From Marinobacter lipolyticus SM19 (GTDB lineage: Bacteria; Pseudomonadota; Gammaproteobacteria; Pseudomonadales; Oleiphilaceae): a stretch of 64,000 nt of DNA. The notes beneath the pieces were generated by a model that saw only the letters and a program-made list of their open reading frames with translations, was not told the origin of the DNA and did not search any database. Of this stretch, positions 1-64,000 are shown piece by piece (position 1 is the first letter of the stretch; every line of letters starts with the position of its first letter). A program made the position numbers and the translations under genes. The stretch spans positions 701,164 through 765,163 of the forward strand of contig NZ_KE007306.1 in assembly GCF_000397065.2 (NCBI RefSeq), read 5' to 3'.

Positions 1-27
1 TATGCCGCAGCCTGGTTACATAAATGG

Positions 28-933
28 CTACGAAACATTCATGTGAGCAATATCATCGATTTCATTAAATGACTGGACGCACTTCCTATTCCAAAGCCTA
101 CTCTCCAGATTCTCGATAATTTCTTTGCGCTTCATTTTTGCAGGACTGTAATCTTCGAAAGGATTCATTGTCGCCGGCTTAAGGAATGAAGTGGTTACAC
201 TGATTTCCCAGCCTTTCGAGCCTCTGTTGATCTTGTTTTCTGAGGTATTAGAAGCCCCAATCAGCCATCGATGACTGTTTCCAACGTTTCTTATAAAGCG
301 TCGACCGTGGTTAGCAACTTCCATGTTGAGGTATTCTTGATCTTCAAGAAGGCCTGGCTTAGGTTCGATTGCCACTTGTGGCCTCATGGTTAATTCGTCG
401 GGTTCAAGTTGAGTTATGTTGAGTTGGTCGACCCACTCCAGGAATCTCTCTCTGTCGTCATAGGGTTGCTCAAAGTCAGCCAGCAACATTTGTGTCCACT
501 CGGCGTAGTTCTCGTGTTGCTTTGCAACGCAGTCAAGTCTGAAAATGATGCGCCGCTTGTCATCATCCCAGAAAAGCTCCTCTTTACCACAACCTCGTAG
601 CAAACGGGAAAGAAGATGTGGTACTTCATGTTTCGCTAGATACGAATCACCTTGGTACTTTTTGAAGCCTTTAGTTGGCGGTATTTTTGATCCCGAGCGC
701 TCCTTAACGTAGGGGCCATCACGATAAAATTCTTTATCAGGATACTTGGCGTTCAAGATGTCAACGCGCTTCTCAAGGTCAGCGATTTGGTCCGCCTTGC
801 GTTTATTGTTGGCCGTTACTGTATGAAGGTCGTTGGGAGTGAGGCTCTCCGCCTTTTTGTCTGGTTGACTCCAATCGACATACCAGATGATCGCCATCAC
901 AATCAGGACGATTATTCCCAGAATTGGTCCCAT
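28..933 (-). CDS. Membrane-anchored protein of unknown function
   Basis: The 301-residue product is not a family I recognise. Residues 3-18 form one hydrophobic segment (GPILGIIVLIVMAIIW), followed by a charged stretch around residues 40-60 (NKRKADQIADLEKRVDIL) that could be a short coiled coil. The rest is soluble, with many charged and aromatic residues and no catalytic motif I can name. The likely topology is a single N-terminal anchor with a cytoplasmic or periplasmic body. It lies downstream of, and on the same strand as, the CoiA-like nuclease gene, but a 250-bp gap separates them, so shared transcription is uncertain. The surrounding region looks like an accessory segment. The ATG start is the only one that includes the membrane segment. 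Confidence 0.65.
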   Translation of the reverse strand: MGPILGIIVLIVMAIIWYVDWSQPDKKAESLTPNDLHTVTANNKRKADQIADLEKRVDILNAKYPDKEFYRDGPYVKERSGSKIPPTKGFKKYQGDSYLAKHEVPHLLSRLLRGCGKEELFWDDDKRRIIFRLDCVAKQHENYAEWTQMLLADFEQPYDDRERFLEWVDQLNITQLEPDELTMRPQVAIEPKPGLLEDQEYLNMEVANHGRRFIRNVGNSHRWLIGASNTSENKINRGSKGWEISVTTSFLKPATMNPFEDYSPAKMKRKEIIENLESRLWNRKCVQSFNEIDDIAHMNVS

Positions 934-1183
934 TTTTAATCCTTACAGGGTCTGTACCGTGTTTGTCTTGCGTATGGTGAATAGAGAAATCTAGCGCTGC
1001 CTGGAGTTCCCCCGATACGCATGATACACCCCAGCCTCTTTGGGAATGTCCGCTGTAACGGGATAGAACCCAGCTGGGTAAATTCCATTCGATCTCCAAT
1101 GGCTTGAGTGGGAGGCTCTGATGGTTGTCGCGACGGTACTTGAAGGCATAGGGAAACGCCAGCGAGAGCTCCAACTGTGGCAA

Positions 1184-2863
1184 TTACTTCATTTTTGGCA
1201 TGGTACGTAGTCGGAAGGGATAACTTTCATAGTATTCAGTCGAGAGTTCTTTGCTCTGAACTGCGTGGCTACCGCATTCAACGCACTTCATCGCGTCCAG
1301 TTGTTCCATGAGCACGTGACAGCGATTACAGATATAACCCTTGGAGACACCGCGTCGGTAAAGCCCCTCGGCAATCTCCAAATTTCTGTTAAATCTCCGA
1401 GCTTCCGCCTCTGCCTCGCGTTGTTCGGCCTCAAGCTTATCAAGTATTGCCTTAGCGTCCTGCGTCTCGATCATTTCGGCTTCACGCTTAATTGCCCGTC
1501 GCCGGGCCTCGCGCTGCTGCTCGGCTCTGGCTTCTGCACCCTGGTATTCGAGATACCGGGCATGGGGCCTGTTTGAGATTATGGTGAACCGATACCCCTC
1601 ACCGGTCTCAGTCAGAAGGCTATATGGCCAGTCACAAAGCCGACGAAGGTACTGCAGCATTAGAAAATAGGGCGTTTTGATGGCCTGATTCTCTGATTCG
1701 CTCAAGAACCAGACGCCAGTATCCGCGTACCAGGTGCCACGCTTCCGACCCTTTTTCTTCCCTTCCAGCTTCATGGTTGCAAGTCGATCCATCCACTTGA
1801 TGTAACCGAATCGGGATCTCACTGCGTCAACAACGGCCCGTACCGTCAGATGATGGCCAACCGGCACGTTGATGATGAAATGCTCCAGGACGAACATTTG
1901 CCAGAGCGAGTAATGACACCTAACGATCCAATCCCCTTTGAGGCGAACTCCCGTGCCGAAGGGCAATCGGTCCGGTAAAGCGTGGCCTGCGGCATGCAGC
2001 CGCGCAAGCTCTTGCCTGATGGCTGGGGCGCATTTCTCTTCCATTTGCTGGTGGAGCTTTGTCTGAGCCTCCTCACTTTGCATTCGGAACGCCTTCTCCA
2101 CGTCAGGGGCATAGAGCTCTCGTTGGCGCTCTTTGTTTTCTTCGTAGCGAAACTTTTCCAGTTCACGCTTCTCTGTAGCTTCACGTTCGGCCACGAACTT
2201 GGCCTTGGCTGCAGGTAGCCGGTCTTCGAGGCGTTTCCGTGCGGCGCGCACTCGCGGCAGGTCGTCGTAAAGCGAGCAGCGGTACCAGTGTCGGGGTGCG
2301 GCGCGAAGAACGATTTCTCGCAGCGCATCCAGATCCCGAACCTCTTCTGGGGATACCGTGGCCAGGTCAATCTCCATAAGGTTGTCGAGCGCTCCGGCCT
2401 TAGGCTCGTCAACTTCGTGGGACACCTTAATTTCGATGTAGACCGTTGAGCCGTTTTTGAGGTTGGCGGTGAGGTCCGGACGCCAGATCTCGGCCATCTG
2501 CTCCGAAACCACATCAAGCAATTCCGTTCTGTGGGGTTCGAACACAACTTTTTCCGAGATGTATACGTCCTCGGCCACATGGGCTCGGAAATGGAAGGAT
2601 TTCGAAGGAAGCCAGACGTAGCCGGCGTCTTCAATGATTTGCTTACCCATTCGGTGAAGCGCGGTTTCGTAGCCACCGGGGCACTCCTTCGCTCGATGGT
2701 GAGAGAAGTAGTTTCGCTTCACTTTGGGTAGATTTGCGATCAGGGGGGACTGGCAAGACGGGCAATGGCAGCCGCAGGCCTTGCCTTGGTCAACTTCGTC
2801 CGGTGTGTACAGGCGACCGTTCTTCTCACCAAACGGAACTCTGAGATCTCCATATCCCGCCAT
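1184..2863 (-). CDS. CoiA-like nuclease with zinc ribbons
   Basis: This 559-residue protein resembles competence protein CoiA and related predicted nucleases. Near the N-terminus (residues ~30-60) there is a zinc-finger-like segment with CHCPSCQ, followed by NYFSHHRAKECPGG, the typical CoiA-like arrangement. Residues ~148-170 hold a PD-(D/E)XK-type core: RPDL, then about 12 residues, then IEIKVSHEVD (D...E-x-K). A long charged helical region follows (many E/R/K, residues ~220-290 and ~460-500). The C-terminus has a second four-cysteine ribbon (CNRC...CVEC). Such proteins are often carried by genomic islands and may process incoming DNA; that role is family knowledge, not visible here. There are no competence genes beside it. 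A stand-alone island nuclease is the likeliest reading. Confidence 0.7.
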   Translation of the reverse strand: MAGYGDLRVPFGEKNGRLYTPDEVDQGKACGCHCPSCQSPLIANLPKVKRNYFSHHRAKECPGGYETALHRMGKQIIEDAGYVWLPSKSFHFRAHVAEDVYISEKVVFEPHRTELLDVVSEQMAEIWRPDLTANLKNGSTVYIEIKVSHEVDEPKAGALDNLMEIDLATVSPEEVRDLDALREIVLRAAPRHWYRCSLYDDLPRVRAARKRLEDRLPAAKAKFVAEREATEKRELEKFRYEENKERQRELYAPDVEKAFRMQSEEAQTKLHQQMEEKCAPAIRQELARLHAAGHALPDRLPFGTGVRLKGDWIVRCHYSLWQMFVLEHFIINVPVGHHLTVRAVVDAVRSRFGYIKWMDRLATMKLEGKKKGRKRGTWYADTGVWFLSESENQAIKTPYFLMLQYLRRLCDWPYSLLTETGEGYRFTIISNRPHARYLEYQGAEARAEQQREARRRAIKREAEMIETQDAKAILDKLEAEQREAEAEARRFNRNLEIAEGLYRRGVSKGYICNRCHVLMEQLDAMKCVECGSHAVQSKELSTEYYESYPFRLRTMPKMK

Positions 2864-2887
2864 TGTTCCTCCATCCGGAGAACGTTT

Positions 2888-3355
2888 CTAATTAGAGGTG
2901 AGCGCTGCATTCAGCCGTTTCATCAGCGCTTCGCCTTTATCATTCACAGGCCGTAGTTTAGCTTTGTAGTCCACCGAGTCCAGTTCAACTTTGAACAAGT
3001 CCAGTCCTGGTGGCGTGCCAGCTCTGACCAATCGATCGAAGTACCGCAGCTGTCTTGCGGCAGTTGCGTGCGGGAAATTAAGAGCAGTCTCCAGGTCCCG
3101 ACCGGTAACGCCGTTACCCTTACCTTGTTTGTAAACATCCCTATTTCAGTGGCACCGCTGATCAGAGATTTCTACACGTTGGTGCTTCGCAAGGTATTCC
3201 CAGGGTGACAAGCCCTCTATTGGATCTTGGGCGCGCGAAAGTTCGCTTTTGTTTAATAGCCAATCGCCGATGGTTTGTCGAGCTGCCCGCAAATTTGCGT
3301 AGTTCGCCTCAATTAGTTCGAAAACAAAAACTCCGTGCCAAGCATTACTCGGCAC
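2888..3355 (-). pseudogene. Decayed winged-helix regulator
   Basis: Reading the minus strand in one frame gives about 155 codons interrupted by a single TGA at 3148-3146. The part before it (NYANLRAARQTIGDWLL..., ending ISDQRCH) and the part after it (VYKQGKGNGVTGRDLETALN..., then ATAARQLRYFDRLV) look like one protein, the second part being a winged-helix DNA-binding domain with its recognition helix. The 5' end is also missing: the frame opens inside the urt terminator hairpin (3321-3360), and the only start there is a GTG inside the stem. The gene is therefore truncated and carries an internal stop. The downstream piece ends at TAG 2890-2888. No initiation codon with a ribosome site precedes the second piece. 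It marks a junction between the accessory left end and the core urea operon. Confidence 0.6.
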
Positions 3356-3360
3356 GGAGT
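3321..3360 (-). terminator. Rho-independent terminator of urtABCDE
   Basis: On the minus strand the stem ACTCCGTGCC / GGCACGGAGT (10 bp, 11-nt loop) is followed by TTTTTGTTTT. It lies about 50 bp past the urtE stop and points the same way as the urea transporter genes. Confidence 0.85.
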
Positions 3361-3411
3361 CATTATAGTCAGGGCTTTTAGGACTCTCGAAGCGAGAGAA
3401 TACCCAGGTGG

Positions 3412-4110
3412 CTAGACCGTCAGGTGCTTCTTGATGAGTTCATCCGTCAGCCCCGCAATCTCATCCTCAGCAACCCGCCGCCCCCGATCCAAAATCGCAA
3501 ACCGATCCGCATACTTCCTCGCAAACGGCAACTTCTGCTCAACCAGCAGCACCGTCAGTCCGTCTTCTTCGATTAATCGGCGAATAACCTCCCCAATCTG
3601 CGCCACAATATTCGGCTGAATCCCCTCCCCCGGTTCATCCAGAATCAGCAGTCTGGGCTCAATCACCAGCGCTCTTCCAATCGCCAATTGCTGTTGCTGC
3701 CCACCCGAAAGGTCGCCCCCTCTGCGGTGTTTCATTTCCTTCAGCACCGGAAACAGCTCATACACCCGCTCCGGTATCTGCTTGCTGCCGTCCTTGCGCA
3801 CAGCGAGGCCAGTACGCAGGTTTTCTTCCACAGTCAGCAGCGGGAAGATCTGCCGGCCCTGGGGCACGTAGCCAATGCCCAGTCTTGAGCGGTCTTCGAT
3901 TTTCTTTTTGGTCAGTTCCACGTCACCGGCGAATTCAATGCTGCCGCTTTTGGTGGTTTCCTCGCCCATGATGCATTTCATCAGGGTGGTTTTGCCTACG
4001 CCGTTGCGGCCCATCACGCAGGTGCACTGGCCCTGGGGTACGTCCAGGTCCAGATCCCAGAGGGTGTGGCTTTCGCCGTAGTATTGGTTGAGCTGTTGGA
4101 TCTTGAGCAT
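3412..4110 (-). CDS. urtE: Urea ABC transporter ATP-binding protein UrtE
   Basis: The 232-residue ATPase is the LivF-like subunit of the urea importer and acts at the cytoplasmic face with UrtD, UrtB and UrtC. Walker A is GRNGVGKTTLMK (residues ~33-44), the signature LSGGQQQQLAIGRAL, Walker B LLILDEPGEG, and the switch histidine region is replaced by LLVEQKL, as is usual in LivF-type proteins. The start chosen is the ATG at 4110-4108, which overlaps the urtD stop by one base (TAATG); longer versions would read through urtD. It is the last gene of the operon and is followed by a terminator. The QQQQ run in the signature loop is a small peculiarity. Assignment as UrtE rather than LivF rests on the complete urtABCDE order and the urea-degrading genes on the other side. 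Confidence 0.95.
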   Translation of the reverse strand: MLKIQQLNQYYGESHTLWDLDLDVPQGQCTCVMGRNGVGKTTLMKCIMGEETTKSGSIEFAGDVELTKKKIEDRSRLGIGYVPQGRQIFPLLTVEENLRTGLAVRKDGSKQIPERVYELFPVLKEMKHRRGGDLSGGQQQQLAIGRALVIEPRLLILDEPGEGIQPNIVAQIGEVIRRLIEEDGLTVLLVEQKLPFARKYADRFAILDRGRRVAEDEIAGLTDELIKKHLTV

Positions 4111-4934
4111 TACGCCTCCTCCCCGAGGTATACCTTGATCACTTCCGGGTCGTTGGAGACCTGGTCCATGGTGCCTTCGGCCAGCACGCTGCCCTGGTGC
4201 AGCACGGTGACCTGGCGGGCGATGGAGCGCACGAAGCCCATGTCGTGTTCCACCACCACGACGGACTGTTTGCCGGCGAGGCTGGTGAGCAGTTCGGCGG
4301 TGCGTTCCATTTCCTGTTCGGTCATGCCGGCGACGGGTTCGTCCACCAGCAGCAGCCGGGGTTTCTGCATCAGCAGCATGCCGATTTCCAGCCACTGTTT
4401 CTGGCCGTGGGAGAGGATGCCGGCGGGTTTGTCCCGCAGCTGTTTCAGGCCGATCATCTCCAGCACTTCGTCGATGCGGTCGCGGAATTCCGGTTTCATG
4501 ATGGCGGTCAGCGTGGGCAGGATGCGCTTGTCGGTGGCCATGGCCAGTTCCAGGTTTTCGAACACGGTGAGGGCTTCGAATACCGTGGGTTTCTGGAACT
4601 TGCGGCCGATGCCCAGGCTGGCGATGTCCGGCTCACTCTTGGTGAGCAGGTTGTGGCGGCTGCCGAACCATACGGAGCCGGTGTCCGGGCGGGTTTTGCC
4701 GGTGATGATGTCCATCATGGTGGTTTTGCCCGCGCCGTTGGGGCCGATGATGCAGCGCAGCTCGCCGTCGTCGATGGTGAGGTTGAGGTTGTTGATGGCC
4801 TTGAAGCCGTCAAAGCTCACGTTCACGTCTTCCAGGTACAGGATCGGGCCGTGGCGCACGTCCACCGGGGAGGCTTCGGGCGCGAGGAATTCGAACACGC
4901 GCTCGCGGTTGGTGAGTTGCTCGAACATGCTCAT
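4110..4934 (-). CDS. urtD: Urea ABC transporter ATP-binding protein UrtD
   Basis: The 274-residue LivG-like ATPase energises urea import. It has Walker A GPNGAGKTTMMD, the signature LSHGQKQWLEIGMLL (a variant typical of UrtD), Walker B LLLVDEPVAGM and the switch segment VVVEHDMGFV. The N-terminal ~35 residues precede the ABC fold, which is normal for the family. Its ATG overlaps the end of urtC by four bases (ATGA type), and its stop overlaps the urtE start by one base, so translation of urtC-D-E is probably coupled. Confidence 0.95.
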   Translation of the reverse strand: MSMFEQLTNRERVFEFLAPEASPVDVRHGPILYLEDVNVSFDGFKAINNLNLTIDDGELRCIIGPNGAGKTTMMDIITGKTRPDTGSVWFGSRHNLLTKSEPDIASLGIGRKFQKPTVFEALTVFENLELAMATDKRILPTLTAIMKPEFRDRIDEVLEMIGLKQLRDKPAGILSHGQKQWLEIGMLLMQKPRLLLVDEPVAGMTEQEMERTAELLTSLAGKQSVVVVEHDMGFVRSIARQVTVLHQGSVLAEGTMDQVSNDPEVIKVYLGEEA

Positions 4935-6082
4935 GCGGTGGCCTCCTGTGGTTTGGGTTTGGATGGATCGGCGTTGCTGTCCTCATCTGGCTTCTGGCGC
5001 TTCTGCAGCAGGCCGGCGATGCCTTTGGGCAGGAACACGGTGACCAGCACAAACAGACCGCCGAGGGCGAACAGCCAGGCGTCCGGCATCACGCCGGTGA
5101 ACACGGTTTTGGCGTAGTTCACCAGAATGGCGCCAATCACTGCGCCGTAGAGGGTGGCACGGCCACCCAGCGCAACCCACACCACGACTTCGATGGAGAA
5201 CAGGGGTGAGAATTCACTGGGGTTGATGATGCCCACTTGCGGCACATACAGCGCGCCGGCCACGCCCGCCAGCATGGCGGAGACCACGAACACAAACAGC
5301 TGCACCCGTTCCACCCGGTAACCCAGAAAACGGGTGCGGGCTTCGGCGTCGCGGCAGGCCACACTGACCCGGCCCAGTTTGCTGGTGACAATGCCGCGGC
5401 AGATCACGTAGCCGATGGCCAGCGCGATGCCGGTGGCGATGAACAGCCCCAGCCGTGTGGAATCGGTGCGCAGGTTGAAGCCGAGGATGTCGCGGAAGTC
5501 GGTCAGGCCGTTGTTGCCGCCAAAGCCCATCTCGTTGCGGAAGAAGGCCAGCATCAGCGCAAAGGTCAGTGCCTGGGTGATGATCGACAGGTACACCCCG
5601 GTCACCCGGGAGCGGAACGCCAGGAAGCCGAACACCAGCGCCAGCAGGCCCGGGGCCAGCAGCACCATGATGAAGGCGAACCAGGCCATGTCGAAGCCCT
5701 GCCAGTACCAGGGCAGCGAGTCCCAGTTCAGGAACACCATGAAGTCCGGCAGCACCGGGTCGCCGTACACGCCGCGATCACCGATCTGGCGCATCAGGTA
5801 CATGCCCATGGCGTAGCCGCCGATGGCAAAGAAGGCGCCGTGGCCCAGGCTGAGAATGCCCAGGTAACCCCACACCAGATCCACCGCCACCGCCAGCAGC
5901 GCGTAGCACAGGTATTTACCCAGCAGGGTGACGGTGTAGGCGCTGACGTGCAGCGCATGGCCTTCCGGCATGATCAGGTGCAGCAGGGTGACCAGCGCCA
6001 CCGCGGCAAACAGCACCCCGAGGAATATCTGTGTGGAACGCTCCTGTAATGGCCGGAGCAGCCAGGTTTGTGATGTCGGCAT
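4931..6082 (-). CDS. urtC: Urea ABC transporter permease UrtC
   Basis: This 383-residue integral membrane protein is the LivM-like permease. It has about ten hydrophobic segments, and the conserved permease stretch containing YLGILSLGHGAFFAIGGYAMG lies at residues ~70-90, where the cytoplasmic loop contacts the ATPases. The C-terminal ~25 residues are charged and cytoplasmic. It starts 3 bp after urtB and overlaps urtD by four bases, so it lies in the middle of a tight operon. Length and order match UrtC. With UrtB it forms the urea channel across the inner membrane. Confidence 0.94.
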   Translation of the reverse strand: MPTSQTWLLRPLQERSTQIFLGVLFAAVALVTLLHLIMPEGHALHVSAYTVTLLGKYLCYALLAVAVDLVWGYLGILSLGHGAFFAIGGYAMGMYLMRQIGDRGVYGDPVLPDFMVFLNWDSLPWYWQGFDMAWFAFIMVLLAPGLLALVFGFLAFRSRVTGVYLSIITQALTFALMLAFFRNEMGFGGNNGLTDFRDILGFNLRTDSTRLGLFIATGIALAIGYVICRGIVTSKLGRVSVACRDAEARTRFLGYRVERVQLFVFVVSAMLAGVAGALYVPQVGIINPSEFSPLFSIEVVVWVALGGRATLYGAVIGAILVNYAKTVFTGVMPDAWLFALGGLFVLVTVFLPKGIAGLLQKRQKPDEDSNADPSKPKPQEATA

Positions 6083-6085
6083 AGC

Positions 6086-7744
6086 TCAGCCCTCCGCGGC
6101 CCGGCCCTTCTGGGGAAAGAGTCCCTTGGGGCGTTTTTGAATGAACAGGATGATCAGCACCAGCACCATGATCTTGGCCAGTACCGAACCGGCCCAGGGT
6201 TCCAGGATCTGGTTGATGGTGCCCAGTGACAGACCCGCCAGCAGGGTGCCCCAGAGGTTACCCACGCCACCGAACACCACCACCATGAACGAGTCGATGA
6301 TGTAGTTCTGGCCCAGGTTGGGGCCGACATTGGTGATCTGCGACAGCGCAACGCCCGCCAGTCCGGCCACGCCGGAACCCAGGCCGAAGGTGAGGATGTC
6401 CACCCGGGTGGCGCGAATGCCCATGGACCGGGCCATGGCACGGTTCTGGGTCACCGCCCGCACTTCCAGGCCGAGGCGGGTCTTGCGCATGATCAGCATC
6501 AGCCCAGCGAACACCACCAGGGCAAAACCGATAACGTACATGCGGTTCAGGGTCAGCGACAGGGCGCCGTTGATCACCAGCGAGCCGCTCATCCATTCCG
6601 GGGTGGTCACCGAGCGGTTGAGGGGGGAAATCACCGTGCGTACCAGTTGCTGCAGGATCAGGCTGACACCAAAGGTGGCCAGCAGGGTTTCCAGCGGGCG
6701 GCCTTTGAGGTGCTGGATCACGCTGCGCTCGATGGCGATGCCCGCCAGCGCCGCCACCAGGAACCCGGCGGGGATGGACAGGATCAGCGCCAGCCCGGGC
6801 TGGCCGGGTAACAGTTGCTGCATGCCCCAGGTGGTGTAGGCCCCCAGCATGATCAGTTCGCCGTGGGCCATGTTGATCACACCCATCACGCCAAAGGTGA
6901 TGGCCAGGCCGATGGCCGCCAGCACCAGTACCGAGCCGAGGGACAACCCGAAATACAGGGTCTCAGCGGCGCGGTTCATTTTCAGTTTCTGTTCGATGGA
7001 GACCAGCGCTTCCTGGGCGCGGGCCGCCAGGGCCGGATCGTCTCCGACTGCCGCGTTGTTGAGGGCGGCGCGGGCGTTGCTGTGCAGGCTGCCGGTCAGT
7101 ACGGTGATGGCCTGGGCCTGAGCTTCGGCATCGCCCTGCTCCAGCTGGTAGATGGCAACGGATTCTTCAATGCGATTGCGAACCGGACCCGGCAGGTCCC
7201 GTTCCAGTAATTTGGTCAGTGGTTTCACCACGCTGGCGTTCACTTTGCCCATCATGGCTTCGGCGGCTTTTTCCTGCACCTCGGGGTCGTCCGAGTACAG
7301 GTCCAGCATGGCCAGCACGCCTTCCAGTTTGCCGCGGATGGCGTTGTTGATGTTGACCCGGTCCAGCTCCCGGCGGGACATCTCGCCCAGGTTCTCACCG
7401 GTGAGCGGGTCGGCGATGGTCCAGTTGCGGCCCACGTTGCGGAGCACTTCCACCACCTGCCCGGTGTCTTTGATACGGCTCAGGCGATTGTTGCCAAAGG
7501 CGTCCAGCCAGTCTCTGGCGCGGGGATCACCGCTGTCTACGATGGCTTCAATGGCGGCGTCTATCTCTCTGGATGAGGCGTCTGCCAGGTTGGTGAGAAG
7601 CGCCTGCCCCGGATCGGCTTCGGTCTGGCTGTGAGCCGGCAGGCTCAGCACCAGCAGCAAGACAAGGCCCAGCGGTTTAAGGTAGAGGGCTTTGAGGCAG
7701 AGGGCGTTGAGACAAAGAGGCGTGAGCCATCGGAAGATGCCCAT
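6086..7744 (-). CDS. urtB: Urea ABC transporter permease UrtB
   Basis: The start chosen (ATG 7744-7742) gives 552 residues with a signal-like N-terminus (hydrophobic leucine-rich stretch ending LPAHS). An upstream in-frame ATG would add 26 residues unlike a signal. Residues ~30-260 form the extra soluble helical domain (repeat-like, many A/L/E) that precedes the membrane part in proteobacterial UrtB. About nine membrane segments follow, with the LivH-like stretch AIGLAITFGVMGVINMAHGE. With UrtC it makes the transmembrane path for urea. The signal peptide and the length place the extra domain in the periplasm, which is family-typical. The gene lies 3 bp upstream of urtC and 115 bp downstream of urtA. 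Confidence 0.92.
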   Translation of the reverse strand: MGIFRWLTPLCLNALCLKALYLKPLGLVLLLVLSLPAHSQTEADPGQALLTNLADASSREIDAAIEAIVDSGDPRARDWLDAFGNNRLSRIKDTGQVVEVLRNVGRNWTIADPLTGENLGEMSRRELDRVNINNAIRGKLEGVLAMLDLYSDDPEVQEKAAEAMMGKVNASVVKPLTKLLERDLPGPVRNRIEESVAIYQLEQGDAEAQAQAITVLTGSLHSNARAALNNAAVGDDPALAARAQEALVSIEQKLKMNRAAETLYFGLSLGSVLVLAAIGLAITFGVMGVINMAHGELIMLGAYTTWGMQQLLPGQPGLALILSIPAGFLVAALAGIAIERSVIQHLKGRPLETLLATFGVSLILQQLVRTVISPLNRSVTTPEWMSGSLVINGALSLTLNRMYVIGFALVVFAGLMLIMRKTRLGLEVRAVTQNRAMARSMGIRATRVDILTFGLGSGVAGLAGVALSQITNVGPNLGQNYIIDSFMVVVFGGVGNLWGTLLAGLSLGTINQILEPWAGSVLAKIMVLVLIILFIQKRPKGLFPQKGRAAEG

Positions 7745-7859
7745 GTGTCCGTCCTGTTGTTGGAAATAAAAGGTTGGCAATGAATCGTTGGTTCCGGGGT
7801 CCGGAACACCCGGGGCGATCACGCCGCCCCGGGGTTCTCTTTACAGGTTTGCCGCGTGA

Positions 7860-9170
7860 TTATTCAGCGTCAGCCAGGGCCTGTTCGCCGGCAGAAGCAC
7901 CACAGGTGCCGGACTTGACGTTGAAGTTGCCGCACTTCAGCGGGGCGCGCCAATCGGAAATCAGGTCACGGGAACCCGGCAGGAAGTCAGACCAGGCATC
8001 GCCGGCCACGGTGGAGGAGGTTTCCCAGACTACGGAGAACTGGCCGTTGTCCTGGATCTCACCAATCAGCACCGGCTTGGTGATGTGGTGGTTGGGCATC
8101 ATGGTGGCGTAGCCGCCAGTCAGGTTGGGTACGCTCACGCCGATGATGGCGTCTTTCACCGCGTCGACATCGGTGGTGCCGGCCTTCTCGACCGCTTCCA
8201 CGTACATGTTGAAGCCGATGTAGTGGGCTTCCATCGGATCGTTGGTAACGGCTTTCTCGTCGCCCTTGTAGTCGATCCAGGCGTCGATGAAGTCGTAGTT
8301 GGCGTCGCTGTCCACGCTCATGAAGTAGTTCCAGGCCGCCAGGTGACCGACCAGCGGGCCGGTGTCGATGCCGGCCAGTTCCTGCTCGCCCACGGAGAAG
8401 GCCACAACAGGGATATCTGAAGAGGCAATGCCCTGGTTACCCAGTTCGCGGTAGAATGGTACGTTGGCGTCACCGTTGATGGTGGAGACCACGGCGGTCT
8501 TCTTGCCGGCGCTGCCGAACTTCTTGATGTCGGAGACGATGGACTGCCAGTCGGAGTAACCGAAAGGCGTGTAGTTGATCATGATGTCGCCTTCGGCCAC
8601 ACCCATGTCTTTCAGGTAGGTTTCCAGGATCTTGTTGGTGGTGCGGGGATACACATAATCAGTGCCCGCCAGAACCCAGCGCTCAACGCCCAGTTCGTTC
8701 TTCAGGTAGTCCACCGCCGGAATCGCCTGCTGGTTGGGCGCCGCACCGGTGTAGAACACGTTCTCGGACGACTCTTCGCCTTCATACTGTACCGGGTAGA
8801 ACAGCAGGCCGTTGAGCTCTTCCACCACCGGCAGTACGGATTTGCGGGAGACCGAGGTCCAGTTACCGAAGATCACGTCCACTTTTTCTTTTTCCAGCAG
8901 CTCGCGGGCTTTTTCTGCGAACAGCGGCCAGTTGGAGGCGGGGTCGACCACCACGGCTTCCAGCTGACGGCCGTCGATGCCGCCTTTGGCGTTCTGCTGT
9001 TCGATCAGCATTTCCATGGTGTCTTTCAGGGCGGTTTCACTGATCGCCATGGTGCCGGACAGGGAGTGCAGGATACCGACCTTAATGGGATCTTCCGCCG
9101 CCATGGCGTGGAAGGATACCGACAGCGCCAGTGCAGAGAGGCCCAGCTTCACGTGTTTTTTGATGCTCAT
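7860..9170 (-). CDS. urtA: Urea ABC transporter substrate-binding protein UrtA
   Basis: The 436-residue periplasmic protein captures urea or short-chain amides. It has a Sec signal peptide (residues 1-24, cleavage near AMAAED) and starts its mature part with the LivJ-type strand IKVGILHSLSGTMAISE. Motifs such as GGIDGRQLEAVVVDPASNW and FYTGAAPNQQAIPAVDYL are characteristic of UrtA. A ribosome site AAAGGA precedes the ATG. It is the first gene of the urt operon and has a 347-bp divergent control region shared with allophanate hydrolase. A sigma-54-like promoter is present at 9246-9231. Confidence 0.95.
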   Translation of the reverse strand: MSIKKHVKLGLSALALSVSFHAMAAEDPIKVGILHSLSGTMAISETALKDTMEMLIEQQNAKGGIDGRQLEAVVVDPASNWPLFAEKARELLEKEKVDVIFGNWTSVSRKSVLPVVEELNGLLFYPVQYEGEESSENVFYTGAAPNQQAIPAVDYLKNELGVERWVLAGTDYVYPRTTNKILETYLKDMGVAEGDIMINYTPFGYSDWQSIVSDIKKFGSAGKKTAVVSTINGDANVPFYRELGNQGIASSDIPVVAFSVGEQELAGIDTGPLVGHLAAWNYFMSVDSDANYDFIDAWIDYKGDEKAVTNDPMEAHYIGFNMYVEAVEKAGTTDVDAVKDAIIGVSVPNLTGGYATMMPNHHITKPVLIGEIQDNGQFSVVWETSSTVAGDAWSDFLPGSRDLISDWRAPLKCGNFNVKSGTCGASAGEQALADAE

Positions 9171-9230
9171 GTTGTGAGTCCTTTTATCTTCGTTGGGTTA
9201 TGCCGTTCGTCGTAAACGCACTTCCCTCTC

Positions 9231-9246
9231 TGCATCTGCCGTTCCA
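9231..9246 (-). promoter_or_regulatory. Possible sigma-54 promoter of urtA
   Basis: On the minus strand TGGAAC-N5-ATGCA matches nine of the eleven consensus positions of TGGCAC-N5-TTGCA and keeps the invariant GG and GC ten bases apart. The predicted start near 9220 leaves a ~50-nt leader before urtA. Weaker than the site on the other strand. Confidence 0.5.
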
Positions 9247-9282
9247 CATTGCCTGTATATTCAGTAAAAACAGCACGTTATC

Positions 9283-9293
9283 TAGTATACAAG
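9283..9293. promoter_or_regulatory. Candidate GntR operator, copy 1
   Basis: TAGTATACAAG fits the general FadR-subfamily pattern T-N-GT-N2-AC-N-A. The nine-base core GTATACAAG recurs at 9484-9492 in the same control region. The FCD-type GntR gene at 15168 ends this locus, so it is the natural candidate to bind here. Binding is inferred only. Confidence 0.4.
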
Positions 9294-9346
9294 CCACCAC
9301 TCCCGCCACAGAGCAGGGCTAAACCCCTCCCAACCCCCTGTTTTCC

Positions 9347-9407
9347 GGTTCAGTTTTGGTGCGATCGCACCGTACTTGGGCATTCCGTTTCGCACCAACT
9401 TTGAACG
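9347..9407. promoter_or_regulatory. NtrC-like enhancer: two inverted sites
   Basis: Bases 9390-9407 read TCGCACCAACTTTGAACG, and the complement of 9347-9364 reads TCGCACCAAAACTGAACC: 14 of 18 positions agree. The GCACCAA half matches the NtrC consensus (TGCACCA-N3-TGGTGCA). A perfect palindrome GGTGCGATCGCACC lies at 9358-9371. The sites lie roughly 50-110 bp upstream of the sigma-54 promoter at 9459, a usual enhancer position. Confidence 0.6.
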
Positions 9408-9458
9408 CTATTTTACTAAGCAATTGTTTTATATGTATTTTAAATAAAATTCGCCAAA

Positions 9459-9474
9459 TGGCACGGGCATTGCC
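9459..9474 (+). promoter_or_regulatory. Sigma-54 promoter of the urea degradation genes
   Basis: TGGCAC-GGGCA-TTGCC is an almost perfect -24/-12 element. Transcription would start near 9485, giving a ~33-nt leader to allophanate hydrolase. Nitrogen control is the expected consequence. Confidence 0.85.
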
Positions 9475-9481
9475 AATCAGG

Positions 9482-9492
9482 ATGTATACAAG
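9482..9492. promoter_or_regulatory. Candidate GntR operator, copy 2
   Basis: This second GTATACAAG core (9484-9492) overlaps the predicted start of sigma-54 transcription, where a bound repressor would block initiation. See copy 1 at 9283. Confidence 0.4.
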
Positions 9493-9517
9493 ATGACAAC
9501 CTGCACGAGGACAACCC

Positions 9518-11362
9518 ATGCCTTCAACACGTGGATGGACACTTCAGGACTGGCGCGCCGCCTATGAACAGGGCCAGTCACCGAAGACACTGCTGGGCGA
9601 TTTGCTCGCCAGCCTGGATACTGCCAATAAAAAGGACGTTGCCTGGATCTCGCTGATCGACCAGGCCGGTTTAAAGAAGGCCCTGGCCGAGCTGGAGCAG
9701 CGTCGGGAGCAAGCCGGCGGCGATCTGGCAGCGCTGCCTTTATACGGTGTGCCATTCGCGGTGAAGGACAACATCGATGCCGTGGGCTTCGAGACCACCG
9801 CCGCCTGCCCCGCCTACGCCTATGCACCAGGGCAGGACGCCGCCACCGTCGCCCGCCTGAAAGCCGCCGGTGCGGTACTGATCGGTAAAACCAACCTGGA
9901 CCAGTTCGCCACCGGGCTGGTGGGTACCCGTTCCCCTTATGGTGCGGTGCCCAATACCTTCAAACCGGAGGTGGTCAGCGGTGGTTCCAGTTCGGGCTCT
10001 GCTTCTTTGGTGGCGCGCGGGTTAGTGCCGTTTGCCCTGGGAACCGACACCGCCGGCTCCGGTCGGGTACCGGCAGGGCTGAACAATCTGGTGGGTCTGA
10101 AACCCACCAAGGGCCTATTCAGCATTGAAGGCGTGGTGCCGGCGTGCAAATCCCTGGATTGCGTGTCCATCTTTGCGCTGACGGTGGGCGATGCCGGTGC
10201 GCTGCAGGACATCATGGCCGGTTATCAGTCCAGCGATGCGTTTTCCCGTAAGACGCCAACCAGCTTGCCCACCGATGGCCCCGCGATTCGCCGTGGCGGG
10301 CCGATCAAACGCCTGGCGATTCCCGAGCACCCGCAATGGTTTGGTGACCAGCAATCGGAAGCGGCCTGGAACACCGCCGTCAGCAACTGGCGCCAGCAGG
10401 ATGTGGAACTGGTGCCGATGGATTTTGCCCCCATGCTGGAGCTGGCCGCGCTGTTGTACGAAGGCCCCTGGGTGGCTGAGCGCCAGGCTGCCGTGGAAGC
10501 GTTTATGGCGGATCACGCCAGTGACATGAACCCGGTGGTCAAAGGCATTATTGAGAAAGCGGGCAACTTCAGCGCCACCGACACCTTCAAGGCCCAGTAC
10601 CGCAAGGAAGAGCTGGTGCGCGCCATTGATGAACGGTTGCAGGCTGTCGACGCCCTGCTGGTGCCCACCGCACCGACCGCGCCCACCATAGCGGCAGTGA
10701 ATGCGGACCCGGTGACGCTCAATAGCCAGTTGGGCACCTACACGAATTTCGTCAATCTGGCGGACTTCTGCGCCCTGGCGGTGCCGGCCGGTTTCCGGGA
10801 TGACGGCCTGCCCTTCGGCATCACCCTGATCAGCGGCGCCTGGAAAGACGCGGAATTGCAAAGACTGGCCTGTCAGTGGCTGAACGCCCACCCGACACCC
10901 CTGGGTGCAACCGACTGCAAGCGACCGCAGGAACTCCCGGTCAGCCCGGCTTCGGCGGACACCATCACTGTGGCCGTGGTAGGCGCCCATCTCACCGGCA
11001 TGCCCCTGAATACTCAACTTACCGAGCGCAACGCGGTGCTGCTGGAACAAACCACCACCTCGGCCAACTACCGGCTTTACGCCCTGCCCAACACCACGCC
11101 TCCAAAACCCGGCCTCAAGCGCGTCGGCCCGGAGGACGGCTGCGAAATGATTGTGGAGGTATGGCAGATGGCCAGTTCCGAATTCGGCTCCTTTGTCGAT
11201 CTTATCCCCGCGCCTCTGGGCATCGGCAATGTCGAGCTGGCCGATGGCCGCTGGGTCAACGGCTTTATCTGCGAAGGCTACGGCCTTGAAGGCGCCCGCG
11301 ATGTGACCGAATTCGGTGGCTGGCGCGCCTACATCACTGCACTCAAATCCGGCCAGGCTTAA
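9518..11362 (+). CDS. atzF: Allophanate hydrolase
   Basis: The 614-residue cytoplasmic enzyme hydrolyses allophanate to ammonia and carbon dioxide, the second step of the urea carboxylase route. The amidase-signature domain fills residues ~1-465. The catalytic triad is visible as Lys83 (FAVKDNID), Ser157 (in GGSSSGSA) and Ser181 (DTAGSGRVPAG); the spacings agree with AtzF. Residues ~470-614 form the extra C-terminal domain found in stand-alone allophanate hydrolases. The stop lies 13 bp before the urea carboxylase ATG, so the two are co-transcribed from the sigma-54 promoter upstream. The hydrolase precedes the carboxylase here. Confidence 0.95.
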   Translation: MPSTRGWTLQDWRAAYEQGQSPKTLLGDLLASLDTANKKDVAWISLIDQAGLKKALAELEQRREQAGGDLAALPLYGVPFAVKDNIDAVGFETTAACPAYAYAPGQDAATVARLKAAGAVLIGKTNLDQFATGLVGTRSPYGAVPNTFKPEVVSGGSSSGSASLVARGLVPFALGTDTAGSGRVPAGLNNLVGLKPTKGLFSIEGVVPACKSLDCVSIFALTVGDAGALQDIMAGYQSSDAFSRKTPTSLPTDGPAIRRGGPIKRLAIPEHPQWFGDQQSEAAWNTAVSNWRQQDVELVPMDFAPMLELAALLYEGPWVAERQAAVEAFMADHASDMNPVVKGIIEKAGNFSATDTFKAQYRKEELVRAIDERLQAVDALLVPTAPTAPTIAAVNADPVTLNSQLGTYTNFVNLADFCALAVPAGFRDDGLPFGITLISGAWKDAELQRLACQWLNAHPTPLGATDCKRPQELPVSPASADTITVAVVGAHLTGMPLNTQLTERNAVLLEQTTTSANYRLYALPNTTPPKPGLKRVGPEDGCEMIVEVWQMASSEFGSFVDLIPAPLGIGNVELADGRWVNGFICEGYGLEGARDVTEFGGWRAYITALKSGQA

Positions 11363-11375
11363 GGAGATCTGCCCC

Positions 11376-14300
11376 ATGTTTAACAAAGTTCTGATCGCCA
11401 ACCGTGGCGAAATCGCTGTACGCACCATTCGTACCCTCAAGGCCATGGGCGTGGGCAGCGTCGCGGTCTATTCCCATCAGGATCGCCACAGCCTGCACGT
11501 CACCCTCGCGGACGAAGCCGTGGCGCTGACCGGTAACGGCGCCAGCGAAACCTACCTCGACAAGGCCCAGATTCTGGCCGCCGCCAAAGCAACCGGCGCG
11601 ACCGCCATTATTCCCGGCTACGGCTTCCTGTCAGAGAACGCGGAATTCGCCGAAGCCTGCGAAGCCGACGGCATTGCCTTCATCGGCCCCACACCCACGC
11701 AGATGCGGGAGTTCGGCCTGAAACACCGGGCACGGGAACTGGCGGAAGCCGCCGGCGTGCCCCTGGCGCCGGGCAGCGGCCTGTTGGAAACGCTGGACGA
11801 AGCGCTGGGCGTGGCGAACCAGCTGGGCTACCCGGTGATGCTGAAAAGCACCGCCGGCGGTGGCGGCATCGGCCTGACCCGCTGCAACGGCGAAAGCGAA
11901 CTGCGGGACGCGTTTGAAACCGTGCGCCGCCAGGGCCAGAGCTTCTTTAATGACAGCGGCGTGTTCCTGGAGCGCTTCATCGCCCGCGCCCGCCACGTGG
12001 AAGTGCAGATGTTCGGGGATGGCGAAGGCAATGTCGTCGCCCTCGGCGAGCGGGACTGTTCCCTGCAGCGCCGCAATCAGAAGGTGGTGGAAGAAACCCC
12101 GGCCCCGAACCTGCCGGCGACCACCCGCCAGAAGATGCTGGACGCCGCCGTGTCCCTCGGCCAGTCGGTGAATTACCGTTCCGCCGGTACCGTGGAATAC
12201 ATTTACGACGAGGAACGGGACGAATTCTACTTCCTGGAAGTAAACACTCGCTTACAGGTAGAGCACCCGGTGACCGAGTCCGTCACCGGTCTGGACCTGA
12301 TCGAGTGGATGCTTAAAATTGCCGCCGGTGAAAGCCCGGATCTGGCGAACGTCCAGCCGGAACTGAATGGCGCCTCCATGGAAGTGCGCATCTACGCCGA
12401 AGACCCGCTGAAGGATTTCCAGCCCTCCCCGGGCGAGCTGACCGACGTGCACTGGCCGGAAGACGGCGTGCGTGTGGACACCTGGGTGGAAAACGGTAGC
12501 GAAGTCTCTGCCCACTATGACCCGATGATCGCCAAGCTGATCGTACACGGCAAAGACCGCGACGACGCCCTGGCCAAACTGAAAGCCGCCCTCGCTGAAA
12601 CCCGGCTGATGGGTATCGCCACCAACCTGGATTACCTGCGCCAGGTGGTGGCCCAGCAGAGCTTTGCCGATGGGGTTGTCTCCACCCGCGCGCTGGAAAG
12701 CTTCGAGTTCAAACCGTCGGTGGCGGAGGTAGTGAAACCCGGCACCTACACCACCGTGCAGGATTACCCCGGCCGAATGGGCTACTGGAACATCGGCGTG
12801 CCGCCCAGTGGTCCGATGGACGACTACGCCTTCCGCATCGCCAACCGTATCGTCGGCAACCACCACGAGGCGGCGGGGCTGGAAGCCACCCTGATCGGCC
12901 CCAGCCTGAAGTTCCACAAGGATTCGGTCGTGGCGCTGACTGGTGCGCTGACGGAAGCGACGCTGGACGACAAGCCGGTGGAGTTCTGGAAACCCATCAC
13001 CGTAAAAGCCGGCCAGGTGCTGGCCGTTGGCAAGGCCATCAAGGGCTGCCGCACGTACCTGGCTGTGCGAGGCGGGTTTGATGTGCCGGTGTATCTGGGC
13101 AGCCGTTCCACCTTTGCCCTCGGCCAGTTCGGCGGCCACGGCGGCCGGCCCTTACGCCCCGGTGACATGCTGGGCATCAGCCAGATCGACCTGCCGGCCT
13201 GCACCACCACGGCACCCACGCACGATCCCGCGCCGGCAGACCCGGACCTGATCCCCGACTACCCGGACCACTGGGAAATCGGGGTGCTCTATGGCCCCCA
13301 TGGTGCCCCGGATTTCTTCACCGAAAAGTCCATCGAGAAGTTCTTCGAGCAGGACTGGGAAGTGCACTACAACTCCAACCGCCTGGGCATCCGCCTGAAC
13401 GGCCCGAAACCGGAGTTCACCCGGGAAGACGGCGGCGAAGCCGGCCTGCACCCGTCCAACATCCACGACTGCGAATACGCCATCGGCTCCATCAACTTCA
13501 CCGGCGACATGCCCGTGATCCTCACCAAGGACGGCCCCAGCCTGGGCGGCTTCGTGTGCCCGGTGACCATCGCCAAGGCCGAGCTGTGGAAAGTCGGCCA
13601 GGTGAAACCCGGCGACACCATCCGTTTCGTCGCCATCGACAACGACACCGCCGTGAAACTGTCCGAACGCCAGGAACTGGCCATCAACAGTTTAATGGCC
13701 CCGCCGGCGGTGGCCCTGATCGCCCCGGACCTGGCGCCGCTGAACGACCTGTCCGCCACCATCCTGGCGTACCTGCCCGAGAAAGAAGGCCGCCCGGAAG
13801 TCACCTACCGCCAGGCCGGCGACCAGTACATCCTGCTGGAATACGGCCCTAATGTGATGGACCTGGGTGTGCGCATGCGCATTCACGCCCTGATGGAAGC
13901 CATCGCCGACGTGCAACCCTCCGGCTTGCTGGAACTGTCCCCGGGCGTACGCTCCCTGCAACTACGTTATGACGCGCGGCTTCTGCCGCAACAGGCACTG
14001 ATGGAATACCTGCTGGACCTGGAAGGCACCCTGCCGCCCACGGACGAACTGAAAGTCCGCAGCCGCGTCATCCACCTGCCCATGGCCTTCGAAGACAGCG
14101 CCACCCTCGAAGCCGTCGACAAATACCGCCAGTCCGTGCGCGACACCGCGCCCTGGCTGCCCAACAACGTCGACTTCATGCAGCGCATCAACGGCCTGCA
14201 GACGCGGGAAGAGGTTCGGGATGTACTGTTCTCGGCCCGTTATCTGGTTTTGGGCCTGGGTGACGTTTACCTCGGCGCTCCGTGTGCCGTGCCCCTCGAT

Positions 14301-15008
14301 CCAAGGCACCGCCTGTTAACGTCCAAATACAACCCGGCCCGGACTTACACGGCGGAAGGCACCGTCGGTATCGGCGGCGTCTACATGTGCATCTACGGCA
14401 TGGACTCCCCCGGTGGTTACCAGTTGGTAGGCCGCACACTGCCCATCTGGAACAAATACCTGAAGAACCCCCAGTTCGCCGAAGGCGCTCCCTGGCTGTT
14501 ACGATTCTTCGATCAGGTGTGCTATTACCCGGTCACCGAGGCTGAGCTGGACGAAATGCGTGACGAGTTCCGCGCTGGCCAACTGGAAGTGAAGATTGAA
14601 GAAGAGACTTTCGATCTGAAATCTCACCAGGCGTTTCTGGATGCAAACGCCGACTCCATTGCTGAATTCAGGAAGATGCAGCAAGCCGCTTATGCAAAAG
14701 AAGTCGCACTCTGGAAAGACAGCGAAGCAGAAGAGCTTGATAAACTGGCCAAGGCACCTCCGAAACCAGATGCATCCGATCTGGAAAAATTCGGGGAGTT
14801 GGTCAGTGCCGAAATCGCAGGCAATATCTGGAAATGTTTGGTTAAACCCGGTGATACGGTCAATGAGGGTGATCCATTGGTCATCGTAGAGGCCATGAAA
14901 ATGGAGTTCGAAATAAACGCCACTCTATCCGGTGAGATCAGCGCATTACATACCTCACCAGGCAAAGCCGTAACCCCCGGAGAACCTATACTAAGCATTA
15001 AAATCTAA
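11376..15008 (+). CDS. uca: Urea carboxylase (biotin-dependent)
   Basis: The 1210-residue enzyme makes allophanate from urea, bicarbonate and ATP. Order of domains: biotin carboxylase with ATP-grasp (residues ~1-450; start MFNKVLIANRGEIAVRTIR, glycine-rich loop KSTAGGGGIGLT), a KipA/AHS2-like carboxyltransferase part (~460-770), a KipI/AHS1-like part (~800-1040), and a C-terminal biotinyl domain whose EAMKM motif puts the biotinylated lysine at ~1175. The ATG at 11376 is chosen because AAGGAGAT lies just upstream; a longer reading would overlap atzF. With atzF it replaces a nickel urease. No accessory urea-carboxylase-associated proteins are present beside it. Base composition is clearly lower in the last ~400 bp than in the preceding 2 kb. 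Confidence 0.95.
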   Translation: MFNKVLIANRGEIAVRTIRTLKAMGVGSVAVYSHQDRHSLHVTLADEAVALTGNGASETYLDKAQILAAAKATGATAIIPGYGFLSENAEFAEACEADGIAFIGPTPTQMREFGLKHRARELAEAAGVPLAPGSGLLETLDEALGVANQLGYPVMLKSTAGGGGIGLTRCNGESELRDAFETVRRQGQSFFNDSGVFLERFIARARHVEVQMFGDGEGNVVALGERDCSLQRRNQKVVEETPAPNLPATTRQKMLDAAVSLGQSVNYRSAGTVEYIYDEERDEFYFLEVNTRLQVEHPVTESVTGLDLIEWMLKIAAGESPDLANVQPELNGASMEVRIYAEDPLKDFQPSPGELTDVHWPEDGVRVDTWVENGSEVSAHYDPMIAKLIVHGKDRDDALAKLKAALAETRLMGIATNLDYLRQVVAQQSFADGVVSTRALESFEFKPSVAEVVKPGTYTTVQDYPGRMGYWNIGVPPSGPMDDYAFRIANRIVGNHHEAAGLEATLIGPSLKFHKDSVVALTGALTEATLDDKPVEFWKPITVKAGQVLAVGKAIKGCRTYLAVRGGFDVPVYLGSRSTFALGQFGGHGGRPLRPGDMLGISQIDLPACTTTAPTHDPAPADPDLIPDYPDHWEIGVLYGPHGAPDFFTEKSIEKFFEQDWEVHYNSNRLGIRLNGPKPEFTREDGGEAGLHPSNIHDCEYAIGSINFTGDMPVILTKDGPSLGGFVCPVTIAKAELWKVGQVKPGDTIRFVAIDNDTAVKLSERQELAINSLMAPPAVALIAPDLAPLNDLSATILAYLPEKEGRPEVTYRQAGDQYILLEYGPNVMDLGVRMRIHALMEAIADVQPSGLLELSPGVRSLQLRYDARLLPQQALMEYLLDLEGTLPPTDELKVRSRVIHLPMAFEDSATLEAVDKYRQSVRDTAPWLPNNVDFMQRINGLQTREEVRDVLFSARYLVLGLGDVYLGAPCAVPLDPRHRLLTSKYNPARTYTAEGTVGIGGVYMCIYGMDSPGGYQLVGRTLPIWNKYLKNPQFAEGAPWLLRFFDQVCYYPVTEAELDEMRDEFRAGQLEVKIEEETFDLKSHQAFLDANADSIAEFRKMQQAAYAKEVALWKDSEAEELDKLAKAPPKPDASDLEKFGELVSAEIAGNIWKCLVKPGDTVNEGDPLVIVEAMKMEFEINATLSGEISALHTSPGKAVTPGEPILSIKI

Positions 15009-15040
15009 GGGACTCCAACACTAGAGTATGTAGCGGTGGT

Positions 15041-15117
15041 GGGGGGAGTCTTTTTTAAAAACGTCGCCTGTCTGAGCAAAGCGAGTTCAAGCGACGTTTT
15101 TAAAAAAGACTCCCCCC
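15041..15117. repeat. Long-hairpin element, type 1, copy A
   Basis: Arms 15041-15067 and 15091-15117 are a perfect 27-bp inverted repeat (outer end GGGGGGAGTCTTTTTT, inner end AAAAACGTCGC) around a 23-base loop (CTGTCTGAGCAAAGCGAGTT...). A second copy with altered but still complementary arms and a nearly identical loop lies at 46688-46776. It sits between urea carboxylase and the GntR gene and could also end transcription in either direction. Confidence 0.9.
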
Positions 15118-15167
15118 ATCGCCGCCGCCCCCAAAGTTCAGTGCAATGGTCACTAAAGAGCTATGTT

Positions 15168-15890
15168 ATGACTCGCAAGACTGCGGTTAAACGTAAAGAG
15201 AGTATGGCCGACCGGGTGTACGAAGCCCTTAAAGATGACATCTTTGAGTTTCGTTTAATTCCTGGTGACAAGTTCAGTGAAGGTGATGTTGGAACCAGAT
15301 TGAGCGCTAGCCGAACGCCGGTGAGAGAAGCGCTCTATCGATTGCAGAGAGAAGGCTACGTCGAAGTCCTGTTCCGTAGTGGCTGGCAGGTCAAGCCGTT
15401 TGATTTTCAGCAAGTCGAAGAACTTTACGATCTTCGTATAACGCTGGAACGGGCTGCAATGCACAAGATCTGCGCCCTCGACGAGCCACCACAAGCGTTG
15501 AGGACTTTAACGGCTATCTGGAACCCGGATCACCCGTCAGAGCGGGCAGTGGGAAGCACCGTTCGTGCTCTGGACGAAAGCTTCCATTGCGATTTGGTTG
15601 CCGCTGCTGGCAACAGGGAGATGACCCGCATTCATCGGGAAATAACTGACCGACTACGGATTATCCGCCGGCTGGACTTCACCCGGGATGATCGGGTGGA
15701 TGCGACCTACAAAGAACACTCCGAGATCCTGGCAGCAATTCGGGCTGGCGAGGCAACCGTTGCCGCGGACAAACTGACCCAGCACATTCGTACCTCACAA
15801 AAAGCCGTTCGCGAAATCACCATGGAACGAATTCGCGAGGCCGCAGAAGCTCATCGTGGCGGGCGAAAAATTGCTCCGGAGAGCGCATAA
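15168..15890 (+). CDS. GntR-family regulator (FCD type), likely urea locus
   Basis: The 240-residue protein has an N-terminal winged helix (residues ~15-80; YEALKDDIFEFRLIPGDKFSE and SASRTPVREALYRLQREGYV) and a C-terminal FCD-like all-helical domain (~90-225) with a histidine ligand candidate in KEHSEILAAIRAGE. The start at 15168 is chosen because longer versions read through the hairpin element. It follows the urea carboxylase gene on the same strand after 159 bp. Its position and the paired GTATACAAG sites at the urt/atzF control region suggest that it regulates urea use in response to a pathway metabolite; the ligand is unknown. Confidence 0.85.
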   Translation: MTRKTAVKRKESMADRVYEALKDDIFEFRLIPGDKFSEGDVGTRLSASRTPVREALYRLQREGYVEVLFRSGWQVKPFDFQQVEELYDLRITLERAAMHKICALDEPPQALRTLTAIWNPDHPSERAVGSTVRALDESFHCDLVAAAGNREMTRIHREITDRLRIIRRLDFTRDDRVDATYKEHSEILAAIRAGEATVAADKLTQHIRTSQKAVREITMERIREAAEAHRGGRKIAPESA

Positions 15891-15938
15891 ACACTGAACT
15901 CAGGTTCATTTTACGCCTACTCCACGGGCTCACAGATC

Positions 15939-15956
15939 TGTAGGAGATATCGCACA
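15939..15956 (+). promoter_or_regulatory. GacA-type upstream activating site
   Basis: TGTAGG-N6-CGCACA matches nine of twelve bases of the GacA box TGTAAG-N6-CTTACA. Its centre is ~64 bp upstream of the predicted start of the RNA at 16012, the distance usual for rsm genes. Confidence 0.7.
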
Positions 15957-15999
15957 CCATCGGGAGCGAATCTCCGATTTGTACAACCCCAACCCCCTG

Positions 16000-16005
16000 T
16001 AGAAT
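16000..16005 (+). promoter_or_regulatory. -10 box of the Rsm-type RNA
   Basis: TAGAAT stands about seven bases before the first hairpin of the RNA. A weak -35-like TTGTAC lies ~15 bp upstream (15979-15984), as expected for an activator-dependent promoter. Confidence 0.55.
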
Positions 16006-16011
16006 GACAAC

Positions 16012-16201
16012 TGTCAGGGATGACAAGCCAGCAGGGAAGTTGGTTCAGGGATGATAACTCCACGGATCAGGAGTTGCCCACGGAAATGGGCTGACAGGGA
16101 CGACCACCAGGGATGAAGCGCACAGGACGTGTGCAGCCTGAAGGATCAGGCGGGGGTCAGCCACGGATTTGGGGCCACATGGAATGTGGTCCTGTTCCGT
16201 G
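16012..16201 (+). ncRNA. CsrB/RsmZ-type small RNA sequestering CsrA/RsmA
   Basis: This ~190-nt stretch has no protein-coding frame but carries twelve GGA motifs, mostly in the loops of short hairpins: TGTCA-GGGA-TGACA (16012-16025), AACTCC-loop-GGAGTT (16056-16075), GCCCA-CGGAAA-TGGGC (16076-16091), GCGCAC-AGGAC-GTGTGC (16118-16134), CCTGA-AGGA-TCAGG (16137-16150), and a long final hairpin 16162-16201 with GGA at its tip. This is the architecture of RNAs that titrate the translational regulator CsrA/RsmA. A GacA-like box and a -10 box precede it. The 3' end is uncertain: no T-run directly follows the last hairpin. Confidence 0.85.
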
Positions 16202-16318
16202 CACTTATACCTTCCAGTTTTGCTCACTTGCGGCAATCACTCTCAAAGCGAACTTCCAGCTGACTGCGTTCTGGCACTTAACCATAACGATCGTTTTCAG
16301 ACTCAGGAGTTCGAATCC

Positions 16319-16588
16319 ATGAAACGCACCCCAATGATTGCCACACTGGTACTGCTGTTCAGCCTGTTCACAGGCTTTGCCCACGCTGAACCGGCTGCAA
16401 TCAACATCAACACCGCCGACATCGAAACCCTGGCCGGCCTCAACGGCATTGGTCAGAGCAAGGCAGAAGCCATTGTTGCTTACCGCGAAGCCAACGGCCC
16501 ATTCCAGGCACCGCAAGATCTGGCCAATGTGAAAGGCATTGGTGAGCGTACGATTGAGAAGAACGCTGACAGCCTTACCGTAAAGTAA
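16319..16588 (+). CDS. ComEA-like helix-hairpin-helix protein
   Basis: The 89-residue protein has a signal peptide (residues 1-24, ending FAHAEP) and one ComEA domain: NINTADIETLAGLNGIGQSKAEAIVAYRE and LANVKGIGERTIEKN form the two helix-hairpin-helix units. It is exported and probably binds double-stranded DNA without sequence preference in the periplasm, as in natural transformation; in many gammaproteobacteria the function is untested. The ATG at 16319 is the only start that gives the signal peptide. It lies directly downstream of the Rsm-type RNA. Confidence 0.9.
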   Translation: MKRTPMIATLVLLFSLFTGFAHAEPAAININTADIETLAGLNGIGQSKAEAIVAYREANGPFQAPQDLANVKGIGERTIEKNADSLTVK

Positions 16589-16706
16589 CGCTGTCCTGGC
16601 GGAGCCATCCGGGTTCCGCCCCTCTTCTCTGGTGTCGCCGCCAACGCGCTGTTAACCTCTCGCCCTGCTGACAAGGGATTGAGGTAGAGAACGTGGTGGT
16701 TACCCG

Positions 16707-17642
16707 ATGATTCATGGTGCAATACTGATCGCCCTGGCAGCCCTGTTATGGGCGACTACCGGCATCGTGGCAAAATTCCTGTTCACCGGAACAGAGCTAC
16801 AGGCCATCACTCTGGGCTTCCTGCGCCTGGTGGTCGCGCTACCCTTCTTCTATGTTCTGATGCGCCGTGAACAACGTGACCTGGCGGGCACTGCATCGGC
16901 CATTTCTCTCCGAGACCTGACTCTGAAAGCCCTGATCCCTCTGACGGCACTGGGGTTATTCCAGGCGTTCTACCAGGGCAGTTACCTGCTGGCCGTTGAT
17001 CTGACCGGCGCCGGCATTGCCACGTTGATTGCGCTCTGCCTGCCACCGGTGCTGGTGGCCATCATGGCGGCACCACTGCTGGGCGAGCGACCTGGGCTGG
17101 TGACGTTGCTGGCGCTGATCGCGGCGATCATGGGGACCGGTATGCTGGTGATCAGCGATATGGACACCACGGGCCAACTGCGCCTGGCGGGCATCCTGAT
17201 GGCCCTGCTCGCTGCGGTGGTGTATACCGGGTTCACTCTGACCAGCCGCTACAATTCCGCCGGCACGCCGGTGTTCACCACGGCCTTTATCTGTTTCCTG
17301 ACCGCCGCGCTGATCCTGTTGCCTGTGGTGGCACTGACAGGCGGTATTGACGGGCTGACCACTCTCGCCCCCCGGCACTGGCTGATGGTGGTCTACATCG
17401 GCGTGGTGCCAACCTGCATCGGTTATGTCTGCTTCTTTACCGGCATGAAAACCACACCAGCGTCGCTATCCAGCATCATCGTGACCCTGGAGCCGCTGTT
17501 TGTGGCGCTGTTGGCCTGGGTGATTCTCGGGGAGGTACTCGGGGTGACTGGTATCGCAGGGGCACTGATCCTCACCACGGCGGTCATCGTGGCGTCCAGG
17601 AGCAGTGCCGGGAGGGCTCCCGGCACTGCCAACACTGACTGA
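16707..17642 (+). CDS. EamA/DMT-superfamily transporter
   Basis: The 311-residue inner-membrane protein has ten hydrophobic helices arranged as two EamA repeats (residues ~5-140 and ~150-295). The second repeat ends with the typical motif SSIIVTLEPLFVALLAWVILGE. Members export or import amino acids, nucleobases or other metabolites; the substrate cannot be told from sequence. The first ATG is used, though no strong ribosome site is seen. It converges with gloA, the two stop codons being directly adjacent. Confidence 0.88.
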   Translation: MIHGAILIALAALLWATTGIVAKFLFTGTELQAITLGFLRLVVALPFFYVLMRREQRDLAGTASAISLRDLTLKALIPLTALGLFQAFYQGSYLLAVDLTGAGIATLIALCLPPVLVAIMAAPLLGERPGLVTLLALIAAIMGTGMLVISDMDTTGQLRLAGILMALLAAVVYTGFTLTSRYNSAGTPVFTTAFICFLTAALILLPVVALTGGIDGLTTLAPRHWLMVVYIGVVPTCIGYVCFFTGMKTTPASLSSIIVTLEPLFVALLAWVILGEVLGVTGIAGALILTTAVIVASRSSAGRAPGTANTD

Positions 17643-18191
17643 TCAGCTGTCCTTGCGCTGCTTTTCCAGCATGTTCGGCTGCAGGATCTCGATCCAGTAG
17701 CCGTCCGGATCCATGATAAAGGCCAGGCCTTTCATCTTGCCGTCGTCAGGCTTTTTCACAAACTCCACACCCAGCTGCTCAAACCGATCGCAGGCTGCGT
17801 AGACGTCCGGCACCGCGATACCAATGTGGCCAAATCCCTGGGGCTGGTCATTGCCATTGTGATAAGCAAAGCCTTCTTCGTCTTCGGTACCCCAGTTATG
17901 GGTCAACTCGAGCATCGCTTCGCGGCCAAAGGTAAAGGTGGTTCTGTGGGCATCGTCGGTGGGCACGGTGTTGGCCTGGCGGTCGTCCAGATAGGCCAGG
18001 AAATACAGGGTGAATTTCATTTCCGGGAAATCGAGTTTTCTGACGAGGCGCATGCCCATTACCCGGGTGTAGAAGTCCATGGAGCGCTCGGGGTCCTTGA
18101 TACGCAGCATGGTCTGGTTGAAGACATAGCCTTCGGTTTCGGGCACGGGTGCTTCGTGCAGGCCTGGGGCTTGTTCGAAGTGCTTGGGCAT
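17643..18191 (-). CDS. gloA: Lactoylglutathione lyase (glyoxalase I)
   Basis: The 182-residue enzyme converts the hemithioacetal of methylglyoxal and glutathione to S-lactoylglutathione. The vicinal-oxygen-chelate fold is evident: [24 protein letters not shown] near residue 30, and [26 protein letters not shown] in the second half with the metal histidine; ELTHNWG and [11 protein letters not shown] supply further metal-site residues. The length corresponds to the longer (zinc-type) bacterial GloA class. The ATG at 18191 is chosen because AGGGAG lies eight bases upstream; an earlier ATG would add seven residues. Confidence 0.9.
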
Positions 18192-18402
18192 GGGGTGCTC
18201 CCTTTTATGCATTCAGGATTCAAATATTAAACAGGTCGCCTTAAGGCGGTGACTGAACCCGATGATAAAGTGTTCGGTGCAGGCTTCCAATCACGGATCG
18301 GCACTACCCGGCAGGATGACCGCCGGCGACGGTTCGAGGACTCAGCTATCCTCTGTTAATAGTCGACGACGTTTTCAGCCTCCTGCTTTCTGGACCCTTG
18401 CC

Positions 18403-19776
18403 ATGAAAATCGCCCGCCGGACCCAGAGGTCCCCATCTGCAACCGATTTCGGTCACCTGCAAGGCGTTTGGCGATCCCTCGGCTATGGCAAGGTGCTGCT
18501 GATCGAGGAAGACCAGTACACCTTTTTTGAGGAAACCTCGATCAGTTGCCTGCCGCTGTTTTCCGGGTCGCTCGACGAGTTGAGCGAGCGTTACGATACC
18601 CTGACGGTATCACCCGGCGGACAGGCCTTCAGCGCGCACCGGGCAACGGGGGTCACCCGCATCGGTTTTCGCCGCCTCAAGACTCTGCCCGCAACCATCG
18701 CCGATACCCGCGGCCGGAAACCACAAGATCCGGAGTACAATTTCGAGGTGTTCTGGCACACCTTTGCGGAGCAATACGCGCTGTTCGACCTCAAGGGCGT
18801 GGACTGGCATCAGGCGTATCGGGATTTCCGCCCCAGGATCACACCGGACTGTCACCCGGAGGTACTTTACGCCACCGTGGTCGCCATGCTTCACCTATTA
18901 CGGGACGGCCACGTCCACCTGCACTCGCCTTGGGGCCAGTACAACTCCGCCCCCCTGCCCGCCATCTACAAGCGCCTTGACGACGAATTGGAGGCGGCCG
19001 ACACCACCGAGGATATCGCCAGCTACCTGGGCGGGCTGCGTGCGTGGCTCCGTGAGGTGATTCACGACGACTACCTGGGTGGCCGCGTCCACCAGGGTGG
19101 CAATCACCTGGTTGAGTGGGGCCGCCTGAGCGACGACACCGGTTACCTCAACATCCGGGCCATGGCGGGCCAAAGCGGCAGGATCGGTTATCCGGCGGAC
19201 GACCTGGCCGCCGTCCACGCCCTGATGCAACAGGTGATGGCAGAGGTGGGCGGCCTGCCCAACCTGGTGGTGGATATACGGGGTAACGGTGGCGGCTACG
19301 ACGGCGTGGCGCTCCGCTTCGCCTCCTACCTGATGGACCGGAAACGCCTGGCCTTCACCAAGTCCGCCCGGCAGGGCAACGGTTACACCGGCCGGCAGGC
19401 GATCCATGTCGCGCCCGCCAGCACCGGGACCTATCGTGGGAACCTGTTCGTGCTGACCAGCGAGCTCACCGCCAGCGCCGCTGAAATTTTCGTGCTTGCG
19501 TTGCTGCAACATCCCCGCGTGACGCTGATAGGCGAGCCCACCCAGGGCATCCTTTCAGACACGCTGGAACGCCACCTGACCAACGGCTGGGAACTGACCC
19601 TATCGAACGAGATCTACCGGGCGTTTGATGGAGAGATCTACGAGGATGCGGGCATCCCGCCCCACATTCGCCTGAGGTTCCTGGGTCGCCGTGGCCGGGA
19701 AGCCGGCCGGGACCCGATGTTGGACCACGTGTTGAGGCAGGATCGCCATGGTGGCCTAGCCGGCAGGAAGTTGTGA
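18403..19776 (+). CDS. S41-family peptidase-like protein
   Basis: The ~457-residue protein belongs to the S41 (C-terminal processing peptidase/tricorn core) group. Residues ~100-190 hold the helical part common to these proteins (EYNFEVFWHTFAEQYALFDLKGVDW), and the C-terminal half holds the peptidase core: LPNLVVDIRGNGGGYDG and LTSELTASAAEIFVLAL, where the serine in TASAAE is the expected nucleophile, followed by IGEPTQGILSDT. No PDZ domain and no signal peptide are evident. Earlier in-frame ATGs exist; 18403 is chosen because the sequence before it does not look like protein. Substrate unknown. Confidence 0.75.
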   Translation: MKIARRTQRSPSATDFGHLQGVWRSLGYGKVLLIEEDQYTFFEETSISCLPLFSGSLDELSERYDTLTVSPGGQAFSAHRATGVTRIGFRRLKTLPATIADTRGRKPQDPEYNFEVFWHTFAEQYALFDLKGVDWHQAYRDFRPRITPDCHPEVLYATVVAMLHLLRDGHVHLHSPWGQYNSAPLPAIYKRLDDELEAADTTEDIASYLGGLRAWLREVIHDDYLGGRVHQGGNHLVEWGRLSDDTGYLNIRAMAGQSGRIGYPADDLAAVHALMQQVMAEVGGLPNLVVDIRGNGGGYDGVALRFASYLMDRKRLAFTKSARQGNGYTGRQAIHVAPASTGTYRGNLFVLTSELTASAAEIFVLALLQHPRVTLIGEPTQGILSDTLERHLTNGWELTLSNEIYRAFDGEIYEDAGIPPHIRLRFLGRRGREAGRDPMLDHVLRQDRHGGLAGRKL

Positions 19777-19820
19777 GGCTGTGATAAACTCGGCCTTTAC
19801 GTCCCGTTCAGAGAGCCCTT

Positions 19821-20507
19821 ATGGATTTTCAGGTTCCCAATACCCTTGCCGAGCAAATAGCCAACTATCTCGCCGAACGCATCATGACTGGCCAGATCCG
19901 GCCCGGTGAACGGATTCATGAAGCTACCACTGCCACGGAACTTAAGGTCAGCCGGGCGTCGGTCAAGGAGGCGCTATATACCCTTGAGCGCTGGCACCTG
20001 GTGGACATCACACCACGCAAAGGGGCGTCAGCGAGTCGTCTGGATGCAGAGCATGCGTCTGAGCTGTATGACGTCTACATGCACCTGTTGTTAATGCTGG
20101 CAGACAGGCTCTGTGACCGTTGGCAGGAAGAGGACAAGCCGCGGATGCTGAATGTCGTCGGGGCGGTGATTGAGCAAATGAAAAAACCATCGGCCGACAT
20201 TACGGCGGTGGTGGAAGCGAGCTTCGAGGTGATGGAAGTCTGCTGTGAATTGGTCGGGAACCCCTACCTCACTGAAGCTCTCTCGAATTTCAAGCCTGCG
20301 GTCAGCCGCGCCTACTATCTGAGCGCGGAACGGTATCGTCAGGGATTGGCGCAGACCAGTCAGTTCTTTACCCAATTGCCACAGGCGGTTCTGGCACGGG
20401 ATGCCGACAAGGCCCGGGCTCTGATACAGGACTTTGCCGAGCACCAGAAAGCCCTGATCCAGCAGGCACTTGCCCCCGAGAATGGAGAACGAGCAGGCGC
20501 CAGATGA
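19821..20507 (+). CDS. GntR-family regulator (FCD type)
   Basis: The 228-residue protein has a winged helix at residues ~8-75 (GQIRPGERIHEATTATELKVSRASVKEALYTLERW) and a helical FCD-type effector domain after residue ~85. Its stop overlaps the next gene by four bases (ATGA), so it heads a three-gene operon with a YbhN-like membrane protein and a phosphatase-like/glycosyltransferase fusion. It probably controls that operon; the effector is unknown. The FCD metal-ligand pattern is less clear than in the urea-locus GntR. Confidence 0.82.
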   Translation: MDFQVPNTLAEQIANYLAERIMTGQIRPGERIHEATTATELKVSRASVKEALYTLERWHLVDITPRKGASASRLDAEHASELYDVYMHLLLMLADRLCDRWQEEDKPRMLNVVGAVIEQMKKPSADITAVVEASFEVMEVCCELVGNPYLTEALSNFKPAVSRAYYLSAERYRQGLAQTSQFFTQLPQAVLARDADKARALIQDFAEHQKALIQQALAPENGERAGAR

Positions 20508-21562
20508 CCGATGAAACCGACGTCGACTATTCGAAGCGCACCTCCTGGCGGAGACTGACCGCGTTCAGCCTGACGTTTATCGTACTGACTGCTGTCGGTC
20601 TGTATGTCGTTTACGATCTGTTTGCCGAACGCAGCTTCAGTTTCGATTCCGACCTGTTGTCTCCGAAAATACTGGCTGCCGTCGCCGGACTGTTGTTTGT
20701 CTATTTCCTGTCCGATGGCTTGCGGTTGTACTTTACCCTGAGGGCACTCGGGCATCGGATGCCAATGGGAACGATGTTCCGCCTGGTATTCCTTAACCTG
20801 TTCTTTTCCAATGTTACGCCCATGGCCACGGGGGGTGGATTTGCGCAGATCTGGTATCTCCACCATCACGGCGTGCCGGTGGGGCGGGCAACGGCGGCCA
20901 CCACCATCCGGACGGTTCTGGCGGTCTTTTTCATATTCTCCCTGACACCGGTTTTCCTGGTCACTCTGGATGCCCTTGATAGCGGCACCCTTATCGGTGA
21001 TATCAGTATGGCGCTGGTCATATTTGTGCTCATTTACCTGAGCTTTTTCACCGTTCTTTTGATCCGTAGCCATTGGCTGATCCGGCCACTCAGTTTTTTT
21101 CTGGAGAAACTCCATCATTTCCACCTGCTCGGTGATGCCCGGCACCGGCGCTGGCAATTCAAGGCAAGACGGGAAATGCTGAGGTTCTCATACAGCTTCC
21201 GGGACTACCTCGGCGGCCGCCCTCTCTACATCAGTTTGTCGATCCTGTTCACTGCCATTTTCCTCCTCAGCCTGTTCAGCTTTCCCGCACTGCTGATTCA
21301 TGGGCTGGGCTACGACGTGGACTATCTGATTTCCCTGGGACTGCTGGTGGTAACCACGTTTATCATGTATTTCGCACCAACCCCCGGTGCATCCGGTATT
21401 TCCGAGGGTGTCTTTGGCAGCTTCTTCCGGGATATCCTGTCGGGCAACCACCTGATTCTGGTGATCGTGAGCTGGCGCCTGCTGACCATTTATCTGGGCA
21501 TGCTTATCGGCCTGGTGGTACTCCAGAGGGAACTTATCAAGAACCGCAGGAAATCAGGATGA
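20504..21562 (+). CDS. YbhN/LPG-synthase-type membrane protein (flippase-like)
   Basis: The 352-residue integral membrane protein has eight or more hydrophobic segments and the conserved stretch NLFFSNVTPMATGGGFAQIWYL, as well as TPGASGISEGVFGSFF near residue 290, both diagnostic of the lysylphosphatidylglycerol synthase transmembrane/UPF0104 family. Homologues are thought to move lipid-linked substrates across membranes or to form part of aminoacyl-lipid synthases. It overlaps both neighbours by four bases, which suggests joint work with the downstream glycosyltransferase, perhaps in making and translocating a glycolipid. Confidence 0.85.
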   Translation: MTDETDVDYSKRTSWRRLTAFSLTFIVLTAVGLYVVYDLFAERSFSFDSDLLSPKILAAVAGLLFVYFLSDGLRLYFTLRALGHRMPMGTMFRLVFLNLFFSNVTPMATGGGFAQIWYLHHHGVPVGRATAATTIRTVLAVFFIFSLTPVFLVTLDALDSGTLIGDISMALVIFVLIYLSFFTVLLIRSHWLIRPLSFFLEKLHHFHLLGDARHRRWQFKARREMLRFSYSFRDYLGGRPLYISLSILFTAIFLLSLFSFPALLIHGLGYDVDYLISLGLLVVTTFIMYFAPTPGASGISEGVFGSFFRDILSGNHLILVIVSWRLLTIYLGMLIGLVVLQRELIKNRRKSG

Positions 21563-23808
21563 TTTTCCGAAACCCGTTAAAATGGCTCTTTTACCTCTGC
21601 CTCACCATCGTGCTCTTGCTGGTTGGCTATAAGGCCTACCTGAACCTCTTCATGGAGGACTTTGACGGCATACACACCGAACAGGTGGAGCGAATTCATC
21701 GGGAAATCCAGAAAGACACGCCCTTCAGCTTCGCCGTTGTTGGCAATATCAACAACTCTGTGGGCATTTTCGAGGACCGGATGATCCCGGAACTCAACCA
21801 CTCGGGCATCGATTTCCTGGTGTCTGCGGGCAATGCCGTCAGCGGTGGCGGTGAGGACAAGTATCGTGCGCTTTATGGTTCCCTCAGCCACCTTGCTATC
21901 CCCTACCTGCTCACCTTTGGCGCTCATGAGTACGAGGAGTTTGGCAGTTTCCGGTTCTACGACCACTTCGGTCCGCACTTCTACAGCATTCAGGCGGGCA
22001 ACAGCCGGCTGATTTTCCTGGACAGCACCGGGAAAACCTCCTGGCAATGGCAGATGCGCTGGCTGGACGACCTGCTGAGCCAGGATACCTCTGCTGCCAG
22101 GATCCTGTTCATCGGGCATCCGCCGGTTGAACCGGAAGTCGATGCGCCGTTTGACGAGCAGGCCGACTATCTGGCCCCGGAGGCATTTCGGAAAGCGCTG
22201 CTGCACACCGTGGAAAAACACAACATTGACCTGGTGTTCTCCGCCAACGTTTCCCTGTATTCCGACCGTCAGGTGGGAGATGCCCGGTTTATCACCACCG
22301 GTGGCGCAGGCGGCCTGGTTCTGAACAACGACACCAGCTTCTACCATTTCGTGCAGGTGGACGTGAGCCCGAATGGCGAAGTCAGTCACTCGCTCCGGCG
22401 CCTGGAGGTTGGCCAGCACCCCATCCTCAAACGCCTCGAAGGTCTCTGGTTTTTTATCTACGCCCTGCTCTACACCGGCTACGTCAACTTTATCCTTATC
22501 GTCACGATTTTTGCCGCCATTACCATCAAGCTCTATGTCGCCATATTTGTCGGCAAGGATTACTACCCGGATTACGATCTGGACCCGACGCCCTGGCAGG
22601 AGAAATCGCTGAAAGTGGCGATGTTTACCAACAACTACCTGCCGTTTATTGGTGGCGTTCCGCTCTCAATCGAGCGGCTGCGGAGGGGGCTTGAGCACCT
22701 GGGCGACAAGTTGCTGGTGGTTGCGCCCAGCTACAAGGATCAGCCCGAGGCGGAAGAACAGGTAGTGCGGGTGCCTTCATTGCTCGCCATGGGGCAGAAA
22801 CGGGAATTCCGGCTGGCGAATATTTTCCTGGCACGCATTCGCAGGAGGGTGCGGTCTTTCCGTCCGGATATTATCCATCTGCACCACCCGTTCTGGCTGG
22901 GATCCCTCGGGCTCTTCATGGCGCGGCGGCTAAGGGTGCCTGCTATCTATACCTACCATACTCGCCTGGAACATTACGCCCACTTCGTGCCCCTGCCCGG
23001 CATGCTGTTTCGTAACCTGATTTCCCATGCACTGATCAAGCATTTTGCCAACAAGTGCGATGGGGTCATCGTGCCGACCTACTCTACGGAGGAGTATCTG
23101 CGGATGATCGGGGTGAAGACCCCGACATTTGTTCAGCCGACCGGCATCGAATACCAACAGTTTCAGCAAGTAAGCCAGGACGACATAGACCAGCTGCGCC
23201 AGTCACTGAATCTGAAAGAAGAGAAAGTCTTTATCAGCGTGTCCAGACTGTCCAACGAGAAAAACATCGACTTCATGATCGAGGCGATTGACTCATTGCG
23301 GCAGCAGACGAACGTGCCTTTCCGTTTCCTGATGATCGGGGATGGTCATCAACGGGACCGTCTGCAGGCGAAGATACGGGATCTCAACCTCGAGCAGCAC
23401 GTCACTCTGGTGGGCTCTGTACCACCGGAGGACATGGCAATCTGGTATCGGCTCGGCGATGCATTTCTGTTTGCCTCCAAATCCGAGACCCAGGGCATGG
23501 TGATCCTGGAAGCCATGGCAGCCGGGTTACCCGTTGTCGCGGTGCGCTCCAGCGGCATCGAAGACGTGGTCCGCGATGGATTAAACGGCTTCAAGACCCC
23601 GGAGCGACAGGACCAGTGGTGCGCCCAGGTAAAGCGCCTGCTTGAGGACGATGAGCTGAGACAGACTTTGGCGGAACAGGCACTCGCCTTTGCCGGAGAT
23701 TTCTCCGTGGAACAGTTTGCCCGGGATGTCCACGACATATACGCAACCACCCTGGCGCTGACAGCCAAGAAACGACGCCGATCGCCTGTTACCTCCGGAG
23801 GTGAGTAG
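21559..23808 (+). CDS. Degenerate phosphoesterase fused to a GT4 glycosyltransferase
   Basis: The 749-residue protein starts with a membrane segment (residues ~6-28), continues with a calcineurin-like phosphoesterase fold (~50-285), has a further hydrophobic hairpin (~295-330) and ends with a GT4/GT-B glycosyltransferase (~350-740). The transferase half is intact: MFTNNYLPFIGGVPLSIERL, ISVSRLSNEKNIDFMIEA and the E-x7-E region SETQGMVILEAMAAGLPV. The phosphoesterase half has lost its metal motifs: D-x-H reads GNINN, GDxxD reads GNAVS, GNHE reads GAHE, and GHxH is absent, so it is probably catalytically dead. The phosphoesterase side would be periplasmic and the transferase cytoplasmic. The transferase resembles diacylglycerol glucosyltransferases. 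Confidence 0.82.
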   Translation: MIFRNPLKWLFYLCLTIVLLLVGYKAYLNLFMEDFDGIHTEQVERIHREIQKDTPFSFAVVGNINNSVGIFEDRMIPELNHSGIDFLVSAGNAVSGGGEDKYRALYGSLSHLAIPYLLTFGAHEYEEFGSFRFYDHFGPHFYSIQAGNSRLIFLDSTGKTSWQWQMRWLDDLLSQDTSAARILFIGHPPVEPEVDAPFDEQADYLAPEAFRKALLHTVEKHNIDLVFSANVSLYSDRQVGDARFITTGGAGGLVLNNDTSFYHFVQVDVSPNGEVSHSLRRLEVGQHPILKRLEGLWFFIYALLYTGYVNFILIVTIFAAITIKLYVAIFVGKDYYPDYDLDPTPWQEKSLKVAMFTNNYLPFIGGVPLSIERLRRGLEHLGDKLLVVAPSYKDQPEAEEQVVRVPSLLAMGQKREFRLANIFLARIRRRVRSFRPDIIHLHHPFWLGSLGLFMARRLRVPAIYTYHTRLEHYAHFVPLPGMLFRNLISHALIKHFANKCDGVIVPTYSTEEYLRMIGVKTPTFVQPTGIEYQQFQQVSQDDIDQLRQSLNLKEEKVFISVSRLSNEKNIDFMIEAIDSLRQQTNVPFRFLMIGDGHQRDRLQAKIRDLNLEQHVTLVGSVPPEDMAIWYRLGDAFLFASKSETQGMVILEAMAAGLPVVAVRSSGIEDVVRDGLNGFKTPERQDQWCAQVKRLLEDDELRQTLAEQALAFAGDFSVEQFARDVHDIYATTLALTAKKRRRSPVTSGGE

Positions 23809-23891
23809 AAATACGTTTCCCCAGAGCCCTCTGATCGATTTACACTGCAATCACGTATTTCCTGTGAACAGTCACCACCGGGAGGCAACAC

Positions 23892-24839
23892 GTGAGCGGT
23901 ATACCAGTTGGGATCAGCACCTGTCTGCTGGGCAAGGAGGTTCGCCACGATGGCGGCCACAAGCATTCCCGTTATTGCACCCAGGTGCTCTCGAAGCATT
24001 TTGAGTTCCGTTCCATATGCCCGGAGCTGGAGGCTGGCCTGGGCGTGCCACGTCCGGCCATTCACCTGCGGGAACACTCGGAAGGACTGCGCCTGATTGA
24101 AACCAAAGGGACGGCGGACCACACCGATGCCATGCAGTCCTTCATTGACGAGGTGATGCCCTCACTGGCCAACCTTCGTGGTTACATCCTGATGGCGAAG
24201 TCCCCCAGCTGTGGCATGGAACGTATCAAGATCCATAACGAGGAAGGCCGGGTCATGCATCGTGATGGTCGCGGTATGTTTGCCGAGGCACTGATCAAAG
24301 CGTTTCCACTGATGCCCGTCGAGGAAGAAGGCCGGCTGAACGATGACATGCTGCGGGAGAATTTCATTGAGCGGGTGTTCGCCTATGACGACTGGATGCA
24401 GAACGTGGTGGGCGACAAACTCTCACCGCAGGCGCTGATCGAGTTCCACACCCGCCACAAGTTCCAGTTGCTGGCGCATTCGGAACGCATTTACCGCCAG
24501 CTTGGTCCGATGCTGGGCGATCTCAAGTCCGAACCTTTGCCGGAACTGGCCGATCGCTATATCCATCGTTTCATGGAAGCCATGAGTCAGAAAGTCAGCC
24601 GCGGTTCCCATGTCAATGCCATGCAACACCTGATGGGTTACCTGCGGGATTCCATGGCCGACGAGGATCGCAAGGTGTTGATGGAACAGATTGAAGCCTA
24701 TCACCGTGGGGAGATTCCCCTGGTGGTACCGATGACACTGCTGCGAATGGCACAACGACGGGAACCGGTGGATTACCTCCACACCCAGCAATATCTCACG
24801 CCTTACCCGGATGAGCTGGGTTTACGCAACAAGGTATAG
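23892..24839 (+). CDS. DUF523 and DUF1722 (YbgA-like) protein
   Basis: The 315-residue protein starts at GTG with a good ribosome site (GGGAGG). Residues ~5-150 form DUF523: VGISTCLLGKEVRHDGGHK, ICPELEAGLGVPRP and AKSPSCGMERIKI, with cysteines spaced as in proteins proposed to bind metal or act in tRNA thiouridine metabolism. Residues ~185-305 form the YbgA domain DUF1722 (LIEFHTRHKFQLLAHSERIYRQLG). The fused form is common in gammaproteobacteria, often beside photolyase, which is absent here. Function is not established. Confidence 0.9.
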   Translation: MSGIPVGISTCLLGKEVRHDGGHKHSRYCTQVLSKHFEFRSICPELEAGLGVPRPAIHLREHSEGLRLIETKGTADHTDAMQSFIDEVMPSLANLRGYILMAKSPSCGMERIKIHNEEGRVMHRDGRGMFAEALIKAFPLMPVEEEGRLNDDMLRENFIERVFAYDDWMQNVVGDKLSPQALIEFHTRHKFQLLAHSERIYRQLGPMLGDLKSEPLPELADRYIHRFMEAMSQKVSRGSHVNAMQHLMGYLRDSMADEDRKVLMEQIEAYHRGEIPLVVPMTLLRMAQRREPVDYLHTQQYLTPYPDELGLRNKV

Positions 24840-24847
24840 CCGTTCAC

Positions 24848-24876
24848 AAAAAACGGGCCTCTTGAGGCCCGTTTTT
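24848..24876. terminator. Bidirectional terminator
   Basis: AAAACGGGCCTC-TT-GAGGCCCGTTTT has T-runs on both strands and lies between the convergent YbgA-like and DUF481 genes. Confidence 0.92.
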
Positions 24877-24888
24877 AATTCCCGGCTT

Positions 24889-25617
24889 TCAGAAACCGTA
24901 CAACAGAGTCAGGGACGTCTCGGTATCGGTGTCATCAGAATCTGGTGGGGCATCGGACACGTGCTTGACCCGGTAAGCCACTTTCAGGGACAGATTACCG
25001 ACGACACTGGCCTGCAGCGATGTTTCTGACTCGGTGATGACGTTGTTCTCGTCCAGACCGATTTCCGAGCTCAGCTTCTGACGGAACAGGGAGGTTTCGG
25101 ACAGTGCGAAATCAAACTGCGCCGCCAGTCGGGCAATCGCCTCTTCTTCATCCCGGTTACCGTCTTCGTCCGGCTCTTCCAGCTTGTTGAACCGGTAACC
25201 GAGACCGGCGGACAGATCGAGAAACGAGCGCTCTCCCCAGTTCATGAGGCGATGACCGTAACCGGTCGTCGCGGACGACTGAAAGTCATAACCCGAGAAA
25301 CGATCGTCCTCATAGCCACCACGCAGGAACCAGTAGCGGTTTTCGTCGAACTTGTAGTTGGTTTCCAGGTCGGCCCGATAGCGTTCGGTCGTGGTTTCGT
25401 CTTCGGCCTCGGAATAGGCTGACCGGAAGTCACCGATGTTTCGCCATTCGGTTACCTCGTGCACCAGACCCAGGCGGCCATTGACATTGGTTTCCTCGGT
25501 GTTACCCGTGGTCTTGAGCACACCCAGCTCCGCCTCACCCGACCAGTCTTTCGATTCAGCCATCGCCAGGGGCGACATCAGAATCGCGGTGATGGCCGTT
25601 ACCTGCTTCAGTCCCAT
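24889..25617 (-). CDS. DUF481 (YdiY-like) outer-membrane protein
   Basis: The 242-residue protein has a short signal peptide (residues 1-20, ending AMAESK) and the DUF481 core WSGEAELGVLKTTGNTEETN, followed by alternating beta-strand segments rich in aromatic residues and ending in LTLLYGF, a terminal phenylalanine as in outer-membrane beta-barrels. YdiY-type proteins are often induced by acid or salt, but their role is unknown. It is followed by the shared terminator at 24848, and the upstream gene trhO ends 12 bp away, so it may be read through from trhO. Confidence 0.85.
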   Translation of the reverse strand: MGLKQVTAITAILMSPLAMAESKDWSGEAELGVLKTTGNTEETNVNGRLGLVHEVTEWRNIGDFRSAYSEAEDETTTERYRADLETNYKFDENRYWFLRGGYEDDRFSGYDFQSSATTGYGHRLMNWGERSFLDLSAGLGYRFNKLEEPDEDGNRDEEEAIARLAAQFDFALSETSLFRQKLSSEIGLDENNVITESETSLQASVVGNLSLKVAYRVKHVSDAPPDSDDTDTETSLTLLYGF

Positions 25618-25629
25618 GAAATCTCCCTG

Positions 25630-26649
25630 CTATGCTTTTGCGGATTTCCCGGTCTGCTCCCCCGCCAGACTCTTGCGGGCCTGATGCTCGCGCTCCGCTT
25701 TCTTGCGGGCCTTGCGCTCGGCAATGATGCGGGCCGCCTCGCCGCCCACATGGGCTTCGCCACGTTCTTCCGCCAGACGCATCTGCCGCTCACGCTCTGC
25801 AAACCGTGCTTTCTGTTCTTCCGTCAGTGACTCAATGCACCGATGGCAACTCACACCCTGTTCATACTCGGGGCGCTGCTTGTCTTCCTCGGTAATCGGC
25901 CGCCGGCAGGCGTGGCACTGGTCATACTCGCCGCGCTCAAGCTTGTGGTTGACGGTGACACGATCATCGAAAACAAAGCACTCGCCCTGCCACAGGCTTT
26001 TTTCTTCCGGGACTTCTTCCAGATACTTCAGGATGCCACCCTGCAGGTGGTAGACCTCTTCAAAGCCCTGTTCTTTCAGAAACGCCGTGGACTTTTCGCA
26101 GCGGATTCCACCGGTGCAGAACATGGCGACCTTCTTGTGTCTGGAAGGGTCCAGATTCTGCTGCACATACTCGGGGAACTCACGAAAGGTTTCAGTGGCC
26201 GGATTGACGGCATTTTTGAACGTTCCGATCTCCACCTCGTACTGGTTGCGGGTGTCCACCAGAACTACGTCCGGATCGGAAATCAGATCATTCCAGTCTT
26301 TCGGCTGCACGTAGGTGCCGACGATGCGCTTGGGATCGATGCCGTCAACGCCCATGGTGACGATCTCTTTCTTGAGTTTCACCTTGGTGCGCTTGAACGG
26401 CTGGATATCCACGAAGGATTCCTTGTAATCAATGCCGTCAAAACGCTCGTCGCTGCCAAGCCATCCCTTGATGGCATCAATGCCTTCGCGGCTGCCGGCG
26501 ATGGTGCCGTTGATGCCTTCCCGGGCCAGCAACAGGGTGCCGTGCACGTCTTTCTCCAGCATCAGGTCCAGCAACGGCTGGCGAAGGGTCTTGTAATCAT
26601 TCAACACTGCGAACTTGTATAGCGCGCAGACGACAACGTCATTGCTCAT
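25630..26649 (-). CDS. trhO: tRNA uridine(34) hydroxylase TrhO (rhodanese-like)
   Basis: The 339-residue enzyme catalyses oxygen-dependent 5-hydroxylation of uridine 34 in tRNA. Residues ~1-95 form the N-terminal acylphosphatase-like UPF0176 domain ([16 protein letters not shown]). The rhodanese domain has the catalytic cysteine in [16 protein letters not shown] (residue ~180), and a four-cysteine cluster (CHACRRPI...CHRCIESL) follows near residue 270. The extended lysine/arginine-rich tail ([15 protein letters not shown]) is longer than in the short forms. The ATG at 26649 replaces an upstream start that would add 32 unrelated residues. Confidence 0.92.
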
Positions 26650-26763
26650 GGTTTTCTCCTGCGGGCCGGATCGTAAATCCGGAGCATGTATTTGCGTCAG
26701 CCTCCCGCAGAACCAGGATTGCGGGAGGGCGCAGATTTTAACCAACTGAACGGTCTGATCAAG

Positions 26764-27498
26764 TTAATCCTGGTTACTGTCCGCCAATTCACGCTCAACC
26801 ACAGCGGATAACTGCCCCCAGCCCGGCCGGGTCAGGCGGATGTTGTCGACCAGTACCGTCGGCGTGCTGGTCACCTTCAGTTGCATGGCCACTTCCCGGC
26901 TCTGCTCTATCGCTTCCCGGTGCAGTTCGGTGTTCATACAGCGGCGGAAGCGGCGCTCTTCCAGCCCCAGTTCGTTGGCGTACCGGCTAAAGGTTGCCAC
27001 CGGATCACCCGAATCACTCCACTCACTCTGCTTGTCAAACAACTGATCGTGCATGGCCCAGTATGCGCTCTGGTCGCCAGCACATCGGGCCGCCTGGGCC
27101 GCAGGCATGGCATTCTGGTGTTGCTGCAATGGCAGGTCGAAATAGACAAAGCGTACCTGTCCGGACTCCACATACTTCTCTTTCAGCTGCTGGCTGGCAT
27201 CGGAAAACCGACCGCAGGCCGGACACTGGTAGTCCGCAAACTCCCGGACAACGACCGGAGCTTCGGCATCACCCACTGAAACGCCATAACGATCCAGTTC
27301 CGCCGGAAATGCATCGGCGTTCGGAGCTGCCACCGGCAATTCGTTGGACGTCGGATCCGGAGCGGCTGTCAGGAAAAACACGCCAATAACGGCCAGTACA
27401 ATGACCAGGATCGACGCCCCTATAATCAGAGGCTTGCGATTGTCGCCTCTCCTGGGGGGAGGGGCACCAGTTTCCTTGCGTCGCTTGGCTTCACCCAT
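26764..27498 (-). CDS. Membrane-anchored DsbA-family thiol oxidoreductase
   Basis: The 244-residue protein begins MGEAKRRKE, then has one membrane segment (residues ~27-48) and a periplasmic thioredoxin-fold domain. The active site is CPAC in REFADYQCPACGRFSD, with the cis-proline loop in TSTPTVLVDN. The helical insertion between them is of the DsbA/DsbG-like disulphide isomerase type (Thioredoxin_4). It probably oxidises or isomerises exported proteins. It is divergent from the nitronate monooxygenase gene; the partner reductant is not in the window. Confidence 0.87.
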   Translation of the reverse strand: MGEAKRRKETGAPPPRRGDNRKPLIIGASILVIVLAVIGVFFLTAAPDPTSNELPVAAPNADAFPAELDRYGVSVGDAEAPVVVREFADYQCPACGRFSDASQQLKEKYVESGQVRFVYFDLPLQQHQNAMPAAQAARCAGDQSAYWAMHDQLFDKQSEWSDSGDPVATFSRYANELGLEERRFRRCMNTELHREAIEQSREVAMQLKVTSTPTVLVDNIRLTRPGWGQLSAVVERELADSNQD

Positions 27499-27618
27499 GA
27501 GTACTCCTTTTTATTCGTTGGTGTGTTATTGATTGTCAAAGCCTGTGTTCAGGGATTGGTGAGCACGCTAAGATCCTTTATATCCTACAAAAGTTCCAAC
27601 AAAAATTAAGGAATACTC

Positions 27619-28584
27619 ATGGCATTGCCCGAATCTCTCAGGAATACATTATCCCTGCCCCTGGTTGCCGCGCCCATGTTTCTGATCTCCGGCCCGGAAC
27701 TGGCGCTGGCCTGCTGCAAACAGGGCATTGTCGGAAGCTTTCCGGCACTGAACCAGCGCACCAGTGAGGGATGCGAGGAATGGCTGATCCAGATGAACCG
27801 GGAACTGTCTACGTACAGGGAGCAGAACCCCGATCAGCAGGTCGCGCCGTACGCGGTAAACCTGATCGTTCACAAAACCAATCCCCGCTGGCAGGCCGAC
27901 CTGGAGTTGTGCGTCAAACATCAGGTGCCCATCGTCATTACATCACTTGGGGCGGCAAGTCAGGTGGTGGAAGCGGTACACAGTTATGGCGGCCTGGTTT
28001 TTCATGATGTGACCAACCAGAAGCATGCACGCAAGGCGGCCGAAGCCGGCGTGGACGGCATTATTGCTGTCGCGGCTGGAGCCGGCGGCCATGCGGGCAC
28101 CATCAACCCGTTTGTGCTGGTGCACGAAATCCGCGAGGTGTTCGATGGCGCCATTATTCTGGCTGGCGGGTTATCCCACGGTGAAGATCTCCTGGCGGCA
28201 CAGGCTATGGGCGCCGACCTCGCGTACATGGGCACCCGTTTTATCAATACAACGGAGTCCCAGGCGGAAGACGCCTACCGCAACATGATCATCGAAGCGG
28301 TTTCGGCGGACATCATCCATACCCCGGCGGTATCCGGCATTCCGGCGAGTTTCATGCGCCAGAGTCTGGAAGCGGCGGGGTTCCCGATGGATAAACTGCA
28401 TCAGGCCGGCGATATCAACTATGGAGAGAAGCTCAAACCCATCGATGACGAAGCGAAAGCCTGGAAAACCGTCTGGTCTGCTGGCCAGGGCGTGAGCCAG
28501 ATTCATGATGTGGTGTCGGTGGAAGCACTGGTAGCCCGGCTAAGTGACGAGTATCACTTAGGCAGATCGGCCCTGTGCGGTTGA
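27619..28584 (+). CDS. Nitronate monooxygenase (2-nitropropane dioxygenase family)
   Basis: The 321-residue flavoprotein has a TIM-barrel fold with FMN-binding motifs: LVAAPMFLISGPELALACCKQGIVGSFPALNQRT at the N-terminus, IAVAAGAGGHAGTINPFVL with the catalytic-type histidine near residue 158, and ILAGGLSHGEDLLAAQAMGADLAYMGTRF. It oxidises alkyl nitronates to carbonyl compounds and nitrite; the physiological target may be propionate-3-nitronate. It is transcribed alone and ends at a strong terminator. Confidence 0.88.
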   Translation: MALPESLRNTLSLPLVAAPMFLISGPELALACCKQGIVGSFPALNQRTSEGCEEWLIQMNRELSTYREQNPDQQVAPYAVNLIVHKTNPRWQADLELCVKHQVPIVITSLGAASQVVEAVHSYGGLVFHDVTNQKHARKAAEAGVDGIIAVAAGAGGHAGTINPFVLVHEIREVFDGAIILAGGLSHGEDLLAAQAMGADLAYMGTRFINTTESQAEDAYRNMIIEAVSADIIHTPAVSGIPASFMRQSLEAAGFPMDKLHQAGDINYGEKLKPIDDEAKAWKTVWSAGQGVSQIHDVVSVEALVARLSDEYHLGRSALCG

Positions 28585-28592
28585 CACCTGCA

Positions 28593-28628
28593 GCATGAAA
28601 CCGGGGCCCGCTGGCCCCGGTTTCATGC
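28593..28628. terminator. Hairpin between convergent genes
   Basis: GCATGAAACCGGGGCC / GGCCCCGGTTTCATGC is a perfect 16-bp stem between the convergent nitronate monooxygenase and DUF5666 genes. It lacks a long T-run but probably ends transcription from both sides. Confidence 0.75.
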
Positions 28629-28655
28629 CAGCATTCCGGCAATGCTGCCGGAGTT

Positions 28656-30173
28656 TTAGTCCTCCAGCTCGACCTCGTCAGCAACAAAGTTGCTGCTGCC
28701 CGAAGGTTGTTCAACGTAATCCACTTCGATGAGCGGACGCTCCCCACTCTCAAAGTCAGCCATCAGCTGATCGCGCTGAATGCCATCAAATTCGGTTTCT
28801 CCTTCCACCGCCCGTATCCGGACACCCAATACGGTGACCGTGGTGTCATCAATGGCGCCCAGACGTCCGGTGACCTCGAATTCATTACCCGCTTCATCTT
28901 CGATTTCACGCTCAACCTTAGTCGCTTCCAGAATCACGCCGCCACCGTTCGTAGACCGCTCAATGCCCTCCACTTCCACATCAAACGCGCCGCTCAGATC
29001 TGCCAGACCGATCCTCTGGTCATCGTCATCATCAGTGATGATGGTTAATGGCGTGACTCGAACCAGAACGCCTCCCACCAGAAATGTGCGGTTACTGAAA
29101 TCGATAGACGCCTGGTTGATAGGCCCTTCGACTTGCGCGTTGGCGTCCCGGATGTCGATTTCTTCCGCTTCAACGCGTCCATCTGCCAGGAAGTTCCCCT
29201 CAACCTGGATCAACAGGCCCGGTTGCAGGTCCGCGCTGGTCAGGCCATCCTCAAACACCGCATCATCGGGGACCAGCACTGTCAGCCCATTGATGGTGAA
29301 GGTGCTGTCAGCGTCGTCAAATGCTGTTGCCACCGGCCCGGCAAACTCGATGTCGTCATCATCCCCGCGTTGGTAACGCCGGCTTTCATCCTGCTCAATG
29401 TTATTGGCGATCAATCCGGAGGCGCCATCAACGGAACCGATACGGCCCTCCACTTCAACCACAAGCCCAGGAGCATTCAGATCACTTTCTGTCAGGCCAT
29501 CACCGAAATTGGTGGTATTGTCATACTCAACCGGAAATCCGTTGATCGAGAACCGGTTCAGGTCGACGTCCACGGAGCTATCGTCGATTCGTCCCTCGAT
29601 CTCGACGTCATCCAAAGACACTTCCAGTGAGCCGACATAGCTGGCCCGATAACGGCCATCCGGCAGACGCCAGCCACTGACACGGACAAATGCGCCGCTA
29701 TCAATAGTCTGCAACGACATCCCCTTGAACACCGTCTGTTTGTCCGCAACGATGGTCTGGCCATAGACGGTGAACGTGACACTCTCACGAATGCTGCTAT
29801 CGTCCGGATCGAATGTCTCGGAGACAATCACCACCTCGCCGCGGAAGGTGTCGTCGTACTCCACCTGCTCGGCAGTACCCTCACCATCGGCGCGCCATTG
29901 CCCGTCGATCCTCAGGATCATACCTTCGTCAAGCTGATCCTCGCGGCTAATGCCATCGTCACTGGTGACCGAGCCGTCGGTCTCAAAGCGAATACCATTG
30001 ACGAACACGCTGCCAAAGCCGGATACCGGCCCCACACTGGCACCAGTACCCCGAATGCCACCCTCGGCAACATCCACTGAACCGCCGCCACCGCCCCCAC
30101 AACCAGAGATCAACACAACCACGAGCGCACCCGCAGAGACGGAACGGTAGCGGTACATTGTGTTCGGCTTCAT
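28656..30173 (-). CDS. DUF5666 repeat lipoprotein, copy 1
   Basis: The 505-residue protein has a lipoprotein signal: a hydrophobic stretch ending VVLISGC followed by a glycine run, so Cys25 should be lipidated. The rest consists of about five or six repeats of ~65-75 residues, each with the pattern ...GLTSADLQPGLLIQVEGNF..DGRVEAEEI..., which is DUF5666. The protein is very acidic (many D/E). It should sit on the outer membrane or cell surface. It is a paralogue of 31128-32561 and shares the start GSSVGPVSGFGSVFVNGIRF-like segment after the signal. The ATG at 30173 has GAGAG upstream. Role unknown; repeat-rich acidic surface lipoproteins may bind calcium or other ligands. Confidence 0.82.
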   Translation of the reverse strand: MKPNTMYRYRSVSAGALVVVLISGCGGGGGGSVDVAEGGIRGTGASVGPVSGFGSVFVNGIRFETDGSVTSDDGISREDQLDEGMILRIDGQWRADGEGTAEQVEYDDTFRGEVVIVSETFDPDDSSIRESVTFTVYGQTIVADKQTVFKGMSLQTIDSGAFVRVSGWRLPDGRYRASYVGSLEVSLDDVEIEGRIDDSSVDVDLNRFSINGFPVEYDNTTNFGDGLTESDLNAPGLVVEVEGRIGSVDGASGLIANNIEQDESRRYQRGDDDDIEFAGPVATAFDDADSTFTINGLTVLVPDDAVFEDGLTSADLQPGLLIQVEGNFLADGRVEAEEIDIRDANAQVEGPINQASIDFSNRTFLVGGVLVRVTPLTIITDDDDDQRIGLADLSGAFDVEVEGIERSTNGGGVILEATKVEREIEDEAGNEFEVTGRLGAIDDTTVTVLGVRIRAVEGETEFDGIQRDQLMADFESGERPLIEVDYVEQPSGSSNFVADEVELED

Positions 30174-30176
30174 GGG

Positions 30177-31046
30177 TTACTCTCCCTCACCGGCTTTTCG
30201 GGCCGGGTTAATGGTCATCGGGTCTTCGAAATAGAAGATACTGACGCCGGTTCTCACCGGCTGTGCGTTGCTTCCGACATCCTTTTTCCCAGAAATATCG
30301 CGGTCGTGGGGCCCCAACCATCGGTCCAGCTGCTCAAGCAGTTGCTGCGATTGCTCAGCTGCGTGTCGACGCCAGCGGTCCATTATCTCAGGCGGAATAT
30401 TGTTGTACGTCAGTGTTCTCTGGAACAGGGGCTGATGGCCAGATTCACCACTGACCAGGTTATAGTCGATGGTTGCCACCAGATCAGATACGTCCTCGCC
30501 AAAAATCTGAAGCATTTCCTCACTATCACCAGCCGGGATGTAGGCACGCTGCTCCAGGACGAGGTCACCCGACGATCCATCCACAGAGACCACGCCCACC
30601 CGCAGAAGTTCATCCAGTACCGCACGGGGCGGCATATCCCCGCTGTATCGCTTCACCAGCTCACTGAAACTGAGCGGCCCATCGAAGCTCAGCAACGCAG
30701 GCTCGCCTTTGCGATTCTGGAATGCCGTATCGTGAACCCAGCCAGACACCACGCGTGAAGCCCGATTAGCATGGAGCACTTTGGACGTGCCGGAATGCTC
30801 GCCCGTCAGTATCTCGCGCTGCCGTTTGACCTCTTTGCGTGTCAGCCCCGTCATCACAGCGGCCCTGGAGTCCGTTGTTTTTCTGCGGTCATCGCTGAAA
30901 TCCTCAAGAGCCGCTTCCACGTAGGCTCGCTTGACCAGGTCCGCAAACTCCCCGAAGGGGACGCCATTGCGAAGCAGGAGCCGGGCAAGCGGTCGAAGAA
31001 TGCGATACAGCGCCTGATGCAGGGCATTGGTGTTGGAATGTTTCAT
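30177..31046 (-). CDS. DUF6502 protein
   Basis: The 289-residue soluble protein belongs to the family annotated DUF6502. Residues ~1-90 look like a helical DNA-binding-type domain (ALYRILRPLARLLLRNGVPFGEFADLVKRAYVEAAL, then TGLTRKEVKRQREIL). No signal peptide. It is located between, and co-directional with, two DUF5666 lipoprotein genes, only 3 bp before the second of them. A regulatory role for the lipoproteins is plausible but not shown. Confidence 0.72.
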   Translation of the reverse strand: MKHSNTNALHQALYRILRPLARLLLRNGVPFGEFADLVKRAYVEAALEDFSDDRRKTTDSRAAVMTGLTRKEVKRQREILTGEHSGTSKVLHANRASRVVSGWVHDTAFQNRKGEPALLSFDGPLSFSELVKRYSGDMPPRAVLDELLRVGVVSVDGSSGDLVLEQRAYIPAGDSEEMLQIFGEDVSDLVATIDYNLVSGESGHQPLFQRTLTYNNIPPEIMDRWRRHAAEQSQQLLEQLDRWLGPHDRDISGKKDVGSNAQPVRTGVSIFYFEDPMTINPARKAGEGE

Positions 31047-31087
31047 ATTTGGGATTGTATTCCCATGGCGCCATCAAGACCAGAATT

Positions 31088-31117
31088 GCCCGGCCGCAGG
31101 TAAAAACCCGGCCGGGC
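31088..31117 (-). terminator. Weak hairpin after DUF5666 copy 2
   Basis: GCCCGGCC-loop-GGCCGGGC lies ~10 bp past the DUF5666 gene ending at 31128. There is no T-run after it, so it may only stabilise the message end. Confidence 0.4.
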
Positions 31118-31127
31118 TCCGGTACGA

Positions 31128-32561
31128 TCAGTCGTCTTCCTCGATCTCATTGACGACATAATCACCGCCGCTATTGCGGAAGTAGTCCACTTCCACCTCA
31201 CTGCCGACCTCAATACCGGTGAAATCCGCACTGCCCCGCAACATTTCCAGGCCCAGGACGGTGATGGTGGTACTGGACAGCCCCGTCACCCGACCGTCCA
31301 TTTCATAGCTATCGTCACTATCGTCTTCCCGTTCGACCGTGATAGCTTCCAGAAAGCCGCCGTCATCCGGACGCTGACGGCCCTCGATTTCCAGGAAGTC
31401 ACCCACGTTCAGGCTTTCTATATCCTGGGTACGCATGGTGATGCGGTCGTCATCATCGTCGTCTTCAATCAGCGTACCGCTGGTTATTACCACACGCACT
31501 CCACTGACGATCAGGGTTTCACTGTCAGGCTTTGACTCAATAACACCCTCGAGTTCGGCATCCCCATCCCGGGGTTCGATTTCATCAGCGATCAAAACGC
31601 CATTGCGGTACTCGCCTTCCACTTTTACAAGCAGGCCATTGACCACGCTTCCCTCACTGAGCCCGTCATCAAATTCGGTACTGCCGTCAATCTGAACCTG
31701 GACGCCATTGACAAAGAACGTGCGATTAGCCGCGTCAAAATCGTAGACCGCGCCGACGATCTCCACGTCGTCATCGTCGTCGAACAGATCGTCCTCATCA
31801 TCAATCTTCCGGGCAATCAGCACGCCCCCTTCCAGGCTGCCCTCAACCTCAATTGCCAGGCCATCGCGAAGGTCGTCCCTGATCATGTCATCGTCAAAGA
31901 CCGCGCTGGTGTAGTCCACCGGAAAGCCATTAATAGTGAAGGTCTGGGCGTCGGTATCCAGATTCTCGACGACGCCTTCAATTTCCACTTCGTTGTCATC
32001 ATCGAAATCCACGCTGAAAGCCTTTACGCCTACGAAGCTGGCGCGGAAAGAACCATCATTCAGTTGCCAGCCGCTGACGCGCACACGATAGGTGTCGGCA
32101 GACACGCCGTTAAGCTCCACCGGACCCAGGCCTTTGAAGACAGTCTGACCATCCAGATGTATCGTCTGACCTGCAACGCTCAGTGTCCCGGTTTTTGCAA
32201 CATCGTCCCATGTGGCAGATGTCAGAGGCCCACGGATCGTGTCATCGTAGTCAACACTTTGCGCTTCACCCTCTCCACTATCGTCCCAACTGCCGCGAAC
32301 TTTGAGGATCATTCCTTTTTCCAGTTGGGTCTCCCGCTCCACCCCGTCGTCACTGTTTACAGCACCATCGGTATGAAAACGGGTGCCGTTGACGTAGACA
32401 CTGCCGAATCCGGACACCGGACCCACGCTGGAACCGCTGGATGTGTCGGCACTGTCCGAGCTGCCGGAACTGCTGCCCCCACCACCACAGGCTGCCAACA
32501 TACCCGCGAGTGCGCCGCCAATGGCGAACTTGATTGCTTTAGACAAGGCATTACGTTTCAT
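31128..32561 (-). CDS. DUF5666 repeat lipoprotein, copy 2
   Basis: From the ATG at 32561 the product has 477 residues. The signal sequence ends GMLAACGGGG, a lipobox, then a serine/glycine linker, then the segment SVGPVSGFGSVYVNGTRFHT that also begins the mature part of copy 1. Five to six DUF5666 repeats follow, with very acidic runs (DDDDDD). The longer reading to 32624 adds residues without signal character. The two copies flank a DUF6502 gene on the same strand and probably arose by duplication, but they have diverged considerably. Confidence 0.82.
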   Translation of the reverse strand: MKRNALSKAIKFAIGGALAGMLAACGGGGSSSGSSDSADTSSGSSVGPVSGFGSVYVNGTRFHTDGAVNSDDGVERETQLEKGMILKVRGSWDDSGEGEAQSVDYDDTIRGPLTSATWDDVAKTGTLSVAGQTIHLDGQTVFKGLGPVELNGVSADTYRVRVSGWQLNDGSFRASFVGVKAFSVDFDDDNEVEIEGVVENLDTDAQTFTINGFPVDYTSAVFDDDMIRDDLRDGLAIEVEGSLEGGVLIARKIDDEDDLFDDDDDVEIVGAVYDFDAANRTFFVNGVQVQIDGSTEFDDGLSEGSVVNGLLVKVEGEYRNGVLIADEIEPRDGDAELEGVIESKPDSETLIVSGVRVVITSGTLIEDDDDDDRITMRTQDIESLNVGDFLEIEGRQRPDDGGFLEAITVEREDDSDDSYEMDGRVTGLSSTTITVLGLEMLRGSADFTGIEVGSEVEVDYFRNSGGDYVVNEIEEDD

Positions 32562-32772
32562 CTCGATTCTCCAGGCTTGCTTTTCCGCTTTCCCACAAGG
32601 CTTTTGGGGCCCGCTCTCTTTCACATACTTTGGGATAATTTTCCCAACTGTTATTTTGGGAATTTATTCCCACATTTTCGAAATGTCCAGCTTCTCATCA
32701 TTAAGAATTTATGAACTTTTGACTCCCGAGTGCGTAAGCTGTCTACACACAACCGAAAACAGGTGCGGAACC

Positions 32773-32946
32773 ATGCTGGGATTTCTGAAAGGCGATCCGA
32801 AGAAAAAGCTGCAAAAAGCTTACGAAGACAAGCTCGCCAAAGCGCTCCACGCGCAGCGTAACGGCGATCTGCGCACCCATGGCACGCTCATGGAAGAGGC
32901 GGAAAAGATTTACGCGGAAATACAGGCCCTGGAAAAGCGGGAGTAA
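32773..32946 (+). CDS. DUF6435 small protein
   Basis: The 57-residue basic/acidic helical protein (MLGFLKGDPKKKLQKAYEDK...LMEEAEKIYAEIQALEK) matches the short DUF6435 family widespread in marine gammaproteobacteria. It is probably cytoplasmic with two amphipathic helices. Function unknown. It is transcribed away from the DUF5666 gene and converges with cbpM. Confidence 0.8.
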   Translation: MLGFLKGDPKKKLQKAYEDKLAKALHAQRNGDLRTHGTLMEEAEKIYAEIQALEKRE

Positions 32947-32958
32947 AGAAAAGGGGAG

Positions 32959-33303
32959 CTACCACTCCCCCATCAGTTGCCGGAGCTGCTGGTTGAGGCG
33001 ATCCACCTCACGACGCATATCCTGAACTTCATCGAGCAGTTCCAGAGACATCGCCAGTCCAGGCAGATTCATCTTGAGGTCGCGTTGCAGCCGCAACGCC
33101 TTTCGCAATCTTGCCAGTGCCGCCAGGTCAAACTGCCAGTAGCGTTCCTCCGGGATATCTTCCACTGGCGAAATGACACCGTAGCTGACCAGTTTGATAA
33201 CAAACTCGGCGTGGCACTCACCGCGCTCGCAAATTTCGGTCAGTGTCAGCGTCATTTGCGGCTCGGCCACCTCCACAGTATGAATCGGATCTTTGCTGGT
33301 CAT
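32959..33303 (-). CDS. cbpM: Chaperone modulatory protein CbpM
   Basis: The 114-residue protein is a MerR-like helical modulator that binds the J-domain of CbpA and inhibits its co-chaperone activity. Typical features are LTLTEICERGECHAEFVIKLVSYGVISP near the N-terminus and LQRDLKMNLPGLAMSLELLDEVQDMRREVDRL. It follows cbpA by 15 bp on the same strand, the usual arrangement. Confidence 0.92.
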   Translation of the reverse strand: MTSKDPIHTVEVAEPQMTLTLTEICERGECHAEFVIKLVSYGVISPVEDIPEERYWQFDLAALARLRKALRLQRDLKMNLPGLAMSLELLDEVQDMRREVDRLNQQLRQLMGEW

Positions 33304-33318
33304 GCCCTGCTCCCCCGC

Positions 33319-34290
33319 TTACACATGAAGTTTGCTGCGCGGATTGAAGTGTTTCTCCGCCTCGGCCAGCTGCTGATAGAGCTTGTCGGCCGCTTCAGTG
33401 TGCTGCTCCGGCATCACGATCTGCAGCACCACGATCTGGTCACCGGGATGCTTGCCCGGCAACCCTTTACCCTTGAGGCGGAGTTTGCGCCCGCTGGAGG
33501 AACCCTTGGGCACTTTCACGCTCACTTTGGAGCCTACCGTCGGCACCGTGACGGATGCGCCCAACGCCGCTTCCCAGGGAGAAATGGGGACAGTCACCAC
33601 CACGTCGCGACCCTCAACACTGAATAGGGGGTGAGGTGCCAGTTCGACTTCGATCAGCAGATCACCAGGATCCGCTCCGCCAATACCGGGAGAGCCCTGG
33701 CCTTTCAGGCGCAGATGCTGCCCTTCCCGCATACCAGCGGGAATCTTGACCTTCAGGTTCTTCTGACGGGCAATAATCCGGCCATGGTCGTCGGCTTCAT
33801 GGACTGTAAAAGACACCTGCTTCTCGCAGCCGTGAAAAATCTCTTCCAGAAACAGTGCCAGCCTGGCATGCACATCTTCGCCACGCATGCGGGCACTCTG
33901 GCGGAATCCGCCGCCGCCAAATCCCTGGCTGGAAAACCCACCACGGCCGCCACCGAATATCTCCTCGAAGAAGTCACTGAACTGCCGCGCATCAGCTTCA
34001 GTGTAGCCGCCACGGCCAAATCCGGACGCGCTCTGCCATCCGGGTGGCGGCTCAAAGGAACCATCCGGACGAGCACCGTACTTGCGCAGCTCATCGTACT
34101 CAGCCCGCTTCTCCGGATCTTTCAGGACTTCATAGGCCTCGCCCAGGTCCTTGAATTTGGTGTCGGCATCTTCTTCCTTGCTGACATCCGGGTGATACTT
34201 CCGCGCCAGCTTGCGGTAGGCCTTTTTGATCTCCTCGGGGGAGGCAGACTCGCTCACACCGAGGACGGTGTAATAGTCTTTGAAGTCCAT
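33319..34290 (-). CDS. cbpA: DnaJ-like co-chaperone CbpA
   Basis: The 323-residue protein has an N-terminal J-domain (residues ~4-70) with the HPD motif ([10 protein letters not shown]), a glycine/phenylalanine-rich linker ([22 protein letters not shown]) and the two C-terminal beta domains of class II J-proteins, without the DnaJ zinc finger. It stimulates DnaK and also binds curved DNA in E. coli. The ATG at 34290 begins [12 protein letters not shown]; the upstream reading is not homologous. It is paired with cbpM. Confidence 0.93.
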
Positions 34291-34517
34291 GGATCTCCTC
34301 ACAGCTGACCAAAGATGGATCTCTAAGTACTTATAGTTGACGCTGACAGCAAAAATACAAGGATCAGGTGCTGGCAGACACACGCCTGGGCCTGGAGGCA
34401 GCAACCGCACTAAGAAACGGTCATTATCATTCCCCCTGAATAGCCATTAGTATAGGCACCCGCCGACTATCGGCAATGTACGCTCCCCGTGATAACGGCA
34501 AACGGTGCACCAACCCC

Positions 34518-35210
34518 ATGACTCAAGCACGACCCCGACAAACCGGCCATCCCCGGTCACGGCTGTTACAGTTGGCGACGCCTGCAGAAGGCAAGGTGGA
34601 TAATGACAGTCTGCCTTGTCTTTCCGAGCGCCTGGGCCGGTTATTCGGGCTTGGGGACACCATGAACCTGGATTCGGCGCTGGCATTCCGCGGCGGTCAG
34701 CCGGCCATGGCTCAGGGTTTCGTCATCGAGCAACTGTCGCGGGAACTGGCCACCACGCGCCGGGCTCTGATTCAGCGGATTCAAAGCTACGGGGATGAGA
34801 TTGAGCAGGCAGACCCGATTGCACATGAGCCCTACCTGAACGCCTGGCTTACACTGCAACGTAAAATCGCCGCCACCTCCCGCCAACTGCGGGACAAGGT
34901 ACGCAAGACCATGAAAGATCAGGGCCAGGACCTGGCCCGGCTGGCCGAACTGGACTCGGTGTTTGATCACACCATGGCCGGTTATACCAGCCAGTGTTTT
35001 TCCCAAATTTCAAAGGTACTGGAGCAGCGGTTCCAGACCCTGAAGACAGCCTCTGAGCAATCCCCGGAACCGGGCACCCAACCCGGTGACTGGCTCCACC
35101 GTTACTGCGAGGAAGCGCAGACTCTGTTACTCGCTGAACTGGACGTTCGGCTGGAGCCGGTGCTGGGGTTACTGGAGGCCTGCCACAATGAGGTTAGTGA
35201 TTCACCATGA
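34518..35210 (+). CDS. DUF3348 protein of the stator-like operon
   Basis: The ~230-residue soluble protein matches DUF3348: a disordered basic N-terminus, then a helical region (LARLFGLGDTMNLDSALAF-like segment, then QGFVIEQLSRELATTRRALIQRI). No signal or membrane segment. An earlier ATG at 34476 would add 14 residues; neither has a strong ribosome site. The stop overlaps the start of the DUF802 gene (ATGA), so the products are probably needed together. DUF3348, DUF802, OmpA and DUF2894 genes recur as a unit in proteobacteria; no function is established to my knowledge. Confidence 0.78.
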   Translation: MTQARPRQTGHPRSRLLQLATPAEGKVDNDSLPCLSERLGRLFGLGDTMNLDSALAFRGGQPAMAQGFVIEQLSRELATTRRALIQRIQSYGDEIEQADPIAHEPYLNAWLTLQRKIAATSRQLRDKVRKTMKDQGQDLARLAELDSVFDHTMAGYTSQCFSQISKVLEQRFQTLKTASEQSPEPGTQPGDWLHRYCEEAQTLLLAELDVRLEPVLGLLEACHNEVSDSP

Positions 35211-37120
35211 CCAGACTTTTCTTTTTTCTCGCGTTCGCCGTCGGCCTGGCTGTAGTGGCCTGGATTGGCCGGGGTTTTCTCGGTTCCGATCTGCTGGCCC
35301 TGACCGTGACCGCCATTATCGCAGCGGTGTATGGGCTGGGCTTCGCCGAGCTGATCGGGTTTCGACGTACCACCCAACAGCTTGCCGCACGCCTGAATAC
35401 AGCTCCGGATAGCCGCGAACACGTCGACAGCTGGCTGTCAGGCCTGCCGGAACCGGTTCAGTTTGCGGTGCAGAGACGCCTCGACGGCCACTCCGCTGCG
35501 CTGCCCAGCCCGCAGCTCACGCCTTATCTGGTTGGATTGCTGGTAATGCTGGGCCTGCTCGGTACCTTTGCTGGCATGATTGTGACCCTCAATGGTGCCG
35601 CCTCAGCACTCGACGGCAGTACCGAGCTGAGCGTGATTCGCAGTGCCCTGGCCGCACCCATTGCCGGACTCAGCCTGGCGTTCGGAACCTCCATTGCCGG
35701 TGTAGCAGCTTCGGCCATGCTGGGCCTGGCCTCCACCCTCAGCCGGCGCGAACGGTTACTGGTCTCCCGCCAGCTGGACAAAACCCTGCGCCAGCGGCTG
35801 CATCATCTGTCGGCCGATTACCAGCAACAGCGGGCGTTCCAGGCTTTGGAAACCCAGGCGCAGGCCCTGCCGGAGCTGACGTCTGCCATGGAAGCCATGA
35901 CCACGCGCATGGAACAGCTCGGCCAGACCCTTGAGCAATCCCTGACTCGCAATCAGCAGGATTTCCACAGCACCGTCGGAAACCATTACCAGACACTGGC
36001 GGATTCCGTGGCGCAGTCGCTGGAGTCGGCTCTGGATGCCAGCACCCGCCTTGCGGCAGAGCGCGTAGAACCGATTGTAGAGAAGGCGATGACCCAACTG
36101 CGCGACGATGCCGGGGAACTTCATCAGAGCTGGACCGATGCCACCAGACAGCAACTGACCGACATCGCCGAAGCCTTCCAGAAAACCACAATTGACGCCG
36201 GAGAGCGCTGGCAGCAGAACCTCGTGACCCAGCAGGAGGCTTCAGAACAGAGCACTCAGCGCTGGCAAACGAGCCTGGAACAACAGCAGCGGACCGCAGA
36301 ATCCTTCATGGCCGATCTGCGTGACCAGCTTCAGCAGTATCAGTCTCTCTTCCGCGAGGAAAGCCGTCAGATGGCGAGTAACCAGCAGCAAGGCCTGGAT
36401 ACGCTGGTCGGCAGAATCAGCGAGCAGCTCACAGTACTTCGGGACCAGGAAGCCGCCAGAGGCGAAGCAGCCACTAAACGACTGGCGCAATTGGAAGCGA
36501 CGGCAGAAAACCACCTGTCCCGCCTGGGCACGGGTCTGGAAGCGCCGATGACCCGTCTGATTGAAACGGCTTCGGAAACCCCGAAAGCCGCCGCCGAAGT
36601 GATCAACCAGCTGCAACGTGAAATGGCCCGCAACAGCGAACGGGAAAACGAGTTGCTGGAGGAACGCCAAAGACTGGTTGAAGAACTGGACAGCCTGCTG
36701 GAATCCCAGCGCAGCAATGCCGACAGTCAGCGCCACGCAGTGGATTCCCTGATCAGCGGCGCCGGTGACACCCTTACCGGGATCAGCGAGCGTTTCAACA
36801 CCCTGATTGAGGAGCAAAGCCAACAGCTTGGTAAACTGGGTGACGACATTACCGGCAGCAGCCAGGAAGTGGGCGCCCTCAGCGAAGCCTTCCATCAGGC
36901 GGTAGAGCTGTTCAGCACTTCCAATAGCAGCTTGCAGGAAAGCCTCGCGAACATTCAGAAGGCGATGGAAAACGCCAGCAGCCGACACGATGAACAACTG
37001 GCCTACTACGTGGCACAGGCCCGCGAGGTCATTGATCTGTCTGTCAGCTCCCAGAAAGACGTCATCGATGCCGTCACCGCCCTGCGCAAGGGACAGCCAG
37101 AGACTGCTGGAGCCAATTGA
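35207..37120 (+). CDS. DUF802 protein: MotA/ExbB-like channel with long coiled-coil tail
   Basis: The 637-residue protein has four membrane segments (residues ~3-22, 27-48, 105-130, 150-175). The third and fourth read VGLLVMLGLLGTFAGMIVTLNG and IAGLSLAFGTSIAGVAASAMLG, the pattern of the pore helices of MotA, TolQ, ExbB and ZorA. Residues ~185-637 are one long charged helical tail rich in Q, E, A and R with DUF802 repeats, expected to be a cytoplasmic coiled coil of tens of nanometres. This layout is similar to ZorA of Zorya defence systems. It overlaps the following MotB-like gene by four bases. Confidence 0.82.
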   Translation: MTRLFFFLAFAVGLAVVAWIGRGFLGSDLLALTVTAIIAAVYGLGFAELIGFRRTTQQLAARLNTAPDSREHVDSWLSGLPEPVQFAVQRRLDGHSAALPSPQLTPYLVGLLVMLGLLGTFAGMIVTLNGAASALDGSTELSVIRSALAAPIAGLSLAFGTSIAGVAASAMLGLASTLSRRERLLVSRQLDKTLRQRLHHLSADYQQQRAFQALETQAQALPELTSAMEAMTTRMEQLGQTLEQSLTRNQQDFHSTVGNHYQTLADSVAQSLESALDASTRLAAERVEPIVEKAMTQLRDDAGELHQSWTDATRQQLTDIAEAFQKTTIDAGERWQQNLVTQQEASEQSTQRWQTSLEQQQRTAESFMADLRDQLQQYQSLFREESRQMASNQQQGLDTLVGRISEQLTVLRDQEAARGEAATKRLAQLEATAENHLSRLGTGLEAPMTRLIETASETPKAAAEVINQLQREMARNSERENELLEERQRLVEELDSLLESQRSNADSQRHAVDSLISGAGDTLTGISERFNTLIEEQSQQLGKLGDDITGSSQEVGALSEAFHQAVELFSTSNSSLQESLANIQKAMENASSRHDEQLAYYVAQAREVIDLSVSSQKDVIDAVTALRKGQPETAGAN

Positions 37121-37773
37121 TGGAGCACCTGGAAGGCGGCGAACAGCAGTCCACACCGATCTGGGCAATTTTCTCTGACCTGATGGCGGCGCTGGTGGGT
37201 ATTCTGGTGCTGATTCTGGTGTGGGTGATCGGCGTTCAGCTGGAACTCAGCCAATCCCTGGCGGAGGAGAAGGAGCGCCGGGTGGCCGAGGAAGAGCGCC
37301 GCATGGCGCTAGAGCAGGCACTGGAAGACCCCCTCACCAAAGGCCTGGTGACGTTCCGGGACGGCCGTATCGGCATCAGCGGTAACGTGCTGTTTGAGCT
37401 GAACTCGGATCAGCTACAGGCGGACGGTGTGGCCGTGCTGCAATCCCTGGTCGTCCCCCTGCAAACCTACCTGACCCAACACGATGAGCTGCTGATGGTC
37501 AGCGGCTTCACCGACGACCTGCCCATGCACCGTGGCAACCGGTATCAGGATAACTGGGGACTATCCGCCCAGCGGGCATTGACGGTCACCCGTACCCTGA
37601 TGGAACTGGGCCTGCCCGAAGACCGGGTCTTTGCCGCGGCCTTTGGCCCCCACCACCCGGCGGTGCCTAATGTGGATCCGGAATCCCGGGCGCAGAACCG
37701 AAGAGTGGAGATCAGCACGGTGCCACGGGCGCCGGCTATGGCGGCCGAGACCGATAACGGAGCCGGGAACTGA
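37117..37773 (+). CDS. MotB/ZorB-like OmpA-domain protein
   Basis: The 218-residue protein has one N-terminal membrane helix (residues ~20-40). Asp20 stands at its start in WAIFSDLMAALVGILVLIL, the place of the proton-carrying aspartate of MotB, TolR, ExbD and ZorB. A short coiled coil follows (EEKERRVAEEERRMALEQ), then an OmpA/peptidoglycan-binding domain (~85-210; FELNSDQLQADGVAVLQSL and a closing NRRVEIST). It should pair with the DUF802 protein to form an ion-driven stator anchored to the cell wall. The stop shares a base with the DUF2894 start. Confidence 0.87.
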   Translation: MMEHLEGGEQQSTPIWAIFSDLMAALVGILVLILVWVIGVQLELSQSLAEEKERRVAEEERRMALEQALEDPLTKGLVTFRDGRIGISGNVLFELNSDQLQADGVAVLQSLVVPLQTYLTQHDELLMVSGFTDDLPMHRGNRYQDNWGLSAQRALTVTRTLMELGLPEDRVFAAAFGPHHPAVPNVDPESRAQNRRVEISTVPRAPAMAAETDNGAGN

Positions 37774-38393
37774 TGTCTGCCGCTGCGGAAGCGACCACCA
37801 TGGAGCAACAACTTGCCGAGCTAAAGCACTCCGGCGCGGATCGGCTGGATTCGGTCCGTTTCCGTTATCTGGAAGCTCTGGAGCAAAGGCTGCGGGCAAA
37901 AGGACTGCAGGGCACCCGCCATTGGCAGAAGCTGGAGAAGGCTGTGGCGGAGTTTCAGGCAAGATCCGGACAGCAGGCTGGGGCCGAACAACCGGAACAA
38001 CCTGCCCAGACAGGACACCCCTCCCCGTTGCAGCTTCTGCTGGATACCCTGAATCAGGCGCCGGATACACAGGTACTAACCTCGCCCTCACCCGTGGAAA
38101 AGCTTATCTTCGGCGAACAGGATGGGCCGGCACCCACTGCGGTAACCAATGGTTCGCCACGCCCACTCAAGGCCATGGCCAGGGTGCAGGCGGATCAGGG
38201 TACTCAGGCTCTTCAGGATCGCATTCGCCAGGCCATCGAACAGACCCCGGAAAACGCCGGTCCGATGAACGCCCACCGGCTGGTCAGCCGTGCGATTGCG
38301 ACCATGGAGAAGCTGTCGCCAGAGTATCTGAACCGGTTTGTGAATTACGCGGATACGCTGTTGGCGCTGGAACGACTGGGAAGGAAGGGATAA
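37773..38393 (+). CDS. DUF2894 protein of the stator-like operon
   Basis: The 206-residue soluble protein has a helical N-terminal segment (HSGADRLDSVRFRYLEALEQRL) followed by a proline/glutamine-rich linker and a C-terminal helical part (ALERLGRKG end), matching DUF2894. It starts at the last base of the OmpA-domain gene and ends at a terminator. Likely a cytoplasmic partner of the stator-like complex. Confidence 0.78.
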   Translation: MSAAAEATTMEQQLAELKHSGADRLDSVRFRYLEALEQRLRAKGLQGTRHWQKLEKAVAEFQARSGQQAGAEQPEQPAQTGHPSPLQLLLDTLNQAPDTQVLTSPSPVEKLIFGEQDGPAPTAVTNGSPRPLKAMARVQADQGTQALQDRIRQAIEQTPENAGPMNAHRLVSRAIATMEKLSPEYLNRFVNYADTLLALERLGRKG

Positions 38394-38422
38394 AAAAGCC
38401 CCCGGAGACTCCGGAGGCTTTT
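38394..38422. terminator. Terminator between stator operon and fba
   Basis: AAAAGCC-C-CCGGA-loop-TCCGG-A-GGCTTTT, with an A-run before and a T-run after the stem, serves the two convergent transcription units. Confidence 0.85.
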
Positions 38423-38440
38423 CGGGCAGAACGCGAATGC

Positions 38441-39505
38441 TTACTTGACCTTCGGGTCCAGTTCGCCAGCCGCATAACGCTCGAACATGCGCTCGAGGTT
38501 GATCGGTTTGATCTTGCTGGCGTTGCCGGCACAACCGAAGGCTTCGTAGCGTGCGACGCACACGTCGGTCATGGCCTTCATGGTTTCCTTGAGGAATTTG
38601 CGCGGGTCAAACTCGGCCGGGTTTTCGGCCAGGAAGCGACGGACCGCGCCGGTGCTGGCCAGACGCAGGTCGGTGTCGATGTTGACCTTGCGAACGCCGT
38701 GCTTGATACCTTCAACGATTTCCTCAACCGGTACACCGTAGGTTTCCGGGATCTCGCCACCGTACTGATTGATGATTTCCAGCCAGTCCTGGGGAACGGA
38801 GCTGGAGCCGTGCATGACCAGGTGGGTGTCCGGGATGCGGGCGTGGATGGCTTTGATCTGGTCGATGGCCAGGATGTCACCGGTCGGTGGACGGGTGAAC
38901 TTGTAGGCACCGTGGCTGGTGCCGATGGCGATGGCCAGGGCGTCCACGTGGGTTTTCTTGACGAAGTCGGCGGCTTCTTCCGGATCGGTCAGCATCTGGC
39001 TGTGGTCCAGGGTGCCTTCGGCGCCGATACCGTCTTCTTCGCCGGCCTGGCCGGTTTCGAGAGAGCCCAGGCAACCCAGTTCGCCTTCGACGGAGACGCC
39101 ACAGGCGTGGGCCATTTCGACGGTGCGGCGGGTGACGTCGACGTTGTATTCGTAGTCGGTCGGGGTTTTGCCATCTTCACCCAGGGAGCCGTCCATCATG
39201 ACGGAGCTGAAGCCAAGCTGGATGGAGCGCTGGCACACGGACGGGCTGGTGCCGTGGTCCTGGTGCATGACGACCGGGATGTGGGGGAATTCTTCGATGG
39301 CCGCGAGGATCAGGTGGCGCAGAAAGGGGGCACCGGCGTATTTACGGGCACCGGCGGAGGCCTGGACAATTACCGGGGAGTCGGTTTTGTCGGCGGCTTC
39401 CATGATGGCGCGCATCTGCTCCAGGTTGTTGACGTTAAAGGCTGGCACACCGTAACCATGCTCGGCGGCGTGATCCAGCATTTGCCGCATCGAAATCAGG
39501 GCCAT
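38441..39505 (-). CDS. fba: Fructose-bisphosphate aldolase, class II
   Basis: The 354-residue zinc enzyme cleaves and forms fructose 1,6-bisphosphate; it belongs to the Calvin-cycle-subtype class IIB. Metal and catalytic motifs: [21 protein letters not shown] with the DH pair, VEGELGCLG, and GTSHGAYKF and [10 protein letters not shown] with further zinc histidines. The gene is last in the tkt-epd-pgk-fba series but separated from pgk by a 234-bp gap holding a hairpin element. Confidence 0.95.
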
Positions 39506-39574
39506 GGGTTTTCTCCTTCGTTGGTCTTTCGAGTAGTTTAATTCTGGTTTATTGCAGACTTGGGAGTCTGCTTC

Positions 39575-39682
39575 GGAGGGCGGGGTAAGTCTTTCGCGGA
39601 ACCGCTACAAGCACTTCCCTGTGCGCTTCTCTCCGGCCATCCATGGCCTCCGAAATTCCGCGAAAGACTTACCCCACCCTCC
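39575..39682. repeat. Long-hairpin element, type 2, copy A
   Basis: Arms 39575-39600 and 39657-39682 (26 bp, one G-T pair) enclose a 56-base loop containing GCACTTCCCTGTGC and the palindrome GGCCATCCATGGCC. A second copy with other arms but an alignable loop lies at 46527-46634. It fills most of the 234-bp gap between pgk and fba. Confidence 0.88.
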
Positions 39683-39739
39683 TTGCGATTCTGACTTTTT
39701 GCTTAAAACCCGGGCTTTGGCTCAGGCCCATACAAAACT

Positions 39740-40900
39740 TTATTCGCCGCGCTCTTCCAGTACTGCTACAGCCGGCAGGGTTTTGCCTTCCACGAATTCC
39801 AGGAACGCGCCGCCGCCGGTGGAGATGTAGGAGATTTTGTCAGCAACGCCGTACTTGTCAACGGCCGCCACGGTATCACCGCCACCTGCCAGGGAGAAAG
39901 CGTCGCTTTCGGCGATAGCTTTCGCCAAAGCCTTGGTACCGTTGCCGAACTGGTCGAATTCGAAGACGCCGACCGGGCCGTTCCAGAGGATGGTTTTGGC
40001 GTTTTTCAGTACGTCAGCGAATTTGCCGGCGGTTTCGGGGCCGACGTCTAGGATCATGTCGTCGTCGCTGACGTCAGCAATGTTTTTGGTGGTGGCGGTG
40101 GCGGTTTCGGCGAATTCGCTGGCCACAACCACGTCTACCGGCAGCGGGATTTCCACGCGGGAGGCGATTTCCTTGGCTGTGTCGAGCAGGTCGTGTTCGC
40201 ACAGGGATTTACCGACCGGGTGACCGGCTGCGGCAAGGAAGGTGTTGGCGATGCCGCCGCCGACGATGATCTGGTCGCAGACTTTTTCCAGGGCGTTGAG
40301 GACGTCCAGTTTGGTGGAGACCTTGGAGCCGCCGACGATGGCAACGACCGGTTTGGCTGGGTTATCCAGGGCTTTGCCGAGGGCATCCAGTTCAGCCGCC
40401 AGCAGTGGGCCGGCGCAGGCTTCGGGGGCGAATTTTGCGACACCGTGGGTGGAGGCCTGGGCGCGGTGAGCCGTGCCGAAGGCATCCATTACGTAGACGT
40501 CGCACAGGGCGGCGTACTGTTTCGCGAGGTCTTCGTTGTCTTTCTTTTCGCCTTTGTTGAAGCGGACGTTTTCGAACAGGACGACTTCGCCGTCAGCCAC
40601 TTCAACGCCGTTCAGGTAGTCTTTGATCAGGCGTACTTCCTGGCCCAGCACTTTGGTGAGGTGGTCAGCGACGGGCTTCATGGAGGAGGCTTCGTCGTAG
40701 ACACCTTCTTCCGGGCGACCCAGGTGTGACATCAGCATGACCTTGGCGCCAGCGTCTCTGGCTGCCTTGATGGTGGGCAGTGACGCGCGGATGCGGGCGT
40801 CGCTGGAGACCTGGCCGTCTTTTACCGGCACGTTGAGGTCTTCGCGGATCAGGACCCGCTTGCCGGCTAGGTCCAGGTCGGTCATTTTTTTGATGGCCAT
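39740..40900 (-). CDS. pgk: Phosphoglycerate kinase
   Basis: The 386-residue glycolytic enzyme transfers a phosphate between 1,3-bisphosphoglycerate and ADP. Motifs include [39 protein letters not shown] and [11 protein letters not shown] near the C-terminus. The ATG at 40900 ([10 protein letters not shown]) is chosen; the longer reading would overlap the end of epd. It lies 28 bp after epd on the same strand. Confidence 0.96.
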
Positions 40901-40928
40901 TGGCTTCTTCCCTTGATCTGATCTTGAT

Positions 40929-41963
40929 TTAGTTGCCTGTTTTCTTGAGCCAGCATTCGCTGACATCCAGCATTCGGTTGGCGAAGCCCCATTCGTTATC
41001 GAACCAACAAAGCACTTTCACCATGGTTTCCCCGGTCACCCGGGTCTGGCCGCCATCAACCACGCCGGAATGGGCGTCGTGGTTGAAATCGGAACTGGCC
41101 AGGAGTTCGTCTGTGTATCCGAGGATGTTTTTCAGCGGTCCTCTGGCCGCGCTTTTCAGCAATTCGTTCACCGCATCAATCGTGGTTGGCTTGCGGACAT
41201 TTACCACCATGTCGATGGCGGATACGTTCATGGTCGGTACCCGCATGGCAACCGAGCTGAATTTGCCTTCCATGTGGGGCAACAAGCGCTCAATGCCTTT
41301 GGCCAGTCCGGTATCCACCGGTACGATGTTGTGCAGCGCACTGCGGGTGCGACGCAAATCCTGATGATGATAGGCATCGATAACCGGCTGATCATTCATC
41401 GCCGCGTGGATGGTGGTCGTGCTGCCCTGCTCCACGCCCAATGCATCGTCCAGCACCTGGATAACGGGCACCAGGCAATTGGTCGTGCACGAGGCCGCCG
41501 CGACGATCACGTCCTCGTTGGTCAGCTCGCCTTCGTTAACGCCGAACACTACCGTTCGGTCGACATCGGGCTCCCCGGGCTGGGAGAACAGCAGGCGCCG
41601 GGCACCTGCGTCCACCTGCTTTTGAGCAGTCGCGCGGTCGGAATAAGCTCCGGAGCACTCCAGCACCAGATCCACATCCAGCAGACGCCAGGGCAGGTCT
41701 GAGGGTTCCGGATGCCGCAACACGCGGATGCGATCGCCGTTCACCACCAGATTGTCACCGTCCACCGCAATCTCACCCTGGAATCGGCCATGGGTTGAAT
41801 CATAACGGGTCAGGTGAGCGATGGTGTCAATGTCTGACAGCTCGTTGATCGCGACCACCTGAAGGTGATCGCGATAGCCATTTTCATACAGCGCGCGCAA
41901 AACGCACTGGCCAATCCGGCCATATCCGTTGATCGCGATACGAAAAGGCTTTGCGTTGCTCAT
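40929..41963 (-). CDS. epd: Erythrose-4-phosphate dehydrogenase (Epd), GapB-like
   Basis: The 344-residue enzyme has the Rossmann motif [17 protein letters not shown] and the catalytic cysteine in [10 protein letters not shown]. The segments [24 protein letters not shown] and [17 protein letters not shown] are typical of Epd, which makes 4-phosphoerythronate for pyridoxal phosphate synthesis, rather than of GapA. A GapB-type glyceraldehyde-3-phosphate dehydrogenase is the alternative. It overlaps the transketolase stop by one base and precedes pgk. Confidence 0.88.
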
Positions 41964-43963
41964 CAGGCGTCCAGCAGTTCCGCGGCGACTTCCAGGATAT
42001 TGTCGACGGTGAAGCCGAATTCCTTGAACAGCTCGCCAGCCGGCGCAGACTCACCAAAGGTGGTCATGCCAACCACGCGGCCGTCGAGGCCCACATATTT
42101 GTACCAGTAGTCAGCAATGGCGGCTTCGATGGCGATGCGATTGGTGACTTCCAGCGGCAGCACCTTCTGCTTGTACTCGGCGCTCTGGGCGTCAAAGGTG
42201 TCGGTGGACGGCATCGAGACCACACGCACCTGCTTGCCCTGCTCCCGCAGCTTGGCGGCAGTGTCCTGAGCCAGGGCCACTTCGGAGCCGGTGGCGATCA
42301 GGATCAGGTCCGGCGTGCCTTCGCTGTCGGACAGGATGTAGGCGCCTTTGGCCACATCGGCCAGTTGCTGGGCATCGCGTTCCTGGTGTGGCAGCCCCTG
42401 ACGGGAGAACACCATGGCAGTCGGGCCGTCTTTGCGCTCGAGAGCGGCTTTCCAGGCCACCGCGGATTCCACGGTATCAGCCGGGCGCCAGGTGCTCATG
42501 TTCGGCGTAGTGCGCAGGCTGGCCAGTTGCTCGATGGGCTGGTGGGTGGGGCCGTCTTCACCGAGGCCGATGGAGTCGTGGGTGAACACGTAGATGGAAC
42601 GCTGCTTCATCAGCGCCGCCATGCGGACGGCGTTGCGGCAGTATTCCATGAAGATCAGGAAGGTGGCACCGTAAGGGACGTAACCACCGTGCAGGGCGAT
42701 GCCGTTCATGATGGCGGCCATGCCGAACTCGCGCACACCGTAGTAGATGTAGTTGCCGCTGGCGTCTTCTTTGGTCACGCCTTTGGAGCCACCCCAGATG
42801 GTGAGGTTGGAGCCGGCCAGGTCAGCGGAGCCACCCAACAGTTCCGGCAGCAGCGGGCCGTAGGCATTCAGGGTATTCTGGGAGGCCTTGCGGCTGGCGA
42901 CGGTTTCGCCCTTGTCCTGACACTCCTGGATGTACGCCTGAGCCTTTTCAGAGAAATCGGCCGGCAGATCGCCGGCCATGCGGCGCTTGAATTCAGCAGC
43001 CAGTTCCGGCTCGGCCTTTTCGTAGGCAGCGAATTTCTCGTCCCACGCCTGCTGTGCGGCGGCGCCTTTCTCTTTGGCATCCCACTCGGCGTAGATTTCT
43101 GACGGCACCTCGAACGAACCGTGAGCCCAGCCCAGCTGTTCGCGGGTCAGGGCGATCTCGTCGTCACCCAGCGGGGCGCCGTGGCAATCTTCCTTGCCCT
43201 GCTTGTTGGGAGAGCCGAAGCCGATGATGGTCTTGCAGCAGATCATGGTGGGCTGATCGGCGTTGGCGCGGGCGGCTTCGATCGCAGCGCGGACGGCGTC
43301 GGCATCGTGGCCGTCTACCGCCGGAATTACCTGCCAGCCATAGGCTTCGAAACGCTTGGGCGTGTCGTCGGTGAACCAGCCTTCCACTTCACCATCGATG
43401 GAGATGCCGTTGTCGTCGTAAAAGCAGATGAGTTTGCCCAGTCCCAAGGTGCCGGCCAGGGAAGCCACTTCGTGGGAGATACCTTCCATCAGACAGCCGT
43501 CGCCCAGGAAGGTATAGGTGTAGTGATCAACGATCTCGTGACCGGGACGGTTGAACTGAGCCGCCAAAGCCTTTTCCGCCAGGGCAAAACCCACGGAGTT
43601 GGCAAAACCCTGCCCCAGGGGGCCAGTGGTGGTTTCAACGCCCGGGGTGTAACCGTATTCCGGGTGGCCCGGCGTTTTGGAGTGCAGCTGGCGGAAGTTC
43701 TTCAGGTCGTCAATGGAAACGTCGTACCCGCTCAGGTGCAGCAGCGAGTACTGCAGCATGGAGCCATGACCGTTGGACAGCACGAAGCGGTCACGGTTGG
43801 CCCACTGCGGGTTGGCCGGGTTGTGGCTCAGGTAATCGTTCCACAGAACCTCGGCGATATCCGCCATACCCATGGGCGCACCCGGGTGGCCGGACTTGGC
43901 TTTCTGAACCGCATCCATGCTCAGCGCGCGAATGGCGTTGGCGAGATCTTTACGAGACGGCAT
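41963..43963 (-). CDS. tkt: Transketolase
   Basis: The 666-residue thiamine-diphosphate enzyme exchanges two-carbon units in the pentose phosphate and Calvin pathways. The cofactor motif starts [12 protein letters not shown] and ends at a conserved ND-like IDG... segment; the pyrimidine domain carries [21 protein letters not shown], and the C-terminal domain [10 protein letters not shown]. It heads the tkt-epd-pgk(-fba) series. The region upstream is shared with a divergent SahR-like gene and contains an operator-like palindrome. Confidence 0.96.
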
Positions 43964-44092
43964 TGACGTTTCTCCAGTGTTTATCGGGACAAATAGAGCT
44001 GCTCAAAAATAAGGCGCGTATTTTCGCCGATTAGTGTGTGCCGGGGCAAATCGGGATTGCCGAAACAGGTGGATTTCGACGAACCGAAAACT

Positions 44093-44112
44093 ATATCAAT
44101 ATTTTTTGATAT
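44093..44112. promoter_or_regulatory. Candidate SahR operator 1
   Basis: ATATCAA-N6-TTGATAT is a perfect palindrome between tkt and the ArsR/methyltransferase gene. An identical palindrome lies before metK at 45171-45190, which points to one regulator, most likely the product of the gene between them. Confidence 0.75.
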
Positions 44113-44154
44113 GGCTATTGATTGACCAACCAAACACCCCTAAACTTGCCAACC

Positions 44155-45156
44155 ATGACTTCCATGACCACACACGCTGTCGATTTGTCCTCCCTGGACG
44201 CCCTGGCCCCGATCTATAAAGCGAGCGGGGATCCATTGCGCCTGGAGATCTTGCGTGTGTTGCGTCGCGATACCTTCGGGGTGCTCGAGCTGAGCCATCT
44301 GTTCGATATGCGCCAGTCCGGCATGAGCCACCACCTGAAGGTGATGCACAAGGCCGGGCTACTGGAGCCCCAGCGGGAAGGCAACGCGATTTTCTATCGC
44401 CGCCCGCTAAGCCTGGACAGTGACAAACTCGCGGACCAGACCATCCGCCAGGTATTCGAGACAGTGGACCAGGTTCCCCTGCCTTCACACCTGGAGGAAA
44501 AAATTGAAGCAATCCGCACCCAGCGGGCGAACCAGTCGCAGGTTTTTTTCTCGCGCCACGCCGAGCAGTTTCGCGAACAACAGGAGCTGATTGCCGCCTT
44601 TGACCTTTACGCCGAGCCCGTGGCAGAGCTGATTCGCAAGCGGGCCGACAAACACCCATGGCAAACGGCCCTGGAAATCGGCCCCGGTGAAGGCGCATTT
44701 TTGCCAACACTGGCCGGGCTGTGCGACCACGTGGTTGCCCTGGACAACAGCCGCGACATGCTGGCCAAGGCCACGCGAACCTGCATTGATGAACGACTGA
44801 ACAACGTTGACCTGATTGAGGGAGACACCGACAACCTGCTGGCCCGGGGCGACGCTTTTGACCTGGTAGTCGCCAACATGGTGCTCCACCACGTGCCCAG
44901 CCCGGCGGACATTTTTCTTGACGCCGCCGCGCTGATGAATGGCAGCGGCTGCTTTGTCGTCAGCGACCTGTGCAGTCACGACCAGGACTGGGCCAAGGAC
45001 AACTGCGGTGACCTGTGGCTGGGCTTCGAACCCGAGGAACTGACCGCCTGGGCGGCGGACGCCGGACTGACGGCTGGCGAGCAGCTATTTATAGGACTGC
45101 GCAACGGCTTTCAGGTGCAGGTGCGTGAATTCTGGAAAACCACGACCCCCGGCTGA
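44155..45156 (+). CDS. sahR: ArsR-family regulator with methyltransferase domain (SahR-like)
   Basis: The ~333-residue protein has an N-terminal ArsR winged helix (residues ~12-95; ASGDPLRLEILRVLRRDTFGVLELSHLF and RQSGMSHHLKVMHKAGLL) without the usual metal-binding cysteines, followed by a Class I S-adenosylmethionine-dependent methyltransferase-type domain (~150-300; ALEIGPGEGAFLPTLAGL). This architecture, next to metK-ahcY-metF, is that of SahR, an S-adenosylhomocysteine-responsive repressor of methionine-cycle genes. Start uncertain: ATG 44155 or 44164; neither has a strong ribosome site. Confidence 0.82.
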   Translation: MTSMTTHAVDLSSLDALAPIYKASGDPLRLEILRVLRRDTFGVLELSHLFDMRQSGMSHHLKVMHKAGLLEPQREGNAIFYRRPLSLDSDKLADQTIRQVFETVDQVPLPSHLEEKIEAIRTQRANQSQVFFSRHAEQFREQQELIAAFDLYAEPVAELIRKRADKHPWQTALEIGPGEGAFLPTLAGLCDHVVALDNSRDMLAKATRTCIDERLNNVDLIEGDTDNLLARGDAFDLVVANMVLHHVPSPADIFLDAAALMNGSGCFVVSDLCSHDQDWAKDNCGDLWLGFEPEELTAWAADAGLTAGEQLFIGLRNGFQVQVREFWKTTTPG

Positions 45157-45170
45157 GCCGGACAAAAGCA

Positions 45171-45190
45171 ATATCAACATATTTTGATAT
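45171..45190. promoter_or_regulatory. Candidate SahR operator 2 (metK)
   Basis: ATATCAA-N6-TTGATAT, 115 bp upstream of the metK start; same half-sites and spacing as 44093-44112. Confidence 0.75.
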
Positions 45191-45304
45191 ACAGATACGT
45201 AGTTTTACGTATCCTTACAGAAACCAACAAACCCGGTAACCGGAATGTGTCACGACAGTCACTTGCCGGTACGAATTTGAAACGCTCACAGAGGAGCAAA
45301 CGCT

Positions 45305-46495
45305 ATGGCTGATTACAGCATCTTTACTTCCGAATCGGTCTCTGAAGGCCACCCGGACAAACTGGCCGACCAGATTTCGGACGCCGTTCTGGATGCCATC
45401 CTGACAGAAGATCCCCATGCCCGTGTGGCCTGTGAAACCATGGTTAAAACCGGCGTCGCCATCGTTGGCGGTGAAATCACCACCAGCGCCTGGGTCGATC
45501 TGGAAGATCTTGTGCGCGGCGTGATCAAGGACATTGGTTACACCTCCTCTACCGTGGGCTACGACGGTGACACCTGTGGCGTCATCAACATCATCGGCAA
45601 ACAGTCCGTCGACATCGCCCAGGGCGTCGACCGCCAGAAGCCGGAAGACCAGGGTGCCGGCGACCAGGGCCTGATGTTCGGCTACGCCAGCAACGAAACC
45701 GACGTGCTGATGCCTGCACCGATCACCTTCTCGCACCGTCTGGTCCAGCGCCAGGCCGAAGCCCGCAAGAGCGGCCTGCTACCGTGGCTGCGCCCCGATG
45801 CGAAAAGCCAGGTCACCTGCCGCTATGAAAACGGCAAGGTTTCCGGCATCGACGCCGTGGTTCTGTCCACCCAGCACGACGAAGACGTCTCCCAGGAAGA
45901 CCTGAAAGAAGCGGTGATGGAACTGATCGTCAAGCACGCCCTGCCGGCAGAGCTGCTGCACAAAGACACCCAGTTCCACATCAACCCGACCGGCAAGTTC
46001 GTGATTGGCGGCCCGGTAGGTGACTGCGGCCTGACCGGTCGCAAGATCATCGTTGACACCTACGGTGGCATGGCACGCCACGGTGGCGGCGCCTTCTCCG
46101 GCAAAGACCCGTCCAAGGTTGACCGTTCCGCCGCCTACGCTGGCCGTTACGTCGCCAAGAACATCGTCGCCGCCGGCCTGGCCGACCAGTGTGAGATCCA
46201 GGTGTCCTACGCCATCGGCGTGGCACAGCCGACATCCATATCCGTGAACACCTTCGGCACCGGCAAGATCGGCGACGACAAGATCATCGAACTGATCCGT
46301 CAGAACTTCGACCTGCGTCCATACGCAATCACCAACATGCTCGACCTGCTGCACCCGATGTACCGGGCCACCGCAGCCTACGGCCACTTCGGCCGCGAGC
46401 CGTATGAGATGACCGTTGGCGGCAAGACGTTCACCGCTTTCCCATGGGAAAAGACGGACCGTGCGGCAGCCCTGAAAGACGCTGCAGGCATCTGA
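45305..46495 (+). CDS. metK: S-adenosylmethionine synthetase
   Basis: The 396-residue enzyme makes S-adenosylmethionine from methionine and ATP. Motifs: [20 protein letters not shown] at the N-terminus, [12 protein letters not shown] (methionine/ATP site) and [19 protein letters not shown] (phosphate-binding loop). A good ribosome site (AGAGGAG) precedes the ATG. It is controlled, by inference, from the palindrome at 45171. metK and ahcY are separated by 350 bp filled with two hairpin elements. Confidence 0.97.
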
Positions 46496-46526
46496 GTTGT
46501 TATTCAGCCCGTCACTTTCGGGGGCG

Positions 46527-46634
46527 GCGGCGCTGAGGTCCAGCCTTCGGGGACACGCTCAAGCCATCCCTGGGCGCTTAGCTTCGGCCATCCATGGCCG
46601 AAGATAGTCCCCGAAGGCTGGACCTCACCACCGC
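46527..46634. repeat. Long-hairpin element, type 2, copy B
   Basis: Arms 46527-46553 and 46608-46634 (27 positions, one mismatch and one G-T pair) enclose a 54-base loop with CGGCCATCCATGGCCG and a GCGCTT segment that aligns to the loop of copy A. Arm sequence largely differs from copy A, yet both arms match each other. Confidence 0.88.
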
Positions 46635-46687
46635 TTTGAACAGTTGGCGAAGGCTGATCAAGCAAAGAAATCCGGAAGGTCCGGAAG

Positions 46688-46776
46688 GTGGTGGGGGAAG
46701 GTCTTTTTAAAAACATCGCCTGTCTGAGCAAAGCGAGTTAAAGCGAAGTTTTTAAAAAAGACCTTCCCCCACCGCC
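46688..46776. repeat. Long-hairpin element, type 1, copy B
   Basis: Left arm 46688-46719 and right arm 46743-46776 are complementary (a few mismatches and one length difference in the T-run). The loop CTGTCTGAGCAAAGCGAGTT is identical to copy A at 15041. It ends 70 bp before ahcY. Confidence 0.88.
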
Positions 46777-46845
46777 CAACCACCAAATTCAAAGGCCAAG
46801 GGCCCCCATACCCCAAGGCTAAAAAGAGCTGACAGGAGAACACAA

Positions 46846-48240
46846 ATGAGCACTCCGGCAGAACAACTGAACAGTTTCAACGACTACAAAGTCCGCGATA
46901 TCTCCCTGGCCGATTGGGGCCGTAAAGAGATCAAAATTGCTGAAGGCGAAATGCCTGCCCTGATGAAGCTCCGCGAGAAGTACAAAGCCGAGCAGCCGCT
47001 GAAAGGCGCCAACATCATGGGCTGTATTCACATGACCATCCAGACCGCCGTACTGATCGAAACGCTGGTCGAGCTGGGCGCCGATGTGCGCTGGTCATCG
47101 TGCAACATCTTCTCCACCCAGGACCAGGCCGCTGCCGCCATCGCCGCGCAAAGCATTCCCGTGTTCGCGTGGAAAGGCGAAACCGACGAAGAATACGACT
47201 GGTGCCTCGAGCGCACCGTCGGTGCTGACGTGGACGGCTGGGAACCCAACATGATCCTGGACGACGGCGGCGACCTCACCGCCCTGCTCCATGAAAAGTA
47301 CCCGGAAATCCTGGCCAACTGCCACGGTGTCACCGAAGAAACCACCACCGGCGTTCACCGCCTGCAGGAGATGCTACGCGAAGGCACCCTCAAGGTACCG
47401 GCCATCAACGTCAACGACGCCGTTACCAAATCCAAGAACGACAACAAGTACGGTTGCCGTCACAGCCTGAACGACGCCATCAAGCGTGCTACCGACCACC
47501 TGCTGGCCGGCAAGAAAGCCCTGGTGATCGGTTACGGTGACGTGGGTAAGGGCTCTGCCGCCTCCCTGCGCCAGGAAGGCATGATCGTGAAGGTCACCGA
47601 AGCCGACCCGATCTGTGCCATGCAGGCGTGCATGGACGGTTTCGAAGTGGTGTCCCCGTACATTAACGGCGTCAACACTGGCACCGAGGCCGGCATCAAT
47701 CGTGACCTGCTACAAAACACCGATCTGCTGGTCACCACCACCGGCAACATGAACGTGTGTGACGCTCACATGCTCAAGGCCCTGAAGAGCGGCGCCGTAG
47801 TATGCAACATCGGTCACTTCGACAACGAAATCGACACCGCCTACATGCGCAAGAACTGGGAGTGGGACGAGGTCAAACCGCAGGTGCACGTGGTGTATCG
47901 CGATAAGGCGGTCAACGACCACCTGATTCTGCTGTCCGAAGGTCGCCTGGTGAACCTGGGCAATGCCACCGGCCATCCGTCACGGATCATGGACGGTTCT
48001 TTCGCCAACCAGGTGCTGGCGCAGATGTACCTGTTCGAGCGCAGGTTCGCCGACCTGCCGGAAGACGCCCGCGCCAAAGGTGTATACGTTCAGGTACTGC
48101 CGAAGCAGCTGGACGAGGAAGTCGCCCGCGCGATGGTAGAAGGCTTTGATGGCGTGATCACCAAGATGACCCCGGAGCAGGCCAAATACATCGGTGTACC
48201 GGTCGAAGGCCCGTACAAGCCGGAAAGCTACAAATACTGA
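46846..48240 (+). CDS. ahcY: Adenosylhomocysteinase
   Basis: The 464-residue NAD-dependent enzyme hydrolyses S-adenosylhomocysteine to adenosine and homocysteine. Diagnostic are [53 protein letters not shown] (NAD-binding) and the C-terminal KPESYKY. The ribosome site AGGAG is nine bases upstream. It is followed after 12 bp by metF. No SAH riboswitch is recognisable in the leader. Confidence 0.97.
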
Positions 48241-48252
48241 TCGGATATCAAG

Positions 48253-49122
48253 ATGGAATCCCAGAAACAGTTCAAGCGCCGTTTCAGCTTTGAATTTTTC
48301 CCGCCCAAGACTGATCAGGGCAAGGAAAAGCTGCAGAACGTGCGAAACCAGCTCGCCGAGGAGAATCCGGATTTCTTTTCGGTCACCTTCGGCGCTGGTG
48401 GTTCCACCCGGGACCGCACCATTGAAACCGTACTGAGTCTGCACAAGCAGGGCATTTCCACGGCTCCGCATCTGTCTTGTGTGGGTGGCACCCGCAAGGA
48501 CATCGCCGAGTTGCTGGATCTGTACAAAGAAAACGGGATCAACCGGATTGTCGCCCTCCGGGGCGACATGCCCTCCGGTATGGGAGCCGCGGGTGAACTT
48601 CGTTACGCCAACGAGCTGGTGGCGTTTATCCGCGAGCACAGCGGCGACCACTTCAACCTGGAAGTGGCGGCCTACCCGGAGTTTCACCCCCAGGCCCGCA
48701 GTGCCGAGGAAGACCTGAAGAATTTTGCCCGCAAGGTGGATGCCGGCGCCAACAGCGCCATCACCCAATATTTCTTCAATGCGGACAGCTACTTCTACTT
48801 CATCGACCGCCTGGAGAAAATGGGCATCACCATACCGGTGGTACCGGGCATTATGCCGATCGTCAATTTCTCCAACCTGGTGCGCTTCTCCGACATGTGC
48901 GGCGCGGAAATTCCGCGCTGGATCCGCAAGCAGCTCGAAGCCTACGGCGACGACAGCGATTCGATCCGCAAGTTCGGCGAGGAAGTGGTGACCGAGATGT
49001 GTGAGAAGCTGCTCAGGGCCGGCGCGCCCGGATTGCATTTCTACACCCTGAACCAGGCTCAGCCCAGCATCCGTATATGGGAGAACCTGGGAATTGGTGA
49101 GCGGGAGAAGATTGCTTTCTGA
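48253..49122 (+). CDS. metF: Methylenetetrahydrofolate reductase
   Basis: The 289-residue flavoenzyme makes 5-methyltetrahydrofolate, the methyl donor for homocysteine methylation. Motifs: RFSFEFFPPKTDQGKEKL, SVTFGAGGSTRD, NRIVALRGDMP and ITQYFFNADSYFYFIDRL. It follows ahcY by 12 bp and completes the methyl cycle here. Typical E. coli-like length. Confidence 0.95.
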   Translation: MESQKQFKRRFSFEFFPPKTDQGKEKLQNVRNQLAEENPDFFSVTFGAGGSTRDRTIETVLSLHKQGISTAPHLSCVGGTRKDIAELLDLYKENGINRIVALRGDMPSGMGAAGELRYANELVAFIREHSGDHFNLEVAAYPEFHPQARSAEEDLKNFARKVDAGANSAITQYFFNADSYFYFIDRLEKMGITIPVVPGIMPIVNFSNLVRFSDMCGAEIPRWIRKQLEAYGDDSDSIRKFGEEVVTEMCEKLLRAGAPGLHFYTLNQAQPSIRIWENLGIGEREKIAF

Positions 49123-49135
49123 TTGCCCTTCCAAT

Positions 49136-49224
49136 GTCGGATTACGGCCCGCTGGGCCTAATCCGACCTACGGAGTTCCGCCTCAACCGTAGGTTGGATT
49201 AGGTCCGCAGGACCGTAATCCAAC
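49136..49224. repeat. REP pair (REPIN-like)
   Basis: Unit 1 (49136-49173) is a hairpin GTCGGATTA...TAATCCGAC with inner GGCCC/GGGCC. Unit 2 (49187-49224) is the same unit inverted, GTTGGATTA...TAATCCAAC with inner GGTCC/GGACC. Both carry CCTACGG at the side facing the 13-base spacer. Differences between units occur in base-paired positions. Confidence 0.85.
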
Positions 49225-49404
49225 AATCCTTCCTTCGCAGCACCTCCGCCCCAAGCATTTGATTTCCTGCATTTCTCCCGTTAATGGTCTAAGGTTAATT
49301 TGATGCAGTTCCATTAACGCTCCCCGAAAGACACTGTCACCAACCGTGCCTTTTGGCTTGCCTTACCGGGCAATTGGAGCTCCATAAGAAGACAAGGAGA
49401 AAGC

Positions 49405-50163
49405 ATGAGCACGAAATGGCTGAAAACCCTCGGTGCCACACTGGCTATGACCGTGGCTGCGGGAACCGTTAGCGCTGAAACGCTGAAAGTCGTGACCGAC
49501 CCCAGTTTTGTTCCCTTTGAAATGATGGACCAGGAAACCGGTGAGATGATTGGTTTCGACATGGAGATCATCCGCGAGGTGGCTGACCGGGCGGGGTTCG
49601 AGATTGACCTCAACACCATGGATTTCAATGGCATCATTCCGGCCCTTCAAACCGGCAACGTGGACATTGCGATTGCCGGTATCACGATTACCGAAGAGCG
49701 CCAGCAGATCGTTGATTTCTCCGATCCGTATTACGATTCCGGTTTGCGCATTCTGGTACGCGAAGACAATGACTCCGTGGAAGCCATGGAGGACCTGAAC
49801 GGTCAGAAAATCGGCACAAAGATCGGCAGCACCAGCTATGACTACCTGACCAGGACGCTGGATCAAAACGATGGGGTTACCCCCTACCCGGGCAGCTCCG
49901 ACATGTACATGGCGCTGATGTCCCGTGCGGTGGACGCGGTTTTCTACGACGCGCCCAACGTCGGTTATTTCGCCAGCACCAAGGGTAAGGGGAAGGTCAA
50001 AACCGTTGGTCCCCTGTATGAAGGCCAGCAGTATGGCATCGCTCTGAAGAAAGGCAGCGAATGGCTTGACGAGGTTAACGCAGCACTGGCCTCCATCAAA
50101 GAGGACGGCACCTACAAGGAAATTTACGAGAAGTGGTTCGGCCCGATGCCGGAAGACATGTAA
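49405..50163 (+). CDS. Polar amino acid ABC transporter, substrate-binding protein
   Basis: The 252-residue periplasmic protein has a signal peptide (residues 1-24, ending VSAET) and the SBP family 3 fold: LKVVTDPSFVPFEMMDQETGE, MIGFDMEIIREVADRAGFEID, and KIGTKIGSTSYDYL. It resembles GlnH/glutamine or related polar amino acid binding proteins; the exact ligand is uncertain. It is first in a three-gene importer operon, and a ribosome site AAGGAG precedes the ATG. Confidence 0.9.
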   Translation: MSTKWLKTLGATLAMTVAAGTVSAETLKVVTDPSFVPFEMMDQETGEMIGFDMEIIREVADRAGFEIDLNTMDFNGIIPALQTGNVDIAIAGITITEERQQIVDFSDPYYDSGLRILVREDNDSVEAMEDLNGQKIGTKIGSTSYDYLTRTLDQNDGVTPYPGSSDMYMALMSRAVDAVFYDAPNVGYFASTKGKGKVKTVGPLYEGQQYGIALKKGSEWLDEVNAALASIKEDGTYKEIYEKWFGPMPEDM

Positions 50164-50178
50164 CCCACTGGCGCCATA

Positions 50179-50201
50179 GCCGGGGCGCCAGGCGCCCCGG
50201 C
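50179..50201 (+). promoter_or_regulatory. Intercistronic hairpin after the binding-protein gene
   Basis: GCCGGGGCGCC-A-GGCGCCCCGGC (11 bp, no T-run) lies 15 bp after the binding-protein stop. Such hairpins usually stabilise the upstream message so that the binding protein exceeds the permease. Confidence 0.6.
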
Positions 50202-50233
50202 AGGTAACTCCCCATCCAACGGAGACAACCACT

Positions 50234-50905
50234 GTGGAATTCCAGTTTCAGTTTGACTGGCAAGCGGCCATCAATTCCATCCCCTACCTGCTAAAAGGGG
50301 TTCCCTACACTCTGCTGATATCGTTTGGCGGTCTCGCCATCGGCTTTGTTCTGGGCATTATTTTCGGTCTGCTGAGCATTAACAAAAAATGGTTCCTGCG
50401 CTGGCCGGCAACCATCTACATCGAAATATTCCGCGGCACCCCTATCCTGGTTCAGGTGCTGTTTATCTTCTACGGCCTGCCCGACCTGATTGGCAATCCG
50501 ATTGACCCGCTGGCTGCGGGCATTGCGGCCATCGCCCTCAATTCCGGCGCCTATATCTCGGAAGTAGTGCGCGGCGGCGTTCAGTCAATCGACAGGGGCC
50601 AGACCGAGGCAGGCCTGTCACTGGGTCTCTCCCGATCCCAGACATTCTGGTCCATCATCTGGCCCCAGGCTTTCCGTCGCATGATCCCGCCACTTGGCAA
50701 CCAGGGGATTGTCAGCATCAAGGACACCTCCCTGTTCTCAGTCATCGGTGTCGGTGAACTGGTCCGCCAGGGTCAGGTTTATATTGCCAACACCTTTACC
50801 GCCTTTGAGGTCTACTTTGTGGTGGCCTGCCTGTACCTGATGATCACCCTCTCCCTCTCACTACTGCTGCGACTCCTTGAGCGTCGCGGGCTGGCTTCTG
50901 TCTGA
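50234..50905 (+). CDS. Polar amino acid ABC transporter, permease
   Basis: The 223-residue inner-membrane protein belongs to the HisMQ family. It starts at GTG with GGAGA upstream, has about five membrane segments and the cytoplasmic EAA loop [27 protein letters not shown]. The segment [23 protein letters not shown] is characteristic of the family. A single permease is present, which probably acts as a homodimer. Confidence 0.92.
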
Positions 50906-50918
50906 AGGAAAGGTACCC

Positions 50919-51665
50919 ATGACACAAATTGTGCAAATGAAGAACATGAACAAGTACTTCGGCAAACTTCATGTTCTGAAGGACATCAATCTCACTGTGG
51001 AAGCCGGCGAGGTTGTCGTCATCATCGGGGCCAGTGGCTCCGGCAAGTCCACATTGATTCGCTGCGTGAATGGCCTCGAGGAGTATGAATCCGGCAAGCT
51101 TGTGGTCGATGGCAATGAACTCGCACCGAAAGGAGGCAACCAGAAATCCCTGGCGGCGATCCGCAAGGAAGTAGGCATGGTGTTCCAGCAGTTCAACCTG
51201 TTCCCTCACCTGACGGTGAAAAGAAACATTATGCTGGCGCCGATGAAAGTGAAGAACGCCTCTCAGGTAATCGCCAACGCCACCGCCGAGCGACTGCTTA
51301 ACCGCGTGGGCATCGGCAACCAGGCGAACAAGTACCCCAGCCAGCTGTCCGGTGGCCAGCAACAGCGGGTAGCCATTGCCCGGGCGCTCGCTATGGAACC
51401 ACGATTGATGTTATTCGACGAGCCAACGTCAGCGCTCGATCCGGAAATGATCGGGGAGGTGCTGGATGTGATGCGCGAGCTGGCCAAAGAAGGCATGACC
51501 ATGATGGTGGTCACCCACGAAATGGGCTTCGCCAGGGAAGTGGCGGATCGGGTTATCTACATACACGAAGGCCAGATCGTCGAGGAAGGAAAGCCTCAGG
51601 ACGTGTTCGACAACCCGCAAAACGAGAGGACCCAGGCGTTCCTGTCACGGGTGCTGGCGCACTGA
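50919..51665 (+). CDS. Polar amino acid ABC transporter, ATP-binding protein
   Basis: The 248-residue GlnQ-like ATPase has Walker [15 protein letters not shown]-loop [10 protein letters not shown], signature [15 protein letters not shown], Walker [13 protein letters not shown] and switch [11 protein letters not shown]. The ATG at 50919 lies 13 bp after the permease stop, with GAAAGGT upstream. A terminator follows. Confidence 0.94.
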
Positions 51666-51679
51666 AGTGAGCCGAGTTG

Positions 51680-51708
51680 AAAAAGCCCCCGCTCCTGGGG
51701 GCTTTTTT
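51680..51708 (+). terminator. Terminator of the amino acid importer operon
   Basis: AAAAAGCCCCC-GCTCCT-GGGGGCTTTTTT, directly after the ATPase gene. Confidence 0.93.
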
Positions 51709-51806
51709 CTTGAATGCCTCTCTCCAAACCGCAACAATGCCCTCCAAATAGATTAACCATCCGGCAGCCTTCAACTTCATCGCCGGCACAGGATGCAGTA
51801 AATTCC

Positions 51807-53243
51807 ATGGCAAAAGCACCAAGCAAGAAAACCACCAAAAGCTTCGAACAAACCCTCTGGGACACCGCCGACAAACTCCGCGGCACGGTAGAATCCTCAG
51901 AGTACAAGCACGTGGTACTCAGCCTGATCTTCCTGAAATTTGTCAGCGACAAGTTCGAGGAGCGCAAAAAGGCACTGGTTAATGAAGGCCAGGGCGACTA
52001 CGTGGACATGGTGGAATTCTACGCCATGAAAAACGTGTTCTACCTGCCGCCGGAGGCCCGCTGGAGCTTTATCCGCAAACACGCCAAGCAGGACGACATC
52101 GCCCTGAAGATCGACACCGCGCTCTCCACCATCGAGAAAACCAACAAGTCCCTGCGCGGCGCCCTGCCGGACAACTACTTCTCCCGTCTGGGCATTGATG
52201 TCAGCAAACTGGCGGCCCTGATAGACTCCATCGACAACATCGACACGGTGGAAGACCGCGAGCAGGACGTGGTGGGCCGGGTGTACGAATACTTCCTCGG
52301 CAAATTCGCCGCCACTGAAGGCAAGGGCGGTGGCGAGTTCTACACGCCGAAGTGCGTGGTCAACCTGCTGGCCGAAATGATCGAGCCGTTCCAGGGCAAA
52401 ATCTACGACCCGTGTTGTGGGTCTGGCGGCATGTTCGTGCAGTCCATCAAGTTCGTGGAGAGCCACCAGGGCAACCAGAAAGACATCTCCATCTACGGCC
52501 AGGAATACACCGCCACCACCTACAAGCTGGCCAAGATGAACCTGGCCATTCGCGGCATTGCCGGCAACCTGGGGGATGTACCGGCCGACAGCTTCTTCAA
52601 AGACCAGCACCCGGACCTGAAGGCGGACTTCATCATGGCCAACCCGCCCTTCAACATGGATCAATGGCGCGCCCCGGACGAACTCACCGACGACCCTCGC
52701 TGGGCAGGCTACGATGTGCCGCCCACCGGCAACGCCAACTATGCCTGGATTCTGCACATGATCGCCAAGCTGTCCGAACATGGCACCGCCGGGTTCGTGA
52801 TGGCCAATGGGTCCATGTCCACCAACACCAAGGGTGAGGGCGCAATCCGCCAGACAATGGTCGAGAACGACCTAGTGGACTGCATGATCGCCCTGCCCGG
52901 CCAGTTGTTCTACACCACCCAGATTCCCGTGTGCCTGTGGTTCCTCACCAAGAACAAAAAGGCACAGACCATCTCCGGTCACAGCGACAGCAACCACCGC
53001 AACCGGGAAGGCGAAACCCTGTTCATCGACGCCCGCAACATGGGCAGCATGATCAGCCGCGTACACAAGGAACTCACCTCCGACGACATCGCCCACATCG
53101 CTCGCACGTACCACGCCTGGCGCGGTGAGGCTAAGGACGGCGAGTACGAGGACGTACCTGGCTTCTGCAAAGCCGTCACCCTCGATAACATCAAGGCCAA
53201 CGACTACGTGCTCACCCCCCGGCCGCTACGTGGGCGCTGCTGA
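51807..53243 (+). CDS. hsdM: Type I restriction-modification methyltransferase HsdM, frameshifted
   Basis: The open frame gives 478 residues with the HsdM helical N-terminus (SFEQTLWDTADKLRG), the S-adenosylmethionine motif IYDPCCGSGGMFVQS (residue ~205) and the adenine-methylase motif NPPFNMDQW (~285). It modifies DNA together with HsdS. The frame ends early with LTPRPLRGRC. Immediately after the run of six C at 53215-53220 the normal HsdM ending (GRYVGAAEIEDDSVPFEVKM...) continues in another frame to 53379 and overlaps hsdS. One C fewer would restore a ~523-residue protein. The start at 51807 is chosen because earlier codons overlap the upstream terminator and lack family likeness. Confidence 0.88.
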   Translation: MAKAPSKKTTKSFEQTLWDTADKLRGTVESSEYKHVVLSLIFLKFVSDKFEERKKALVNEGQGDYVDMVEFYAMKNVFYLPPEARWSFIRKHAKQDDIALKIDTALSTIEKTNKSLRGALPDNYFSRLGIDVSKLAALIDSIDNIDTVEDREQDVVGRVYEYFLGKFAATEGKGGGEFYTPKCVVNLLAEMIEPFQGKIYDPCCGSGGMFVQSIKFVESHQGNQKDISIYGQEYTATTYKLAKMNLAIRGIAGNLGDVPADSFFKDQHPDLKADFIMANPPFNMDQWRAPDELTDDPRWAGYDVPPTGNANYAWILHMIAKLSEHGTAGFVMANGSMSTNTKGEGAIRQTMVENDLVDCMIALPGQLFYTTQIPVCLWFLTKNKKAQTISGHSDSNHRNREGETLFIDARNMGSMISRVHKELTSDDIAHIARTYHAWRGEAKDGEYEDVPGFCKAVTLDNIKANDYVLTPRPLRGRC

Positions 53244-53379
53244 AATTGAAGATGATAGCGTGCCGTTTGAGGTGAAGATGGCGGAGCTGAGTCAGACGCT
53301 GTATCGGCAGATGGCTGAGGGGAAGAAACTGGATACGGTGATTCGGCGGAATTTGGAGGGACTGGGTTATGGGGAGTGA
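53221..53379 (+). other. Out-of-frame C-terminal part of HsdM
   Basis: This piece codes for GRYVGAAEIEDDSVPFEVKM and a further ~32 residues ending NLEGLGYGE, the usual HsdM tail that helps bind HsdS. It is joined to the main hsdM frame only if one base of the C6 tract is lost, and it overlaps the hsdS start by 11 bases as intact hsdMS pairs do. Confidence 0.85.
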
Positions 53380-54775
53380 GTGGCCGCTCAGCACGCTGGG
53401 AGGAATTGCGTCAAAGGTTAAGAATGGACTCGTGGATGGTCCCTTTGGCTCAAATCTGCCAGCCTCGTCATACACTAAAGATGGCGTGCCAGTTATTCGA
53501 GGCAGTAATTTAACGCTCGGCTTGGGCCGCTTCGTTGATAGTGCTTTCGTCTTTGTCTCCGAAGACACCGCGAATAGATTATCAAGGAGTTTATGTGGTC
53601 CTAACGATATTGTTTTCACAAAAAAGGGCACGATTGGGCAAACGGGGATAATCCCAGAAGGCAAGTTCGAGAAGTATCTGATTTCATCTAATCAAATGAA
53701 ACTGACCGTCGACTCAACGATTGCTGACCCTTTATTTGTCTATTACTACGTATCTTCCAAAGCTAGCGTTGATAAAATTTTACGAGACTCGGAGGCAACC
53801 GGAGTCCCGAAAATCAACTTGCAGTACATCAAAAATTTTCCGATAAGGCTGCCCTCATTGGGGGTACAAAAGTCAGTAGCCACGATTCTTGGTTCTTTTG
53901 ACGACAAAATCGCCCTAAACCACCAAATCAACACCACACTCGAGTCCATGGCCCAGGCCCTTTTCAAAAGCTGGTTCGTGGATTTCGACCCGGTGATCGA
54001 CAACGCCCTGGCCGCCGGCAACCCCATCCCCGAGGAACTGAAAGCCCGCGCCGAGACCAGAGCCGCCCTCGGCGACCAGCGCAAACTCCTGCCCGATCAT
54101 ATCCGCCAGCAGTTCCCGGATCGGTTTGTGAAGACGGCGGAAATGGGATGGGTGCCGGAGGGGTGGCCTGTCAAATCGCTTGAGTCAATCATTGAACTGA
54201 TCGGAGGCGGCACTCCGAAGACTTCAATTGCTGATTACTGGGATGGTGATATTCCGTGGTTCTCGGTCGTAGACGCTCCTTCCGCGTCTGGTGTCTTCGT
54301 ATCGCGAACGGAAAAGTCGATCACTCAGTCCGGGCTCGACAACTCTTCCGCGAAGCTGCTGCCCAAAGGAACGACAATAATCAGTGCTCGGGGCACCGTT
54401 GGCAAATGCGCTATCGTGGGACGACCAATGGCGATGAATCAGTCCTGCTACGGGGTCAAAGGGAAAGACTGTTACTCTGACTACTTCACTTACTACACAG
54501 TATTTCTCAGGGTTGCAGACCTCCAACAACGGAGCCATGGATCAGTGTTCAGCACGATCACCCGAAATACTTTCAAGACAATAAAAGTTCCAGCTTGTCC
54601 ACCAACCCTCGCGAAGGAGTTCGACGCGATTGCTGGAGATTTAATGGCAAGAATTCTCAAAAACAATCTTCAGTCGGAAACTCTTAGTCGCCTCCGCAAC
54701 ACCCTGCTCCCCAAACTCCTCTCCGGCGAACTTCGGATTCCGGAGGCGGAGAAACAAGTGGAGGAGGCCATCTAG
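53369..54775 (+). CDS. hsdS: Type I restriction-modification specificity subunit HsdS
   Basis: The 468-residue protein has two target-recognition domains: residues ~3-185 and ~255-440, each with a TRD-like beginning (LSTLGGIASKVKNGLVDGPFG; SLESIIELIGGGTPKTS). The conserved helical spacers are LGSFDDKIALNHQINTTLESMAQALFKSWFVDFDPV and the C-terminal LSRLRNTLLPKLLSGELRI. It dictates the bipartite DNA target. The recognition parts are lower in GC than hsdM, as expected for exchangeable domains. Confidence 0.93.
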   Translation: MGSEWPLSTLGGIASKVKNGLVDGPFGSNLPASSYTKDGVPVIRGSNLTLGLGRFVDSAFVFVSEDTANRLSRSLCGPNDIVFTKKGTIGQTGIIPEGKFEKYLISSNQMKLTVDSTIADPLFVYYYVSSKASVDKILRDSEATGVPKINLQYIKNFPIRLPSLGVQKSVATILGSFDDKIALNHQINTTLESMAQALFKSWFVDFDPVIDNALAAGNPIPEELKARAETRAALGDQRKLLPDHIRQQFPDRFVKTAEMGWVPEGWPVKSLESIIELIGGGTPKTSIADYWDGDIPWFSVVDAPSASGVFVSRTEKSITQSGLDNSSAKLLPKGTTIISARGTVGKCAIVGRPMAMNQSCYGVKGKDCYSDYFTYYTVFLRVADLQQRSHGSVFSTITRNTFKTIKVPACPPTLAKEFDAIAGDLMARILKNNLQSETLSRLRNTLLPKLLSGELRIPEAEKQVEEAI

Positions 54776-54911
54776 CCTGTCTAGATGGTCAGGCTTCACA
54801 TCACCGACAAATGCGAATCCGGTCTGGGTCCAACCTGTAAGAATTACTTACAAGTTCATCAGGATGGGCAGACAACGGATGCTTTCAGGCCAGCCGAAGA
54901 ACCCGAAATCG

Positions 54912-55766
54912 CTAATGGGCGCGCCATCCCGCAAACTCGAGAATTCTGTCCTTTTCAGTGTGGAGCGCTATCTCGATGCCGTCTCCCGCCAAGTTAGCAA
55001 GGGCTTCTTCGAACGCTTCAAAACGCACGCCATTAACCTGACTAGGCTCCGGACCTTTCACCGGAAATAGCACAGGGCCTCTCAGCAGATCGCGCTCGCG
55101 GAGCTGATCCACTCTCAGCTTCCACTTGCCGCCATGCTCAATGATAGCGGTGGATTCGTTCTGCCCCAGGAACAGGGGTTTGATCACCCGGATGGCCTCG
55201 TTGTCTTTTTGTTCAACGAAGGGGAAGGTGACTCGGTAAAGCTGATCTTCAATCCGACGCTTGGTAAAACGCTTTGCCAGATCCCGCTGTTCCAGAAGTT
55301 TTTTGATGCCCCTCTCGAGAACAGTCTCCTGATATTCCGGGGTGACGAAGTTCCTGCCAACGTAATGTTCGTAAAGCTCAGTCAGTGCTCGCTCAGGGTT
55401 CTCCGCCAGCACTGCCCGCTGCTCGCTGAACCGAACGATGGTTTCTCGGGGCCGAATCAATTCCTGAAAAAGTCCTTTATGAAATCCATACTCCCGGTCT
55501 TTATCACCAAACTCGGCGATCTGGTCCTTGAGCATGCCCTGCACTCTGCACAACTCTGCATCCAGGTTCGCCATCGTTTTGAGGTACACCCCCCGGTCCA
55601 GCTCTTCAAAAAACTGGGTGATACGGGCATGTTTTTTCCGAAGCAGTTTAAAGCCCAGGTAGCGGTTTTTTGGCGCCCACAGCAAAATACCGACGTTGGC
55701 GAACTCGCCCGTCTCGATATAAGGCATAAACCGCACGATGGCGTATTGGCAGGCTAGCCTGGTCAT
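54912..55766 (-). CDS. DUF3037 protein
   Basis: The 284-residue soluble protein begins MTRLACQYAIVRFMPYIETGEFANVGILLWAP, the typical start of DUF3037. Such genes nearly always accompany a HipA-like kinase gene, as here: the ATG overlaps the kinase stop (ATGA). The pairing suggests substrate, inhibitor or partner of the kinase; no function is established. The DNA lies within cargo between hsdS and hsdR and is transcribed against them. Confidence 0.82.
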   Translation of the reverse strand: MTRLACQYAIVRFMPYIETGEFANVGILLWAPKNRYLGFKLLRKKHARITQFFEELDRGVYLKTMANLDAELCRVQGMLKDQIAEFGDKDREYGFHKGLFQELIRPRETIVRFSEQRAVLAENPERALTELYEHYVGRNFVTPEYQETVLERGIKKLLEQRDLAKRFTKRRIEDQLYRVTFPFVEQKDNEAIRVIKPLFLGQNESTAIIEHGGKWKLRVDQLRERDLLRGPVLFPVKGPEPSQVNGVRFEAFEEALANLAGDGIEIALHTEKDRILEFAGWRAH

Positions 55767-56557
55767 TTCCGGTTCCAAAAGTTGTCGCTACGAAAACGTT
55801 GCAAGTGTTTCAGGAATGAATCCGGATCAAAGTCCAGTTTCAACGTCATTTCGGGGTCTATGTAAAACCACTCCTCGGGAATGGCCTGAATAATGCCGTC
55901 CCACTCCCTCAAAGCCTGTTCCATCCGATCAGTATAGTGCTGACGCTCAATCAAGTCATCGAACACATCTGGCACGCTGTCTTTGAAGGCGTGGTACCGG
56001 AAAAAATGATCTGGATCGAAATCCGGGTCGAACGCCTGGTTGTGGTCGATAACCACAAGGCGCTGCTCTTCCGCATCCCAGAACAGATTGGCGTTCCCGC
56101 CGTTTCTCGTCAATTGACGGTCGACATTGGATATCCACCAATCGAAAACGAGTAGAGAGCCACGTATTTCAGGCGGGACATCAGGAATCTGGGAGAAAGC
56201 CAACTCCGTTATCCTCTGTTCCACCGATCCAAAAGCCGAGCCCCGGCCCAACTCAAGCGCATCTTCTGCTGATAACACTTCGGCTAACTCTTCGGGAACA
56301 TCAACAAGGCTGAATGGAGCTACGGGAATTCCCATGGCCAGAGCGAGGTTGCCAGATATCCATTCGTTGATCTGACTCTGCCTGCCCGCCCCGCTGCCTT
56401 TGACGAAATAGATCTCTCCATCATTGCCTCTGCAGATAAAGGGCAGAGTCATGCCGTGTTCCGAGCGGCGCAACACTTCGATGATCTCGACTTCATGGTG
56501 AGGCAAACTCGGCACAGGTATGAAATTCCCTTTTACACAGCGATTACTTCGACACAT
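55763..56557 (-). CDS. HipA-like kinase family protein
   Basis: The ~264-residue protein is a reduced HipA-type protein kinase. A nucleotide-binding lysine region is visible as EIYFVKGSGAGRQSQINEWI. The catalytic segment is VFDWWISNVDRQLTRNGGNANLFW, followed by RLVVIDHNQAFD, which contain the expected asparagine/aspartate residues. It lacks the N-terminal HipA domain and has no HipB-like antitoxin beside it. The start is uncertain: ATG 56557 is used, while an upstream ATG at 56623 or a GTG within the first 16 codons is possible. Confidence 0.75.
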   Translation of the reverse strand: MCRSNRCVKGNFIPVPSLPHHEVEIIEVLRRSEHGMTLPFICRGNDGEIYFVKGSGAGRQSQINEWISGNLALAMGIPVAPFSLVDVPEELAEVLSAEDALELGRGSAFGSVEQRITELAFSQIPDVPPEIRGSLLVFDWWISNVDRQLTRNGGNANLFWDAEEQRLVVIDHNQAFDPDFDPDHFFRYHAFKDSVPDVFDDLIERQHYTDRMEQALREWDGIIQAIPEEWFYIDPEMTLKLDFDPDSFLKHLQRFRSDNFWNRK

Positions 56558-56765
56558 CCTAATAAAGGTAAACGTGGAACGGCTCAACCGTATCCCATAT
56601 TCTGTTCTTGTGAAAGCGCACATATGCCAGAAAGTTTATTTCATCACTAATCGTTTCTCGGCACACCGTGACTGGTAACTGATTGGAATTCCATGCATTT
56701 CTCATTTCACCGCAAATCAAAGTCGGCCGAAACAAAGCTTTAATAGAGTGTATAACCAGAAACCC

Positions 56766-57323
56766 ATGATCCGCCTCCACTGCACAAAGAAGATTCTGGC
56801 AAAACTGCCTCTGGATTCATCCGATCGACTCAAACGCAAGCTTCCACTCCCGCACGCCGCCAATGACGGGCCTGAGAGCCCGCTGAGCGGTTGGCACGCC
56901 AACCTGCTCACCATCCAGCGACGCAGTTGCGTGTTGTTCGTCCATGACAGCACCTGCTTTCCGGTGCTGGCCACCTGCCTCACAAAACCGGACTTCGCAG
57001 AGCTGGACTGGTGGTTTCAGGATGCACTGATGAACACCCTGCTCAAATCCGGCGCGAATGAGGCGCAGATGGACGCCGCCGCAGGCGCCCTCTCCTACCT
57101 GACATGCGATTCAGAATGTGACCGTTCCGTGCAGGCAACCATGAACCGGATGGGGCAGGATCTTGAGCATCAGATCTCGTATGACCGGCTCTCGATCAGC
57201 GACCTGGCACCCTACAGAACCGGAGCGTGGTTGGCAGACAGGCCCTACACCGTGAAGGGTGTCAAAGGCGCGATCTGGCCTCAGCGGGAGATGCTGGCAT
57301 TGTTGGATACCATTAAACGATAG
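56766..57323 (+). CDS. DUF6933 protein
   Basis: The 185-residue protein begins MIRLHCTKKILAKLPL and has GWHANLLTIQRRSCVLFVHDSTCFPVL, matching DUF6933, a family of small cytoplasmic proteins often found alone or near mobile genes. Function unknown. It stands divergent from the HipA-like kinase and converges with the HTH protein, whose end overlaps it by 11 bases. Confidence 0.75.
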   Translation: MIRLHCTKKILAKLPLDSSDRLKRKLPLPHAANDGPESPLSGWHANLLTIQRRSCVLFVHDSTCFPVLATCLTKPDFAELDWWFQDALMNTLLKSGANEAQMDAAAGALSYLTCDSECDRSVQATMNRMGQDLEHQISYDRLSISDLAPYRTGAWLADRPYTVKGVKGAIWPQREMLALLDTIKR

Positions 57324-57846
57324 CACTATGTTGGCTTAGCTGCGCCTGTAATTGCTGATCGATCCGCCCTGCTTCCCGCGTCAGGTTCACGCCCATGCTT
57401 ACGTGAGCCACGTCCATTAAATCCGTCGGAATCGCCCGTTTCTGTACCTCGGAGAACCAGGCCAGGACATCAAATAAATGCCAGATTGCTGACGCGCCCT
57501 CATGGACCGGCAGTGGAAAACTGGCCAGATGGGTTTGAATGAGTTTTCGCATGTTCTGGCGGGAAAACTTCAGCAGGCTCGCCATGTCGGAAATACCCAC
57601 AAAATCCGGCCCGGCCTCCACCAGACGGGCCTCAGGAACCGCCCGTTGCACATCTTGTATCGCGCTCAGGATGGCTTGTTCTGCTGATTCAGCCTCGCGG
57701 GTGAAGTTTAGAGCAAGCCGGCCTTTTTGGCCGAGGCCGATGATGGCGTCCTCGCACCCCGCTTGAAACAATGAGCTCTCAATCTGGTCCTGTGCAAGAT
57801 CTGGCGGAACTGAAAATTTAAGCGTGAAGTCGTATTCACGATTCAT
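57313..57846 (-). CDS. HTH-containing partner of the HicA-like protein
   Basis: The 177-residue protein has a helix-turn-helix-like segment (VGISDMASLLKFSRQNMRKLIQT, residues ~85-107) in a mostly helical protein with an N-terminal alpha/beta part (DFTLKFSVPPDLAQDQIESSLFQAGCEDA). A strong ribosome site GGAGGTG precedes ATG 57846, which lies inside the last codons of the upstream gene. The two-gene arrangement (small basic protein first, DNA-binding-like protein second) resembles a toxin-antitoxin pair in which the second gene product also regulates. Confidence 0.7.
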   Translation of the reverse strand: MNREYDFTLKFSVPPDLAQDQIESSLFQAGCEDAIIGLGQKGRLALNFTREAESAEQAILSAIQDVQRAVPEARLVEAGPDFVGISDMASLLKFSRQNMRKLIQTHLASFPLPVHEGASAIWHLFDVLAWFSEVQKRAIPTDLMDVAHVSMGVNLTREAGRIDQQLQAQLSQHSAIV

Positions 57847-58105
57847 GGTCTTCACCTCCGTCAGCTCGGTTCTCCGTGCAGTTATCAACGATGCGGCGAA
57901 TCTGCCTGGCATGGTTCTGTGGATTCCTGGGGGTGCTCCAGATACTGGCAACACAGAACTCTCCACACCGGCAATCCCTCGTATTGAATGGACAATACAT
58001 TCGCGCCCACGCATGGCCGTTCCTGTTTTCGATCCGCCAGCCATTCAGTTCCGCGAAGGCCAGCGCCGCTTCAATATCTTTGTTCGCGTGTCTCTTGCGG
58101 GGCAT
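57836..58105 (-). CDS. Small HicA-like protein
   Basis: The 89-residue protein begins MPRKRHANKDIEAALAFAELNGWRI and contains NGHAWARMYCP, reminiscent of the HicA mRNA-interferase fold (helix, then GW..., then a G-H motif in a beta strand). Three cysteines follow in CRCGEFC, which could bind metal. It overlaps the downstream HTH-type gene by 11 bases. The resemblance to HicA is from motifs only. Confidence 0.65.
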   Translation of the reverse strand: MPRKRHANKDIEAALAFAELNGWRIENRNGHAWARMYCPFNTRDCRCGEFCVASIWSTPRNPQNHARQIRRIVDNCTENRADGGEDHES

Positions 58106-58173
58106 TCTCGCCATTCCTTGGGCAAATAATACACAGCAACGTTGTCATAAGACAACCTTGCTGTGTCGAAAAG

Positions 58174-58608
58174 TTAGGCCGGATTCAGCTTCGCGAGATA
58201 ACGGCGCGCCACCCTGCCAAAAATCAGCAAGCACACAAGGGTCTGCACCAGTACTGCAACCGCAAAGCCGATCATCAGAATGCCCAGCGGAAATTCTGAG
58301 ATAACCATCATGACTTCATCAATCGCAGGGGCATCGGCTGATACGAATAGCAGGACGATAAGGAAAATGAACGAGACAACCAGCGCAATGATGTTCACAG
58401 AAATCGACATTATCCAGTTCTCCCGGAACGTCGGTGCACGACCGAACGCCGAAACCGAAGCGACCATTGCGCCATAGGCGGCACCAATCATCGCCCCGAT
58501 CTGCGCGCCGGAATTCATCTCAATGTTGAATACCTCACCGATGGTAATAATGCAGAGCTGCAGGGCTGCGTAGAGGCCGGTAAAGTTGAGGATGGTCTTT
58601 GTGATCAT
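58174..58608 (-). CDS. Small four-helix membrane protein (ABZJ_00895-like)
   Basis: The 144-residue protein has four hydrophobic helices: ILNFTGLYAALQLCIITIG, GAQIGAMIGAAYGAMVA, IIALVVSFIFLIVLLFV and GILMIGFAVAVLVQTLV. Its pattern resembles the ABZJ_00895 family of small membrane proteins. It is transcribed after the PAAR gene and another small membrane protein, so it is an immunity-protein candidate for the glycine-zipper effector. Function not demonstrated. Confidence 0.7.
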   Translation of the reverse strand: MITKTILNFTGLYAALQLCIITIGEVFNIEMNSGAQIGAMIGAAYGAMVASVSAFGRAPTFRENWIMSISVNIIALVVSFIFLIVLLFVSADAPAIDEVMMVISEFPLGILMIGFAVAVLVQTLVCLLIFGRVARRYLAKLNPA

Positions 58609-58628
58609 GTTTAAGCTTCCGTGCTTTT

Positions 58629-59027
58629 TCAATGGATATTTTGGGACACCACCAAGTTGGTAAGGAGTGTGGTTAGAACAGCCAGATACATAAGTAGCAC
58701 AGGAACAATGACCCAGGCCTGCCAGCTTCTCGGCAAGGGCACGGCCGGATCGCCCAGCAGAGATGCGCGCTGTTGGAAGAACGGAAATGGGATCGCCCGG
58801 AAAATCAGATAAGCAAACACATTGCTGCTTCTCATCAACCGTCCAATGATCTTTCCTTGCCAAATGTGCCTTGCTGTTGAAATACCCCCTCGTTTAGTCG
58901 CCACGCGATCTTCGATTAGAGACACATAGCGGAACCCAAACGTAATGATGACAAACAATGGTAGAAGACCAACAAAAAGACTCAGATATCCTATGTGCGC
59001 TAGCGCATAAACCAGTTGGTTACTCAT
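58629..59027 (-). CDS. Small membrane protein after PAAR gene, immunity candidate
   Basis: The 132-residue protein has two clear membrane segments (IGYLSLFVGLLPLFVIITFGF at ~12-32 and WVIVPVLLMYLAVLTTLLTN near the C-terminus) and a basic middle. The ATG at 59027 overlaps the PAAR gene stop (ATGA), so translation is coupled. Type VI effectors that make pores are usually followed by a membrane immunity protein, which fits this position. Confidence 0.72.
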   Translation of the reverse strand: MSNQLVYALAHIGYLSLFVGLLPLFVIITFGFRYVSLIEDRVATKRGGISTARHIWQGKIIGRLMRSSNVFAYLIFRAIPFPFFQQRASLLGDPAVPLPRSWQAWVIVPVLLMYLAVLTTLLTNLVVSQNIH

Positions 59028-60513
59028 CGCTCCGAACCTCGTAAACCAATTGGCCTGCATCGGCCCCTGCATCACCCATGATTTTTCCGCCTGCCGCACC
59101 ACCGATGCCGGCAGCGATGATTCCGCAGGCCACCCCACCTATCCCGCCCGTACCAATGCCGACGACTGTACACAATACCGGCGCTAATGAAGCTCCAACA
59201 GCACCACCCATGGCGGAACCAGCAAATCGCCCAGACTCGACGTAGGCCACTTGCTCACATTCATTGGTGCGCCCAGTCGAACACGCCTCGTAAATCTTGT
59301 ACCCAGCCAGCCCAGCATCCAGCGCCACAACCAATCGCCCGCCATGCTCCACAAACCGTGCAGCGCCCGCAGCTCTTGAATAGTGCGCTCCATAGCCCGG
59401 AATCGGTCCGACACCCGCTTCTTTCCAATGGTGAGCTGTACCTTTCGTTGAAAGCCCAAGAGCCCTCTTCAACTTGGGGTTGTCATCGAGCGAAAGGCCT
59501 TTTCGCGCCATCTTTCCGAGGGCGAAATCCAGTTTGGTGAATAACGACTGGCGTTGCTCATAAAATTCCGGCACATTCAGCCTGCCGTGTTTTCTGAAGG
59601 TATTCTGATACAGCGCCTCAATGTCTTTCAGTGTCGCGTCAATGCTCTTTATCTGTTGGCCAATCATCGCCGCGCCTGCACCCATGCCGGTTGCGGCATT
59701 CGCCGTCATCAGTTCCAGAAGGTCGTAATGATCAACGATAAACTGAGCCTCCTGCTCGCTCAGTTGTCGCACCTCCTGATTTACTTGGGCCGCCACGGTC
59801 ATCAGGTCATTTTCTTCGACCGTGCATTCCAAACTTTCAGGGTCTGCAATAACGATCATTTCCCCGGGTAGAACCCGGTTACCCAGCCCTGGATTCAAAC
59901 GCTCAAAATTATCAGGTTTCGCAGATGCATCACCATAAAGCTGAGACAACAGCTCATTGCGGCTCATTGGTTCGCGAACAACATGGAATCCGGGTTCACT
60001 CAGGTCACGAGTGTCGCTAGCATCAGGATGCATTGCGCTTGCCGTACTGTTCGTTCCGGGCGCAGTTGCTGATGATGAGTTAGCCGGAGAAGCAATAGAC
60101 TCAGCCCGGCTTGTGGAGTTCACCCTCTCAGGTGCTGCCTGAACAGCCTCACCGGCGGTCGTTGAAGACACTGCTGCTCTTGCGGCGGCTGGGGATACTC
60201 CCGAAAATGGCGCAGGCGTGTGAGTGTCACCAATCACCACAGACCCCGACCCAATCGTCACACCACCACAGGAAATAGCACCGCCGGTCACAGCGGCCGG
60301 CTTGCCATTGATCATGACCGTTGCAGAACCACCGGCGATGGTTCGGGGATGGGGTGGATGCTTCGGTTTGGAGTGGGGTGCCAGCGGATCGCCCACGCGG
60401 GCAGCGGGCTTGCCGTCAATCAGTACATCCGGGGAGCCAGCAATCACTGGCGTGGGCGGGAAACCTTCGTGGTCGGAGCCGAGGTCTCCGAGCAGGACGA
60501 TTGCTTTACTCAT
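59020..60513 (-). CDS. PAAR-domain protein with glycine-zipper C-terminus (type VI effector candidate)
   Basis: The 497-residue protein begins with a PAAR domain (residues ~1-100; KAIVLLGDLGSDHEGFPPTP, DGKPAARVGDPLAPH, GAISCGGVTIGSGSVVIGD), which caps the VgrG spike of type VI secretion systems. A linker follows, then a LysM-like segment (ELLSQLYGDASAKPDNFERLN), then a helical region, and finally a glycine-zipper-like hydrophobic stretch (residues ~425-480; many GxxxG, GTGGIGGVACGIIAAGIGG). Such a tail could insert into membranes. The T6SS core genes are not in the window, so it would be an orphan effector. Ribosome site AAGGA upstream. Confidence 0.85.
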   Translation of the reverse strand: MSKAIVLLGDLGSDHEGFPPTPVIAGSPDVLIDGKPAARVGDPLAPHSKPKHPPHPRTIAGGSATVMINGKPAAVTGGAISCGGVTIGSGSVVIGDTHTPAPFSGVSPAAARAAVSSTTAGEAVQAAPERVNSTSRAESIASPANSSSATAPGTNSTASAMHPDASDTRDLSEPGFHVVREPMSRNELLSQLYGDASAKPDNFERLNPGLGNRVLPGEMIVIADPESLECTVEENDLMTVAAQVNQEVRQLSEQEAQFIVDHYDLLELMTANAATGMGAGAAMIGQQIKSIDATLKDIEALYQNTFRKHGRLNVPEFYEQRQSLFTKLDFALGKMARKGLSLDDNPKLKRALGLSTKGTAHHWKEAGVGPIPGYGAHYSRAAGAARFVEHGGRLVVALDAGLAGYKIYEACSTGRTNECEQVAYVESGRFAGSAMGGAVGASLAPVLCTVVGIGTGGIGGVACGIIAAGIGGAAGGKIMGDAGADAGQLVYEVRSDE

Positions 60514-60720
60514 GTAGCATCCTTTGCGTTTTGCTGAGCCATCCTGGCTCTGTGAGTTGACAGACGCAGTTTATACGTAAGTGCTCGCCCGGCCAAATTC
60601 TGCGATTTCAGAGTGTGATGCCGTCGGGCGGGCAAAAAATGGCTACAATCAGGTAACATGCTAATAAACCATGCGGATTCAGCCGGTCCGGGACGCCAGT
60701 TCACGCAGTAAGGATAGGGA

Positions 60721-63700
60721 ATGCCGAAGTTCACCGAGGACAAACTGGAACAGGCCATTATCACTTTGTTGGGTGAACAGGGATTTCCACATACGCCTGG
60801 CCCTTCCCTTTCACGCTCACCAGACGACGTTCTTATCTTCGACGACCTGCGGTCTTTCCTGGCCAGTCGCTACGCCAACGATGGCATCACGGAGCATGAG
60901 ATCAGCATCATCATCAACCAGCTGGATGCCCTCTCCGCCTCGGATCTTTACGCCTCCAACAAGACCATCCACAGGTGGGTGGCCGACGGTTTCCTGCTAA
61001 AGCGGGAAGATCACACCCGGAAAGACCTTTACATTCAACTGGTGGGCTATAACGGGCTTCCGGAGCAGCGTGAGCCAGGGCCTGGCGACGTTGATACGTT
61101 CATTGCGGATGACGGCGAAGATTATAACGCCGGCGGCAATATCTACCGCGTGGTCAACCAGTTGGAGGTTGAAGGGCTGGAGAAGCGCATCCCGGATGCT
61201 ATTCTCTACATCAACGGCCTGCCGTTGGTGGTGTTCGAGTTCAAAAGCGCCACCCGTGAGAACGCCACCATTTACGATGCCTGGAAGCAACTTACCGTTC
61301 GCTACGCCCGGGATATTCCGGAGTTGATGAAGTACAACGCCCTGTGCGTGATCAGCGATGGAGTCAACTCCCGCCTCGGCTCCCTGTTCGCGCCCTATGA
61401 GTATTTCTATACCTGGCGCAAGGTGACGGGTAACGAAACCATCGAACAGGACGGCATCAAAGCGCTGCACACGATGATTCAGGGATTGTTTAATCACACC
61501 CGGTTGCGGGAAGTCATTCGGCATTTCATCTATTTCCCGGACAAATCCCACCGGGAGGAAAAGATTGTTTGCCGGTATCCGCAGTTTTACGCCGCCGGTA
61601 AGCTGTTCCGGAACATTCTGGAACACCGCAAACCGGGAGGTGACGGCAAGGGCGGCACCTACTTCGGGGCCACCGGCTGCGGCAAGAGCTTTACCATGCT
61701 GTTTCTCACCCGGCTGCTGATGAAAAGCGTGGACTTTGAAAGCCCCACTATTGTGCTGATTACCGACAGAACCGATCTGGACGACCAATTATCCGGCCAG
61801 TTCACCAACGCCAAGGAATACATCGGCGACCAGACCGTGATCAGCGTGGAGAGCCGCAGCCATCTGCGGGAGCTGTTGAAAGGTCGTACCAGTGGCGGGG
61901 TTTTTCTGACCACGATCCACAAATTCACCGAAGACACCGAACTGCTGACGGATCGGTACAACGTAATCTGTATTTCCGACGAAGCGCACCGCAGCCAGGT
62001 CAACCTGGACCAGAAAGTCCGGGTAACCGAGAACGGCGTCCGGCGCAGTTACGGGTTTGCCAAGTACCTGCACGACTCGCTGCCCAACGCCACCTACGTC
62101 GGCTTCACCGGCACCCCCATCGACGCCACGCTGGATGTGTTTGGCGAGGTGGTGGACAGCTACACCATGACCGAATCGGTCAAGGACGAGATCACCGTTC
62201 CGATCGTCTACGAGGGTCGGGCGGCCAAGGTGATTCTGGACAACGAAAAACTGCAGGAAATCGAGGCCTACTACGACCAGTGCGCGGAGGACGGCGCCAG
62301 CGAGTACCAGATTGAGGAGAGCAAGAAAGCCAGCGCCAACATGAGCATCATCCTGGGCGACCCGGACCGGTTGCGGACGCTGGCGAAGGACTTTGTCCAT
62401 CACTACGAGCAGCGGGTCGAGGAAGGCGCCACCGTCAAAGGCAAGGCCATGTTCGTGTGCAGCAATCGCGCCATTGCCTACCGTTTCTGGCAGGAGCTGA
62501 TTGCACTTCGCCCACAGTGGAACGAAGTACTGGTGTGTGAACCCGGCGCCCGGCTTTCTGACAAAGACCGGCGGGAGATCAAACCAATGGAGCGGGTGAA
62601 ACTGATCATGACCCGGGGCAAGGACGACCCCAAGCCGCTCTGGGACATGCTGGGCACCCAGGAATTCCGCAAGGAGCTGGACCGTCAGTTCAAGAACCCG
62701 AAATCCAACTTCAAGATCGCCATCGTGGTGGACATGTGGCTCACCGGTTTCGATGTGCCGTTTCTGGATACCCTCTACATCGACAAGCCTATTCAACGCC
62801 ACAACCTGATTCAGACCATTTCACGGGTCAACCGAAAATTCGAGGGCAAACGCAAAGGGCTAGTGGTCGACTATATCGGCATCAAAAAGCAGATGAACCT
62901 TGCCTTGGCCCACTACAACAAGGCCGACCAGCAGAATATCGAAGAAATCGAGCAGTCGATCATTGTGGTTAAAGACCACCTGGACCTTTTGAACAAACTC
63001 TTTCACAAGTTTGACGCACGCGCGTACTTCAAGGGCAGCCCGCTGGAACAACTGAATTGCCTGAACCAGGCCGCCGAATATGCCCAGCTTACCGACAAGA
63101 TTGAAAAGCGCTTTATGGCACTGGTGAAGCGCCTAAAGGCGGCCTATGACATCTGCAGCGGTTCGGAAGGCGTGACGCAGCCCGAGCGGGATCGCATTCA
63201 CTTTTATCTGGCCGTTCGCTCCATCGTTTTCAAACTGACCCGCGGCCATGCCCCGGACACTGCCCAGATGAATGCTCGAGTGCGGGAGATGATGACGGAG
63301 GCCCTGAAAGCCGACGGCGTTGAAGAGGTTTTCAAACTGGGTGAGGCCGGCGCCGAGGCGCGCAACATTTTCGACGATGACTATCTGGCGAAGATCGAGA
63401 AAATCAAACTTCCAAACACGAAGATCAAACTTCTCCAACAACTTCTTACCAAAGCGATTGAGGACTTCAAGCGAGTGAATAAAGCTCGCGGTGTCGATTT
63501 CTCCAAGCAACTCCAGGCACTGGTAGAAAAATACAATGAACGAAAAGAAGCGGACGTTCTGCGAGGCGAAGTAGTTGAAGATTTCACGGACGAGATTATT
63601 GACCGCTACATGGGCATGATCCACTCACTGAAACATGAAGTTGGCTCCTTTGAGGAGTTGGGGATCGATCTGGAAGTCAAAGCCTTTTATGACATCCTGA

Positions 63701-63963
63701 AAGACTTGGCGACCAAGTATGACTTTACTTATCCCGAAGAGAAGCTCCTCCCGCTTTCTGAGGCGGTGAAAGCCGTGGTGGACGATAAGATGAAGTATAC
63801 CGACTGGAACCGGCGCGAGGACATCAAGGCAGAACTGAAGGTGGACCTCATCCTGCTGCTGGGGAAGCATGGTTATCCCCCCATTGACCGGGATGAGGTG
63901 TACAAGGAAATCTTCGAGCAAGCCGAGAATTTCAAGAAGTATCAACCGTCCCGCTTACAATAA
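60721..63963 (+). CDS. hsdR: Type I restriction endonuclease HsdR
   Basis: The 1080-residue subunit cuts and translocates DNA. It has the N-terminal endonuclease motif (DAILYINGLPLVVFEFKSA; D...E-x-K), the helicase Walker A GATGCGKSFTMLFLTR (residue ~316), the DEAH-box VICISDEAHRSQ, VGFTGTPI, and the later motif RVNRKFEGKRKGLVVDYIG. The C-terminal ~250 residues are helical and bind HsdM. It is intact. It lies ~5.9 kb after hsdS on the same strand, with its own presumed promoter, separated by oppositely oriented cargo. Confidence 0.95.
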   Translation: MPKFTEDKLEQAIITLLGEQGFPHTPGPSLSRSPDDVLIFDDLRSFLASRYANDGITEHEISIIINQLDALSASDLYASNKTIHRWVADGFLLKREDHTRKDLYIQLVGYNGLPEQREPGPGDVDTFIADDGEDYNAGGNIYRVVNQLEVEGLEKRIPDAILYINGLPLVVFEFKSATRENATIYDAWKQLTVRYARDIPELMKYNALCVISDGVNSRLGSLFAPYEYFYTWRKVTGNETIEQDGIKALHTMIQGLFNHTRLREVIRHFIYFPDKSHREEKIVCRYPQFYAAGKLFRNILEHRKPGGDGKGGTYFGATGCGKSFTMLFLTRLLMKSVDFESPTIVLITDRTDLDDQLSGQFTNAKEYIGDQTVISVESRSHLRELLKGRTSGGVFLTTIHKFTEDTELLTDRYNVICISDEAHRSQVNLDQKVRVTENGVRRSYGFAKYLHDSLPNATYVGFTGTPIDATLDVFGEVVDSYTMTESVKDEITVPIVYEGRAAKVILDNEKLQEIEAYYDQCAEDGASEYQIEESKKASANMSIILGDPDRLRTLAKDFVHHYEQRVEEGATVKGKAMFVCSNRAIAYRFWQELIALRPQWNEVLVCEPGARLSDKDRREIKPMERVKLIMTRGKDDPKPLWDMLGTQEFRKELDRQFKNPKSNFKIAIVVDMWLTGFDVPFLDTLYIDKPIQRHNLIQTISRVNRKFEGKRKGLVVDYIGIKKQMNLALAHYNKADQQNIEEIEQSIIVVKDHLDLLNKLFHKFDARAYFKGSPLEQLNCLNQAAEYAQLTDKIEKRFMALVKRLKAAYDICSGSEGVTQPERDRIHFYLAVRSIVFKLTRGHAPDTAQMNARVREMMTEALKADGVEEVFKLGEAGAEARNIFDDDYLAKIEKIKLPNTKIKLLQQLLTKAIEDFKRVNKARGVDFSKQLQALVEKYNERKEADVLRGEVVEDFTDEIIDRYMGMIHSLKHEVGSFEELGIDLEVKAFYDILKDLATKYDFTYPEEKLLPLSEAVKAVVDDKMKYTDWNRREDIKAELKVDLILLLGKHGYPPIDRDEVYKEIFEQAENFKKYQPSRLQ

Positions 63964-64000
63964 CTGGCGGAGAACTTCGTATTCCTGCTCGATTTTGACG

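Follow-up and report, generated by a model that had tools for sequence, protein, structure and literature searches.

What occupies the 428 nt between a GntR-family gene (ending at 15890) and a comEA-like gene (16319–16588)? The window, by which we mean the whole 64,000-nt stretch of DNA analysed, is part of a 4.02-Mb genome, and the closest relatives of its comEA are nearly all named Marinobacter. Genes for urea carboxylase and allophanate hydrolase lie farther upstream of the GntR/FCD regulator. An earlier note on this DNA had given the length of the gap, correctly, as 428 bp and had placed in it an RNA of the CsrB/RsmZ type. In the gap lie a GacA-type box at 15939–15956, the hexamer TAGAAT at 16000 and, on the + strand at ~16013–16203, a structured RNA; we consider it very probable, from the motifs, fold and comparisons described here, that it encodes a Gac-activated CsrA sponge RNA of the CsrB/RsmZ kind. 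The features of the region are as follows.

15036..15890, +: GntR/FCD-family regulator, upstream of the RNA; start codon uncertain
15939..15956, +: GacA/UvrY-type box, TGTAGG-N6-CGCACA, recognised by its fixed spacing and conservation
15957..15998, +: stretch from the box to the −10, partly conserved (consensus around gaGc.aaT.TCCGaTt; mean conservation 0.609)
16000..16005, +: −10 hexamer TAGAAT (conservation of block 16000–16007, 0.886)
16013..16203, +: predicted CsrB/RsmZ-type RNA of ~190 nt with 12 GGA, from fold, motif tests, covariation and covariance model R1
16027..16044, +: hairpin GCCAGC-AGGGAA-GTTGGT with a loop GGA (helices 1–2; 95–97% of cells paired)
16056..16075, +: hairpin AACTCC-ACGGATCA-GGAGTT (helix 3; both-side changes in 4 of 6 pairs)
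16076..16091, +: hairpin GCCC-ACGGAAAT-GGGC (helix 4; both-side changes in 2 of 4 pairs)
16118..16134, +: hairpin GCGCAC-AGGAC-GTGTGC (helix 5; both-side changes in 6 of 6 pairs, 82.4% of cells paired)
16136..16151, +: hairpin GCCTGA-AGGA-TCAGGC, with the best conserved GGA (helix 6; GGA 16143 at the exact position in 71 of 71 loci)
16162..16201, +: terminal two-part hairpin with an apical GGA and no U-tract after it (helices 7–8)
16204..16318, +: spacer between RNA and comEA, poorly conserved (median 117 nt, n = 71 loci)
16319..16588, +: comEA-like gene, 89 aa, with a signal-peptide-like N-terminus (by eye) and a helix-hairpin-helix
16598..16620, +: terminator-like hairpin 3′ of comEA, found by the terminator scan and also by the energy scan

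Motifs and fold of the predicted RNA

The segment 16009–16203 (195 nt) holds 12 GGA, the number that had been counted in the earlier note in ~190 bases. Such a number is mildly unusual, being equalled or exceeded in 26 of 2000 dinucleotide shuffles of the segment; shuffles of the whole window (n = 20) have maximal GGA counts of 10–13, and a stretch with 12 GGA occurs on the − strand of the window too. Because shuffles and another stretch of the window do as well, GGA density alone was rejected as proof. Each of the 12 GGA is preceded, one or two bases away, by an A, giving the form A(N)GGA, where shuffles average 3.2 and none of 300 reaches 12. Ten GGA are exposed, that is, mostly unpaired, against a shuffle mean of 4.0, and none of 100 shuffles reaches 10; the paired ones are those at 16070 and 16165. 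The fold of the segment (−81.3 kcal/mol, z = −3.7) therefore does not bury the motifs. The description in the earlier note of GGA mostly exposed in hairpin loops holds for the exposure and was overstated for the loops, since only 6 of the 12 are found in hairpin loops in the minimum-energy fold. Treated in the same way, E. coli csrB gave 19 A(N)GGA (reached by none of 300 shuffles) and 19 exposed GGA (none of 100), and csrC gave 13 A(N)GGA (none of 300) and 8 exposed GGA, a weaker result (10 of 100). The terminal hairpin region, 16162–16215, folds at −23.8 kcal/mol (z = −3.6). The 5′ end of the RNA is estimated at ~16008–16013, a conserved GTCAGGGATGA lying near this presumed start, and the 3′ end was set at the end of the conserved terminal hairpin.

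Conservation, covariation and promoter

In a DNA search of 97 genomes the RNA was found only in the window's genus, where 54 of 61 genomes, counting the window's own, had it; none of the 36 genomes of other genera matched. Of 73 distinct intergenic sequences, 71 were kept as the set of loci, L054 and L056 being omitted as mis-extracted or cut short, and the covariance model R1 was built from 38 sequences (A1) hand-picked from these 71 for diversity. R1 scores the window's RNA, which is among its building sequences, at 192.2 bits. Across the family it matched 132 of 163 genomes. The genus accounts for 121 (of 124, the three misses being 62–82% complete) and six other genera for the remaining 11. 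The figure of 121/124 assumes that the 11 non-matching genomes absent from the listing belong to other genera, which its sort order suggests. An order-wide sample gave 14 matches in 293 genomes, 12 of them in the genus, one in another genus of the family and one in another family. No convincing second copy was found by R1 in the same genome, the next match (17.3 bits) being coding-like by eye, in a search that a distant RNA with few GGA could escape; a plasmid collection gave no match to the RNA.

The conserved structure has 42 pairs, and over the 38 sequences 90.2% of the pair cells are standard pairs, against 21–40% when the structure is slid, a control favourable to the structure, which was drawn from the first sequence. 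Bases change on both sides in 23 of the 42 pairs, six hairpins are supported, and none of 500 shuffles in a test of covariation reaches any of five measures; the worst-pairing helices are 5 and 8 (82–84% of cells). The 71 distinct loci have RNAs of 131 to 249 nt with 8 to 17 GGA, and the alignment suggests that GGA hairpins were gained and lost to give these differences in length. The GGA motifs themselves are conserved in the relatives, a comparison proposed in the earlier note: every GGA of the window has some GGA within 3 nt of it in 58 to 71 of the 71 loci, and a GGA at the exact column in from 19 (16082) to all 71 (16143). More than half unpaired are 649 of the 878 GGA in the 71 RNAs. Fold z-scores for 20 chosen RNAs of the 71 (window included) average −2.6, 12 being below −2 and 8 above. 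Conservation is 0.806 over the RNA, 0.474 beyond it at 16204–16285 and 0.624 at 16286–16318.

Some loci depart from the common pattern. One genome of the genus (G203) has two RNAs (L154 and L160), each with its own comEA. In the genus g38 two loci, L286 and L287, have an expanded RNA upstream of comEA, with 26 and 30 GGA in 404 and 475 nt, that of L286 showing by eye repeated GCCTGAAGGATCAGGC-type hairpins. A MAG labelled Halomonas sp. SAT58 (L076), possibly mislabelled, has the Marinobacter arrangement of RNA and comEA, its comEA being 79% identical.

Upstream of the RNA, the box TGTAGGAGATATCGCACA at 15939 matches the GacA consensus at 9 of 12 positions. Its score alone is not significant, 24 places in the window scoring 9 and 2 scoring 10, and because other places score equally well the box alone was rejected as proof. 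It is credible because of its conservation and fixed spacing. In 66 of the 68 loci with enough upstream sequence a box (≥8/12) lies exactly 74 nt upstream of the start of the RNA alignment, the exceptions being L091, where the distance is 76 nt, and L033, where the box is absent. Its mean identity is 0.854 against 0.464 directly upstream, and variants such as TGTAAG-N6-CGCACA and TGTGAG-N6-CTTACA are seen in relatives. The −10 TAGAAT is exact in 57 of the 71 loci. Both elements had been picked out from the single sequence in the earlier note, and both are thus borne out by the relatives. On the + strand a scan for sigma-70 promoters yielded no consensus pair; the − strand had one, at 16080–16051. 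A possible additional regulator site lies within 15957–15998, around GAGCGAATCTCCGATTT.

The genome has one copy of CsrA. A GacA-family regulator adjoins uvrC (299.5 bits, cut-off 280), and a BarA/GacS-like hybrid kinase of 964 aa with sCache_4, HisKA, receiver and Hpt domains scores 846.3 bits, slightly under the BarA equivalog cut-off of 890. Thus CsrA, GacA and a GacS/BarA-like kinase, the proteins expected with an RNA of this class, are all in the genome; their presence, like the sequence and the conserved fold, is observed by computation. Together with the exposed GGA, the covarying hairpins, the box and the −10, they support the assignment to the CsrB/RsmZ type made in the earlier note. 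We infer from them that the RNA is transcribed, that GacA binds at its promoter and CsrA to the RNA, and that CsrA is titrated. Phosphorylated GacA would bind the box at 15939–15956 and switch on transcription from the −10 at 16000; the ~190-nt RNA would fold into a string of hairpins in which the A(N)GGA are held open, and CsrA dimers would bind these motifs and so be drawn off the mRNAs that they repress.

The comEA neighbourhood

The 89-residue product of the downstream gene matches Pfam HHH_3 (6.1e-22) and TIGR00426, the ComEA helix-hairpin-helix region (85.5 bits, cut-off 53.1), and is under the cut-off of the comEA model TIGR01259 (74 vs 152.35). A comEA follows the RNA on the same strand in all 54 genus loci checked and in all 30 genus loci taken from the R1 family search, 12 of the latter being in genomes already among the 54. 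At 20 further places (nine in the genus and eleven elsewhere in the family) it was found in 17; the three without it on the stretch fetched are in a g124 genome, on a g136 contig and at a weak coding-like match. L298, a weak match (23.1 bits) that is coding-like by eye, was rejected. Outside the genus comEA lies downstream in 9 of the 11 matching genomes, namely all six g38 genomes and the ones from g126, g131 and g135, which makes four genera out of six. The comEA neighbourhood, which the earlier note had not known for this RNA class, is therefore conserved in the genus and in several related genera, whereas a GntR homologue is present on only 29 of the 54 genus loci and is not a constant neighbour. 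A scan of 94 loci, known positives included, for a comEA-linked A(N)GGA-rich RNA outside f1 and f6 (a second family, described below) gave no convincing case among the better-scoring loci; of the next best, with 8 motifs, L178 and L131 are protein-coding by eye and L107 lies inside long open frames.

The 71 loci, each taken from the sequence upstream of a comEA, have a distance of 66–233 nt (median 117) between RNA and gene. Near the end of the spacer a conserved Shine–Dalgarno sequence, TCAGGAG, is itself an A(N)GGA, and the last 20 nt contain A(N)GGA in 69 of the 71. A CsrA hairpin at this site was considered and rejected, the folds in the window and in one relative being no better than chance.

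We treat a U-tract terminator as usual, not defining, for Csr/Rsm sponge RNAs. The longest T run in the 15 nt after the terminal stem is ≤2 in 55 of the 71 loci and ≥5 in 2, so that the usual U-tract Rho-independent terminator is lacking in most of them. An energy-based scan from the terminal stem to comEA found no intrinsic terminator candidate in 57 of the 71 loci and candidates in 14, of which those in L003, L076 and L093 are strong and coincide with the terminal stem; that of the window is weak (−7.3 kcal/mol). Relatives in other genera also have candidates, strong in L284, L158 and L288 and weaker in L285 and L286. A candidate is present in the 150 nt that follow comEA in 25 of the 71 loci, window included, and since it is in just these 25, either the scan has limited sensitivity or many ends are not intrinsic. 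In the window the hairpin at 16598–16620 is the sole terminator-like site of the terminator scan in 15880–16650, where shuffles average 0.9. Read-through, Rho or processing at the 3′ end of the RNA is possible. A published predictor of Rsm RNAs, as described in excerpts of PMC5568370, required a poly-U tail and a Rho-independent terminator; such a predictor would probably miss most of these loci, and the absent U-tract may be one reason why predictors of this kind overlook the RNA.

Because no intrinsic terminator was found between RNA and comEA, the transcript may in many Marinobacter species continue into the gene, and Gac signalling would then raise ComEA as well as the sponge, although we put this less firmly than the sponge itself. 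The RNA may thus double as a comEA leader. Alternatively, it could be mainly a cis-acting leader, whose GGA hairpins recruit CsrA for comEA alone with no meaningful titration in trans. We regard this as unlikely. Such a leader would account for the same-strand comEA at 54/54 and 30/30 genus loci (overlapping sets), the 57 of 71 loci without an intrinsic terminator before comEA and the A(N)GGA in the Shine–Dalgarno region of 69 of 71, and a comEA-like mRNA, PP_1813, is listed among the Rsm-bound RNAs of Pseudomonas putida (PMC7937890, in the text available from it). The 8–17 GGA would, on the other hand, exceed the need of a single-gene switch, the spacer is not conserved, and the Shine–Dalgarno region of the window folds no better than chance. 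Moreover, 2 of the 11 matching family genomes outside the genus have no comEA on the stretch fetched, and relatives in g126, g38 and g135 have a terminator candidate between the RNA and comEA. It is hardly credible that the GGA-rich stretch is conserved for some reason other than a regulatory RNA, for instance as a small protein-coding gene or a DNA element: the GGA count alone, only mildly above chance, would permit this, but the lengths of 131–249 nt change in steps not divisible by three, the pairs covary and the GGA positions are among the best kept.

The Gac-activated sponge RNA, then, is the reading that we prefer. A second family (f6) was reached via one weak R1 match (28.8 bits) and the comEA scan. 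In 8 of its 21 genomes the first 260 nt beyond the comEA stop hold at least 5 A(N)GGA, against a background of 1.7% of 864 windows from the same loci; the loci concerned are L232, L233, L234, L238–L241 and L250, where the A(N)GGA-rich sequence begins immediately after the stop codon and in several cases closes with a hairpin and T run. In genome G318 (L234) it has 34 A(N)GGA in 620 nt. The exposure of the motifs varies, being 5 of 6 in two genomes and 10 of 20 in another, and at least two genome pairs are closely related, which leaves fewer independent cases. No consistent GacA-type box was found near comEA, the best sites (7–9/12) being scattered over the 21 loci, and f6 is therefore not claimed to be Gac-driven near comEA. 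As a lead, its A(N)GGA-rich sequence looks like a CsrA-sponge 3′ UTR of comEA. Upstream of comEA in L250, tandem GGAAAT units are seen by eye on the opposite strand, beside a tRNA-like sequence.

A wider proposal is that sponge and comEA form one Gac-controlled transcription unit and that their link is functional and has recurred: the sponge would lie upstream of comEA in Marinobacter and four related genera, and would take the form of an A(N)GGA-rich comEA 3′ UTR in the second family. We offer it tentatively, as possible and rather doubtful. If true, one signal would free the targets of CsrA and raise a DNA-uptake protein together, and comEA mRNA would be a repeated host of CsrA sponges. The stable comEA neighbourhood gives, as a hypothesis, a concrete link between Gac/Rsm signalling and DNA uptake.

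Relation to known Csr/Rsm RNAs

No Rfam family reaches its gathering score in the window. The covariance-model search that the earlier note had proposed as a check went against it, giving no Csr/Rsm family above cut-off; the best match in the gap was PrrB/RsmZ (RF00166) at 16.6 bits, the cut-off being 44. CsrB (RF00018, cut-off 71 bits) was not matched anywhere in the genome, even with the limit at E 10, nor in the window, where RsmY (RF00195) was also searched. Matches to RF00166 elsewhere in the genome are all below cut-off, and the four inspected among the five listed are by eye protein-gene ends or coding sequence. Four further loci of the genus (L036, L042, L053 and L095) gave no Csr/Rsm family at E 1. 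In the other direction, R1 scores E. coli csrC at 12.9 bits (E 0.077) and csrB at 5.6 bits. A genome with CsrA and Gac proteins thus gives nothing above cut-off for RF00018 and RF00166 genome-wide, and the RNA described here probably provides the Csr/Rsm system of this widespread marine genus with an antagonist. Judged by its predicted features it resembles CsrB/RsmZ in anatomy; sequence homology or common descent with those families is unsupported. Among the matches listed in the open-licence literature there was no report of the Marinobacter RNA or of a Csr RNA beside comEA.

CsrB and CsrC of E. coli, which are under UvrY/GacA control, are like the Marinobacter RNA rich in A(N)GGA, which each of the three has in numbers well beyond those of its shuffles. 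They differ in their neighbours, csrB lying between yqcC and syd and csrC beside yihI, whereas the Marinobacter RNA lies beside comEA. The RsmZ/PrrB RNAs of Pseudomonas, with GacA-type control, are the best Rfam match of the region.

In Pseudomonas, rsmZ is organised with fdxA, and in Alcanivorax CsrR1 derives from the 5′ UTR of hfq and CsrR2 lies next to a ferredoxin gene (both from portions of PMC9788540); the latter two are, like ours, putative Csr-type sRNAs, and of a marine hydrocarbon degrader, but are tied to hfq and a ferredoxin gene, the Marinobacter RNA to comEA. According to excerpts of PMC9927453 and PMC5864184, Pseudoalteromonas and Alteromonas each have their own Csr RNAs. Pf1 of Pseudoalteromonas, with 21 GGA and a GacA-like box CGTGAGACATCTCTTACA, is similar in that its database matches are all confined to one genus; that genus is a different one, and 'comEA' is absent from the main text of the report (PMC9927453). 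The flagellin mRNA of Campylobacter jejuni is, by the title of PMC4894983, dual-function, and the Marinobacter RNA would be comparable as an mRNA leader and sponge if it reads into comEA, but unlike that CsrA-titrating mRNA it would be a leader behind a GacA-type box, with 8–17 GGA. Beside these systems, the comEA association appears to be the unusual part of what is, as far as its conserved features indicate, a genus-wide sponge RNA that Rfam does not catch.
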